Shown: positions 1 through 49,006 of the stretch, piece after piece | Layout: every line of letters begins with the position of its first letter | How positions within the stretch are numbered: the first letter of the stretch is position 1 | Source of the DNA: Candidatus Marinimicrobia bacterium CG08_land_8_20_14_0_20_45_22 | GTDB taxonomy: Bacteria > Fidelibacterota > UBA2242 | Length of the DNA stretch: 49,006 nucleotides | Direction of reading: 5' to 3' | Assembly: GCA_002774355.1 (NCBI GenBank) | Contig: PEYN01000213.1 | Span: 1-49,006, forward strand | The notes under the pieces: generated by a model | The model's input: the letters and a program-made list of their open reading frames with translations, nothing else | The model's database searches: none | Told to the model about the DNA's origin: nothing | Position numbers and translations under genes: made by a program

Positions 1-28
1 AAGCCGCCTGATGAGGGCGGCTTTTTTA
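1..28 (+). terminator. Rho-independent terminator
   Basis: A 6-bp perfect GC stem (GCCGCC at 3-8, GGCGGC at 16-21) with a 7-nt loop is followed by a run of T on the plus strand. It would end a plus-strand transcript whose gene lies left of the window. Confidence 0.8.
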
Positions 29-129
29 TTTATATGGAGTGCGTCAACCGCGTTGACGCTTTCGACGGAGTCGAAACATGTCATTCTGAGGAGTGGAACA
101 TTAAGAGTAAAATCAATCCAGAATCATAA

Positions 130-330
130 CCTCTTGGAATGGATAAAATACGTTACGACGAAGAATCCTGGAGAGATTGAGTATTCTTGTCCAAGATTCC
201 CAGCAAGCGGGATTTCCACTTCGTTCCAACTTCGCCACGGTCGTTTATTTACGCTAATCCACCGTTTCAATTCCTGTTTGATTTGTCCTTTCCTTTTCCA
301 TCTGTCTCTATGGCTCAGAATGACAGAATC
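130..330 (-). repeat. Dispersed intergenic repeat, copy 1
   Basis: On the minus strand this stretch matches 33,983-34,195 on the plus strand. The best block is about 45 bp (195-239 against 34,068-34,113) with about one mismatch. Shorter matching blocks lie on both sides: a CATTCTGAGCCA box at about 312-323, and a TTCTTCGTCG box at about 155-164. No convincing gene lies between 28 and 396; short open frames here show no family features. Confidence 0.65.
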
Positions 331-349
331 AACCCTCACAATAACAAAG

Positions 350-371
350 AAGGGCTGGTTGCCCAGCCCTT
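350..371 (-). terminator. Hairpin downstream of the TonB receptor gene
   Basis: A perfect 9-bp stem (AAGGGCTGG at 350-358, CCAGCCCTT at 363-371) with a 4-nt loop lies 26 bp past the stop of the TonB-dependent receptor. On the minus strand it is followed by a T-rich stretch (TTCTTTGTTATT), so it is a plausible, rather weak terminator. Confidence 0.6.
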
Positions 372-396
372 CCTGATAAACGATGAAAAGGAATGG

Positions 397-3288
397 TTAA
401 AAGGACATATTTAAACCAAAATTAATCCGCCGTGGAGCGTTGACAAATACCTCAGCGTCGTCTGCTTGATGTGCTTTTGTTCCGTAAGCATTGTACAGGC
501 TGTTATCAATAGCATCCTGAATGTAAAGCGCATCCATCAGGTTGAAAATATGACAGAAAACCTGGAAATGGACACCAACAAACGAAACAGGAATATTATA
601 TGAAATGTGAGCGTCAATATTCGAGTAAGCGGGAACCTGCCAGCTTTGTTCGCGATCCGCGATACCATCTATGCCGATGATCCGGCTGGTGGGATCCCAT
701 TCCGCCCAGTAACGATCATAATAATTTACCGTCGCCTGAACCGTCAGTCCGCGAATCGGATATACGGTTGTAGTGAACGAATAAATAGACTGCGGAGAAT
801 CACCGACCATCAGGTCTTTGATCGCATAAGTGTATTTCGCAGTTGTATCAGCTTCGACATCTTTATAAGTTCCTTCGGCGTCGTCCGTGTACTGGAATTT
901 GCCGATGGAAACCGCACCGTCAAAACGTACCAAAGAAACCGGCTGATAGGCAACTTCCAACTCAAAGCCGCGATGTGTTTGATTCATTCCGGTCAGGAAG
1001 ATCAAATCAGTGTCACCGCTAGTACCCGCGCCGGATGTAACCGCTTTGACTACATTACGGTCTTTCCACATCGTGTTGTAAGCATTGATCTTTATGGCTA
1101 ATTTGTCTGCCAACGCGCGACCATTCCAGCCCAATTCTGTGCTAATGAATTTCTCGTTAGTTGGGTCCGGAGCGAGAGCAATCTCAACATCGTCGATGAC
1201 ATTATCCAGAATTGGAACTTTTTCGACATAACCGAAATTGGCGAAAACATCCATATTTTCAGAGAGTTTGTACAAACCACCAGATTTAAATTGGATGGCG
1301 CTAATCCAATCCGAAACGATTTTCAGTTCGCCATTGTCTGTAGCTTCTACATAAGAAGCTTGATGATTTGCCTCTTTCTTGAAGTGATCGACTAAACTGT
1401 ATTTAATCATCGAGAAGCCGCCCATAGCATACAAAGAGAACAGGTTCTTTTTATATTCGCCCTGCGCAAAAAAACCGAGCCAGTCAATCGTATTCGTATT
1501 ATTATAATAAATCTTTCCAGCTAATTCCCGAGTCGCTTTCGTAAGAGTGGCATCGAGATCAAAAACATTATTCACATATACGCTATCAAATTCATTATAA
1601 AATTTCTTATAACGTTTCTCGACATCAGAGGCATACTTATCATATTGACCATTGATGGCATAATCTCCACCCAACAAGTCGCGCACTTCTCTGAAATGAT
1701 CTATAGAAGCCGTCCGCCAATCTAGGCCAAATTGAACTTTCATTGCCTTGCTGAAATCGTAATTCAATTTGGAAATCGCACCAATCGTCCATTGCTGATT
1801 CACGCTATTGCGGAGGAACCCTACCGCCTCACCTGCCGGTTTGGCTTTTCCTTTACTATTTACAATATCTTCATTCATGGCAATTGTGGCATCCCAATCC
1901 ATGATCTGGGAAGGATACTCCGTTCCAACGCCAGAAGGAACCTTTAGTAGGTCGCCAAACGTTCCTGAGCCGCCGCCGGAGCCGCCAGAGTAGTAGAATA
2001 TCGAAGATAGCCGTGTCTTTTCATTGAGAGTCAGATACCAGTTTAAATTAACCTGTGGTTTGTGAAAATAGTTTTCGATCTCATTCATATAGCCCGAATA
2101 CTGACGATCTACGGTCTCATCACCATACATGTAAAAATACTGTTTTCCTTTGTAATCACTGCTGATTTTGTACCAGTTTTCGTTGTATTCGCGACCTACT
2201 TCCGGAAACTTATCAAAAACATCGGCGACACCGTTCGCATCGGCATCGGCGTCTAAAACCGATTTATCAAAAGTGTCTTTTGCCAAGTCATGAGAGTACG
2301 CGGCAATATTCTGTGCGTATCTCATTTGACCATGTCGCTGAGGAGCGCCCAGAGCAAATAATTCTAGCCGGTTATTCTTATTGACGGCATAACTCAAACC
2401 GAAATAATATGCCCAGGCGTCCGTCCATGTTCCATCGATAACGCCCTCACCTGTTTTACGAACGACAGTTCCATTTACCGCAAACTTATCGGCAATCAGA
2501 CCGGAATTATAATTCACCGTCGTTTTCAGAAAGTCGCCACTGCCGAATTCTTGCTTGACCATCCCGCCGCGTTTCATTTTCGTCGGATCGGTCAGTATAT
2601 TCATTGTCCCGCCGATTGACGGAGCCGCAAGATTAACAGCCGACAGACCGCGTTGCATCTGGATCGATGAGGTCGCATCTGCAACGCCGTCCCAGTTCGA
2701 CCAATAAACCCATCCGTTTTCCATATCATTGACCGGAACGCCATTGATCATGATAGAAACGTTACGCTGATTGAAACCGCGAACATTCACGCGCGCATCG
2801 CCAGCGCCGCCGCCTTGTTCCGTTGCATAGACACTGGGTGTTGTCGTGAGCGCCATCGGGATATCTCTCGAACCAAGTTTTAACTCCATATCCAGTTTCT
2901 CAACGTTTGTGTAAGCAACCGGCGTTGAACGTGTCGCTCTGGATGCAAGAACTTCCAAAGCGCCCAGTTCCAGAGTTTCACTTTCCAACTGCACATCAAT
3001 TTTGATCGTCTTTCCCGCAGTTACCGAGACTTCTCTTGTGACTTTGCGGTAGCCGATTACCGATACAAAAAATTTCGCTTTCCCAGCTGGAACGTTGGAA
3101 ATGGTGAAAATCCCTTCCTCATCTGTTGCCGCTCCCAATTCCGTGCCTTCGACAACTACATTCGCACCAACGATGCCTTCACTGGTCGCACGGTCAGTGA
3201 CTCTCCCTTCGATGACACCGTTCTGCGCAAAAACCAAAACAGGGATCAACATCATTAAAAACATTACTTCCAAAAGACTCTTCCGCAT
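397..3288 (-). CDS. TonB-dependent outer-membrane receptor with N-terminal carboxypeptidase-regulatory domain
   Basis: The 963-residue protein begins with a signal peptide (cleavage probably after VFAQ). A CarboxypepD_reg-like beta-sandwich follows (about residues 24-105, starting GVIEGRVTD), then a plug domain (about 120-235, with RVNVRGFNQRN and the INGVPVND turn). The rest is a long beta-barrel ending in an aromatic residue (NMSF), as usual for outer-membrane barrels. Proteins of this architecture import large substrates such as siderophores, glycans or peptides with TonB energy; the substrate cannot be read from sequence. No SusD-like partner is adjacent, which argues against a classic polysaccharide locus. 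The gene is monocistronic by layout, with hairpins on both sides. Confidence 0.9.
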   Translation of the reverse strand: MRKSLLEVMFLMMLIPVLVFAQNGVIEGRVTDRATSEGIVGANVVVEGTELGAATDEEGIFTISNVPAGKAKFFVSVIGYRKVTREVSVTAGKTIKIDVQLESETLELGALEVLASRATRSTPVAYTNVEKLDMELKLGSRDIPMALTTTPSVYATEQGGGAGDARVNVRGFNQRNVSIMINGVPVNDMENGWVYWSNWDGVADATSSIQMQRGLSAVNLAAPSIGGTMNILTDPTKMKRGGMVKQEFGSGDFLKTTVNYNSGLIADKFAVNGTVVRKTGEGVIDGTWTDAWAYYFGLSYAVNKNNRLELFALGAPQRHGQMRYAQNIAAYSHDLAKDTFDKSVLDADADANGVADVFDKFPEVGREYNENWYKISSDYKGKQYFYMYGDETVDRQYSGYMNEIENYFHKPQVNLNWYLTLNEKTRLSSIFYYSGGSGGGSGTFGDLLKVPSGVGTEYPSQIMDWDATIAMNEDIVNSKGKAKPAGEAVGFLRNSVNQQWTIGAISKLNYDFSKAMKVQFGLDWRTASIDHFREVRDLLGGDYAINGQYDKYASDVEKRYKKFYNEFDSVYVNNVFDLDATLTKATRELAGKIYYNNTNTIDWLGFFAQGEYKKNLFSLYAMGGFSMIKYSLVDHFKKEANHQASYVEATDNGELKIVSDWISAIQFKSGGLYKLSENMDVFANFGYVEKVPILDNVIDDVEIALAPDPTNEKFISTELGWNGRALADKLAIKINAYNTMWKDRNVVKAVTSGAGTSGDTDLIFLTGMNQTHRGFELEVAYQPVSLVRFDGAVSIGKFQYTDDAEGTYKDVEADTTAKYTYAIKDLMVGDSPQSIYSFTTTVYPIRGLTVQATVNYYDRYWAEWDPTSRIIGIDGIADREQSWQVPAYSNIDAHISYNIPVSFVGVHFQVFCHIFNLMDALYIQDAIDNSLYNAYGTKAHQADDAEVFVNAPRRINFGLNMSF

Positions 3289-3473
3289 TTTTTCCTCCCA
3301 TGCTGTTTTATTGTTGTTTCAACGATCCTCTTAGCTCGCCATTTGTCACTGCCATAACATCATATTGAGTTAAGAATAAACTCACGAACAAAATATAGTA
3401 CTCCTAATCAGAACTGCAAAGAAAAAGATACACACCGATGAAAATATATTTTTACGCAAAAAATCGCAAAAAA

Positions 3474-3513
3474 ATCGTTCACGACAACTATTTCACTCGT
3501 CATCGTGAACGAT
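3474..3513 (-). terminator. Terminator of the C1A peptidase gene
   Basis: An 11-bp perfect inverted repeat (ATCGTTCACGA at 3474-3484, TCGTGAACGAT at 3503-3513) lies about 60 bp past the peptidase stop. On the minus strand it runs into a string of T. The rest of 3289-3576 is A/T-rich spacer holding the promoter of the TonB receptor gene, which I could not pinpoint. Confidence 0.7.
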
Positions 3514-3576
3514 TTTATTCAATAATCTTCAACTCCGCCCCCGGCGGATTCCGAAATTTATCCGGTTGAAAATCCA

Positions 3577-6540
3577 TTATTTCATCAGAATCATCTTTCG
3601 TGTCTCGGAATATTTCCCGGCAGTCAATTTGTAAAAATAGATGCCGCTGGGAATATTCGTTCCGTCAAATACGATCTGATACTCACCCGCCGGTTTCGTT
3701 TCATTGATCAATGTTGTCACTTCGTTTCCGAGAACATCAAATATTTTCAGACTAACCGTCGCGACTTCGGGAATTTGGTATCTGAAGGTCGTCATCGGGT
3801 TGAATGGATTCGGATGGTTTTGCGAAAGCCGAAAAGTATTTGGCGTCAGACTCTTGACCAGTTCTTCGATCGTCTGCTGATTTCCGAAAACCAACAGGTA
3901 ACGCCCGTCAACTAAATTTGCCGGAATCGCGACCGAAGCGTTAGCGGTTAGCCGATCTACCTTATTCGTTTGCCGGTTTATTAAAGCAATCTCAAGATCG
4001 GAGAAGTTTTCGACTCCGATGATTTTCAACGCGATCTTTTTAGACGTACGGTTGATGACGCGCAGATCAAATTGACTTCCAACTCGGATAGCCGATCGAT
4101 GTTCTACAGAAAACGATTTGTATTGATCCGATAATTCCGGCTTTTCAATGAACATTCTTACCTTTTCGAAAGCCGAAGGCGGACAGAAATAATCCTTCTC
4201 ATCAAAACCGTCTTTGGCAGTAGCATCTTCGCCGATGAAAACGGATGAAAGTTCCTCTTCATCATCGGATAGTGTAAGCGCCAAATGTTTTTCAGCGATT
4301 ATTGGTAAAGAAACCGTCTTTGTCAATGCCGCGGTAACATTAAACGGAATACCCAATTCGGCCAGACTATTTTGATTGTAGAAATAATATCCAACGTACG
4401 GATCGAATGTCGATGGTTGAGACCAACTGCCATTCCAACTATAAATAACTGCGTTTGAAGCCAAACTGTTTTCTGATTGAACATCCGTCCAATTCACGCT
4501 TTTTGTAAACGGACTCGAAATCAGGTTCCAACCGTCATGAAGCGGAATAGAATAGGTCAGATCGGACGTTAATTGAACTGCGGTAACTTCTTTCGAGATT
4601 TTCATCGGATTCCGTGCGAGAATCCAGAATGCGCGTCCGGGTTGAAACTTGAAGGTTTCGGAACCGTCATATTCGATCTGGTAATTCGTCAAATCGCCGT
4701 TATCCCAGCAGGCATTCCAGTCACGCGGCGATTTCCCTTCGAGAAATTTAGATATTGCCACCTGATCGGCTCCGGGCATTCCAACGATCTTGTAGTTTTC
4801 CGTATTGTCAGCATTTCCAAAGTTGACATTTTTCGACGCGCGAAATTCCTGTGGATATGAAAATATTGCAAATTCCGAACTGACCGCCGAAACGAGGGCG
4901 TTCGAGGCGTCGCTGATGCGGACGAGACATGTTGCATTAGCATCATCGGCGACCGTCCATTCATAATTACCAGACGCCGCTGGCGTAGAAGCGACAACAG
5001 GAAGCCATATCGTTCCGTTATCGACTGAATATTCGATTTTTACATTCGCGATATTCTGAGAAATCCATTCAATGTTCCTGACGTAGCCAGTTGGCCACTT
5101 TTCTCCAGAACACGGCGACGCAATAGAAATCGTCGGCGCCGCGCCATAGGCTTTAATGCACAAATCATAAAGACTCTCTGTTCCAGTTCCGATCTTTGTC
5201 CATACTGAGCCACTCGAACTGATCCAACACTTATCCGTTTCTAACGTTGGGTTAGAATAACCTTCTGAAATCGATTCAACCGGTATGGGATAGTTGTAGT
5301 TGTTTGTTTGGTACTTAACTTTGACGTAGAAATCGGATGTCTTTTTGAAAGAAATCGGCGTCGGTAGATCGAACATATAATAACCCGGAAGTTTGCAGGT
5401 TTGATAAGAAATCGAACCGATCAAATCATCATCCAATAATGTGATACCATCAAAATCATCGTAAATATCAATCTTGATATAAGCGTTCGCGCCGGTCACC
5501 CAAGTTCCGATTTTCTGAACAACCATGGCGCCATTAGTGATCAGTCGAACCAATCCTGCACCGGAAATTCCGCCATAACCAAGTGAAGTCGTGTTACCGA
5601 GATCATCATACCCGAGTACGCGAACGCTGGAATTATAGTCCAGTCTTGATGGAAAATAACCGACAGACGAATTGGCTAAAGAATCTTTGTAAGACATGTA
5701 AAAAAATCCATTTTTGCCCCAATTCGCACTCCAACTATTACGAATGATCCATGCACCGGTGCCTCCGGAAGTCACTTTGGTATCATCCCAACCTACGATC
5801 AAAACTGCATGATTCGTCGATGAATCGACTGAACCGCTATAACAATAAGTGAAATCGTCACGGTTGTAAGAACCGTTTTCCCACCTCATATTTGTATAGA
5901 GCGCGCCATAATCGAGCAACGCTTGCTTGATTGTGCTGGAATCGTTTGGAAGTTGGCGCAGATCAGAGAGATAGGCAATTTCATGAAATCCGGTTGGACA
6001 AGTTCCTTCGCTCGCGGTATAAGGCGCTTCGGATTCCAGAATCGGGCCGGATCTTCGCGTAAAATATGCCATCGCCATTTCGATGTTTCCACCTTCACAA
6101 GGTGCGAGTTCGAATCCATGACAATTATTCAAATTCTCCTCAGAGAGATCGAAGTCGCCGAGTCCTTCTTTTTTCCATTTGGATTCGATGGAGCCCATCG
6201 TCGCGAAAGTCCAACATGAACCGCAATCTCCTTGGTCCTTGACCGAAGTAACGAGAGATGTCCCCCCCTGCCCAGCTGTTCTTAAATCAAAAACCGGATC
6301 AGTTATAACAGCTTTATCAAACGAATCCGGAGAAAAGCCGGCAAAACTTGGCAGGAACGGCGGCGGAATTTCACCAAGCAGATAACCTTCACTGGAATAT
6401 TCTGCCGTTGGTTTTCCTAATATTTTTTGATTCTGATAACGGATAAAATCCGGATTCAACGGCGCAATTTGCGGTTTCTCTTCGGCAAAAAGTATGACTG
6501 ACAATATGGATAAAACGATAATAAAAAATATCTTCTTCAT
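3577..6540 (-). CDS. Secreted papain-family (C1A) cysteine peptidase with type IX secretion sorting tail
   Basis: The 987-residue protein starts with a signal peptide (about residues 1-19). A papain-like domain follows (about 80-300) with all key residues: the oxyanion-hole Gln in KDQGDCGSCW (Gln103, nucleophile Cys109), the His in TNHAVLIVGW and the Asn in RNSWSANWG. Beta-rich modules occupy the middle. The last 90 residues form a Por-type sorting domain: QNHPNPFNP motif, then FDVLGNEV, PAGEY and the closing SGIYFYKL and RKMILMK. The Por tail indicates export by the type IX system and retention at or release from the surface, so this is probably an extracellular protein-degrading enzyme. Terminator downstream; the small exported-protein gene lies 15 bp upstream. 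Confidence 0.93.
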   Translation of the reverse strand: MKKIFFIIVLSILSVILFAEEKPQIAPLNPDFIRYQNQKILGKPTAEYSSEGYLLGEIPPPFLPSFAGFSPDSFDKAVITDPVFDLRTAGQGGTSLVTSVKDQGDCGSCWTFATMGSIESKWKKEGLGDFDLSEENLNNCHGFELAPCEGGNIEMAMAYFTRRSGPILESEAPYTASEGTCPTGFHEIAYLSDLRQLPNDSSTIKQALLDYGALYTNMRWENGSYNRDDFTYCYSGSVDSSTNHAVLIVGWDDTKVTSGGTGAWIIRNSWSANWGKNGFFYMSYKDSLANSSVGYFPSRLDYNSSVRVLGYDDLGNTTSLGYGGISGAGLVRLITNGAMVVQKIGTWVTGANAYIKIDIYDDFDGITLLDDDLIGSISYQTCKLPGYYMFDLPTPISFKKTSDFYVKVKYQTNNYNYPIPVESISEGYSNPTLETDKCWISSSGSVWTKIGTGTESLYDLCIKAYGAAPTISIASPCSGEKWPTGYVRNIEWISQNIANVKIEYSVDNGTIWLPVVASTPAASGNYEWTVADDANATCLVRISDASNALVSAVSSEFAIFSYPQEFRASKNVNFGNADNTENYKIVGMPGADQVAISKFLEGKSPRDWNACWDNGDLTNYQIEYDGSETFKFQPGRAFWILARNPMKISKEVTAVQLTSDLTYSIPLHDGWNLISSPFTKSVNWTDVQSENSLASNAVIYSWNGSWSQPSTFDPYVGYYFYNQNSLAELGIPFNVTAALTKTVSLPIIAEKHLALTLSDDEEELSSVFIGEDATAKDGFDEKDYFCPPSAFEKVRMFIEKPELSDQYKSFSVEHRSAIRVGSQFDLRVINRTSKKIALKIIGVENFSDLEIALINRQTNKVDRLTANASVAIPANLVDGRYLLVFGNQQTIEELVKSLTPNTFRLSQNHPNPFNPMTTFRYQIPEVATVSLKIFDVLGNEVTTLINETKPAGEYQIVFDGTNIPSGIYFYKLTAGKYSETRKMILMK

Positions 6541-6555
6541 GATCTTCCTCGTTTA

Positions 6556-7020
6556 TTAATTCGGTCTGGTGGGCGGCAAATCTATTGGTTTTCCTTCGGG
6601 TTCTACACCGATAAGGATCGCAACAACGGTCCCGACGATGATCGCCGATCCGATTCCGCCGTATAACAGCGTGCGGTTTTTAACCGGTTTGGCAGTTACC
6701 TGAAAATAATAATCGGCGATATTCGCCCCCAATTGTAACTCGTCAGAAAAATCCCATTTGATCGAACGGTTTTGCCCGGCGAATTTACCTCTACCAACAT
6801 CGCCCATAACCTTTTTTGGAACGAGTTGAAAATCCGGCTGGTCTCTGCGTAACAGTACGACTGAAACCTGGTATTTCACTTTCGGGTTTCCATTCAGGTT
6901 GTAACGAATGTCGATTGTCTTATCCTTGACGGAAAAATCGACGCGTTCAACAGCATTTGTTTGCGGAAAAAGCTTGCAAGCGAACAGCAAGAGAAGACAG
7001 AAAATTTTAAAATGACGCAT
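6556..7020 (-). CDS. Small exported protein of unknown function
   Basis: The 154-residue protein has an N-terminal signal peptide (KIFCLLLLFACKLFPQT). A beta-rich stretch follows (about 24-115, DKTIDIRYNL and SIKWDFSDE), then one hydrophobic segment near the C terminus (about 119-140, LYGGIGSAIIVGTVVAILIG) and a Pro-rich tail. I do not recognise the family. The layout (periplasmic domain, one C-terminal membrane segment, short tail) suggests a protein anchored in the inner membrane. It is directly upstream of the C1A peptidase gene on the same strand, 15 bp apart, so the two are probably co-transcribed. Confidence 0.7.
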   Translation of the reverse strand: MRHFKIFCLLLLFACKLFPQTNAVERVDFSVKDKTIDIRYNLNGNPKVKYQVSVVLLRRDQPDFQLVPKKVMGDVGRGKFAGQNRSIKWDFSDELQLGANIADYYFQVTAKPVKNRTLLYGGIGSAIIVGTVVAILIGVEPEGKPIDLPPTRPN

Positions 7021-7138
7021 AAATCAATTCCTTCAATTTTGTCAGAAATATATAATGAAAAATATCGGAAAACAAAAATATCTTACACAGTTTCTTTTAT
7101 CGAAATATTTTTGAGAATTATTCGAGTTTTTACTCGAA

Positions 7139-8200
7139 TTAACTTGCATTGATAAAATCGACGATCCGGAATCCCGTTTCCTGTGTCGTCAAAATGCCGT
7201 TCAGATCCAGCGTCACGGCTTTTTGCATCACTAAATCCTGAACAGCATTTTCGACGATTTTGGATTCCTGTGGAAGATGAAGTTGCTTTAACAATCGACT
7301 TAACGCCAGAATGGCACCCAGCGGATTGACTGAATCGTGTCCGGCAATCCGTGGTGATGAATTCTGCATAACGCGATACAGAATCTGGCGATCAAGCCCT
7401 ACTTCGCAACTATAAGATAATCCGTGTCCGCCGATCAGAAACGTCGCAATTTGGAACATTTCGTCTCCAGATAACCCGGTCGAGATAATGACGTCAAATT
7501 TGGATGGCTTCTGGAGTAATTCGTAAAGTGCCAGATCTGCTGTCAAATAATTCACAGAAAGTTCGGGAAATTCCTTAATAACAGAATCAAGCACCCGCTG
7601 AAATAGTAATCTGGAGGAAGGAAACACGTTGCTTTTATCAACAAGACAAACGCGGTTTCTGCCGAAATTCTTAGAAATGGTTAACGCCTCACGAAAAAAT
7701 CTCTCCGTGCCGGAGTAGGTAAAAACTTTTGTCTCTATAGCGAGTTCCGAACTCCTTCCCTGATTCGTCAAACTGCTGATTAGACTTTCGCTGTATTCCA
7801 TGTTCTCTTTAACGATAATTAAATTTATATTTTTATCTTGTAATCCAGAGATAGGACAAAGCCAGTCAGCGTAAAGTTTGATAGGATAGATTGTCAGGTT
7901 CAAGTCCAATTTTTCGCGAATTCTGCCAATGATTTCGCGTCCATGACGATTATCCGGGACACGCGGATCGCCAAACGGTCCGACAAAAACCGCATCGAAA
8001 TTCTTGCGTATTTCATCCAGAAATGAATCGGAAATCGTGATGCGAGTTCGGAGGTAATTCTCCGCTGAATATGGATAAATTTTCGCGTCGATTTCCAAAT
8101 TCCACTTCCGGTTTAGCGCCTCAATAATTTTCACCACCTGTGCAAAAATCTCCGGTCCGACTCCATCTCCGGGAATAAGCGCTATACGACGATTGCTCAT
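7139..8200 (-). CDS. Divergent isocitrate/isopropylmalate dehydrogenase family protein
   Basis: The 353 residues cover the whole family fold: RIALIPGDGVGPEI at the N terminus, VKENMEYSES where typical members have VRENTEGEYS, VCLVDKSNVF (the catalytic Lys region), and RIAGHDSVNPLGAIL (the nucleotide-binding loop region). Known members oxidise and decarboxylate 3-isopropylmalate, isocitrate, homoisocitrate or tartrate with NAD(P). The metal-site segment, usually like GDILSD, is here GLSGDEMFQ and only partly conserved, so substrate and even activity are uncertain. No leuA, leuC or leuD is adjacent, so it need not be LeuB. It lies 18 bp downstream of the GWxTD gene on the same strand. Confidence 0.8.
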   Translation of the reverse strand: MSNRRIALIPGDGVGPEIFAQVVKIIEALNRKWNLEIDAKIYPYSAENYLRTRITISDSFLDEIRKNFDAVFVGPFGDPRVPDNRHGREIIGRIREKLDLNLTIYPIKLYADWLCPISGLQDKNINLIIVKENMEYSESLISSLTNQGRSSELAIETKVFTYSGTERFFREALTISKNFGRNRVCLVDKSNVFPSSRLLFQRVLDSVIKEFPELSVNYLTADLALYELLQKPSKFDVIISTGLSGDEMFQIATFLIGGHGLSYSCEVGLDRQILYRVMQNSSPRIAGHDSVNPLGAILALSRLLKQLHLPQESKIVENAVQDLVMQKAVTLDLNGILTTQETGFRIVDFINAS

Positions 8201-8218
8201 TTCCTTTCCCTAAACTCC

Positions 8219-9496
8219 TCAGTAGTTAGGTTGCAGATCGTAATACGGCGTAATCAGACGATACTCGCCGAATCCTGATTCATCGACGAAAATGAACGAA
8301 CGATTGATTTCATAGTAATACCAAATTTCATAAGGTTTCGTCTGAACTTCAAACGGGTGACGCTCGATGTCATTCGGCTGACCAAATAGAATAAAAATCA
8401 TCCCCATGTCGGTTTTCCATCCGGGCATGAATCCTGAATAATGTTCAATCGTATAGTGAATACGTTTATAATATTCGTTCATCAATTCGTTATCGGAAGT
8501 GTTTGGAGTCGGGTCACGTTTTGCCCAAAAATTGACAAACAACTCTTTTTTCGCTTCCTGTTTTGCCTTTTTCATCGCCCTGATTTGACTATTCGAGGCA
8601 ATATATTTCAGTTGTTCGATCGCCTGATCAAGATTATCGATCAGATTAGACATGCCCAGCCAGCGAAGCTGAAATAATCGTTCACCTTTTGTCTCATTGT
8701 TTCCAATTTTGATAATAACTTCGAGACGATACCGGTTGAACGTCATCTTTTCTTTGGGAATTGTCAACTTTTCTTGTGTTAATCCCTTTTGAAATTCACG
8801 ATCGAATTTTCCTTCGGTGACGGCCTGATTTTTCTGATCGTAAATGATATACCGAATGGTTCCTTTTCCGCCATCAGAAAGGACGGTAAATGAAATAGTA
8901 AAATCAGGATAATCGTCGGTTATCGAACCGATGACCGAAGGAATTTCTTCGGACATGCCATCTTCACCCAAAACGACTTTTTCAATGATATTTATTTTAC
9001 TCAGAACGACAGGTTTGGCATAAAAATCTTTGTAATCCATCGCCTTCTTTCGGTAACCGCTCTTTCGCGTATCCATATCCAAAATACCGAGTGTCAGAAA
9101 GAATTTGTTCGGATCAACCCGGAACGTGATTTTACTGACATCAAAATGTTCTTGAGAATTGGTCTCCTCATATTTTTGGGTGTGAATGGTTTGTTTCCAG
9201 ATTTTCGATGCGGCTTGAATCTCGTTTTCGTTAAGCAATAAAACGGAAACCTCGTAATTTGCCGTAAATCCCGTTTCGTTTTTCACGAATTGAAAGGCAT
9301 CGAACGGCGCTTTGATAATGATTTCAATGTTGATCGAATCACGACTAAGCAACGGATATTCTATCACATCATAATAAAAAAACGGCGCATCCGGTTCATC
9401 CGGTTTAAAATTCATGTTCTGTTCTTTTCCTTGCGCCAGAATCATCTGAACTGTTATAATTAGAAAAATAAATAGAATATTAATTTTTCGAAGCAT
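8219..9496 (-). CDS. Exported GWxTD-domain protein
   Basis: The 425 residues begin with a signal peptide (ILFIFLIITVQMILAQ). A beta-rich region and a charged helical stretch (about 285-320, AMKKAKQEAKKEL) follow. The C-terminal GWxTD domain carries the motif GWKTDMGMIFILFGQPNDIE and, further on, PYEIWYYY. The domain is widespread in FCB-type bacteria; its biochemical role is unknown to me, which makes it more useful as a lineage marker than as a functional clue. Its start overlaps the end of the propeller gene by 17 bp, which implies translational coupling and a joint role in the envelope. Confidence 0.85.
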   Translation of the reverse strand: MLRKINILFIFLIITVQMILAQGKEQNMNFKPDEPDAPFFYYDVIEYPLLSRDSINIEIIIKAPFDAFQFVKNETGFTANYEVSVLLLNENEIQAASKIWKQTIHTQKYEETNSQEHFDVSKITFRVDPNKFFLTLGILDMDTRKSGYRKKAMDYKDFYAKPVVLSKINIIEKVVLGEDGMSEEIPSVIGSITDDYPDFTISFTVLSDGGKGTIRYIIYDQKNQAVTEGKFDREFQKGLTQEKLTIPKEKMTFNRYRLEVIIKIGNNETKGERLFQLRWLGMSNLIDNLDQAIEQLKYIASNSQIRAMKKAKQEAKKELFVNFWAKRDPTPNTSDNELMNEYYKRIHYTIEHYSGFMPGWKTDMGMIFILFGQPNDIERHPFEVQTKPYEIWYYYEINRSFIFVDESGFGEYRLITPYYDLQPNY

Positions 9497-11141
9497 ATAA
9501 CCTCCAATGATATTGGGTTAACCCTCTATCCGTGCCAAACCAAACCCACTCGCCATCTATGTTAATTTTATAGACATGATTGCCTGCCAATCCATCTACG
9601 GTCGTGTACCGTTCCAAGTAATTATCCGAAAGGCGAATTAACAAAGCGCCGAAATCGGTTCCTAACCATAAATATCCGTCTTCAATTGCCATGTCAAAAA
9701 TCGTGACCACTTCTTGTTCGTGGGAATATTGTAAAATATCCCATTCATCCAAGAAAGGCGCATATTTGACTAAGATGTTCTGACGACTAAAAATCACGAC
9801 GGAATCCGACACTGCAATTCCTGAAAAATTTCCACTAATCAATTCATTCAATTCCACTTCATCGCCAAAAGCGTCGAAATGCCGAACAAAATGATTCTTT
9901 TTATCAACGGAATAAATCCCATTATCGGTTCCGAGCCAGATAAAATCTTTTCCAACGACAATTTTTTGGATGCGAACAGGGATTTTCGATGGAGATAAAT
10001 TAACGCGGCGCGTTTTGAAACCGGGAAGCGAAATGAGCGTCAGACCGTGCGGCGTCCCGATCCACGCCAGCGAATCTTCCAGTCCGATCGTCGTCACGAT
10101 TTCATCCGAAAGTCCTTTGGTCATCCCCATTCGCTTCCATTGATCTTTTTCCATGTCGTGAATAACCAATCCCATATCCGTTCCGATCCACAGACGCCGA
10201 TTGCGATAATTAATGTCGAATACTTGCGTCGTCGCTAATTCTTGAACGAGATAGGTTTCATTGTATTTCCATGTCCAGTCGGAAAAATTGAGGAAACTGA
10301 TTCCCGTCCTGTTAGAAACTCGATTTCCATCAGGTATGGAATTGCTCATCCAAATTCCACTATCTGTTAACATGAGAGATGTTATGGAATTTTGAAGCGG
10401 ACCCATCGGTGTTACATTCAATCGTTTAACATTATCGTCACCCGTGATCATTCCGAGTCCCCATGCTCCTCCATAAACGTCTTTTCCAATTGTGGAATGG
10501 AAAAGACATATAGGGAATTCCCTGAAATCCTGATCGAAGATAACCCCTTTCATATCAAATTGCAGATCAGCGTTGATTGCGTATAGACCAAAGTTTGGCA
10601 GAGGATCTAAATTTGAAGGCGCCCAAATAACATCTTCAGGCAATTGGAATTCGCTTGGTTGCAAGTCGCCGCCAAGTCTTGAAATTCGGTGATATGCGCC
10701 ATCGATCGTCTTCGCCCAAAGAGAATTATTGTCCGCACCGAATCGATCGATTCGCCACTGTGGATTGATGTAGTTAACCCAACGATCCGCTGTTGGTGTA
10801 AGATAACTTATTCCAGCCTCGTGCGCCGCCCAGAGATAACTCGTGGTTTTATCGAAATATACGGCTGTGACAGAATCGCCCGCCATTCCATCGCTTGTCG
10901 TATAAGGTTCCTCCCAGCGACGAGAATACTTTTGGAATGGAACAACGCCGCCGCTCGTGCCAAAATAATAATATTCGTTGCCTTCTGTTAGACTTGTTGG
11001 GTAATTGCAGTTTTTATACGAAATCCAATCTCCCATTCGATACAGACGAACCGGCTTATTCCAAATGTCTTGTGCTGTCAAATTCAATGTTAACACAATC
11101 AGTAAAAGTGAAATACCGTAGAATTTTCCGATTACAGCCAA
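9480..11141 (-). CDS. Exported beta-propeller protein of the two-component-regulator propeller type
   Basis: The 553-residue protein has a signal peptide (about residues 1-23, ending LTAQ). Blade repeats follow with the recurrent pattern [LI]W[ILF]GTDxG (RLWIGTDMGL, FIWLGTDNGI, YLWLGTDFGA, WVWFGTDRGL) and connecting phrases such as TTVDGLAGNHV. These are Reg_prop repeats, familiar from the periplasmic sensor part of hybrid two-component systems. Here no membrane segment, kinase or regulator domain follows, so it is a free-standing exported propeller, probably a binding or scaffold protein. The overlap with the GWxTD gene suggests they act together. Confidence 0.85.
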   Translation of the reverse strand: MAVIGKFYGISLLLIVLTLNLTAQDIWNKPVRLYRMGDWISYKNCNYPTSLTEGNEYYYFGTSGGVVPFQKYSRRWEEPYTTSDGMAGDSVTAVYFDKTTSYLWAAHEAGISYLTPTADRWVNYINPQWRIDRFGADNNSLWAKTIDGAYHRISRLGGDLQPSEFQLPEDVIWAPSNLDPLPNFGLYAINADLQFDMKGVIFDQDFREFPICLFHSTIGKDVYGGAWGLGMITGDDNVKRLNVTPMGPLQNSITSLMLTDSGIWMSNSIPDGNRVSNRTGISFLNFSDWTWKYNETYLVQELATTQVFDINYRNRRLWIGTDMGLVIHDMEKDQWKRMGMTKGLSDEIVTTIGLEDSLAWIGTPHGLTLISLPGFKTRRVNLSPSKIPVRIQKIVVGKDFIWLGTDNGIYSVDKKNHFVRHFDAFGDEVELNELISGNFSGIAVSDSVVIFSRQNILVKYAPFLDEWDILQYSHEQEVVTIFDMAIEDGYLWLGTDFGALLIRLSDNYLERYTTVDGLAGNHVYKINIDGEWVWFGTDRGLTQYHWRLYASKN

Positions 11142-11165
11142 GATGTGATTTTGTTTATTCGTATT

Positions 11166-13245
<2,080 letters not shown>

Positions 13246-13324
13246 TCAATTCAATCTACCAACATAACTGCCTTAAACTATACGGATTTTCTGAAGATAC
13301 AAACAAAAAAATGCTGTCCGAGAA

Positions 13325-13405
13325 GAATGAGAACACAGATGACTCTGATTTAGCAGATTTTCACGGAAACTCTTTTTTATTTGCGACTATCTGTGTTCTA
13401 CTCTG
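13325..13405. repeat. Inverted repeat between htpG and obg
   Basis: GAACACAGAT (13,331-13,340) and ATCTGTGTTC (13,389-13,398) form perfect 10-bp arms around a 48-nt centre, in the gap after the htpG stop. It resembles the dispersed GAACACAGAT...ATCTGTGTTC intergenic repeats I recall from many environmental bacterial genomes. With no T run next to the arms it is not a clear terminator. Confidence 0.5.
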
Positions 13406-13422
13406 CGTTATCGGTGTTCCAC

Positions 13423-15288
13423 TCACTTCGTCGCTTGAACCAAGAGTTCGTTCATTCGCCGCAGATATTCGCCGGGATCAGCCAAATTCCCATCTAAAAG
13501 TTGTGCAGATTCATACAAATGAACGATTGTATTCCGTAAAATCGGATCATTACTATTTCCAAAGTTCAGACGAGACAAATTCCGAATAAGCGGATGATTG
13601 GGATTGATTTCCATAATTTTTTTGTGAGCCGGAACTTCCATATTCATCAATTTCATCATCTTTTCGGTCTGCTGGTCGATACTGTCCTTACCCAAAACCA
13701 ATGTAGCTGGAGAATTTACCAATCTTTTTGAGGCAACGATGTCTGCCACTTTCTCCCCCAATGTTTCTTTAAAAACCGCAATCAGCGAATTCAGCGAACT
13801 TTCGGCAAGAGAATCTTCTGGATTTTCGGATGGTTTTTCTTTCAGATCGATGTCCGCTTTATCGATGGATTTAATTTTCTTTTTATCAAATTCATCCAAT
13901 TGCGGGAGGATGAAAACATCCATCGGATCGATCATAAATAAGACCTCAATGTCATGTTTCCGAAAATATTCTAGATTAGGGTTCTTATCGACTATTTCGC
14001 GATTCTCGCCTAAAATATAGTAAATCTCCTTCTGTTCCGGTCTCATCCTTGCGACATATTCGTCTAATGAAACCAATTCGCCTTTTGGTTGGGTCGTCGA
14101 TTCAAACCGTAGAAGTTTGACTATTTTCTCTTTATTCGTAAAATCCATTCCGACACCGGCTTTAAAATACATTCCGAATGTCTTGAAGAATTTTTCATAT
14201 TTCCCCTGATCATTCTTTGCCCATTCATCCAGCATTTGGAGAATTCGCGAAGTCAGAACATTTCGGATTTTCTCCATCGCCGGACTCTGCTGAGTGACCT
14301 GACGGGAAATGTTCAACGGCAAATCTTCCGTATCGACGACGCCTTTTACGAACCGAAGATATTCGGGCAAAAGATCGATTGCATCATCTTGAATGAAAAC
14401 GCGATTCGCATAGAGGTGAAGTGTTTTTTCACGAATATCTGTAAGAAAATTTTCCGGCTTCCGCGTTCCGATAAATAACAATGCCTTGAAGTTTACTGCT
14501 CCCTCGATGGAAACTTGTAAATGTCCCAGCGGCGGTTCCCAATCGCTCGCAATGAATTTATAAAATTCGACGAGTTCTTCTTCTTTAATATCATCCTTCG
14601 ATCTACGCCATAACGCATCCAGTTTGTTGACTTTTTCCTTGCCGATTTGGATGGGAAAGTTTACAAAATTAGAATATTTCTGAATGATGGATTTTATACG
14701 ATACTCTTCGGCAAATTCCTTATATTCATCTTTCAGAGTGAAGGTAATTTTCGTGCCGCGTTCTTTTCGATCGATTTCTTCGATTGTGAATGTTCCTTTA
14801 CCGTCTGACTTCCAGCGATAACCTTTCGATTCTAAATTCGCGTGTCGCGTTTCCACGATCACCTCATCGGTTACAATAAAAACCGAATAGAATCCAACTC
14901 CAAACTTGCCAATCAAATCGTTATCCGGTACTTTACCATTTTTCTGAAGTTCTTCCATGAATTTCAGTGTACCGGAGCTGGCGACAGTTCCTATATTCTG
15001 AACCAATTCATCATGAGTCATTCCGATTCCGGTATCTTCGATGGTGAACCATTTCCTTTTTTCATCAACCGCAATAGTGATCTTTAACTCGGCATCAGAG
15101 TCCAAAACCGGTTGGCTTGTAACCTGCATAAATCGAACTTTATTCAGCGCATCCGAAGCATTTGAAATCAGTTCCCGAAGAAATATTTCGGGTTGCGTAT
15201 AAAGCGAATGCACGATAATATTTAGAAGTTGTTTTAATTCCGCTTTGAACTCGTAGGTTGTCGGTGCGGATTCAGAATTTTTTGTCAT
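13423..15288 (-). CDS. htpG: Molecular chaperone HtpG (Hsp90)
   Basis: About 621 residues in Hsp90 order. The N-terminal GHKL ATPase domain has ELISNASDALNK, DTGIGMTHDEL, GTVASSGTLKF and GKFGVGFYSVF. The middle domain has LYANRVFIQDD, DTEDLPLNISR and the client/ATP region RPEQKEIYYI. A C-terminal dimerisation domain completes it. HtpG is an ATP-dependent cytosolic chaperone of late folding steps. I start at the ATG at 15,288 because AAAGGAAA precedes it at good spacing and homologues begin here; an in-frame ATG at 15,345 would add 19 residues unlike the family. Confidence 0.97.
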   Translation of the reverse strand: MTKNSESAPTTYEFKAELKQLLNIIVHSLYTQPEIFLRELISNASDALNKVRFMQVTSQPVLDSDAELKITIAVDEKRKWFTIEDTGIGMTHDELVQNIGTVASSGTLKFMEELQKNGKVPDNDLIGKFGVGFYSVFIVTDEVIVETRHANLESKGYRWKSDGKGTFTIEEIDRKERGTKITFTLKDEYKEFAEEYRIKSIIQKYSNFVNFPIQIGKEKVNKLDALWRRSKDDIKEEELVEFYKFIASDWEPPLGHLQVSIEGAVNFKALLFIGTRKPENFLTDIREKTLHLYANRVFIQDDAIDLLPEYLRFVKGVVDTEDLPLNISRQVTQQSPAMEKIRNVLTSRILQMLDEWAKNDQGKYEKFFKTFGMYFKAGVGMDFTNKEKIVKLLRFESTTQPKGELVSLDEYVARMRPEQKEIYYILGENREIVDKNPNLEYFRKHDIEVLFMIDPMDVFILPQLDEFDKKKIKSIDKADIDLKEKPSENPEDSLAESSLNSLIAVFKETLGEKVADIVASKRLVNSPATLVLGKDSIDQQTEKMMKLMNMEVPAHKKIMEINPNHPLIRNLSRLNFGNSNDPILRNTIVHLYESAQLLDGNLADPGEYLRRMNELLVQATK

Positions 15289-15704
15289 GATTTTCCTTTC
15301 ATATTGTTGTCTACTTACATTTCCAAAAATCGCAGATGAGCGCAACGAACATCATGCCAAGAATTTAATCCGCCAGATTGACAGAAACCAGTTTCGATCT
15401 CTGGATTGATTCATCGTGAAAATATTCACCTTTAAACTAATAAAATATTTTTCCCATTGAACTTTAAAATATTTTGGGTAACTTTCGCCTAGTTTTTGAC
15501 ATGTTGAGACTATAGATCGTCTAAAACAAGACGTTCGTTTCTGATATAAAATTGAAGCCATTGTGCTGAGGAAACATTACATTTATATTAGACTTTCTTT
15601 AATTTTGGTTAATTTATTTTCTATATCATTTTCAAGTAGCAAAAAAATGATTCCGATGACAATTAATCCACTTAAATGCCAACCCATCAAGGAGGAATGA
15701 TTCT
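15289..15704. other. Divergent intergenic region, htpG / hydrogenase operon
   Basis: These 416 bp separate the htpG start (minus) from the response-regulator start (plus), so both promoters should lie here. The sequence is A/T-rich towards the right. I saw no CIRCE-type heat-shock operator, no matching -24/-12 element and no convincing -35/-10 pair. AAGGAGG at 15,689-15,695 is the ribosome-binding site of the gene at 15,705. A 69-codon minus-strand open frame here has no family features and is not called. Confidence 0.5.
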
Positions 15705-16076
15705 ATGGCAAAAATCTTAATAGTTGACGATGATCAGGATTTCGTATCGGCTGTCACTTTAATCTTGGAAAGCGCTGGCTACGACGTTGAAGTCGCGCAT
15801 ACGCGCCAAGAAGGACTTGTAGCGTTTGATGTATACAAACCGGATTTGGTACTGCTGGACGTCATGATGCAAGACCCGGACGACGGATTTGTCCTTGCTC
15901 AAGATATGAAAAAGCAGGATTCAAATATTCCAATCGTGATGTTGACCAGCGTCGGAAAAGTGACCGGAATGTCTTTTGATAAAGATTCAGAGATGGTTCC
16001 AGTGGACGATTTCGAGCAAAAACCAATCATGCCGAACCGATTACTCGCCAAAGTCAAAGAACATCTCTTTAAATAA
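15705..16076 (+). CDS. Single-domain response regulator (CheY-like receiver)
   Basis: The 123 residues are one receiver domain: acidic pocket DDD at 8-10, phospho-acceptor Asp52 (LLDVMM), Thr81 (VMLTS) and Lys106 (EQKPI). There is no output domain, so it must act through a protein partner. A strong AAGGAGG site precedes the ATG. It ends 12 bp before the fused diaphorase gene and heads the hydrogenase operon, which suggests that hydrogenase activity or expression is tied to a phosphorelay. No cognate kinase is adjacent. Confidence 0.9.
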   Translation: MAKILIVDDDQDFVSAVTLILESAGYDVEVAHTRQEGLVAFDVYKPDLVLLDVMMQDPDDGFVLAQDMKKQDSNIPIVMLTSVGKVTGMSFDKDSEMVPVDDFEQKPIMPNRLLAKVKEHLFK

Positions 16077-16088
16077 GGAGCGTCCTTC

Positions 16089-17792
16089 ATGCAAATTATC
16101 GATCGTCAGAAAGTAAACCATGAAATTGAATGCCTAAGGGAAAAGTATGGGCAAGACCGCTCGGCTCTTATTCCCATTTTACAAGAACTTCAGGAAATCT
16201 ACGGCTATCTCCCTTACATCGTTATGCAAGAAACCGCTCATTCTCTCGGAATTCATCCGTCGGAAGTTGAAGGCGTCGCCTCTTTTTATAGTTTCTTGAG
16301 AACAAAGGAAAAACAGGGGAAATATGTCATCCGTCTCTGTCAAACAATTTCTTGTAATTTAGCCAAAAAGGTCAACGTCGCTCGTCAATTTGAAAACGAA
16401 CTTGGAATCAAATTCGGGCAAACGACCAACGACGGCATGTTTACATTAGAATATACCAACTGTCTCGGAATGTGCGATCAGGGACCGGCTTTGATGATCA
16501 ATGACCGCCTATTCTCGAAAGTCACCCCGGAAAAAGCCTCTGCCATCATTGCCGATTGCCGACGCGATTTCCTTAAATCTGAATTTCCCAAAGTCGTTCC
16601 GTCTGATGTTCAAAAAAGCGGCCCAATATTGAACCATGGACTTCAACCCAGTGAATCTTTGAAAACTGCTTTGACAATGAGTCGTTCGGCAATCATCTCA
16701 ATCATTCGCGAATCAAATTTGAAAGGTCGCGGCGGCGCAGGATTTCCGACTTCGATCAAATGGCAATTAGCCGGTGCGGCTATCGATGACAAAAAATACG
16801 TCGTCTGCAACGCTGACGAAGGCGAACCTGGCACATTCAAAGACCGCTATTTGCTGTATGATCACATTGAAATCATGCTGGACGGCATGGCCATTGCCGC
16901 ATACGCCATTGGCGCGCAGAAAGGTTTTATTTATCTCCGTGGCGAATATAAATACATGAAAAAATATCTAGAGGAAAAAATTGAAAACCGACGCAAGACT
17001 AACTTGCTTGGTAAAGATATTCTTGGAAAAGATAAATTTAATTTTGATATCGAAATCCGCATGGGCGCCGGCGCTTATGTTTGCGGCGAAGAAACCGCAC
17101 TCATCGAATCCTTAGAAGGTTATCGCGGCGAACCGAGAAACCGTCCGCCCTTTCCTGTGGACACTGGTTTTCAAAAACATCCGACAATCGTTAATAATGT
17201 TGAAACATTTATTGACGCGGCTATCATCATTTCCAAAGGTGCAAAATGGTTTCTCGAACACGGAACGGCAAGGTCCAGCGGAACAAAAATATTCAGCGTT
17301 TCTGGCAATTGTGAGCGTCCCGGAATTTATGAATTGCCGTTTGGCATCATGATTTCGCAACTATTAAAAGAAGTTGGCGGCGAGAACGCAAAAGCCGTAC
17401 AAGTTGGCGGTGCTTCGGGGAAATGTTTAGCAAGGAAAGATTTCAATCGATCAATCGCTTTCGAAGACATTGCCTCCGGCGGTTCCATCATCGTTTTTGG
17501 TCCGGATACGGACATGCTGGCAGTCGCAAAAAATTTCATGGAGTTTTTCGTTGAGGAATCTTGCGGACAATGCACACCGTGTCGCGAAGGAAACGTCAAA
17601 CTCTTGGATGGGATCGAAAAACTCGAAAAAGGCATTTGTTCGGTCACTTACCTGAATGAACTGATGAAATTGGACGAAACCATTCAGTTGGCATCCAAAT
17701 GCGGTCTCGGACAATCCAGTCCTAATGCCTTCCTTTCAATTATGGAAAATTTTAAATCCGAAATTCTTGGTCGCGTTCCGGAAATAAATTAA
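16089..17792 (+). CDS. Fused NuoE/NuoF-type diaphorase subunit of an NAD-linked [FeFe] hydrogenase (HydC-HydB fusion)
   Basis: In 567 residues two normally separate subunits are joined. Residues 1 to about 160 are the thioredoxin-like [2Fe-2S] NuoE/HydC domain with ligands Cys84, Cys89, Cys125 and Cys129. Residues about 175-567 are NuoF/HydB: FMN/NADH-binding GRGGAGFP (213-220), NADEGEPGTFKDRY, GAGAYVCGEETAL, an SLBB-like segment and the [4Fe-4S] ligands Cys492, Cys495, Cys498 and Cys538. It would pass electrons between NAD(H) and HydA through FMN. The extra ferredoxin-like C-terminal domain of classical HydB subunits is absent. It sits between the response regulator and hydA, 12 bp from each. 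The role in this pathway is inferred from hydA; a complex I subunit is unlikely because no other nuo gene is present. Confidence 0.93.
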   Translation: MQIIDRQKVNHEIECLREKYGQDRSALIPILQELQEIYGYLPYIVMQETAHSLGIHPSEVEGVASFYSFLRTKEKQGKYVIRLCQTISCNLAKKVNVARQFENELGIKFGQTTNDGMFTLEYTNCLGMCDQGPALMINDRLFSKVTPEKASAIIADCRRDFLKSEFPKVVPSDVQKSGPILNHGLQPSESLKTALTMSRSAIISIIRESNLKGRGGAGFPTSIKWQLAGAAIDDKKYVVCNADEGEPGTFKDRYLLYDHIEIMLDGMAIAAYAIGAQKGFIYLRGEYKYMKKYLEEKIENRRKTNLLGKDILGKDKFNFDIEIRMGAGAYVCGEETALIESLEGYRGEPRNRPPFPVDTGFQKHPTIVNNVETFIDAAIIISKGAKWFLEHGTARSSGTKIFSVSGNCERPGIYELPFGIMISQLLKEVGGENAKAVQVGGASGKCLARKDFNRSIAFEDIASGGSIIVFGPDTDMLAVAKNFMEFFVEESCGQCTPCREGNVKLLDGIEKLEKGICSVTYLNELMKLDETIQLASKCGLGQSSPNAFLSIMENFKSEILGRVPEIN

Positions 17793-17804
17793 TGAGGTTA
17801 TTCT

Positions 17805-19736
17805 ATGGAATTAGAAAAATTGGATACTGAACAAACACTTTCACGCGCGCCGAAAAGTACAACGACTTCCACAATGAAAACTCCGGAAAATATGGAATCT
17901 ATCGGCGCTCTGATTAAAATCACTATCGACGGAATAGACGTCAAAGTTCCCATGGGAACTACAATACTTCAGGCGGCTCGAAGTATCGGAATCCGCATTC
18001 CGACGCTTTGCTATCATGAAGACTTATGTATTAGCGGCGTCTGCCGAATCTGCGTCGTCGAAATTGAAGGACAACGCACACTTCAGTCGTCTTGCAGTTA
18101 CCCAATCTCCCAGCCATTAGTCATTCATACACACACGCGAAAAGTGCGTCAGGCAAGACGACACATTCTTGACCTCTTGCTTTCCAAACATTATGGAGAA
18201 TGTTATACATGCGTTTGTAACAACAACTGCGAACTTCAAGAGTTGGCGAGAGAGTACGGCGTCGATTTCTACCGCTTCGGACATGTCGATAAACCGACCT
18301 ATGGACGTGACAATTCCAGTTACGCAATCATCCGCGACATGGATAAATGTATTCTATGCCGTCGTTGTGTACGCACTTGCATTGATCTTCAGGAAGTCGG
18401 CGTTTACGAGGCTTTCAATCGAGGCACTGAAACGCACATCGGAACGTTTATGGAAAATCCAATGGCGGAACAGATTTGCATCAATTGCGGACAATGCATT
18501 AATCGTTGTCCAACCGGCGCGCTTCATGCTAATGATCCATCCGATGCGATTTGGGCGGCGATCGACGACCCAACAAAACATGTCGTCATTCAAACTGCTC
18601 CTGCACCGCGTTCGGCTATTTGTGAATGCTTCGGGCTTGAACCGGGAATCCCATTGACGCGCGAAATGAACACAGCCATGCGTTATTGTGGATTCGATAA
18701 AGTTTTCGACACGAATTTCGCAGCTGATTTGACAATTCTCGAAGAAGGCACGGAACTCATCAAAAGGCTATATAAATCCTTAGTCACCAAGGAACAAGTA
18801 GCTCTCCCACAGTTTACTTCCTGCTCTCCGGGATGGGTGAAATACATTGAACATTTTTATCCAGAAATGTTAGACCATGTCTCCTCAGCCAAGAGCCCGC
18901 AACAAATGTTCGGCGCCGTCATTAAAACTTACTATGCGAAAATGTACAACATCGATCCAGCAGACATTGTAACGGTCGCCTTGATGCCATGCACAGCGAA
19001 AAAGTTTGAATGCAATCGTCCGGAAATGAACGACTCAGGTTTCAAAGATATTGACTACGGTTTGACAACGCGCGAATTGGCGCAGATGTTTAAGGAAGCC
19101 GGTATCGATCTCCCCAATATGGCAAAATCCGAATTTGACGATCCGTTTGGTGAAGAAACAGGTTCGGGCGTCATTTTCGGAGCGACTGGCGGTGTGATGG
19201 AATCCGCGATCCGCACGGTTTATGATCTGGTTACCGGCGAGAAAATCGAAGATTTGTTTGAAAAGGCAAACGTTATTCCTGTTCGTGGATTTGAAGGAAT
19301 CAAGTATGCCGAACTACCGATAACCAAAGTCGGTCCAGTCCCGGAAATTCTGGCGCATTTAATTCCAAATTGGGATTGGCTAAAAGGCGTCACGCTGAAA
19401 GTCGCCGTTGCACACGGAACCGCAAATGCCAAGAAAATTTTGGAAAACATCAAAGCGGGCGGGAAATTCAGCGAATGTCAATTCATTGAATTCATGGCTT
19501 GCCCGGGTGGATGTCTCGGCGGCGGTGGTATGCCGATTCCAACGGACGAAAAGATACGTGCGGCTCGCGCTAAAGCGATCTACATGGAAGATGAGCGAAG
19601 CAGTGTCCGTAAATCATATGAAAATCCTGCAATTCTAAGAATTTACAAGGAATTTTTAACAGACGGACCGTGCGGACATCTCAGCCATCATCTTCTTCAC
19701 ACATCCTATACTCCTCGTGGGAAGAATTTGATATAA
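17805..19736 (+). CDS. hydA: [FeFe] hydrogenase catalytic subunit HydA
   Basis: The 643 residues carry a plant-type [2Fe-2S] domain (Cys69, Cys80, Cys83, Cys97), a His/Cys3 [4Fe-4S] site (His129, Cys133, Cys136, Cys142), two ferredoxin [4Fe-4S] clusters (Cys182/185/188/192 and Cys225/228/231/235) and the H-cluster domain. Its three signatures are TSCSPGW (338-344), MPCTAKKFE (395-403) and FMACPGGCLGGGG (about residue 563). The long N-terminal cluster chain is typical of NAD(P)-linked, often bifurcating, enzymes that make or use H2. The first signature has Ser341 where the textbook motif TSCCPxW has a second Cys. The maturases HydE, HydF and HydG are not in the window. It follows the fused diaphorase by 12 bp and ends in a terminator. 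Confidence 0.95.
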   Translation: MELEKLDTEQTLSRAPKSTTTSTMKTPENMESIGALIKITIDGIDVKVPMGTTILQAARSIGIRIPTLCYHEDLCISGVCRICVVEIEGQRTLQSSCSYPISQPLVIHTHTRKVRQARRHILDLLLSKHYGECYTCVCNNNCELQELAREYGVDFYRFGHVDKPTYGRDNSSYAIIRDMDKCILCRRCVRTCIDLQEVGVYEAFNRGTETHIGTFMENPMAEQICINCGQCINRCPTGALHANDPSDAIWAAIDDPTKHVVIQTAPAPRSAICECFGLEPGIPLTREMNTAMRYCGFDKVFDTNFAADLTILEEGTELIKRLYKSLVTKEQVALPQFTSCSPGWVKYIEHFYPEMLDHVSSAKSPQQMFGAVIKTYYAKMYNIDPADIVTVALMPCTAKKFECNRPEMNDSGFKDIDYGLTTRELAQMFKEAGIDLPNMAKSEFDDPFGEETGSGVIFGATGGVMESAIRTVYDLVTGEKIEDLFEKANVIPVRGFEGIKYAELPITKVGPVPEILAHLIPNWDWLKGVTLKVAVAHGTANAKKILENIKAGGKFSECQFIEFMACPGGCLGGGGMPIPTDEKIRAARAKAIYMEDERSSVRKSYENPAILRIYKEFLTDGPCGHLSHHLLHTSYTPRGKNLI

Positions 19737-19753
19737 TGTCTTCAAATTGTTTT

Positions 19754-19795
19754 AAAAAGAGCGAGCCCGAATCTTCGGGATTTCTCTTTTTAATT
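19754..19795 (+). terminator. Terminator of the hydrogenase operon
   Basis: A two-part hairpin: outer arms AAAAAGAG (19,754-19,761) and CTCTTTTT (19,84-type position 19,784-19,791), inner arms CCCGAA and TTCGGG (19,766-19,779). It starts 18 bp after the hydA stop and ends in a T run. It separates the hydrogenase genes from the cysteine desulfurase gene. Confidence 0.85.
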
Positions 19796-19852
19796 TTCCC
19801 TTGTTTACTTAATTTTAACAACTGTTTATAGATATTTTAAATTGAGGAATTA

Positions 19853-21043
19853 GTGAACAAAAAAACGATATATCTTGACCATAATGCCACAACGCCACTG
19901 CACCCGGAAGTAAAAAAGACGATGGTAGAAATGATGGAAATCTACGGAAATCCGTCCAGCCTTCATGCAGATGGCAGAGAAGCGCATCGTCGCGTCGAAG
20001 ATGCCCGTGAAAAGATTACCGCTTTCATCAATGCGCGACCTGACGAAATAATTTTTGTCGGTTCAGGTTCGGAAGCCAACAACACCGTTCTTTCAATTAT
20101 GAGTTGTCCTTCGGATAAATGCCGAAAGACTCGTAAATGGCGCAACGGAGTAATTACAACCAAAATAGAACATCCATGCATCCTCGAATCCTCGAAATGT
20201 CTCAAAGAGCGCGGCGCGTCTGTCATTTATCTTGATGTAGATGAATTTGGAAAAATCGATCCCGAAGACCTGCGCAAACAAATAACTTCCGATGTCGCTC
20301 TCGTTTCTGTCATGATGGCTAACAACGAAATCGGAACGATTCAAGATATTAAAACCTTAGCAGAAATCGCTCATCAAAATGGCGCGCTCTTTCATACGGA
20401 TGCCATTCAAACAGTTGGTAAGATTCCGGTTGACGTAAAAGAATTGGGCGTTGATTTTCTCTCAATGTCCGGACATAAAATATACGGCCCGAAAGGCATC
20501 GGAGCGCTCTACGTCAAACGCGGCATTCCATTTTGTCCGCTTATTCGTGGTGGTCATCAGGAAATGGGACGCCGAGCCGGAACGGAAAACACGCTTGGGA
20601 TCGTCGGATTCGGGAAAGCGATTGAAATGCGGAAAATCGAAATGGAATCTGAAGGAAAACGCCTCTTGGAATTGAAAAATATCCTTCGCGCCGGTATCGA
20701 AAAAAATATTCCAGACATTAAATTTAATGGCCATCCAACCGACAGTCTGTCCGGAACGCTGAATGTTTCTTTCGATGGCGCTGAAGGCGAATCCATCCTT
20801 CTTTATCTGGATTTTGCCGGAATTGAAATTTCTACCGGCTCGGCATGCGCTTCCGGTTCACTCGACCCGTCGCATGTTTTATTGGCAACCGGATTGTCGG
20901 CAGAACGCGCCCACGGTTCGGTTCGTATGAGTCTTGGACGCGAAAATACGGCAAAAGAAATGCCTTATGTCGTTAAAACATTGGAAGAAGTTATCCGAAA
21001 AGTCCGCTCAATGTCAACAATTTACGGAAGGAATGATAAGTGA
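19853..21043 (+). CDS. Cysteine desulfurase, NifS/IscS family
   Basis: The 396-residue PLP enzyme takes sulfur from cysteine as a persulfide for Fe-S cluster assembly. Family landmarks: YLDHNATTPLHPEV at the start, GSGSEANN, HTDAIQTVGKI, the PLP-Lys in SMSGHKIYGPKG, RAGTEN, and the active-site Cys loop in TGSACASG. The start is a GTG preceded by TTGAGGAA; no better ATG is present. Its end overlaps the NifU-type gene by 4 bp, so the sulfur donor and scaffold are translated together. The place after hydA suggests these genes help to supply the many clusters of the hydrogenase, which is inference. NifS-type and IscS-type proteins cannot be separated by sequence alone. Confidence 0.95.
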   Translation: MNKKTIYLDHNATTPLHPEVKKTMVEMMEIYGNPSSLHADGREAHRRVEDAREKITAFINARPDEIIFVGSGSEANNTVLSIMSCPSDKCRKTRKWRNGVITTKIEHPCILESSKCLKERGASVIYLDVDEFGKIDPEDLRKQITSDVALVSVMMANNEIGTIQDIKTLAEIAHQNGALFHTDAIQTVGKIPVDVKELGVDFLSMSGHKIYGPKGIGALYVKRGIPFCPLIRGGHQEMGRRAGTENTLGIVGFGKAIEMRKIEMESEGKRLLELKNILRAGIEKNIPDIKFNGHPTDSLSGTLNVSFDGAEGESILLYLDFAGIEISTGSACASGSLDPSHVLLATGLSAERAHGSVRMSLGRENTAKEMPYVVKTLEEVIRKVRSMSTIYGRNDK

Positions 21044-21657
21044 ATATGACGAATTGGTTATACACCGATACTGTCAAAGACCATTTTTTAAATCCAAAAA
21101 ATATCTTGAAAGATGAAGAAAATTTTCAATATGATGGCAAAGGCATCACCGGTAATGTCAAGTGCGGCGACCAGATGATGATGCTGATTCAGATTGATAA
21201 AGAAAAAAATATCATTAAAGATTGCCGTTGGAGGACCTATGGATGTGCCAGCGCTATTGCCAGCACGTCAGTTCTATCTGAAATGATTAAAGGAATGACA
21301 CTGGATGAAGCGTACCATCTCACGCCCAAAGATGTCGTAAAAGGACTTGGATCATTACCGGCACATAAAATTCACTGTTCCGTCCTCGGCGACAAAGCGC
21401 TGAGAGCCGCCATCACCGATTATTATCGGCGAAACGATCAAAAAGAAAAGATCGAGACCGAAGATGCGCGGATCATTTGCCAATGTATGATTGTAACCGA
21501 TCAGGAAATTGAAAACGCCGTTCTTGAAGGCGCGCGAACATTCATCGAACTTCAGGAAATGACCAAACTCGGAACTGTCTGCGGACAATGCAAAGACGAG
21601 GCGACACAATTGCTTGGCGAATACATCCAAAAACATTTCGCCCCAGAAAAAGACTAA
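21040..21657 (+). CDS. NifU-type Fe-S scaffold (IscU domain plus BFD-like [2Fe-2S] domain)
   Basis: About 205 residues. The N-terminal IscU-like domain (1 to about 130) has its three scaffold cysteines in GNVKCGDQM, YGCASAIAS and KIHCSVLG. A BFD-like [2Fe-2S] domain follows (about 145-200) with ICQC and VCGQC. The C-terminal Nfu domain of full-length NifU is absent, so this is a two-domain form. It builds transient clusters with the upstream desulfurase. The start is either GTG at 21,040 or ATG at 21,046; the GTG overlaps the desulfurase stop. No nitrogenase gene is seen, so nitrogen fixation is not implied. Confidence 0.93.
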   Translation: MNMTNWLYTDTVKDHFLNPKNILKDEENFQYDGKGITGNVKCGDQMMMLIQIDKEKNIIKDCRWRTYGCASAIASTSVLSEMIKGMTLDEAYHLTPKDVVKGLGSLPAHKIHCSVLGDKALRAAITDYYRRNDQKEKIETEDARIICQCMIVTDQEIENAVLEGARTFIELQEMTKLGTVCGQCKDEATQLLGEYIQKHFAPEKD

Positions 21658-21666
21658 ATCTTTTTC
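21646..21666. terminator. Weak bidirectional A/T hairpin between convergent genes
   Basis: GAAAAAGA (21,646-21,653) and TCTTTTTC (21,659-21,666) form an 8-bp stem around the stop codon of the NifU-type gene, between two convergent genes. The stem is almost all A-T, so this is a tentative terminator. Confidence 0.4.
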
Positions 21667-21720
21667 CTTTGAACGGCTGATCTGAATTTATACGGTTCCA
21701 CTTCCATTTATCTTTGGTAA

Positions 21721-22950
21721 TTATTCTTTTCCTTTCCCCGTTATCAGTTCAGACTCTTTGAGTCTTGTAGAAATCACGAGACTAACCACCATTAACCCGA
21801 TCATTACCATTAAAGGCAAAGTCATAGAACCTGTCACAGGAGATTTGAAGATGTCCATTCCAAAAATAAAAGAAATCCCTGAAATTTGTCCCATCAATAA
21901 AAGCAATCCGTTGGATGTGCCTTCTGGCGCTGGAAATGCAATCTCTGCGCCATACTGAAATCCAATCGGACCCGCCCCGAGCAAGAAAAAACCAAGAATT
22001 GAGGCAGACAGAAGAAGCAGACCGTAATGAGTGGTAAAAGTGATACCAACAAAGCCTATCGTAGCCAATATCAGAGATAAGACCAGGAAGGGAATTCTTT
22101 TTCGAAACCGATCTGAAATCGTTGGCACGACGATTGCCCCGACGACACCGCCCGCAATCATCAAACCTCCGGTAATTCCTGCTTGTGTAATTGAGAATCC
22201 TCTCGGAGCAACGATATTTTCGATCCACGTCGCCACGGCATTAAACACACCCAAACAAACAAAAAATATGAGCATGAGAAAAATGAAATCTTTCTTTTTT
22301 AATGTTTCTTTGAGACCATCTAAAACCAATGTTCTCACTTCCTGTTCGGGAGAACATGGCGGCGTCGGAGGATATTCTTTGACAAATCCGAGAAAAACAA
22401 CAGCTATAATCGCAGAGATAATCCCATAAATGACGAGCATACCGCTAATGCCGAAACCGATTACAAGATAGGGCGTCAGTACAAGACCCAGAAATATCCC
22501 AAAATACATCGCTAATGTACCGAATCCTGACGCGGTAGCCCGCTCATGAATCGGAAACCAGCGAGCCGCAACTTTCGTTACAGCATTGAGAATGAACGGT
22601 TGCCCAACGGCGATTCCTATCTGAGAAATAAATACCAGCGTGAAATTTTCTGCTTCTAATCCACGCAATAAACCGAAAAGTCCAGTTAGCGCGGCGCCTA
22701 TTCCAACGGCGATCCGAATACCGTAAGTATCGATAACCCAGGAAGCAGGAAATGACATGATGATGTAAACAATCATAAAACTCATGGATAATAAACCAAT
22801 ACTGATATCCGAGACGCCATAAAAATGAGCGGCTTTGCTCGTAATTGGAGCAAATGTTATCCATAAAAGCTGGTTAACCGCAACGACCAGCATGAATGCA
22901 GATAAAACAATCCAGCGATAACCATAAACCTTAAAATTTGCTTGTTCCAT
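21721..22950 (-). CDS. Major facilitator superfamily transporter
   Basis: The 409 residues contain about 12 hydrophobic segments. Segments 2 and 3 are joined by the MFS-type motif SWVIDTYGIRIAVGIG. The central cytoplasmic loop (about 190-215, PPTPPCSPEQEV) separates two six-helix halves, and the second half repeats the loop motif as PTISDRFRKRIP. The start YGYRWIVLSAFMLVVAVNQ and the phrase YGVSDISIGLLSM recall the FLVCR/SLC49-like branch, but the substrate cannot be assigned. It acts in the inner membrane. It is convergent with the NifU-type gene and codirectional with the amidase gene upstream, 75 bp away. Confidence 0.9.
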   Translation of the reverse strand: MEQANFKVYGYRWIVLSAFMLVVAVNQLLWITFAPITSKAAHFYGVSDISIGLLSMSFMIVYIIMSFPASWVIDTYGIRIAVGIGAALTGLFGLLRGLEAENFTLVFISQIGIAVGQPFILNAVTKVAARWFPIHERATASGFGTLAMYFGIFLGLVLTPYLVIGFGISGMLVIYGIISAIIAVVFLGFVKEYPPTPPCSPEQEVRTLVLDGLKETLKKKDFIFLMLIFFVCLGVFNAVATWIENIVAPRGFSITQAGITGGLMIAGGVVGAIVVPTISDRFRKRIPFLVLSLILATIGFVGITFTTHYGLLLLSASILGFFLLGAGPIGFQYGAEIAFPAPEGTSNGLLLLMGQISGISFIFGMDIFKSPVTGSMTLPLMVMIGLMVVSLVISTRLKESELITGKGKE

Positions 22951-23025
22951 GAAATAAACCTCCCCAATTAAAAGCTAATCAACCGCTCATTTTCCTCTAC
23001 CATCATTCCAATCGAAATATTTTCC

Positions 23026-26000
23026 TTATTTGATCTCAAAGAATCGCATGATTCCCATCATTACCTGATTGCGTTCTTCAAATGTTTTAATCGTCTCAAA
23101 CGGAAAACCGAATGCAACGACGCGATATTTCCCTTTATACGAGATTCCGGCGCTGAACGAATTCTCCTGATACCGAACAATCGTCTTGGCTTCCGGTGTT
23201 GAAGGATCGATCGCATCGGGAGCTTCACAAGTGTAAATCATTCGATCATAACCTGTGTTGAATGCTAAACTTTTAGGTGATAATCCGAATTCCGATGAAA
23301 CGCTAAAAACTTTTCCGTTTGCGCTTGCATGTCCAGTTACCAGTTTTAACTTTAAAACATTTTTGGCGAAGGAACTATCTTGGCTGTTCCGATTTGCGAA
23401 TAAGTCCGTTCCGACGTATGCACCGGACAGAAAAAGATTCCCGCCTGCTGAACAAAAGCGGGAAATCTCCTGCTGTAGTTCTTTCGTAAACGCTTTGAAC
23501 TGCTTGTCTTTCAACGGCTTTGGCCATTCCGTCTCTTTCTCTTCGCCCAAGATCAGATCGACGGTTTTATACTTTGTAATATCCAGTTCGCCTTCCGCGA
23601 TCGCCTCGTCGCTCGCCGAGATAAACGAATAACCGGCGGCTTTTAGCGATTGTCCATGAACGAACGGAAAATCGAATGTGTTACCCGGAACGATAGTCGT
23701 CTCGTAATCGGCATGACTCGCGCCCCAACCCGGCTGATCGTTCGTCAACCACGGCGATGTTGGCATAAAATCGATTTGAGCGCCAGTATAATCCAACGCA
23801 TATTTATCAGGAACACCTTGATCAAGAAAATTAGCAAACCCGACAAACGAACTGGTCACAATTTTCTCCGGCGCAGAAATCCGGTCGAATCCGTTAATTA
23901 TCAGAACCGGCGTTTGATCTCGATTCACTTGACAAACAGATAGGATTTCCGATGGAAAACTCTCGCCGCCTTTGTTAACCGCCGTTACTTTAAAACTGTA
24001 AACTGTGTTTTGTTGAAAATTTGATAAGACAAATTGCGGACGATCGACCAGAACACCATTGTCGAATCCGCCGTCATTTATCCGAGTATAGACGACAAAT
24101 TTTTCAGCATTCGCGGTCGGTTCGAGCGGATCGGTAGTTGGTTTCCATTTTAAAATAATCTCCCCCGCTCTGCCAAATACCGCCTGAAAGTGAGAAACCG
24201 AAAGTGGTTGAACCACAAAAGGATAACCATATCGATTTGATATGAATTTCAGCATTGATTTGTAAATTGAACGGCTGACATCGAACCGAAATCGTGGGTC
24301 GCTGGCAAATCGCATGTCCAAGAAATTCTGATGTGACAACAGTTCCAGAAGCGCAGATGGAATATTCGGGCGATAAGATTCGCTGTATTGTCGATTCCAA
24401 AGTTGACGACGATTCCATTTAGCATCGTATTTCATTCGAATGTCCTCAACAATCTGAGTTTGCAAAATATCCGCAAAATCTCTATTAGCTAAACGTGAGA
24501 CTCCATCCGGAAAAACCCGAGAAGAATCCGAATCTTCGATGCTATAGATCGAAAGCGTTCCAACAACCGTGTCGCTTGTCGTTGTCCCTGCGTCCGTATG
24601 AAATGCCAAAGACAAATCAATTGGAATTCCCAATCCTCTTACATTTTGATTTTTATTTGGACCGCATGGCGCTCCATTCAGATAATTCACCCATTCTCCG
24701 CGGCACTGGTAATCATCTACATAATCATCCGAATCATGGTGGAAATGAAAAATCAAAGAATCGGGCATTCCGGCATATTGCAGATAATAACGCGCTCCTT
24801 CTTCGAATCTGGGGCGAGCGCTCACACTACCGAATCTCTCAATGTTACCGATTCCGCCGCCAAATCGAACCGCATCGGCTGTGACGATTTTTCCATATTC
24901 GGCACTTTGGTTGGTCAGAGTCACTTTGCCAATTTCAGGATTTACTCCTTTTTGAAAGTGAAACGTTCCGAGATAAATCCACGTCCCGCCGCCGATCTGT
25001 TGATTGACGGAAAATCGTGTCTGTCCTCCTGAATGATAAACTGTATAAATCGCATCTGAAACGCTCATTGAATCTGAATAATATGCGATAGTCACCCCAT
25101 AGTCTCCCGTCTCCGGAATTTCAGGAATCCACTGAATTTCACTGGTTCCATTGTTTGATGAAGGTGTCAATCGATAACTTCCTGTCTGAAAGGGATTTAT
25201 CCCAGTCTTGTAAGGCGGTTCTCCAATGGAAAATCCTTTCGTTTCGCCAGTTTTCCAGACAGTATTCGGATCGATTAATTTCTCCTGATAAGTTCCCATT
25301 TTTTCCGGCGAATCATTATCGATGATAACTTCATTCGTTTGAATGTCTCGTTCTCGTGGGACGAAAACATTGGCGCCCGCATTTTCTAACATCGGTATTA
25401 TATAAGGCAAGACAAAAGCGGTCGGCAATAAATCCTCAACGGTCTGAAAAAGTCGGCATCTTTGCCATTCCCAACGATCTGTATCAAGGCTATAATACCA
25501 GCCGTGACTATTCCAGAGCGCGATATTATGGTTTACTAAACCGTTTTCAGGATGAACCGGCTTGCTCAAGTTTTTAATGACAGAAACAGCCTTCTTCCCT
25601 GTCTTCGGCAAACGAGTAATGTCATAATTCGACAGATTCGTTCTATAAAAGTTTGGAACGAGATCTTCTATCGGACGATCCAATGTAAAAAGCGTGAGCG
25701 AATAATTTTTAAACCGCTTGCCCAACTTCTTTTTCAGGAAGGAATAAGCGGCTTTCGTATTTTCTTCCCTGAGCGGAATAATGGAAAAATCAGAATTAAA
25801 ATAAATGTCGATGTGCTTTTTCTGTGAATCAACGACAATATTCCGGATCCTTGTTTGAGGCGATAAACTCAGCGGCTTCTTTTCCCGTATACAAACGCGG
25901 AGAAATTGTTCTGTCTTCTTCATGACCGTTTTTTCAGCGTTCGTTTTGGGAATATAGCGTGGACCCCGGGATTGTAATGCTACCGTAGCACAGTTGGAAA

Positions 26001-26061
26001 TAAACAATAAACTTGCTATAAAAAGAACAAATAATCTCTTCTTCAACTTGGATTGCCTCAT
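23026..26061 (-). CDS. Large exported N-acetylmuramoyl-L-alanine amidase-like protein with golvesin-type and Fn3 domains
   Basis: The 1011-residue protein has a lipoprotein-like N terminus (LLFISNCAT, lipobox not canonical). An amidase_3-like catalytic domain is split in two: NSHGWYYSL (zinc His186), ENAGANVFVPRERD and IDNDS at about 183-252, then LAFHTDAG (about 480) and SALLELLSHQN (about 575). Between them is a golvesin-C-like beta module (about 300-403, ending DAVRFGGG). A fibronectin type III segment (about 640-720) and an unassigned C-terminal domain follow. Such proteins cut peptidoglycan stem peptides or related amide bonds at the cell surface; homologues are sometimes labelled xanthan lyase. 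Activity is inferred from retained zinc-ligand positions. Confidence 0.82.
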   Translation of the reverse strand: MRQSKLKKRLFVLFIASLLFISNCATVALQSRGPRYIPKTNAEKTVMKKTEQFLRVCIREKKPLSLSPQTRIRNIVVDSQKKHIDIYFNSDFSIIPLREENTKAAYSFLKKKLGKRFKNYSLTLFTLDRPIEDLVPNFYRTNLSNYDITRLPKTGKKAVSVIKNLSKPVHPENGLVNHNIALWNSHGWYYSLDTDRWEWQRCRLFQTVEDLLPTAFVLPYIIPMLENAGANVFVPRERDIQTNEVIIDNDSPEKMGTYQEKLIDPNTVWKTGETKGFSIGEPPYKTGINPFQTGSYRLTPSSNNGTSEIQWIPEIPETGDYGVTIAYYSDSMSVSDAIYTVYHSGGQTRFSVNQQIGGGTWIYLGTFHFQKGVNPEIGKVTLTNQSAEYGKIVTADAVRFGGGIGNIERFGSVSARPRFEEGARYYLQYAGMPDSLIFHFHHDSDDYVDDYQCRGEWVNYLNGAPCGPNKNQNVRGLGIPIDLSLAFHTDAGTTTSDTVVGTLSIYSIEDSDSSRVFPDGVSRLANRDFADILQTQIVEDIRMKYDAKWNRRQLWNRQYSESYRPNIPSALLELLSHQNFLDMRFASDPRFRFDVSRSIYKSMLKFISNRYGYPFVVQPLSVSHFQAVFGRAGEIILKWKPTTDPLEPTANAEKFVVYTRINDGGFDNGVLVDRPQFVLSNFQQNTVYSFKVTAVNKGGESFPSEILSVCQVNRDQTPVLIINGFDRISAPEKIVTSSFVGFANFLDQGVPDKYALDYTGAQIDFMPTSPWLTNDQPGWGASHADYETTIVPGNTFDFPFVHGQSLKAAGYSFISASDEAIAEGELDITKYKTVDLILGEEKETEWPKPLKDKQFKAFTKELQQEISRFCSAGGNLFLSGAYVGTDLFANRNSQDSSFAKNVLKLKLVTGHASANGKVFSVSSEFGLSPKSLAFNTGYDRMIYTCEAPDAIDPSTPEAKTIVRYQENSFSAGISYKGKYRVVAFGFPFETIKTFEERNQVMMGIMRFFEIK

Positions 26062-26312
26062 CCTTTACAAATAACTCTGGCGAAGTTACGGCTTTAAACT
26101 TTGATATTCAAGAATGAGAATTCCCGTATCACTAAAATTTTGGCGTTTCCCCAAAACGAAGTGAATTGGGGGAAGCGATTATTCATTATCGCATGTATAT
26201 TTCGACTCATCATCGGACCGTTTTTTTAATTTATGATAAACTATTTGATTTCATGGATAAAGCGTATAAATTTCTGTTAGCTTTATTGACATTTCTTAAG
26301 AAGAGTATGTTC
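26062..26312. other. Divergent intergenic region with hairpin
   Basis: This gap lies between the 5' ends of the amidase gene (minus) and the TPR/DUF3108 gene (plus). It holds an imperfect hairpin, TTCCCCAA (26,147-26,154) and TTGGGGGAA (26,166-26,174). The plus-strand reading frame is open through part of it, but that stretch is not coding-like. AAGAAGAG at 26,300-26,306 is the ribosome-binding site for the ATG at 26,313. Confidence 0.45.
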
Positions 26313-27797
26313 ATGAAAAAAACTCTAATCCTTTGTTTACTACTCGCTCTGCGAGCGAATCTTTTGCCGGCAATCGTCGATACGCCGCTGGCAAATTTTT
26401 CAGCCGCTCAACGTGCATGGTTGTTAAATCAGCGCCAAGAATCTTTCGAACTCTATCTGAAAGAATCCGAAACTTCCGCTCAAAAACAAATCCCGCTGAC
26501 GAATGCGGCGACAATCCGGTTTATCGAGTCTGATTTATCATCTTCAGATAAATTCGTCAATCGGGCGCTTCAAATCGATCCAAATTACGGACCGGCGCTT
26601 CTTTTAAAAGGACAAATCGAGTTTCAACGCGGGAACATTCGGGCTGGAACCATTTATCTTCGCGCCGCCGCTAAAAATCACCCGCATCCTGAAATTCCGC
26701 TTTTCTATCTTTGCTATCATCTTGCAAAGCGAAATCAATTAAAAGAACCGTTAGAAGTGTTGAAAGACGCTGTTTCGGAAAATAAACAATTCACGCCGCC
26801 ATATCCACTTATCGGCGAAATTCTGATCAAACAGGGAAAAATTAAAGACGCTGTCGAAGTTCTTACCAATGCCCTGAAAATCTCTTATGACGCGGAAATC
26901 CTTCTAACACTTGCGCGGGCAACGGAAAAAGCAGGCAATCTGACGGAGGCGAAAAAATATTTTGGTCTTTTCTCCTACCTTTTTCCCAAACATCCTGAAA
27001 ATATTAATGTTTTGAACTGGCTGAAAAATAATGGCGTTACGAAACCTTACTCGCATCAATTCAAACCTATTCCAACAAGAAACACTTCCGATCGATTTCT
27101 ACCAATCGGCGAAAACTTCGTTTACTGCGTCGATTGGGGACCCATTCGCGTTGGCGAGTTGAAAACGGTCGTCGCCGAAACGCTCCGCTTTCAAAATCAT
27201 GACGCATACAAAGTTATTTTCAGTCTAGATTCAAATCCAGCGCTGGAATTCATTGCATCGCTTCACAGCGACTACATCACGATTATCGATCAAAGCACCA
27301 AACAAGTTCTCCAGCATTTCCTCCATATTCGTGAAAATAATATCGTCAGCGATAAAGTTTACGATTTCGAAACTAAAACAGGGAAATTCATCTGTCGGTC
27401 AATCGAAGAAGACGGACATATTCAAATACTCGAAAAATATTTACCTGAAAATACAATCGACGGGACTTCCATCCTTTTTTATTCACGACAGGTCGTCAAG
27501 GAAAAACGCAAAGAGCGCGTTATGACCATCATCGACGAGAATTTCGTCATAACGGATATCAACTATGAAAATAGAAAAGAACCTGTCGCCGTTCGGAACA
27601 AAACGGAAAACGCTTTGGTCATTTCCGGCGAAAACTACTACAAAGGAATCGTTGGACTTACCGGAAAATTCCGTGGCTGGTTTCGCGACGATCGCACTTT
27701 TCTTCCGGTTCGCTCGGATTTTGAAATCTGGGTCGGTAGAATCGCCATTTCGATGGCAGATGAAGAAGAACAAAGGCAACATAAATATGCGCGTTAG
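26313..27797 (+). CDS. Exported TPR protein with C-terminal DUF3108-like domain
   Basis: About 494 residues from the chosen ATG, which gives a clean signal peptide (KKTLILCLLLALRANLLPA) and good spacing to AAGAAGAG; upstream in-frame ATGs lack both. The N-terminal half is helical with TPR-like units (RALQIDPNYGPALLLKGQIE, KDAVEVLTNALKI, LTEAKKYFGLF). The second half matches the DUF3108 pattern (FLPIGENFVYCVDWGPIRVGE, HDAYKVIFSLDSNP, then KGIVGLTGKFRGWF). DUF3108 proteins are periplasmic and of unknown function. The gene end overlaps the tatT start by 11 bp, so it belongs to the TRAP-transporter operon. It may assist substrate handling in the periplasm; this is inference from position. Confidence 0.8.
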   Translation: MKKTLILCLLLALRANLLPAIVDTPLANFSAAQRAWLLNQRQESFELYLKESETSAQKQIPLTNAATIRFIESDLSSSDKFVNRALQIDPNYGPALLLKGQIEFQRGNIRAGTIYLRAAAKNHPHPEIPLFYLCYHLAKRNQLKEPLEVLKDAVSENKQFTPPYPLIGEILIKQGKIKDAVEVLTNALKISYDAEILLTLARATEKAGNLTEAKKYFGLFSYLFPKHPENINVLNWLKNNGVTKPYSHQFKPIPTRNTSDRFLPIGENFVYCVDWGPIRVGELKTVVAETLRFQNHDAYKVIFSLDSNPALEFIASLHSDYITIIDQSTKQVLQHFLHIRENNIVSDKVYDFETKTGKFICRSIEEDGHIQILEKYLPENTIDGTSILFYSRQVVKEKRKERVMTIIDENFVITDINYENRKEPVAVRNKTENALVISGENYYKGIVGLTGKFRGWFRDDRTFLPVRSDFEIWVGRIAISMADEEEQRQHKYAR

Positions 27798-28677
27798 TCT
27801 CTTGAAAACTTCCATCTTACTGGTTTTTGCCTGCTTAGGAATCACGATTCACTCTGCCTGTAGTTTGAATCGAATTGTCATAAACGCCGCCGGAGGGTTC
27901 ATGGAAAGCGGCATTCAATCGGTCTATTCAGAAGGCGATCTTGAATTGGCCGAGAATTTCCTCGCGAGCAATCTGAAAATGATTGAAATACTGGCTTCCA
28001 AAGACACTTCGAATACGCAGATGAATTTGTTAGCGGCACAGACATTCGGCGCGTACTCTATGGCTTTTGTCGAAGACGAAAATCCGGAACGCGCATCGGC
28101 TCTATACAAGCGCGGATTGGCGTATTCCTTTCGCTCGCTTCCGCCGAAAAAAAGATTCAACGAACAGATAACTATCGATCAGTTGGAAAACCTTTTACCG
28201 AACTTTACCCAAGACGACGTTCCGGCGCTTTTTTGGATTGGATACAACTGGGGACAATTTATCCTGCAACATCTTGACGATCCGATGACGATCGTTCATC
28301 TATCGAAAGTCGAGATGATCATGCGGCGCGTCATGGAATTAGACGAAAGTTACAACTTCGCCGGCGTCGATCTTTTTTACGGATGCTTTTATGCCGCACG
28401 TCCACCCTTTCTTGGCGGAAATCCCGAAAAAGGAAGGCAATTTTTCGAGAGAAACAATGAACTTAACGGCAATTCATTCCTTATGAGCCAATTTTTTATG
28501 GCAAAGTATTACGCCGTTCAAATGCAGGATCGAAAACTGTTTGAATCCCTTTTGACTGAAATTGATCAGGCGGACATTGACGCGCGCCCAGACATTCGAC
28601 TGATGAACGCACTCGCAAAAGAAAAGGCGGCAAAACTCCGGCTTATGGAAGCGGATTTATTCGATACTGGAGAATGA
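27787..28677 (+). CDS. tatT: TRAP transporter TatT-type TPR lipoprotein
   Basis: About 296 residues from the ATG at 27,787. The N terminus is lipoprotein-like (SILLVFACLGITIHSACS) with the acyl-Cys followed by SLNRIV. The body is helical with the TatT-family hallmarks: AAGGFMESG, EGDLELAENFLASNLKM, GAYSMAFVED, FWIGYNWGQFI and the late PPFLGGNPEKG. TatT (studied as Treponema pallidum Tp0956) is a periplasmic trimer that binds the TRAP substrate-binding protein in TPR-associated TRAP (TPAT) systems for hydrophobic ligands. The gene order tatT-dctP-dctQ-dctM supports this. A longer frame extends upstream to 27,565 but overlaps the previous gene; only the later start gives the signal peptide. Confidence 0.88.
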   Translation: MRVSLLKTSILLVFACLGITIHSACSLNRIVINAAGGFMESGIQSVYSEGDLELAENFLASNLKMIEILASKDTSNTQMNLLAAQTFGAYSMAFVEDENPERASALYKRGLAYSFRSLPPKKRFNEQITIDQLENLLPNFTQDDVPALFWIGYNWGQFILQHLDDPMTIVHLSKVEMIMRRVMELDESYNFAGVDLFYGCFYAARPPFLGGNPEKGRQFFERNNELNGNSFLMSQFFMAKYYAVQMQDRKLFESLLTEIDQADIDARPDIRLMNALAKEKAAKLRLMEADLFDTGE

Positions 28678-28729
28678 GAAAATAATGACTATCTATCCGC
28701 GACAAACACATTTTAAAGGAGGTAAATCT

Positions 28730-29752
28730 GTGGCTTTATCCAAAGAAATCCTGATCAGCGTTTCAATTTTGATTGGTTCATTTCTGGCTGATCCGGTTTA
28801 TCCGCAAGCGCCCCATATTGTCAAAGTTGCGACGGTCGCTCCCGAAGGATCAAGTTGGATGAAAGAGTTTCGCGCTTTCGAAAAAGATTTGAGTCTATCT
28901 ACAAACGGACAGATTCAGTTTAAGATTTATCCGAATGCGGTTCAGGGCGGCGAAAAAGACGTTTTACGGAAGATGCGGCTTGGACAAATCGATGTCGGAA
29001 CTTTTACCGGCGTTGGACTTGGAGAGATTGTCCCGGAAGTTCGCATTCTCGATCTTCCTTTTCTGTTTCGCACCAGCGAGGAAGTCGATTACGTTTACAC
29101 GGCTCTGTTTAAAGAGTTTCAGCAAAAATTCATCAAAAAAGGATTCTTTCTCGTTGGTTGGGCGGAAGTCGGATTCGTTTACACGTTTACCAAGACGCCG
29201 ATCGCCAAGCCGGAGGATTTCCGAAAAATCAAGATGTGGCTATGGAAAGGCGATCCGCTGGCAAAGGCGACTTTTGACGTGATGAAAATCCAATCTGTTC
29301 CGTTAGACATCACCGACGTTTATACTTCCCTGCAAACGGGATTGGTCGATGGCGTTTACATCTCGCCTTACGGCGTGCTGGCTTTGCAATGGTTTACCAA
29401 AACAAAATACATGTTGAATTATCCGCTGACCAATTCCGTCGGCGCAATTCTCATCACCACGAAAAAACTGAATTCCATCCCGGAGAATCTACGCGGAGTT
29501 TTCGTCGAAATGACTAAAAATAACATGCTAAAAATCGTCATCCAAAGCCGTAAAGATAATCTCGCTTCCATCCAAGCTCTTCAGAAATCCGGCATTCATT
29601 TGACGACCGTCAACGACAAGAAAACGATCGCAGAATTCGATGAGATCGGAAGACAGACGCGTGAAAAACTCGTCGGCTCTCTCTATTCTCAGGAACTGTT
29701 GAAACAAGTCCTCGCTCTTCTCGATGAATATCGGACGAAGCATGATCACTAA
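28730..29752 (+). CDS. TRAP transporter solute-binding protein (DctP family)
   Basis: About 340 residues from a GTG start placed 7 nt after a perfect AAAGGAGG (28,715-28,722); an ATG at 28,685 has no such site. A signal peptide ends near PQAPH. Family features: VKVATVAPEGSSWMKEF, GGEKDVLRKMRLGQIDVG, LPFLFRT, the Arg region in EDFRKIKMW, and LQTGLVDGVYISP. It captures the solute in the periplasm and delivers it to the DctQM permease. With tatT adjacent, it is the P component of a TPAT system whose ligand may be hydrophobic. The ligand itself cannot be inferred. Confidence 0.93.
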   Translation: MALSKEILISVSILIGSFLADPVYPQAPHIVKVATVAPEGSSWMKEFRAFEKDLSLSTNGQIQFKIYPNAVQGGEKDVLRKMRLGQIDVGTFTGVGLGEIVPEVRILDLPFLFRTSEEVDYVYTALFKEFQQKFIKKGFFLVGWAEVGFVYTFTKTPIAKPEDFRKIKMWLWKGDPLAKATFDVMKIQSVPLDITDVYTSLQTGLVDGVYISPYGVLALQWFTKTKYMLNYPLTNSVGAILITTKKLNSIPENLRGVFVEMTKNNMLKIVIQSRKDNLASIQALQKSGIHLTTVNDKKTIAEFDEIGRQTREKLVGSLYSQELLKQVLALLDEYRTKHDH

Positions 29753-30218
29753 AATCCGGAAAACCATTGACAAATTTCTGACAGGAATGGCGATATTTCT
29801 GATGTTATCGCTCGTCTTGTTTTCATTTTTACAAGTCATGTTACGGAATCTGTTCGGCGCCAGCATGGATGCGGCGGACGAGTTTATGCGAAACGGCGTT
29901 CTGTGGATCGCATTTATCGGAGCGGCGCTGACAACGCTTCATGGGAAACACATTTCCATTGACATTCTTCCTCGGTTTGCAAAAGGTAAAGGAAAGAAAA
30001 TTCTGGATTGGACGCTTACCATTTCCGCCGCAATAATTTGTCTGGTAATGACATGGTATTCTACCGAGTTTATTATCTTGGAAATCCAAATGAAATCCCT
30101 CATCGCCGGATTTTGTCCGGCGTGGCTTATCGAAATCATCATTCCTATCGGTTTCTTTCTACTGGCAATTTCGTTTCCAATGAGATTGCTCGATAAAAGT
30201 CAAAAGGCGGATTCATGA
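29742..30218 (+). CDS. TRAP transporter small permease (DctQ)
   Basis: About 158 residues with four hydrophobic segments (FLTGMAIFLMLSLVLFSF, VLWIAFIGAALTTL, LDWTLTISAAIICLVM, WLIEIIIPIGFFLLA), the DctQ pattern including LQVMLRNLFG and the GKHISIDI region. It forms the inner-membrane subunit partnering DctM. The ATG at 29,742 overlaps the dctP stop by 11 bp; an ATG at 29,724 is an alternative. Its stop overlaps the dctM start (ATGA). Confidence 0.9.
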   Translation: MITKIRKTIDKFLTGMAIFLMLSLVLFSFLQVMLRNLFGASMDAADEFMRNGVLWIAFIGAALTTLHGKHISIDILPRFAKGKGKKILDWTLTISAAIICLVMTWYSTEFIILEIQMKSLIAGFCPAWLIEIIIPIGFFLLAISFPMRLLDKSQKADS

Positions 30219-31489
30219 ACGGACTGATCTTCACAGGAATTATCGTTCTTCTTGTTATTGCCGGACTTCCGCTCTTTGCCGCAATCAGCATTTCCTCGGT
30301 TCTTCTGTTTTTGTCGTCGGGAATCGATCCAACTGTCGTCATCGTCGAACTCTACCGCATCGCCTCCGCGCCGACACTATTAGCAATTCCACTCTTCACT
30401 TTTGCCGGATTTATCTTAGCGGAAAGCAAAGCGCCAAGACGATTGTTGAACCTCGCCGATTCTCTGTTCGGTTGGGCGCCGGGCGGAGTCGCGATCGTTT
30501 CACTGATCACTTGCGCGTTGTTCACCTGTTTTACCGGCGCTTCGGGAATTACAATCATCGCCATCGGCGGATTGATATATCCCATTTTACGCAAGCATAA
30601 TTATACGGAAAAATTCTCGCTGGGATTGGTCACCGCCTCCGGTAGTCTCGGCTTGCTTTTTGCCCCAAGTTTACCATTAATTCTTTACGGCGTCGTCGCG
30701 TCGGTTTCCATCGATCAACTTTTTCTGGCGGGCATTTTACCGGGAACTCTGCTCATCCTGATTCTTTCTCTCTACGCCGCGAAGCAGGATATCATCAGCC
30801 CGACTATTCGAAAGAAATTTTCCATCAGATCGCTCATCCAAACAACAATAGCCGCCCGATGGGAATTGCCGATTCCAATCATCATACTTGGCGGAATTTA
30901 CGGTGGAATTTTTACAGCGGTCGAAGCGGCGGCGGTAATGGCTTTTTATGTCTTCATCGCGGAGTTTTTTCTGTATCGCGACCTTTCCGTCCGCAAGGAT
31001 TTAGTGAGGATCGCAAGAGACGGAACACAACTGGTCGGCGGAATCTTAATCATTCTCAGCGCGGCGATGGGATTGACGGCTTACCTGATCGATGCACAAA
31101 TTCCGCAAAACCTACTAACTGCTATTCAAGAAGTCATTCATTCCAAATTCGTATTTCTCATCGCTCTGAATATTTTCCTGCTGATTACCGGCGCATTGCT
31201 GGACATTTTTTCGGCGATTATTATCGTCGTGCCGTTGATCGTGCCAATCGCATTGAGTTATCAGATCGATCCTGTGCATCTCGGCATCATTTTTTTGACC
31301 AATCTGGAAATCGGCTACATTACGCCGCCAATCGGATTAAATTTGTTCATCTCCAGTTTCCGGTTCAAAAAATCAATCCTGGAACTTTATCGCGTGAGCG
31401 TTCCTTTCCTTCTGCTGATGCTGGTTGCGCTGATTCTCATTACCTATATTCCGGGTCTTAGTCTCTGGCTTGTTCAGGCTTTAAAATAA
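30215..31489 (+). CDS. TRAP transporter large permease (DctM)
   Basis: The 424-residue polytopic inner-membrane protein has the DctM signatures. These are AIPLFTFAGFILAES, LITCALFTCFTGASGITI, GLVTASGSLGLLFAPSLPLI, the repeated-half motif LIVPIALSYQIDPVHLGI and NLEIGYITPPIGLNLF. It performs Na+- or H+-driven uptake with DctQ, fed by the DctP protein. The start overlaps the dctQ stop in an ATGA. It lies 18 bp upstream of a hybrid histidine kinase gene. Confidence 0.95.
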   Translation: MNGLIFTGIIVLLVIAGLPLFAAISISSVLLFLSSGIDPTVVIVELYRIASAPTLLAIPLFTFAGFILAESKAPRRLLNLADSLFGWAPGGVAIVSLITCALFTCFTGASGITIIAIGGLIYPILRKHNYTEKFSLGLVTASGSLGLLFAPSLPLILYGVVASVSIDQLFLAGILPGTLLILILSLYAAKQDIISPTIRKKFSIRSLIQTTIAARWELPIPIIILGGIYGGIFTAVEAAAVMAFYVFIAEFFLYRDLSVRKDLVRIARDGTQLVGGILIILSAAMGLTAYLIDAQIPQNLLTAIQEVIHSKFVFLIALNIFLLITGALLDIFSAIIIVVPLIVPIALSYQIDPVHLGIIFLTNLEIGYITPPIGLNLFISSFRFKKSILELYRVSVPFLLLMLVALILITYIPGLSLWLVQALK

Positions 31490-31507
31490 CAAAAGGAGAG
31501 ATCTGTT

Positions 31508-33949
31508 TTGTCGAATAAGTTTACTTTTTCTTATGCTTTTGTACTTTGGGTCTCAACCATCGTTCTAAGTCATATCGGTCTTTCTCAGGAAATTCCCTCT
31601 TCTGATAGCCGAATATACTATGTCGGGGGCGATCACAAATTTCCGCCATACGAATATTTAAACGAAAAAAACGAACCGGAAGGTTACGTCGTTGATGTTA
31701 TGCGAGCAGTCGCCAAAGCCGCCCACATCCGAATCGACATTCAATTGCAATCATGGAGCAATGCACGTTTTGCACTGGAAAATCGCAAAATTGACATCCT
31801 CGAAGGAATGTTCTATTCAAGAGAACGCGATAAAGTGTTCGATTATTCCGATCCGCATACAACTGTATCTCATACAATATTTGTGCGAACGGACAATACG
31901 GCGATTCAATCTCCAAAAGACTTAGTCGGAAAATCGGTCATCGTCCAAAAAGACGACATCATGCACGATTATCTACTGAATCGGAAATTTGACTGTAAAA
32001 TTGTCACCGTTGAAAATCCGGAGCAGGCGCTGGATTTGCTCGCTTCTGGAAAACACGACTGCGCACTGATTGCCGAAATGCAGGGGTTATATTATCTTAA
32101 TTTAAAAAAGATAACGAATCTCACCGTTGCTGGCGCTTCATTTTATAATGTCAGATATTGTTTTGCCGTCGCTGAAGGCGACTCTATTCTTCTTAAACGT
32201 TTGGACGGAGGGCTGAAAATTATCAAATCGACCGGCGAATATTACATGATATACGACCACTGGTTCGGCAAAGCGGATATTAGCAAACTGAAAATGACCT
32301 TATTTTATATCTTAATTGCCGCTTTTGTTTTGATGAGCGCAACTCTGTTCGGAACTCATGTATGGACATCGACTTTAAGAACAAAAGTCAAAAAAGCCAC
32401 CGAAGATTTAACTAAAGAGATTGTAGAGCGAAAGAAGATCGAAGGTAAACTCGCCGAAGAAAAAATTCTTCTTCGGCTGGTTATCGATAACATCCCGGAT
32501 GAAATATTCGTCAAAGATATTCATTCTCGATTCATCCTTGTTAACCAAGCCGTTTTAAAAGGGCACGGATTTTCAACAAGCGAGGAAATTGTCGGGAAAA
32601 CCGATTTCGATCTCTTCCCCCCAGAACGAGCAAAGATATTCTGGGATGAAGAACAAACCATTTTCAGAACCCAAAAACCAATGCTCAATGTCGAAAGTTC
32701 GTATATCGGAAAAGACAACAAATTAGGATGGACCGCGACATCCAAAATACTCATGAAAAATATTCATGGCGCAGTTATCGGACTCGTCGGCGTCAAACGA
32801 TTCATCACCGATCAAAAACTTGCTGAAGAAGAAGCATTGAGAGCGAGAAAAATCGAATCGCTTGGTATTCTTGCCGGCGGCATTGCGCACGATTTCAATA
32901 ACATCCTGACGATTATTCTGGGAAATATTTCACTTTCCAAGTCTCTAATCAATCCCGATAGTAAAATCGTTAAATATCTGACAAATTCCGAAATTGCGTC
33001 TTTACGCGCCAGAGATCTCATTCAAAAGTTACTAACATTTTCAAAGGGCGGTCAGCCGATTCGCAAACCGATCGCTATCGGAAATCTTTTGCAGGAAACA
33101 GTTACACTCTCGCTCAGCGGTTCAAAAGCGCGATCTGTTTTTTCCATTCCACACGATCTTTGGACGGTCGAAGTGGATGAATCTCAGATGAATCAGGTAA
33201 TTTCCAATCTCGTGATCAATGCCGATCAGGCTATGCCTACAGGTGGAATTATTGAGATTTTTGCAGAAAATACGATCCTCGAAGAAACCAAGTACGCATT
33301 GCCTGCAGGTAAATATATCCGCATAATCTTTAAAGACTCCGGAATAGGGATTCAAAGGGAATATCTACAAAAAATATTCGATCCTTACTTTACGACCAAA
33401 TCGAAAGGTAGCGGTTTAGGTCTTGCAACGACTTATTCGATCATTAAGAATCACAACGGAGCGATAACAGTCGATTCTGAAATTGGTAAAGGAGCCGTTT
33501 TCACAATTCTTCTCCCCGCTTCCGAAAAAGAGGCAACTACAAAAGAAACATCATCCGCGACTGATTTTAGAGGAACCGGCAATATACTCGTGATGGATGA
33601 TGAAGATTACGTTCGGGATTTGCTCGGTTCGATTTTGTCCGGTCTTGGATTTCACGTGGATTTCGCAGAAAACGGCGATCAGGCAATTCAAAAATATCAA
33701 GACGCAATGCATTCCGGTCAGCCTTTTCATGCGGTAATTTTGGATTTGACAATTCCGGGCGGAATGGGCGGAAAGGAAACCATCGGTCATCTTTTGAAGA
33801 TCGATCCGAATATTAAAGCGATAGTGTCCAGTGGATATTCGAATGACCCGTTAATGGCGCATTACAAAGATTATGGATTCTGCGGCGTCGTTGCCAAACC
33901 GTATGACATCAATCAATTGATCAATGTGATGAAAAGCATCGAAGGTTAA
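31508..33949 (+). CDS. Hybrid histidine kinase with periplasmic solute-binding (SBP_bac_3) sensor
   Basis: The 813 residues read in order: signal sequence; family-3 solute-binding domain (about 33-255, YYVGGDHKFPPYEYLNEKNE, DILEGMFYSRERD); one membrane segment (about 262-285); coiled linker; PAS (about 315-440, DIHSRFILVNQAV); HisKA with phospho-His in GGIAHDFNN; HATPase (NQVISNLVINADQAM, DSGIGIQ, GSGLGLATTYSI); and a C-terminal receiver (ILVMDDEDYVRDL, LDLTIPGGMGG, AKPYD). The TTG start follows AAAGGAGA. It probably senses a small solute, perhaps the one carried by the adjacent TRAP system, and passes phosphate to an unlinked partner. That link is inference from the 18-bp spacing to dctM. 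Confidence 0.92.
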   Translation: MSNKFTFSYAFVLWVSTIVLSHIGLSQEIPSSDSRIYYVGGDHKFPPYEYLNEKNEPEGYVVDVMRAVAKAAHIRIDIQLQSWSNARFALENRKIDILEGMFYSRERDKVFDYSDPHTTVSHTIFVRTDNTAIQSPKDLVGKSVIVQKDDIMHDYLLNRKFDCKIVTVENPEQALDLLASGKHDCALIAEMQGLYYLNLKKITNLTVAGASFYNVRYCFAVAEGDSILLKRLDGGLKIIKSTGEYYMIYDHWFGKADISKLKMTLFYILIAAFVLMSATLFGTHVWTSTLRTKVKKATEDLTKEIVERKKIEGKLAEEKILLRLVIDNIPDEIFVKDIHSRFILVNQAVLKGHGFSTSEEIVGKTDFDLFPPERAKIFWDEEQTIFRTQKPMLNVESSYIGKDNKLGWTATSKILMKNIHGAVIGLVGVKRFITDQKLAEEEALRARKIESLGILAGGIAHDFNNILTIILGNISLSKSLINPDSKIVKYLTNSEIASLRARDLIQKLLTFSKGGQPIRKPIAIGNLLQETVTLSLSGSKARSVFSIPHDLWTVEVDESQMNQVISNLVINADQAMPTGGIIEIFAENTILEETKYALPAGKYIRIIFKDSGIGIQREYLQKIFDPYFTTKSKGSGLGLATTYSIIKNHNGAITVDSEIGKGAVFTILLPASEKEATTKETSSATDFRGTGNILVMDDEDYVRDLLGSILSGLGFHVDFAENGDQAIQKYQDAMHSGQPFHAVILDLTIPGGMGGKETIGHLLKIDPNIKAIVSSGYSNDPLMAHYKDYGFCGVVAKPYDINQLINVMKSIEG

Positions 33950-33982
33950 TTCGGGCAGAAAAAAAAGACTCACTCCTCTCCT

Positions 33983-34195
33983 TTCATTCTGAGCCACAGA
34001 GAAAATCGCATAAAGAAACACTAACTCAAACAAGAATTGACACTAAAGATTAGTGTAAAAGAAAAATCGTGGCGAAGTTGGAACGAAGTGGAAATCCCGC
34101 TTGCGGGGAATCTTTATTGTTTATATTGAACACTCCCAAGTGAGATTGCTCGTTACTTGTCCACGATTCTTCGTCGCTACGCGTTTTATCTACAG
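33983..34195 (+). repeat. Dispersed intergenic repeat, copy 2
   Basis: This stretch repeats 130-330 in the opposite orientation, the best block being 34,068-34,113. It fills the gap between two convergent genes (33,950-34,236) and carries the CATTCTGAGCCA and TTCTTCGTCG boxes. A TTCGCGTT tandem (34,201-34,218) follows. No gene or T-run terminator was seen. Confidence 0.65.
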
Positions 34196-34236
34196 CATTT
34201 TTCGCGTTCATTCGCGTTAATTAGCGGTTCTGTAAC

Positions 34237-35232
34237 TCACAATAAAACGCGAAGAACCTCATCCAAGTCCCGACAATAATGATTGCAAAGCGCCTTCGCC
34301 CTGCTATCTTCAATATTTCCATCCGAAATACCGATTGCACTAAAACCTGCTAATCTGATGGAAACAATTCCAGCGCCGCTGTCTTCTATTCCTACAACAT
34401 GATGTCGTTCGCTGAACGGAATTCCCAAACCGACTCGACTAACTTCCGCATAAAGCCACGGATGCGGCTTCGGCGACAATTCACCCAGCGTACCGACCGA
34501 ACCTTTTTTTAAAGGAAAACCCGCTGTAATAATCACATCATAAAATTCCGCCGGATCTCCCATATCGAGAGTTCTGAAAGCCGACAAAATCTCCGGATAA
34601 GCCTTTTCGTACAAGCCGGAAGTCACCAAACCGATCTTGATCTTTTGTTCTTTCAACTTCAAGAGAAATTCTTTCAATCCGGCACGCGGCGTAAAGGCTC
34701 CCACTCTACCATTTCCATCCAGAATCGCTTTCATTTCCCGCCTAGTATGTTCAAAATAAAAAACTCTCGCATCCTCAACGGTTTTATCAGGACAATACTT
34801 CGCGATGCAGTGTTGTAAATGTTCCGAAACGCTGTGTCCGGAAACATACGGCAAATCGCTTTCACTCAGTTCAAACTTCGGATTTCCCAAAAGGCTTGAG
34901 ATGCTTTGCTGAATGATCCACACCCAGAACCCTTCACTTTTCACACTGGTGCCATCTAAGTCCATTAAAACAGCCTTTACGGGCTTTTTAATTTCTACAT
35001 CAAGAACCGGATAGTAAGCTGGATAACCCATCGCAGACAACACGCAGGCAAGCGTCTTTTCAGGAAAACTGACGAACTCGACTTTGCCGTCGCCTGTTGA
35101 GATGATCGACTGAACATCATCTTTTCCGACATGAAATGTTCCATCCGACGTAGCAACCAATCGTTTCATCCCATTATTCATTAGAATTTTACCCAATCCG
35201 GGCAGATTTAATACATCCTTATTTTCAACCAT
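34237..35232 (-). CDS. HAD-superfamily phosphatase with an extra N-terminal domain
   Basis: The 331 residues have a HAD phosphatase core from about residue 85: motif I DLDGT (91-95, nucleophile Asp91), motif II in IGLVTSGL, a Lys in the PLKKGSVGT region, and motif III in VGIEDSGAGI. The cap segment (SGHSVSEHLQHC) is helical, like the beta-phosphoglucomutase/Gph subfamily. About 85 N-terminal residues, with GKILMNNGMKRLVATSDG, are not part of the HAD fold and I do not recognise them. The substrate is unknown, probably a small phosphorylated metabolite. It is single, convergent with the hybrid kinase. Confidence 0.85.
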   Translation of the reverse strand: MVENKDVLNLPGLGKILMNNGMKRLVATSDGTFHVGKDDVQSIISTGDGKVEFVSFPEKTLACVLSAMGYPAYYPVLDVEIKKPVKAVLMDLDGTSVKSEGFWVWIIQQSISSLLGNPKFELSESDLPYVSGHSVSEHLQHCIAKYCPDKTVEDARVFYFEHTRREMKAILDGNGRVGAFTPRAGLKEFLLKLKEQKIKIGLVTSGLYEKAYPEILSAFRTLDMGDPAEFYDVIITAGFPLKKGSVGTLGELSPKPHPWLYAEVSRVGLGIPFSERHHVVGIEDSGAGIVSIRLAGFSAIGISDGNIEDSRAKALCNHYCRDLDEVLRVLL

Positions 35233-35425
35233 TTGATAACCTAACTTTTATATATCAGATCAACCATTCAGTTCAAATTCAATTACCTTAATTCATTCAA
35301 CCAACCCAAAAACGTGTCCATTGTAACCAAGAAATAGTTAAAAGTCAATCAAATATTATATTTCCAAAGATCATTATGACGAGCAAATTCATTTATTCCA
35401 ACTGGATTTTTATTGTTTAAAAAAT
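35233..35425. other. Intergenic, no feature seen
   Basis: A/T-rich spacer upstream of the HAD gene, presumably containing its promoter. I saw no open frame, hairpin or repeat in it before the palindromic array begins at 35,426. Confidence 0.4.
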
Positions 35426-35703
35426 GTCCCGGAGGGACGATTGAATGGGTCAATTGATGTCTCGATTCATCCGTCCTTACGGGACGTGTATTAACATTTG
35501 TAATTCCATGTTCCCACGATTAAAATCGCGGGCTATTTTCATTTATCCCTACAGGATTATGATCAGTGAAAACGCGTTTTTATTTTCATTTGTCCCGAAG
35601 GGACATATGACAATAACCCGGCAATTCATTGCCGGGAAACGATAACATATGTAACAATCCGTCCCGTAGGGACGATTGAATGGATCGATCGATGTCTCGA
35701 TTT
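35426..35703 (+). repeat. Multi-palindrome repeat array, left part
   Basis: One complete unit of about 235 bp (35,426-35,660) and the start of a second (35,661-35,703). Each unit chains several different short palindromes: GTCCCGGAGGGAC, GTCCTTACGGGAC, CCCACGATTAAAATCGCGGG, ATCCCTACAGGAT, GTCCCGAAGGGAC and CCCGGCAATTCATTGCCGGG. They are separated by A/T-rich stretches. The second unit breaks off after GATGTCTCGA where the HepT/MntA pair begins, and the same unit resumes on the other side at about 36,396. Confidence 0.8.
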
Positions 35704-35715
35704 GTTAATCAATTA

Positions 35716-36045
35716 TTAAAGATTCTTCAATTCAATCAAAAATGGAGGCAGATGATTTTGGATAATATCCCAGACCTCTTCAGCATCGATCCCAAAATAA
35801 TCATGAGCGACGATATTTCGGAATCCTCTGATTTTGCTCCAGTTTATCTGTCGTTGATCTTCGAGGAATTCCTCCGAAAGACGATTGACCATTTCACCAA
35901 TGATAATGAAATTCATCAAAACGGCATCGAAATCACGCGAGTTCTGATAAAATTGATCGGCATCTTCATACCCTTTTGTGTACTCAAATATCTTTTCGAT
36001 CGACTCTATTATCGATATAATATTTAAACGATCTTTAAACGGCAT
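35716..36045 (-). CDS. hepT: HepT-like toxin (DUF86 family)
   Basis: The 109 residues are all-helical and carry the HepT motif RX4HXY as RNIVAHDY (in IRGFRNIVAHDYFG), the proposed RNase active site. Further hallmarks are LMNFIIIGEMVNRLS and a start of the DRLNIISIIESIEKI type. In studied pairs HepT is a toxic RNase that its nucleotidyltransferase partner silences by AMPylating the Tyr of this motif. The start overlaps the end of the mntA-like gene by 11 bp, as usual for the pair. The whole module lies within a palindromic repeat array. Confidence 0.9.
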   Translation of the reverse strand: MPFKDRLNIISIIESIEKIFEYTKGYEDADQFYQNSRDFDAVLMNFIIIGEMVNRLSEEFLEDQRQINWSKIRGFRNIVAHDYFGIDAEEVWDIIQNHLPPFLIELKNL

Positions 36046-36337
36046 AAATCGCTTCCCTTAGAACGATTTCCCTGGCATAGGGTTTAAGATATTTGATTCT
36101 GCAGAGATCAACTTCGCATCCAAATTGCTCTGATAAATATTTCCGTAGTTTTGATTTCACTTCAAATATATTCTCTATGGAAAAATCAAATTCAACCAAA
36201 ATATCAACATCGCTACCGGATCTCTGTTCATTTCGGGCGCAGGAGCCAAACAAACCGATTTTCTGAACATGATAATCACGTCTCAGAATTTCTGAATTGT
36301 TTTTTAAAATCGATAATATATCATCTTTATTGAACAT
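36035..36337 (-). CDS. mntA: MntA-like nucleotidyltransferase antitoxin
   Basis: About 100 residues of a minimal nucleotidyltransferase: GLFGSCARNEQRSGSDVDILVEF contains the GSxAR and DxD metal-binding signature, followed by KSKLRKYLSEQFGCEVDLC. It probably AMPylates and neutralises HepT. I start at the ATG at 36,337 (FNKDDILSIL) because homologues begin here; an in-frame start at 36,400 would add 21 unrelated residues drawn from the flanking repeat spacer. Confidence 0.88.
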   Translation of the reverse strand: MFNKDDILSILKNNSEILRRDYHVQKIGLFGSCARNEQRSGSDVDILVEFDFSIENIFEVKSKLRKYLSEQFGCEVDLCRIKYLKPYAREIVLREAIYAV

Positions 36338-36395
36338 GGTATAAAATAAACAGATAGGCCCGTTATCACAAGGTTTTTTAAATGTCAAACGTTTC

Positions 36396-36690
36396 CTCAC
36401 AATTGAGATCGTGGGCTATTTTCACACAATCCCTACGGGATTATAATCAATAAAAATACGTTTTTTTTATTTGTCCCGAAGGGACATCCGATAATAACGC
36501 GGCAATTCATTGCCGGGAAACGATAACATATGTAACAATCCGTCCCGTAGGGACGATTGAATGGATCGATTGATGTCTCGATTCATCCGTCCTTACGGGA
36601 CGTAGATTAACATTTGTAATTCTATGTTCCCACGATTGAAATCGTGGGCTATTTTCATGTTACTTTACGGGATTTATTTTATTGAATAAG
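36396..36690 (+). repeat. Multi-palindrome repeat array, right part
   Basis: The unit described at 35,426 resumes here (GAGATCGTGGGCTATTTTCA) and runs to 36,541. It is followed by most of another unit from GTCCCGTAGGGAC at 36,542. The stretch 36,421-36,600 closely repeats 35,541-35,700. Together with the left part the array spans about 1.26 kb with the toxin-antitoxin pair inside. Confidence 0.8.
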
Positions 36691-36809
36691 TTATACCTGA
36701 CACGCAACCTTTGCGTCAATCTCATCGGGCGCTCAATCTCTTTATGTAACTGAATGGCATGAGGTTATCCGTCTTTTCCGGATTCTGCCAAACGGCACGG
36801 ATAATCATT

Positions 36810-36893
36810 CAAGTCATTTTGATAAATGTTCAGATCATTTTATAAAGTATCTAAATCATTTGAACATTTGTCCAGGTCGTTTGAACACTTGCT
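36810..36893. repeat. Four imperfect 21-bp tandem repeats
   Basis: Units start at 36,810, 36,831, 36,852 and 36,873, each with the core (A/G)TC(A/G)TTT followed by an AT-rich tail. On the minus strand the period of 7 codons would give xxxxNDL heptads but with a stop codon, so it is at most a relic of coding sequence. An inverted repeat TTATCCGT (36,765-36,772) and ACGGATAA (36,797-36,804) lies just before it. Confidence 0.6.
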
Positions 36894-36901
36894 CAACTGA
36901 G

Positions 36902-37982
36902 ACTGTAAGATAAAGTGTGTAAACCTTCGAAATAGGGATTAAGTTAATGCAAGAAAATTGGAGGAATTACACATGGAAATTGACAAGAAGGCACTTCAGC
37001 AGATGATAATGGCCAATGACATCAAGACGACGGAGGATTTGCAGGCTTTACTGCGAGATCTGACGAAGGAGATGATAGATACGATATACGAAGGGGGGTT
37101 GACGGCCCACCTGGGGTATGAACGTCATGCTCAAGGAGGGGAAAAGGGTGGCAATTACCGGAACGGTCATGGGAAGAAGACGGTTAAGAGCCACCTGGGT
37201 GAGATTGAGTTATCTCCGCCTCGGGATCGGCTGGGGGCATTTGATCCGGAGATCGTACGGAAGCGCCAGACGGATATATCGGGGTTAGAGATGAAAGTCA
37301 TCAGTCCGGCAACTGCCGGATAAAGGGATGAGCACCCGCGACATTCGGGTTGACGGTGATGAACGAATTAAAGAACCGCGGAGTTGAGGACATCCTGATC
37401 TTTGCGGTAGATAATCTGACGGGCATATCGGACGCTATCGCGACGGCTTTCCCAAAAGCCGAAATCCAGAAATGTATCGTTCACCAGATCCGCAATTCGC
37501 TTAAGTTTGTACCCTGTTCCATGGGAACTCCTTCGGAGGAAAGAACGCAAAGCAGTGGCTGCTGATTTGAAGAAAATCTATAGTGCAGTGACCCCTGAAC
37601 AGGCCGAATCGGAGTTGTCTGCATTCGAGGAGAAATGGGACTCGAAATATCCCCATATTGCCAAATCCTGGCGGAAGAATTGGGCGGAATTATCGACCTT
37701 TTACAAATTTCCGCCAGCCATCCGGAAACTGATCTATACGACCAATCCCATGTAGAGTTTTAACCGGGGCATACGTAAAGTGACCAAAACACGCTCAGTC
37801 TTTCCAACAGAAGATGCGCTGCTCAAATTGGTTTTTCTGGCGGTGCGGGATATTGAAAAAAAGTGGACGATGGCTTACCCGGATTGGGGAATTATTAATT
37901 TGCAACTTTCAATTTATTTTGAAGATATTTTGAAAAATTATGTCTAAATTCAAATGCAGTTTATACACTTTGTCTTACACTA
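36902..37982 (+). mobile_element. Decayed IS256-family insertion sequence
   Basis: Terminal inverted repeats are visible: ACTGTAAGATAAAGTGTGTAAAC at the left end (36,902-36,924) pairs with the reverse complement of 37,959-37,981, with about two mismatches in the core TGTAAGAyAAAGTGTrTAAAC. Inside is a broken IS256-type transposase gene. The bases outside the two ends do not match as an 8-bp target duplication, which suggests later rearrangement or deletion. The right end abuts the open reading frame of a sensor kinase. Confidence 0.85.
36973..37947 (+). pseudogene. IS256-family transposase, inactivated
   Basis: Recognisable pieces of a transposase of about 400 residues. The N-terminal part (DLTKEMIDTIYEGGLTAHLGYE, GGNYRNGHGKKTVKSHLGEI) ends in a stop at 37,323 near the usual TRDI motif. 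A large piece with the first catalytic Asp is missing. VMNELKNRGVEDILIFAVDNLTG resumes in another frame at 37,350. An insertion of about 20 bp near 37,510-37,530 shifts the frame again before RRKERKAVAADL. A G-to-T change turns the Glu codon of TTNPMESFNRG into TAG at 37,753. The C-terminal SFNRGIRKVTKTRSVFPTED and the final stop follow. It cannot make an active enzyme. Confidence 0.9.
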
Positions 37983-38123
37983 CCAAAAAATGACGAGGGT
38001 ATTATCACCAGAACTATTAACTTCGGCCGAGACATCACCGAGTGCCTGTCTGCCGAACAGGCAGGCAAGCAGAGAGAAGAAGAGCGGGCGTATCAAACAC
38101 GACTGCACAAATTCCGCAGCGAG

Positions 38124-40328
38124 ATGACATATTCAATCAATCGTCAGCTTTCGCTTAGGGAGATACTTCAGCAGAGCGCTGAGGTCATCATGCGTAACTT
38201 TGATATTGCTTTTGTTCAGATTTGGACTATGAATCGTGAAATAAATTCTCTGGAGCTTCAAGCCCATGGAGAACTCAGTACACTCTGCCCAGAATCCGAT
38301 ATATGTATTCATATTGGAAAATTGCTTGCCAGCCGAGTCGTAGCTGAAGGACAGACGATTGCGAGTAATTCGATCCCCGATAGCCCTTTATTGATAGACG
38401 CCTCATGGGCACGTCACCATAATATTATTGCCTATGCGGGACTTCCCCTTTTTGTCGAAAACCATTTAGTGGGTGTGTTGACCGTCTTTGCAGGCACGTT
38501 GCTTCTTGAAAGGACGTTAAGTCCTTTGGCTGGCTCAGCGGTCACACTCGCACAGGGGATTATGCGCAAGGAGACAGAAGAGGCATTACAGGAAAGTGAG
38601 GAACGCTATCGCTCTTTGGTAGAATCCAGCGATGATCCTATTTACATCGTCGGTCGAAACCTCAAATATCTATTCGCTAATGAGAAACTCTTATCAAGGC
38701 TTGGAAAATCCCTGGATGAGCTTGTCAGTCAAGATTATTCTCAGTTTCATTCTCCGGAAGGCACACAGGAATTTTCTGCAAAAGTTGAACAGGTCTATAA
38801 ATCCGGAAAACCGGTCAGTTATGAGCATAAAAGTCATCGGGATGGCCGGGTATTCATAAGTACATTAAGCCCGATTATAAATCCTAAAACCGAAGCAATC
38901 ATAGCTGTAAACGTAATTTCAAAGGATATCACCGAACATAAACGAATAGAAGAAGCCCTCAGAAATAGTGAGAAAAATTTTCGAAACATATTTCGGTTTG
39001 TACCAGAATCATTAATTGTTTTGAGCGATCAAATGAAGGTACTGAACTCTAACAAAGCATTTGAAGAAATTATTCGCAGATATGCTCCTAAAATAAACAT
39101 TTCTGAAGAAGAACTGAGGGGAAAAATTATATCAGAGCTACGTAGCCATTTTAGGAGAAAAAAGCATGGCTTCATTGAAATTAAGAAAGTCTCTGAAAAG
39201 ATAAGTGTCGATGATGAAAAAAAGGAATTGATATTAGAATTTGACTTTGCAGGTAAAATTTTTGCAGCAGAAGAAGAAGACATTGTAGTTTCTCTAAAGG
39301 ATATCACCGAGCGTAAACGAACGGAGGAAGAAATAGCCAGGTTGGCAAAATTTCCTTCTGAGGATCCGGAACCGGTTATGCGTCTGAACCATGATGGCAC
39401 GGTCTTTTACGCTAACGAAGCCTGTGACTCGTTGCTGGTTGATTGGGGCTGGAACAGAGGTGAGAAGGTACCGGAATATTGGCGGAATATCCTCACCGAA
39501 GTGCTTGAAAAGCGGACGACCAGGATTGTCGAAACGCAATCTGGTGGAAATATTTACTCTTTCTTCTACGTACCGGTTGTGGAGGCGAAATATGTTAATC
39601 TGTATGGTCGGGATATCACCGAACTTAAGTTATCGGAAAAAGCACTGCTCAATTCAGAACATATGCTTCGAAAGTTACAGAAACGCACGGAAGAGATTGT
39701 GGACGAGGAACGTCGCCGGATCTCACAGGTAATTCATGATGACCTGGGACAGCATTTGACGACAATAATACTGGACCTGGAATCCGTCAAGCTGGAAATG
39801 TTAAAGCAAGGTAAAAATCCATTGTCTATAGTGATACAGAGATCTATGATGGTGCAGAAAATTGATGATATAAATATGGGTATCCAGGCGCTGGTGAACA
39901 GAATTCGTGAAATAGCGACCGAACTCCGGCCGGTCATATTAGATGACCTGGGATTAAGCGCCGCCATTCGCTGGAAAGTCCGCCAATTTAAAGAACATTC
40001 GAATATCCATTTTCTGTTTAAATCAGTTCCGGTTGATATTTCTTTAAATCCCGAACAAAATATGGCCTTTTTCGGTATTTTCAACGAGGCTCTGACCAAC
40101 ATTGCCCGGCATGCTGAGGCTAGTAATATTGACATAAAGCTAATCCAGACGCCCCAATCGACAACGCTTCAAATTGATGATGACGGTCAAGGGATGACCA
40201 TGCAAACTATCGATAGTAATTATTCATTGGGGATTTACGGTATGCGGGAACGCGCCCAATCAGTAGAAGCTAAGTTTGAGATCAACAGTGAACCCGGAAA
40301 AGGTACAACTATAACTGTGAAACTTTAA
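38124..40328 (+). CDS. PAS/GAF sensor histidine kinase (HisKA_3 type), 5' end lost at the insertion sequence
   Basis: From the ATG at 38,124 there are 734 residues. They comprise a GAF domain (about 10-150), a PAS (about 155-275, ESEERYRSLVESSDDPIY to SKDITEHKR), a second PAS-like region (about 280-395, SLKDITERKR), a third (about 400-510, NLYGRDITELK), HisKA_3 with phospho-His in RRRISQVIHDDLGQHL, and HATPase_c (NEALTNIARHAEAS, DDGQGM, GIYGMRERA). The same frame is open upstream to 37,983, giving NFGRDITE and REEERAYQTRLHKF, the tail of another PAS. So the gene once began further left and the IS256-type element has removed that part. No ribosome-binding site precedes 38,124. It probably pairs with the NarL-type regulator downstream. 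Confidence 0.85.
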   Translation: MTYSINRQLSLREILQQSAEVIMRNFDIAFVQIWTMNREINSLELQAHGELSTLCPESDICIHIGKLLASRVVAEGQTIASNSIPDSPLLIDASWARHHNIIAYAGLPLFVENHLVGVLTVFAGTLLLERTLSPLAGSAVTLAQGIMRKETEEALQESEERYRSLVESSDDPIYIVGRNLKYLFANEKLLSRLGKSLDELVSQDYSQFHSPEGTQEFSAKVEQVYKSGKPVSYEHKSHRDGRVFISTLSPIINPKTEAIIAVNVISKDITEHKRIEEALRNSEKNFRNIFRFVPESLIVLSDQMKVLNSNKAFEEIIRRYAPKINISEEELRGKIISELRSHFRRKKHGFIEIKKVSEKISVDDEKKELILEFDFAGKIFAAEEEDIVVSLKDITERKRTEEEIARLAKFPSEDPEPVMRLNHDGTVFYANEACDSLLVDWGWNRGEKVPEYWRNILTEVLEKRTTRIVETQSGGNIYSFFYVPVVEAKYVNLYGRDITELKLSEKALLNSEHMLRKLQKRTEEIVDEERRRISQVIHDDLGQHLTTIILDLESVKLEMLKQGKNPLSIVIQRSMMVQKIDDINMGIQALVNRIREIATELRPVILDDLGLSAAIRWKVRQFKEHSNIHFLFKSVPVDISLNPEQNMAFFGIFNEALTNIARHAEASNIDIKLIQTPQSTTLQIDDDGQGMTMQTIDSNYSLGIYGMRERAQSVEAKFEINSEPGKGTTITVKL

Positions 40329-40431
40329 TGTAATATTAAGTAAATTTACTGATGAGGTGGCGCTATCGAAAGTATGACGATAGATAAAAATCCCCGGTTT
40401 TCCACTGGCTTTTAACTTTAAGGACCATGAG

Positions 40432-41064
40432 ATGATTGATCTTTTTATTGCCGATGACCATCCGATTGTACTGCAGGGAATACGGCAAATGATATCGACC
40501 TGTGATGATATTCGGGTGGTGGGAGAAGCCCGCAGTGGCGCAGAATTGTTAGACAAAATTAAAAAATATCATTGCGACGTTTTGCTGATGGATATCAAAA
40601 TGCCTGATCGCAACGGACTGGACCTGCTTCAGCAGGTGAAACATGATTATCCGGATTTGCGTGTCCTGGTTTTAAGTATGTATCCTGAAGAACAATATGG
40701 CCCCCGGTATATTCGGGCCGGCGCCTCCGGCTACCTCAATAAAGAGGTCATGCCCCGGGAATTGATTAAAGCAGTTCGTCGGGTTGCATCATGGGAAAAA
40801 TATCTTACCCCAAAGTTGATAGATATAATGTTGACGGAATTGGAAGTGGAGCACCCTGATGCACCTCATGAGACACTCTCAGACCGGGAGTTTGACGTCT
40901 TTTGTAAAATCATTGCCGGCCGGCAAATTAATGAAATCGCCAAGGAAATGTGTATCGGTGTTACCACCGTTCGTACCTATAAATCCCGCCTCTTACAGAA
41001 AATGGGGCTGAAACACATTGCGGAGCTGATCCACTATGCCATCAATCATAAATTAGATGAGTAG
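40432..41064 (+). CDS. NarL/FixJ-type response regulator
   Basis: The 210 residues have a receiver domain (acidic DD at 8-9, phospho-acceptor Asp54 in LLMDIKMPD, Ser/Lys switch in VLSMYPEE and LNKEVMPREL). A LuxR-type HTH follows (about 145-205, ETLSDREFDVFCKI, INEIAKEMCIGVTTVRTYKSRLLQKMG). It is the natural partner of the HisKA_3 kinase 100 bp upstream. It lies just upstream of the gas-vesicle cluster, whose control region carries spaced repeats that could be its binding sites; that link is inference. Confidence 0.93.
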   Translation: MIDLFIADDHPIVLQGIRQMISTCDDIRVVGEARSGAELLDKIKKYHCDVLLMDIKMPDRNGLDLLQQVKHDYPDLRVLVLSMYPEEQYGPRYIRAGASGYLNKEVMPRELIKAVRRVASWEKYLTPKLIDIMLTELEVEHPDAPHETLSDREFDVFCKIIAGRQINEIAKEMCIGVTTVRTYKSRLLQKMGLKHIAELIHYAINHKLDE

Positions 41065-41133
41065 CGCTTTTGAATTTGAACAGTTCCACCTAAACCAATC
41101 TCCGTAGGGAGTTGTCCCGAAAGCTATATTATA

Positions 41134-41215
41134 TCATCCTGAACGTAGTGAAGGATTCAAATACCTGATCAAGATAATCAGCCGATCCTTCAGTCATTTC
41201 ATTCCTTCAGGATGA
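41134..41215. repeat. Imperfect inverted repeat TCATCCTGA...TCAGGATGA
   Basis: The left arm (TCATCCTGAACGTAGTGAAG from 41,134) pairs with a right arm ending TTCCTTCAGGATGA at 41,215. This gives a long foldback with a copy of GATCCTTCAGT inside. It resembles common dispersed foldback repeats of environmental bacterial genomes. Immediately before it (41,101-41,120) are remnants of the CTCCGTAGGGAG / TTGTCCCGAAAG palindromes. Confidence 0.55.
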
Positions 41216-41293
41216 CATCTTGAAAATTATGAGTCAGTTCTACTGAAACAAACAATTCATTATCCGTAACTGCTTACCCAAAGGAGCCCCCAG

Positions 41294-41320
41294 ACAGGCT
41301 TCTATGACTCCTGTTTTTTG
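41294..41320 (+). terminator. Possible terminator after the response-regulator gene
   Basis: ACAGG (41,294-41,298) and CCTGT (41,310-41,314) form a short stem followed by six more T. It lies 230 bp past the regulator stop, so it is a weak candidate. The remaining 41,321-41,510 has only an unsupported 47-codon frame (41,329-41,472) preceded by GAGG; I do not recognise it. Confidence 0.35.
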
Positions 41321-41516
41321 AGGCCGGAATGAAAAGAAGAAAAACACTTACGCACCGGCCAAGCTGGAAAAACAGAAAGATTAACCGAAAAAATCCACAT
41401 TTAAAACGCAGTGCGGTTTCAGGTTTTATGATCAATCATCCCGATACAAAATTGCTGGATAGCTTCCCATAAACGCCACTGGCTAAAACAAGAAGAACGA
41501 GCTCGATAAATATCCC

Positions 41517-41575
41517 GTAGTTATTTACAAAGGAATCAATAAATAACTACAAAAACAATCAATAATTAACTACAA
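41517..41575 (+). promoter_or_regulatory. Spaced operator-like repeats upstream of gvpA
   Basis: GTAGTTATTT (41,517-41,526) and AAATAACTAC (41,541-41,550) are perfect 10-bp inverted arms. In addition AATCAATAAATAACTACAA (41,534-41,552) recurs as AATCAATAATTAACTACAA (41,557-41,575), 18 of 19 identical and 23 bp apart, about two helical turns. The three half-sites sit directly upstream of a TATAAT box. The layout suggests a transcription-factor binding region, with the last site overlapping the -35 position as for an activator. Confidence 0.65.
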
Positions 41576-41595
41576 CATTTGTTTTTTATTATTTC

Positions 41596-41601
41596 TATAA
41601 T
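41596..41601 (+). promoter_or_regulatory. Putative -10 box of the gas-vesicle operon
   Basis: A perfect TATAAT lies about 60 bp upstream of gvpA in an A/T-rich stretch. No good -35 hexamer lies 16-18 bp upstream, which fits activator dependence through the adjacent repeats. Confidence 0.5.
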
Positions 41602-41662
41602 AGAACCGCAAATGGAGAAGTGTAAAGAACTTTAAAAATGCCTATGAAAGGGGGTGATAAAA

Positions 41663-41878
41663 ATGGCAGTCGAGAAAACCAATGCTTCCAGTAGCCTGGT
41701 TGAGGTAATCGATCGGATCCTTGACAAGGGTGTCGTGATCGACATCTGGGCCCGCGTATCGCTTGTCGGTATCGAGCTTTTGGCTATTGAAGCGCGCATC
41801 GTCATCGCTTCGGTTGAGACGTACCTGAAGTATGCTGAAGCAGTCGGATTAACCGCTAGCGCCGCAGTTCCGGCCTAG
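41663..41878 (+). CDS. gvpA: Gas vesicle structural protein GvpA
   Basis: The 71-residue protein matches GvpA over its whole length: [30 protein letters not shown] (helix 1 and beta-hairpin) and [20 protein letters not shown]. GvpA assembles into the ribbed shell of gas vesicles, which give buoyancy. The ATG at 41,663 follows a strong AAAGGGGGTGAT. It is the only gvpA-type gene in the window, so the paralogues GvpJ/S/M that help start assembly must be elsewhere or absent. First gene of the cluster. Confidence 0.97.
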
Positions 41879-41975
41879 TAGTAAAAAGAGGTGAACCTTT
41901 TGCCAGGGTATCCTATATAAAAGCGTATCCTGCCAAAATGGTCGCCCTTCCATCTGTTACGGAAAGTCAAACAAA

Positions 41976-42551
41976 ATGCGAAAAATTATTTTAGAAATTA
42001 TCGAGTCATACGAGAAAAGAATAAATGCGGTAAGTGATATCATTGAAAGCGCACATCTGTTGGTGGAAAGATTCAGAGAAAAACGAATCGTGATGTTAGA
42101 AGAACTTCAGCGTAATCTGGCCCATTCTGAATCTCTGAGAAAAACGGACTTCGACCGGATTATGTCTGTAATTCAACTACGGCATAAAGAGAGAGAAACG
42201 GAAGTAAAGATGATGCTACAAAATTTTATCGAAGCCCATAAACGAATGGCCGAAGAGCTGCGAACCCAATTTGATCGGGATAACCGAAAGCGACAGAACA
42301 CGGAAAAAGAACGCCTTGATGAGTTTCATTTAAGATTTGAACAGACTAAAAAAGAACAAGAAAGGAGGGAGATCGAAGTGAAAACTATTCTCGGGAGATT
42401 TCAAAATGAGCAAAAATGTTTTACTGAAATGATTGATGATCTTTTAAAAAAAGGACAGACAATCAGTACCCATGAAGTAAAATGCGTTGTACAAAACCTT
42501 ACTCATATGGATTATAACCAGTATAAACAACCAATTAATATCAATATGTAG
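41976..42551 (+). CDS. Coiled-coil protein of the gas-vesicle cluster (short GvpC-like paralogue)
   Basis: The 191 residues are almost entirely charged and helical, with recurrent Phe/Leu spacing (LVERFREKRIVMLEELQRNL, MMLQNFIEAHKRMAEELR, EFHLRFEQTKKEQE) and no membrane segment. The N terminus (IIESYEKRINAVSDI) resembles that of the next gene (IMDSYETRISFVKGL), so the two are paralogues. By position and repeat style it could be a GvpC-like outer-surface strengthener, but sequence identity to known GvpC is not evident. It lies 97 bp after gvpA, in which GTATCCT is repeated at 41,908 and 41,926. Confidence 0.7.
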   Translation: MRKIILEIIESYEKRINAVSDIIESAHLLVERFREKRIVMLEELQRNLAHSESLRKTDFDRIMSVIQLRHKERETEVKMMLQNFIEAHKRMAEELRTQFDRDNRKRQNTEKERLDEFHLRFEQTKKEQERREIEVKTILGRFQNEQKCFTEMIDDLLKKGQTISTHEVKCVVQNLTHMDYNQYKQPININM

Positions 42552-42561
42552 GAGAATTATT

Positions 42562-43620
42562 ATGTTAGCAAATGACATGGAAAACATTACAAGAAATATC
42601 ATGGATTCCTATGAAACCAGGATAAGCTTTGTAAAAGGTCTGGCTAGTGATACTGCAGAAATGCTGAAAAAATTCCACAGCGAGCATTCCGAGAGGTCAG
42701 AATCTCTGCATACTTCACTACAAACAAATTTAAAGCACATTAAAACTGATGTTGCGAATTTTATTTCCGGGGCGCGTCAGGAACGGCTCCAGCGTCGGCA
42801 GGAGACATTTCAAACGCTTTTAGATTTTCATGAAAAATTCACCAATGATACCAAAAACCTGCTGAATAATTTTACTAAAATGAGATTGGAAAAAAGAGCC
42901 GAACAGAAAGAATCCCTGGCGAATTTCACAAATCAATTAGTCCAGCATACGGCGACTATGTTAAAAAATTTCAGGGAGATTCATGCTCGCATGGCATCCG
43001 ATCTGAATAAAATGCTCTTCTCTGCCACCGAATCCAGAAAAACTGAAATAGCGGCCTTTATGGACGATATGGCCAAGTACCATCAGGCTACGAAAAAAGA
43101 GCTTGAAACAATGCGGAAAGAACTTGGGGAATTTTTATCCCAAAGCGAGCATGACCGGCAAATGCAATTCAATAGTATTATGAAAGTAATCCGCGATGAT
43201 ATTAACGATATGCATGCAGCCTGGAAAGAGCTCGGTATAAAAATGCAGGCTTTCCGTTCCATGGGCATACCGAAGGTTAATGAGATGGAGGAAGCCGAAC
43301 GCAGGAGAATCGAAAAAGAACGCGCGGAAGCCGAAAGAAAGAGACTGGAACAGGAAGAAGCGGAACGCAGAAGAATCGAAAAAGAACGCGCGGAAGCCGA
43401 AAGAAAGAGACTGGAACAGGAAGAAGCGGAAAAGAAGCAGCGCGAATTGGAAGAAACCAAAGCAATGATTTTAAACGCCGTCAAAAAGAATGCTTTAAAA
43501 CTTCCCGAAATTGGAAATGTGGTTGGCAAAGCTTGGCAGGCGCTTATTCCCATCATGACCGAGCTAATTAACGATGGAAAGCTAAGCAAAGATAAAGATG
43601 GAATTTATCACATAGTATAA
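42562..43620 (+). CDS. Long GvpC-like coiled-coil protein with winged-helix-like C terminus
   Basis: The 352 residues start at the ATG after GGAG (42,551-42,554). Residues about 44-175 consist of helical repeats of roughly 33-36 residues with the pattern seen in cyanobacterial GvpC, basic-rich start then F-x-LxxFH-x-T-x-LxxF (ERLQRRQETFQTLLDFHEKF, KRAEQKESLANFTNQLVQHT). A Glu/Arg/Lys stalk (about 243-300) includes a 22-residue tandem repeat. The last 50 residues (ILNAVKKNALKLPEIGNVVG, ALIPIMTELINDGKLSKD) look like a winged-helix unit. GvpC proteins bind the outside of the vesicle and stiffen it; the C-terminal unit is not part of known GvpC. Assignment is by pattern and context. Confidence 0.7.
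   Translation: MLANDMENITRNIMDSYETRISFVKGLASDTAEMLKKFHSEHSERSESLHTSLQTNLKHIKTDVANFISGARQERLQRRQETFQTLLDFHEKFTNDTKNLLNNFTKMRLEKRAEQKESLANFTNQLVQHTATMLKNFREIHARMASDLNKMLFSATESRKTEIAAFMDDMAKYHQATKKELETMRKELGEFLSQSEHDRQMQFNSIMKVIRDDINDMHAAWKELGIKMQAFRSMGIPKVNEMEEAERRRIEKERAEAERKRLEQEEAERRRIEKERAEAERKRLEQEEAEKKQRELEETKAMILNAVKKNALKLPEIGNVVGKAWQALIPIMTELINDGKLSKDKDGIYHIV
43294..43425 (+). repeat. 66-bp in-frame tandem duplication
   Basis: Two copies (43,294-43,359 and 43,360-43,425) differ at two bases. Each encodes AERRRIEKERAEAERKRLEQEE, extending the charged stalk of the GvpC-like protein by 22 residues; a third unit begins but diverges. The near-identity indicates a recent, length-changing event. 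Confidence 0.95.
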
Positions 43621-43648
43621 AATTTCATCTGTAAATAAGGTAAAAATT

Positions 43649-44221
43649 ATGGGTATTGAGTCTATTATTAAAGCGGCGGAATCATTTGCAACGAAGACCT
43701 TTGCCAAACCGTCTCGGTTAATAAGTGTAAAAAAAGAAGGTGAAGAGTGGCTTGTGCTTGTGGAAACGGTGGTTGAAGATGAAGAAATGCGCAAATACGC
43801 CCGAATGGCAATTATAGGCCTATGGGAAATCCACCTGGATAGTGAGTCTAATGTGACTTTCTTTGAGCGCAAAGGATTAAAGAATGCAACTGCCCTGCAT
43901 TATGATTTTGAAGATAAGAGTAAGGTTGGAGCGAAAAACACAACAAACCTGCGGCTTTTGCAGGAGAAAAGGCAAAGATCCTTTCGATCTTCTCTCGGCA
44001 CTATCCACCTGCCAGGTGTGCACCGGTATTGGTACCGTCGAGGTCAAGAAACCTTTCAGAAAATGTGTATTTTGCGGGGGGACCGGAGTGTATCCGAATA
44101 CCCGCTTGACCTGTACCGTCTGCGGGGGCAAAGGGGCTGTCACTATTCCGGAAGAATATATCCATTTGTCCGCAGTGCCGCGGAACCGGGACTGAGTTTG
44201 AAAGCAAGCTGCCTTGCATAA
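43649..44221 (+). CDS. GvpO-like protein; 3' half of the frame runs into the zinc-finger gene
   Basis: Residues 1 to about 85 fit the GvpO pattern: an N-terminal helix (IESIIKAAESFATKTF), then VKKEGEEWLVLVETVVED, IIGLWEIHLDSESNV and FFERKGLK. GvpO is a small accessory protein present in many gas-vesicle operons. After about residue 90 the frame stays open by chance to 44,221 while overlapping, out of phase, the CxxC-rich protein. That C-terminal half is not protein-like, so the original stop has probably been lost by a frame change near 43,900-43,930. The name rests on pattern and neighbourhood. Confidence 0.6.
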   Translation: MGIESIIKAAESFATKTFAKPSRLISVKKEGEEWLVLVETVVEDEEMRKYARMAIIGLWEIHLDSESNVTFFERKGLKNATALHYDFEDKSKVGAKNTTNLRLLQEKRQRSFRSSLGTIHLPGVHRYWYRRGQETFQKMCILRGDRSVSEYPLDLYRLRGQRGCHYSGRIYPFVRSAAEPGLSLKASCLA

Positions 44222-44271
44222 GGTGTCGCGGTTTGGGCGTCATATCGTTTAAACCAGTCTGCACCCGATGA
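43902..44271 (+). pseudogene. CxxCxGxG zinc-finger protein of the gas-vesicle cluster, frameshifted
   Basis: Starting with ATG at 43,902 (ILKIRVRLERKTQQ) the frame shows TCGFCRRKG, TCQVCTGIG, KCVFCGGTG and TCTVCGGKG. After about 44,150 the same pattern continues one base out of phase as CPQCRGTG and PCIRCRGLG, ending at TGA 44,269-44,271. Six CxxC motifs would bind up to three zinc ions, like an enlarged DnaJ cysteine-rich domain without a J domain. A single-base change between 44,150 and 44,166 explains the break, either real or an assembly error. I recall similar small proteins beside gvp genes in other anaerobes. It may act as a chaperone or assembly factor for vesicle proteins; that is inference. 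Confidence 0.7.
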
Positions 44272-44381
44272 GTCGTGACCAGCATATCACGCAGAAAGGC
44301 AACCCGCTAAGAAGTTAAATCGAAATCAGACACTGAAGTAAATTCAGTTAATGCAGGAAATTTTTAAACAGGAGTTCTAAC

Positions 44382-45353
44382 ATGGACGAGATCACAACAA
44401 CGGTCATAGCGCCTTCCCCTAAAGCGGGATTTGTGGAAACCTGGTTTATACAGGACATTTCAGAAAGAGCATTAAAATACATTGAATCGGGATTTCCCGT
44501 GCATTTCAGAGGAAGAGCGGGGACCGGAAAAACCACTTTAGCAATGCATCTGGCGAATAAGATCGGTCGTCCGGTAGTGCTGATTCACGGTGATGAGGAA
44601 TTTACCACCGCTAATCTGATTGGTGGTGAATATGGCTATCGGATGCGTAAAATTGTCGATAATTTTATCCACTCTGTGCTTAAAACTGAAGAGGATATGA
44701 CAAAACGCTGGGTGGACAATCGGTTGACGGTTGCAGCCAAAAACGGATTTACCCTTATTTATGATGAATTTACCCGATCACGACCTGAAGCCAATAATAT
44801 CCTTCTGTCAATATTGGAGGAAAGGATATTGGAGCTTCCGGCGGCACGCGGTGGCAATCCTTATCTGAAAGTTCATCCAAATTTCAGAGCCATCTTCACC
44901 AGTAATCCGGAAGAGTATGCCGGCACCCATGAAACTCAGGATGCCCTGAGAGACCGCATGATTACGATTGATCTCGAAGACTTTGATGAGGAAACCGAAA
45001 TTTGCATAACAGCCTCAGCCTCCGGTCTTTCTAAAAAAGATGCTAAAAAAATTGTTTCAATTTCCAGATCGCTGCGTAACAGTGATATATGTGAGTTCGC
45101 TCCCACCGTCAGGACAAGTATTATGATCGCTAAAACAACCGGTTTCCAGAAAATCAATCCGGATGCATCCAATCCTTTATTTCACCAGATTTGTATGGAT
45201 ATTTTAACTTCGCAAACGATGCGCTATGGGCCTAAAAGAGGGGACAACCGGATCAGGAATTTGGTGGAAGGATTGATCGATAAGTATTGTTCTCAAACGA
45301 AACCTTCCCAAACTGAAAAAATGACGATCGACAAGGAGGTAAAAAATGCCTGA
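44382..45353 (+). CDS. gvpN: Gas vesicle AAA+ ATPase GvpN
   Basis: The 323-residue MoxR-type AAA+ protein has Walker A GRAGTGKTT (44-52), Walker B in TLIYDEFTR (about 124-132), the sensor region FRAIFTSNPEEYAG, and DALRDRMITIDLED with an arginine finger. GvpN is a conserved accessory of gas-vesicle formation needed for full-size vesicles. CAGGAGTT precedes the ATG. The stop overlaps the next gene, whose perfect AAGGAGGT lies within the gvpN coding end. Confidence 0.96.
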   Translation: MDEITTTVIAPSPKAGFVETWFIQDISERALKYIESGFPVHFRGRAGTGKTTLAMHLANKIGRPVVLIHGDEEFTTANLIGGEYGYRMRKIVDNFIHSVLKTEEDMTKRWVDNRLTVAAKNGFTLIYDEFTRSRPEANNILLSILEERILELPAARGGNPYLKVHPNFRAIFTSNPEEYAGTHETQDALRDRMITIDLEDFDEETEICITASASGLSKKDAKKIVSISRSLRNSDICEFAPTVRTSIMIAKTTGFQKINPDASNPLFHQICMDILTSQTMRYGPKRGDNRIRNLVEGLIDKYCSQTKPSQTEKMTIDKEVKNA

Positions 45354-45660
45354 AAGACGTGAAGTCAAATCAGCCAAAACGAGCAATGCTAATTTAAATT
45401 CGCTTCCTAAGACTCATCGATCAAAGTATCTTGATTTATTCAAACTTGCGAGGCAAAAGGAAATACTGATTGCGGTGAACGAAATACTCAGAGGCAAACT
45501 TGAAAAAAACCAAACCCGGCTTGATGTAATCGAAAGGCAAATTGAGGAACTGGAAAATCCACCACAAGCATCGAACCGGAAAGTGACTGCCGTTGAGGAC
45601 ATTTCTGACGACCATTTGGGAGAAAGCCACAATTTGAAAACAATGAAACTGGGATATTGA
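45346..45660 (+). CDS. Small coiled-coil protein of unknown function in the gas-vesicle cluster
   Basis: The 104-residue soluble protein has a basic N terminus and a central helix with heptad spacing (FKLARQKEILIAVNEILRGK, LDVIERQIEELEN). An acidic, loosely structured tail follows. I do not recognise the family. A perfect AAGGAGGT (45,333-45,340) precedes its ATG, which overlaps the gvpN stop by 8 bp. It is therefore translated with GvpN and may be a GvpN partner. Confidence 0.75.
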   Translation: MPERREVKSAKTSNANLNSLPKTHRSKYLDLFKLARQKEILIAVNEILRGKLEKNQTRLDVIERQIEELENPPQASNRKVTAVEDISDDHLGESHNLKTMKLGY

Positions 45661-45662
45661 AA

Positions 45663-45845
45663 ATGTGTATGGATGGGGCGGTTACAAATTTTTCGTTGGG
45701 TATTCTGTTTGTATTCTGCGTCCTTTTACCTATTATTATATCCCCAAAAAACAGGCGATCAACAGAGCGTTATCACATCTTTTCAAAGTCTTTCGGTACG
45801 GAACTGCCTTTAACAGAACTGCTGGCAGAAGATAAAATGAGGTGA
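45663..45845 (+). CDS. Small single-span membrane protein, unknown
   Basis: About 60 residues with one hydrophobic segment (FSLGILFVFCVLLPIIISP) and a polar C-terminal tail. The start may be TTG at 45,657, overlapping the previous stop, or ATG at 45,663. No family is recognised and no strong ribosome-binding site is seen. It fills the space between the coiled-coil gene and gvpF/L, so it may be real, but a chance frame is possible. Confidence 0.4.
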   Translation: MCMDGAVTNFSLGILFVFCVLLPIIISPKNRRSTERYHIFSKSFGTELPLTELLAEDKMR

Positions 45846-45849
45846 AATT

Positions 45850-46599
45850 TTGGCCACGAGCACCGGTTATTATCTCTATGGATTTATAGATTGTAATCAA
45901 GCGCTTGAAATAACAACCAAAGCCGTCGGAGGGAATGATTCAGTTCATAACCTTCCTTATCACGGGATAGGTGTGCTTTATAGCGCGGTTAATGGGAAAA
46001 CCGTCCAACCCACGCGGGATAATCTGATGGCCCATCAAAAGCTTTTAGAATCTTTAATGGAACAATATACCGTCCTACCAATGCGATTCGGAATTGTGGC
46101 TCCAACTAAGGGCGTTTTATATGATGGTCTGAATAAAAGTTCGTCAATAATTCGATCAAAGCTGCTATATTTCCAGGGAAAACGGGAACTAAACATAAAG
46201 GCTTTCTGGGTGAAAGAGTATATCTATGGGTATATCATTAACAGCTATCCGAATATTCGATCTTTCAGAGACTCCATCCAAAAATTAAAAGGACAGACCG
46301 GACATTATAAAAGCATCGAACTTGGCCAGATGGTTGAACGCGCGCTTATCGCCGAAAGTGAAAAAGAGGCGGACGCCATCGTTTCTGAAATATCCTCTAT
46401 CGCGTCACAGACGAATAAGTCAAAAATCTTTGGCGAGTTGATGTTTTTAAATTTAGCCGTGCTGGTGAAGGACCAGATGGAATCCCAACTAGACCAGCTG
46501 GTAAATGAAGCCGCCGAGAAACGGATAGGGAAAGTTCAATTTAAATATACCGGCCCAACTCCACCGGCGAGTTTCGTAGATATTCATTTGAAAGTTTAA
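45850..46599 (+). CDS. Gas vesicle protein GvpF/GvpL family
   Basis: The 249 residues match GvpF/L from end to end: the opening GYYLYGFIDC, a domain with VLPMRFGIVAPT in the middle, and a C-terminal part with FLNLAVLVKDQM and KFKYTGPTPPASFVDI-like ending (here VQFKYTGPTPPASFVDIHL). GvpF and GvpL are minor proteins that contact GvpA during nucleation. The two are hard to tell apart, and only one copy is present here. The start is a TTG with AGGTGA just upstream. Confidence 0.93.
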   Translation: MATSTGYYLYGFIDCNQALEITTKAVGGNDSVHNLPYHGIGVLYSAVNGKTVQPTRDNLMAHQKLLESLMEQYTVLPMRFGIVAPTKGVLYDGLNKSSSIIRSKLLYFQGKRELNIKAFWVKEYIYGYIINSYPNIRSFRDSIQKLKGQTGHYKSIELGQMVERALIAESEKEADAIVSEISSIASQTNKSKIFGELMFLNLAVLVKDQMESQLDQLVNEAAEKRIGKVQFKYTGPTPPASFVDIHLKV

Positions 46600-46617
46600 A
46601 GAGGGAGCCGCATTACT

Positions 46618-46773
46618 GTGTTAAGGTTTTTAGTTTGGGTTGCCCGGAAGGTCAGCGAAGCCGTCGACCAGGAATACTATAGTCCCGATGCAATCAAACG
46701 GGAGCTGCTGGATATTTCCATGAAGGTCGAATCGGGGGAAATATCTGAATTAGAAGCAAAAATTGTTGAATAA
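46618..46773 (+). CDS. gvpG: Short GvpG-like protein
   Basis: A 51-codon gene with a GTG start 18 bp after the gvpF/L stop, preceded by GAGGGAG. The product has the GvpG pattern: VWVARKVSEAVDQEYYSPDA, then IKRELLDISMKVESGEISEL. GvpG is a small helical accessory protein encoded next to gvpF/L in many clusters, usually about 80 residues. Both ends look short here, and the C terminus (ELEAKIVE) stops about ten residues early, 92 bp before an IS5-family transposase gene. It may have been trimmed by that insertion. Confidence 0.75.
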   Translation: MLRFLVWVARKVSEAVDQEYYSPDAIKRELLDISMKVESGEISELEAKIVE

Positions 46774-46865
46774 AATAAGGAATCTTTGCAAAACATACAG
46801 ATGAAATTGTTTCCTAAAAGGATTGATTTAGCTATATTGTCGTCAAGAAAAGCAGGGAGCACTAG

Positions 46866-47861
46866 ATGAAAAGAGGGCGGCAAATAAGTATCGGGGATTA
46901 TCAGGTTCATCAAAACCGTAAAGCGACACGAGCGGAGAAGAAATTATCGGAAATTGAGGGATTTGTGAATTGGGATCACATTGTCAACCTGGTAACGGTT
47001 ATTGATAAGACTGATAAAAGTACCGGGGGCCGTCCACGCAAAGAGATCCTGATGATGTGCAAGATTTTATTCATCCAGTATCTGTATAACCTGTCAGACC
47101 CGGAGTTGGAGGATCAACTTAACGACCGTCTTTCCTTCCAACGCTTTGCGGGTATCGGTTTGGACATAAAGGTACCGGATCATAGTACTATTTGGCGTTT
47201 CAAAGAATCTCTGATCAAGGTTGGCCTGACGGACCAACTGTTTGAGATGATCACGTCTGATTTGGAATCCAAAGGTCTGTTTGTCAAGAAAGGTACAATT
47301 GTCGACGCCACGATCATCAGATCGGTCAACCGTCCTCTGAGCCGTCAGCGTCGTCAGCAATTATCCGAAAATCCTTCTTCCCAGGTGGATACGGATGCCC
47401 AATCGACGAAGAAAAACGGTAAATGTTATTATGGCTATAAAGGGCATATCGGGACAGATGTTGGCAGCATACTCATCCGGTCTAGGAGTTACACGTCGGC
47501 GAATGTTCACGACAGTACAGAGGCCGATAAATTGATCATTGGCGATGAGCGGTCCATGTTGGGCGATAAGGCCTATGCCAAAGACGAGGTTAAACGGCGT
47601 TGTCGTGAAGCCGGAATCTATTATGGAATTCTTGACAAGGGTCGGCGAGGGCGGAAATTATCGAACAAACAAAAACGTCGGAACCGACGTTTGTCGTCGA
47701 TTCGTTCTCAAGTAGAACATCCCTTTGCCTATATAAAACGGATATTGAATCTTGATCTTGCCATGGCGAGGACTCTGCCCCGCAACGAACTTCGTTTTAC
47801 GATGAATTGTATCATTTACAATATCATGAGGGCTGGCCAGTTGGCAAAATGTTCGATATAG
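46866..47861 (+). CDS. IS5-family transposase
   Basis: The 331-residue DDE transposase appears intact. It has an N-terminal region with LMMCKILFIQYLYNLSDPEL and DHSTIWRFKESL, a first Asp in GTIVDATII, GYKGHIGTDVGS, a second Asp in MLGDKAYAKDE, and Glu in RSQVEHPFAYIKR. It inserts in the gas-vesicle cluster between gvpG and gvpH, same orientation. I could not identify terminal inverted repeats with confidence on either side (46,774-46,865 and 47,862-47,975 searched by eye). Confidence 0.93.
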   Translation: MKRGRQISIGDYQVHQNRKATRAEKKLSEIEGFVNWDHIVNLVTVIDKTDKSTGGRPRKEILMMCKILFIQYLYNLSDPELEDQLNDRLSFQRFAGIGLDIKVPDHSTIWRFKESLIKVGLTDQLFEMITSDLESKGLFVKKGTIVDATIIRSVNRPLSRQRRQQLSENPSSQVDTDAQSTKKNGKCYYGYKGHIGTDVGSILIRSRSYTSANVHDSTEADKLIIGDERSMLGDKAYAKDEVKRRCREAGIYYGILDKGRRGRKLSNKQKRRNRRLSSIRSQVEHPFAYIKRILNLDLAMARTLPRNELRFTMNCIIYNIMRAGQLAKCSI

Positions 47862-47977
47862 TGGGCTAACTACGCCCGAACGGGAGAAAACAGGCACAAG
47901 TGCTTAATAGAATGGAAAATATTGGTTACATTTGGAGAAACGACCTGAGTGAAAATATCATTTGGATGGTAAACTAA

Positions 47978-48079
47978 GTGAATATGACTCTTGAAAATCA
48001 TGTAAGTCGGCCGCCCAAAGGTTATTCAAAGGTTCCAATAAATAAAAGCGGTAAAATAGAAAAGGAGATATTTTTATGA
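47978..48079 (+). CDS. Possible small peptide gene overlapping gvpH
   Basis: A GTG (47,978) or ATG (47,984) opens a frame of 31-33 residues (TLENHVSRPPKGYSKV and onwards). It ends in a TGA that overlaps the gvpH ATG. The exact overlap suggests translational coupling or the tail of a larger gene cut by the IS5 insertion. No family is recognised. Confidence 0.3.
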   Translation: MNMTLENHVSRPPKGYSKVPINKSGKIEKEIFL

Positions 48080-48591
48080 CTACAAAAAAAGACAAAGATG
48101 AAATCAAGATCAATCTAGGGTTCGGCAACTTATTCAAGGGCATCGGGAATTTCATTGATCTCGTCGGGCAAATGACCGAAAAAGGCGAGGAATTTGTAGA
48201 AAAAACAAAAGAATTCCGGGGAGAAGGAGCCCTAAAAGACCTAAAGGGAGTCTATGGATTCTCGGTAAAAATGGGACTGGGCGGCAAACCTGCGGTTGAA
48301 CCTTTTGGAAACGTCAAAGCTACTCCGAAAGGTCCGGTAGTAGAGGAGGCTCGTGAACCTATTGTAGATGTTTTTGAAGAAGAAAATGAAATCCAGATTT
48401 TAGCAGAGATGCCCGGTGTTGAAGAGCAGGATGTGGAGCTGGAAATAAAAGGTGATATTCTCATCCTGTCTGCTATGGGCTCTGATAGAAAATACTATAA
48501 AGAGCTTTTACTCCCTTCACAGGTAGAGCCTGAAGCCCTGTCACGTTCTCATAAAAACGGCATCTTCGAGGCTCGCTTTAAGAAGAAATAA
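48076..48591 (+). CDS. gvpH: Gas vesicle protein GvpH (Hsp20-like)
   Basis: The 171-residue protein has an N-terminal GvpH-like part (INLGFGNLFKGIGNFIDLVG) and a C-terminal Hsp20/alpha-crystallin-like domain (about 95-171, PIVDVFEEENEIQILAEMPG, VEEQDVELEIKGDIL). GvpH is described as a chaperone-like accessory protein in gas-vesicle gene sets. AAGGAGAT precedes the ATG. It is followed after 4 bp by a PAS sensor gene, so sensing and vesicle genes may be co-transcribed. Confidence 0.93.
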   Translation: MTTKKDKDEIKINLGFGNLFKGIGNFIDLVGQMTEKGEEFVEKTKEFRGEGALKDLKGVYGFSVKMGLGGKPAVEPFGNVKATPKGPVVEEAREPIVDVFEEENEIQILAEMPGVEEQDVELEIKGDILILSAMGSDRKYYKELLLPSQVEPEALSRSHKNGIFEARFKKK

Positions 48592-48595
48592 AGTA

Positions 48596-49006
48596 ATGAG
48601 TGAGCGAAAACCGACCTACGAAGAACTTGAGGTTCAGTTATCCAGGGCAAAGGAGGCGCTAAGTCTTCAAAGTGCAATCACAACGAATATGGCTGAGGGT
48701 GTCTGTCTTATTCGAGCGCACGATGGTACAATTGTCTATGCTAATCCCACATTTGAGAAGATGTTTGGGTACGCTCCCGGGGAAATTATCGGGAAGCATG
48801 TCTCTGTAATAAATGCCCCCACTGAGAAAAGTCCTGAAGAAAAGGTTAAGGAAATTGATAAAATCGATGTATGGCGTGGGGAAGTTTATAACGTCAATAA
48901 AGAAGGTACGCCCTTTTGGTGTTACGCCAGTATTTCGATGTTTGAACATCCTGTATATGGGAAAGTTCAGGTCGCAGTCCATATTGATATCACCGAGCGC
49001 AAACGG
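48596..49006 (+). CDS. PAS-domain sensor protein, truncated by the window end
   Basis: 137 codons are visible. A short coiled N terminus (SERKPTYEELEVQLSRAKEA) is followed by one full PAS domain (about 25-137), with ITTNMAEGVCLIRAHDG, VYANPTFEKMFGYAPGEIIG, DKIDVWRGEVYNVNKEG and the closing HIDITERKR. Such PAS units usually lead into histidine-kinase or cyclase modules, which lie outside. It starts 4 bp after gvpH on the same strand, so it belongs to the gas-vesicle transcription unit. Confidence 0.85.
   Translation, partial: MSERKPTYEELEVQLSRAKEALSLQSAITTNMAEGVCLIRAHDGTIVYANPTFEKMFGYAPGEIIGKHVSVINAPTEKSPEEKVKEIDKIDVWRGEVYNVNKEGTPFWCYASISMFEHPVYGKVQVAVHIDITERKR

What the first reader, a model, noticed from the sequence alone, without database searches (positions are those of the whole stretch)
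35426..36690. Toxin-antitoxin pair inside an array of 235-bp multi-palindrome units
Each unit strings together about six different palindromes, and the array is interrupted exactly by hepT/mntA. The unit breaks after GATGTCTCGA and resumes near ATCGTGGGCTATT with only about 75 bp missing. It looks like insertion of the module into a pre-existing repeat, or repeat-mediated capture. The multi-palindrome unit may itself be a mobile or RNA-encoding element.
Basis: seen in the sequence. Interest (0 to 1): 0.6.

Follow-up and report, generated by a model that had tools for sequence, protein, structure and literature searches.

The report
Toxin-antitoxin pair inside a hairpin-repeat array
An ordinary toxin-antitoxin gene pair sits inside a short array of DNA hairpins, and those hairpins, which databases list as a mystery RNA called Acido-Lenti-1, turn out to be repeats that flank a poorly understood group of bacterial transposases.

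Summary
Three diverged tandem copies of a ~235-bp unit (six compact hairpins each) lie at 35426-36674, and the middle copy is split by an intact hepT/mntA pair. The gap in that copy is 45 bp (unit-1 positions 35468-35512), not about 75. The full unit occurs nowhere else in this draft genome.

The unit is a mosaic of inverted hairpin pairs. Two of them match Rfam RF01687 ('Acido-Lenti-1 RNA') above its cut-off, on opposite strands. In other genomes RF01687 elements cluster beside IS200/IS605-type Y1 transposases: 28 of 154 hits lie within 1 kb, where 0.34 are expected. They mostly flank the genes in inverted orientation. The transposases carry the Y---Q--HH signature of TnpA_Y1 subclass 1.2, which the literature describes as generally lacking terminal hairpins. 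Non-Watson-Crick stem pairs favour A.C over G.U on Rfam's strand, so the structure is probably kept as ssDNA or on the other strand. Best reading: a REP/BIME-like array of this transposase group.

HepT relatives are not linked to the element (0 of 80 loci), so this insertion is a one-off. It occupies the slot where the transposase sits elsewhere. Cargo transport by the transposase is not shown.

The parts
35388..35422 (+). degenerate remnant of a further half unit at the left edge of the array
   Evidence: 74% identical to 35538-35572 (family D5)
35426..35660 (+). unit 1, the only complete 235-bp unit: six hairpins arranged as two inverted half units
35513..35558 (+). RF01687 (Acido-Lenti-1) element: hairpin CCCACGATTAAAATCGCGGG, CTAT tail, second hairpin ATCCCTACAGGAT
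   Evidence: 39.4 bits, over the gathering score of 37
35591..35636 (-). second RF01687 element, inverted: hairpin CCCGGCAATGAATTGCCGGG, TTAT tail, hairpin GTCCCTTCGGGAC
   Evidence: 38.9 bits, over the gathering score
35661..35702 (+). left piece of unit 2, ending at GATGTCTCGATT, at the centre of the unit's inverted repeat
   Evidence: 90% identical to unit 1 and 98% to unit 3
35716..36045 (-). hepT, HEPN ribonuclease toxin, 109 aa, RX4HXY motif intact (RNIVAHDY)
   Evidence: PF01934 E 5e-29; NF047751 50.8 bits, below its cut-off of 60
36035..36337 (-). mntA, adenylyltransferase antitoxin, 100 aa from ATG at 36337, GSX10DXD motif intact (GSCARNEQRSGSDVD)
   Evidence: PF01909 E 3e-15; NF047752 45 bits, below its cut-off of 60
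36396..36541 (+). right piece of unit 2; 45 bp (equivalent to 35468-35512, with hairpin GTCCTTACGGGAC) are missing between the two pieces
   Evidence: alignment; holds an R1 match at 36396-36442 (+, 30.4 bits) and one at 36472-36517 (-, 54.8 bits)
36542..36674 (+). unit 3, partial, with an R1 match at 36629-36661 (+)
   Evidence: 89% identical to unit 1

Best explanation
The array is a cluster of REP/BIME-like DNA hairpins. Its building block is a pair of hairpins (stem CCC..GGG, tail CTAT or TTAT, linker, stem GTCCC..GGGAC) that Rfam lists as Acido-Lenti-1 RNA. Shown here: this element belongs with IS200/IS605-type Y1 transposases of TnpA_Y1 subclass 1.2, whose genes it mostly flanks in inverted orientation. 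Inferred: the transposase recognises the hairpin as single-stranded DNA, with the NTAG/NTAA tetranucleotide 5' of the hairpin on the complementary strand as guide, and cutting, copying and recombination between copies build arrays. The present array is an orphan without its own transposase gene. A horizontally acquired, structurally intact hepT/mntA pair (HepT an RNase, MntA blocking it by adenylylation, after the characterised Shewanella pair) replaced 45 bp at the centre of the middle unit's inverted repeat, probably by illegitimate recombination at a cruciform-prone site. The pair and the array are otherwise functionally independent, except that the hairpins beyond the hepT stop codon may serve as its transcript end.
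For: RF01687 hits on both strands of the unit over the gathering score. The only other clear RF01687-like places in this genome (C91, C136) are the two best Y1 transposase loci of the genome, with palindromes around the genes. Within 1 kb of a PF01797 gene lie 7 of 63 RF01687 hits in the phylum (0.15 expected) and 21 of 91 in 15 other genomes (0.18 expected), at 15 distinct transposase genes. Element found at 15 of 28 transposase-centred loci not used to build the model, against 0 of 80 hepT-centred loci with six times more DNA. Nearest element upstream is '-' in 16 of 20 and downstream '+' in 17 of 22. Transposase motif Y---Q--HH: element within 600 bp in 21 of 35 with it and 0 of 7 without. 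Product is IS200-type by NCBIfam (73.9 bits, cut-off 55) and by solved structures (ISHp608). A.C 39 against G.U 10 in stems of 131 distinct elements; 15 genomes lean to A.C and 2 to G.U. Tail CTAN in 66 and TTAN in 28 of 131. HepT relatives at 59-69% lie in distant lineages while family members are at 45% or less, which fits horizontal gain.
Against: No transposase flanked by this exact unit was found in the draft genome (213 contigs). Most RF01687 hits (126 of 154) are not near a transposase, and one genome with 20 hits (G270) has none detected. The tail is not the canonical GTAG/GTGG of REPs. No second copy of the full unit exists, so amplification of this unit cannot be followed. The order 'array first, pair second' rests only on the in-register split of the middle unit. 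The association is by position; no biochemistry.
Confidence: 0.8

Rival explanations
1. The unit is a structured non-coding RNA, as the Rfam label Acido-Lenti-1 sRNA says, and the array makes a structured transcript, perhaps a regulator of the toxin-antitoxin pair.
For: Rfam match over the gathering score; strong predicted fold; a 2010 comparative study listed it as a likely RNA (PMC2864571).
Against: Elements come as inverted pairs, so either strand matches. On Rfam's strand A.C mismatches outnumber G.U 39 to 10 although an RNA model should favour G.U. They gather at transposase genes. 0 of 80 hepT loci have them.
Confidence: 0.08
2. The pair is cargo: the hairpin elements flanking hepT/mntA act as ends, and a transposase elsewhere in the cell moves the segment, as a transposase-less (passenger) element.
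For: The pair lies between a '-' element on its left (35591-35636) and a '+' element on its right (36396-36442), the same arrangement as most transposase genes (10 of 18 with both flanks scored); three Y1 transposase genes exist in the genome.
Against: Elements alternate in the array, so that slot has about a one in two chance anyway. No second copy of pair plus elements, in the genome or at 80 + 29 hepT loci. The pair splits a unit rather than being bordered by whole elements.
Confidence: 0.1
3. The gene pair was there first and the array grew around it, or two different arrays came to flank it; no insertion into an array took place.
For: No empty site could be shown; the pieces of unit 2 were never seen joined in any genome.
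Against: The two pieces are complementary parts of one unit in the right register and order, with only 45 bp lacking. Two independent arrays would have to end and start at matching points.
Confidence: 0.14
4. The palindromes are attC-like sites of a gene-cassette array, with hepT/mntA as cassette.
For: Toxin-antitoxin cassettes and palindromic sites are usual in chromosomal integrons (own knowledge).
Against: Units follow each other without genes between them, each holds six short near-perfect hairpins rather than one long imperfect one, and no other RNA/DNA family was matched. No dedicated attC model or integrase search was run.
Confidence: 0.02

Closest known systems
Acido-Lenti-1 RNA motif (Rfam RF01687; Weinberg et al. 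2010, PMC2864571)
   Same: Two elements per unit match the family over its gathering score, same two-hairpin layout.
   Different: Here the element lies on both strands in inverted pairs inside a larger array, and across genomes it is tied to Y1 transposase genes; the mismatches do not fit an RNA on the modelled strand.
REP sequences and BIMEs with their RAYT transposases (PMC2817692, PMC3733652)
   Same: Palindromes in alternating orientation and regular spacing, in clusters; transposase gene flanked by inverted copies; unpaired tag next to the hairpin.
   Different: The transposases here fall below the RAYT cut-off (30 of 80 bits) and above the IS200 cut-off; tag NTAG/NTAA rather than GTAG/GTGG; a fixed second hairpin; few copies per genome.
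TnpA_Y1 subclass 1.2 (Quentin et al. 2018, PMC6006769)
   Same: Signature Y---Q--HH, about 148 aa, low copy number.
   Different: The paper describes it as generally without typical terminal secondary structures; here 21 of 35 such genes have an RF01687-like element within 600 bp.
HepT/MntA toxin-antitoxin system (PMC7641770)
   Same: HEPN and MNT genes side by side, RX4HXY in HepT and GSX10DXD in MntA intact.
   Different: Nothing, apart from its place inside a hairpin array; NCBIfam equivalog cut-offs are narrowly missed.

Membership tests
Rfam RF01687 (Acido-Lenti-1) | score at or above the gathering score of 37 bits | tested here: met
   39.4 and 38.9 bits for the two elements of unit 1; the copies in units 2 and 3 score 25.8-28.2, below it
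Rfam RF01687 (Acido-Lenti-1) | acts as an RNA on the modelled strand | tested here: inconclusive
   A.C exceeds G.U 39 to 10 in stems, against expectation for an RNA on that strand; no expression data
REP/BIME | short palindromes in alternating orientation, regularly spaced | tested here: met
REP/BIME | high copy number dispersed in the genome | tested here: not met
   full unit at one place only; RF01687-like elements at three clear places in the genome; other genomes reach about 20 hits
REP/BIME | GTAG or GTGG tetranucleotide 5' of the hairpin | tested here: not met
   complement of CTAN or TTAN, mostly ATAG, TTAG, ATAA; related to but not the canonical tag
RAYT (REP-associated tyrosine transposase), for the associated genes | NF047646 cut-off of 80 bits | tested here: not met
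   30.1 and 29.2 bits
TnpA_Y1 subclass 1.2, for the associated genes | HuH motif plus Y---Q--HH signature | tested here: met
   21 of 23 element-flanked reading frames, the other two truncated or fragments
TnpA_Y1 subclass 1.2, for the associated genes | place in the published tree, subclass-specific C-terminal domain | not tested
   reference sequences of the paper not at hand
HepT/MntA toxin-antitoxin | adjacent PF01934 and PF01909 genes with RX4HXY and GSX10DXD | tested here: met
   motifs read in the translations, definition from PMC7641770
HepT/MntA toxin-antitoxin | toxicity, and neutralisation by adenylylation | not testable with these tools
   needs expression in a laboratory strain

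The most novel reading that the evidence does not exclude
The RF01687 hairpin pair is the substrate of TnpA_Y1 subclass 1.2, and such elements can carry passenger genes: hepT/mntA here took the place of the transposase gene between two inverted elements and can be moved in trans, a hairpin-bounded toxin-antitoxin cassette of a new kind.
Probability: 0.08. Interest if true: 0.75.

Novelty: new variant of a known kind. Interest (0 to 1): 0.5.

Why it matters
Two orphans seem to explain each other. RF01687 has been carried as an sRNA of unknown function since 2010 and is still being read as a possible regulator (a 2026 paper suggests this for protease genes of Tannerella, PMC13298647, while finding no mobile elements there). 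TnpA_Y1 subclass 1.2 has been described as generally lacking terminal hairpins (PMC6006769). If the hairpin pair is the DNA substrate of this transposase group, RF01687 annotations should be read as traces of a mobile-element system, and the transposase gets a defined substrate to test in vitro. The toxin-antitoxin insertion that started this is of lesser importance. No published link between the two was found, but only open-access text could be searched.

Tried and rejected
Dispersed MITE: rejected, the full unit has one location. Phage or plasmid origin of the unit: no match. hepT/mntA generally riding with the element: 0 of 80 and 0 of 29 loci; hairpin-rich flanks of any kind are also unusual around hepT elsewhere (1 of 71 loci has two or more hairpins on both sides). 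Empty site in relatives: the same-genus genome is collinear to window position 31750, where its contig ends; the left flanking gene's homologues in other genomes lie in other contexts. Y1 transposase near hepT in other genomes: none in 80 loci. MIR families in the Rfam list are chance matches far under their cut-offs. A first alignment of RF01687 hits was wrong because strands were mixed and was replaced. I first called the associated genes RAYTs; NCBIfam does not support that name, so I use TnpA_Y1 subclass 1.2.

Full report
What is there. The array at 35426-36674 holds three diverged copies of a ~235-bp unit in one direction; the middle copy is split. Unit 1 is 35426-35660. Unit 2 runs 35661-35702, stops after GATGTCTCGATT, and resumes at 36396 in register with unit-1 position 35513; unit 3 is 36542-36674. 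The lacking part corresponds to 35468-35512, 45 bp, and holds one hairpin (GTCCTTACGGGAC). The break is at the centre of a large inverted repeat seen intact in unit 3 (arms 36523-36565 and 36578-36620). Between the pieces lie hepT (35716-36045, minus) and mntA (to ATG at 36337, minus); they overlap slightly and mntA comes first. Both signature motifs of the characterised system are intact (RNIVAHDY for RX4HXY; GSCARNEQRSGSDVD for GSX10DXD; definitions from PMC7641770). G+C of the pair is 35%, of the array 42%, of the window 43%.

Beyond chance. Both sides of the array fold about six standard deviations better than shuffles. Hairpin density next to the pair (three per 400 bp on each side) is reached by 2 of 122 tiles of the window.

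What the unit is. Rfam scanning identifies two elements in unit 1 as RF01687, Acido-Lenti-1, over the gathering score and on opposite strands; weaker matches fall in the other copies. The unit is thus a mosaic in which the two-hairpin element alternates in orientation. The full unit is unique in this genome. RF01687-like elements elsewhere in the genome: two matches on contig C91 and one on C136, plus a marginal one. Reading those places showed a Y1 transposase gene at both, with palindromes around it. A search for PF01797 gave three genes in the genome, and the two best are exactly these.

Is that general? RF01687 was sought in 245 genomes of the phylum (25 positive) and in 44 genomes reached through hepT relatives, mostly Bacteroidota (15 positive); PF01797 was sought in the positive genomes. 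Within 1 kb of a transposase gene lay 7 of 63 hits in the phylum (0.15 expected for random placement) and 21 of 91 in the second set (0.18 expected), at 5 and 10 distinct transposase genes. Random placement is a crude null, since both features are intergenic or in variable regions, and hits in one array are not independent; counted by transposase gene it is still 15 against 0.34. In the reverse direction, a covariance model built from 16 elements finds the element at 15 of 28 transposase-centred 3-kb loci that gave nothing to the model, and at none of 80 hepT-centred loci with six times more DNA. The 80 hepT loci hold no such transposase either.

Geometry and subclass. Read along the gene, the nearest element upstream is on the minus strand in 16 of 20 cases and downstream on the plus strand in 17 of 22; both together in 10 of 18. 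That is the inverted REP-transposase-REP layout described for RAYTs (PMC2817692). The proteins, however, pass the IS200/IS605 model and fail the RAYT model, resemble ISHp608 TnpA and carry Y---Q--HH, the signature of TnpA_Y1 subclass 1.2 (PMC6006769). Of reading frames with that signature 21 of 35 have an element within 600 bp; of complete ones without it, 0 of 7 (Fisher p 0.004). The cited paper describes this subclass as generally without typical terminal secondary structure features.

DNA or RNA. In 131 distinct elements, stems are nearly always Watson-Crick; of the exceptions 39 are A.C and 10 are G.U on Rfam's strand. Counted once per genome and position it is 30 to 10, and 15 genomes lean to A.C against 2 to G.U (p 0.002). 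A.C on one strand is G.T on the other, so the structured strand is more likely the complement, where the unpaired tail reads NTAG or NTAA directly 5' of the hairpin. That recalls the tetranucleotide guide of REPs and IS200-type ends. A transcript of the complementary strand is not excluded.

The gene pair. HepT's closest relatives (59-69%) lie in Calditrichota, KSB1 and Desulfamplus records, while relatives in its own family are 45% or less: a horizontally moving pair. None of those loci carries the element. The pair lies between a minus element on its left and a plus element on its right, the slot in which transposases sit elsewhere; since elements alternate this has about even odds by chance. 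I therefore take the insertion as a single event, replacing 45 bp at a palindrome centre, and not as proof of capture or transport. Order of events cannot be proven: the same-genus genome is collinear up to 31750 and ends there.

Shown: array, split unit, RF01687 identity, transposase association, inverted geometry, mismatch bias, lack of a general hepT link. Inferred: recognition as ssDNA by the transposase, how arrays grow, insertion after array formation, activity of the toxin-antitoxin pair, hairpins as transcript end.

Noticed in passing
36958-37755: Broken Mutator-family (IS256-type) transposase: N-terminal (36958-37323) and C-terminal (37507-37755) parts match PF00872 in different frames, next to the array.
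   Followed up: partly
36808-36900: Degenerate 21-bp tandem repeat just right of the array. A different 21-bp tandem array (eight copies, L016 2868-3098) lies just right of the transposase palindromes on contig C91; whether the two are related is unknown.
   Followed up: no
33979-34168: About 190 bp between two genes that recur at 83% at an unrelated place in the same-genus genome (G001:C37:1701-1890): a dispersed repeat.
   Followed up: no
L017 3470-3830 (G000:C136): Tandem array of other palindromes (GGACTAAAGTCC, CCACG..CGTGG in inverted pairs) downstream of the second Y1 transposase gene, with a hairpin CCCAGCAATGAATTGCTGGG much like one in the window's unit.
   Followed up: partly
L021 (G000:C150:1301-1516): Third, divergent Y1 transposase gene, flanked by palindromes of yet another sequence (TCAGGTCCTCAGACCTGA).
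   Followed up: no
G270 (genome of L112, Saprospiraceae): 20 RF01687 hits but no PF01797 gene detected: orphan elements or a transposase missing from the draft.
   Followed up: no
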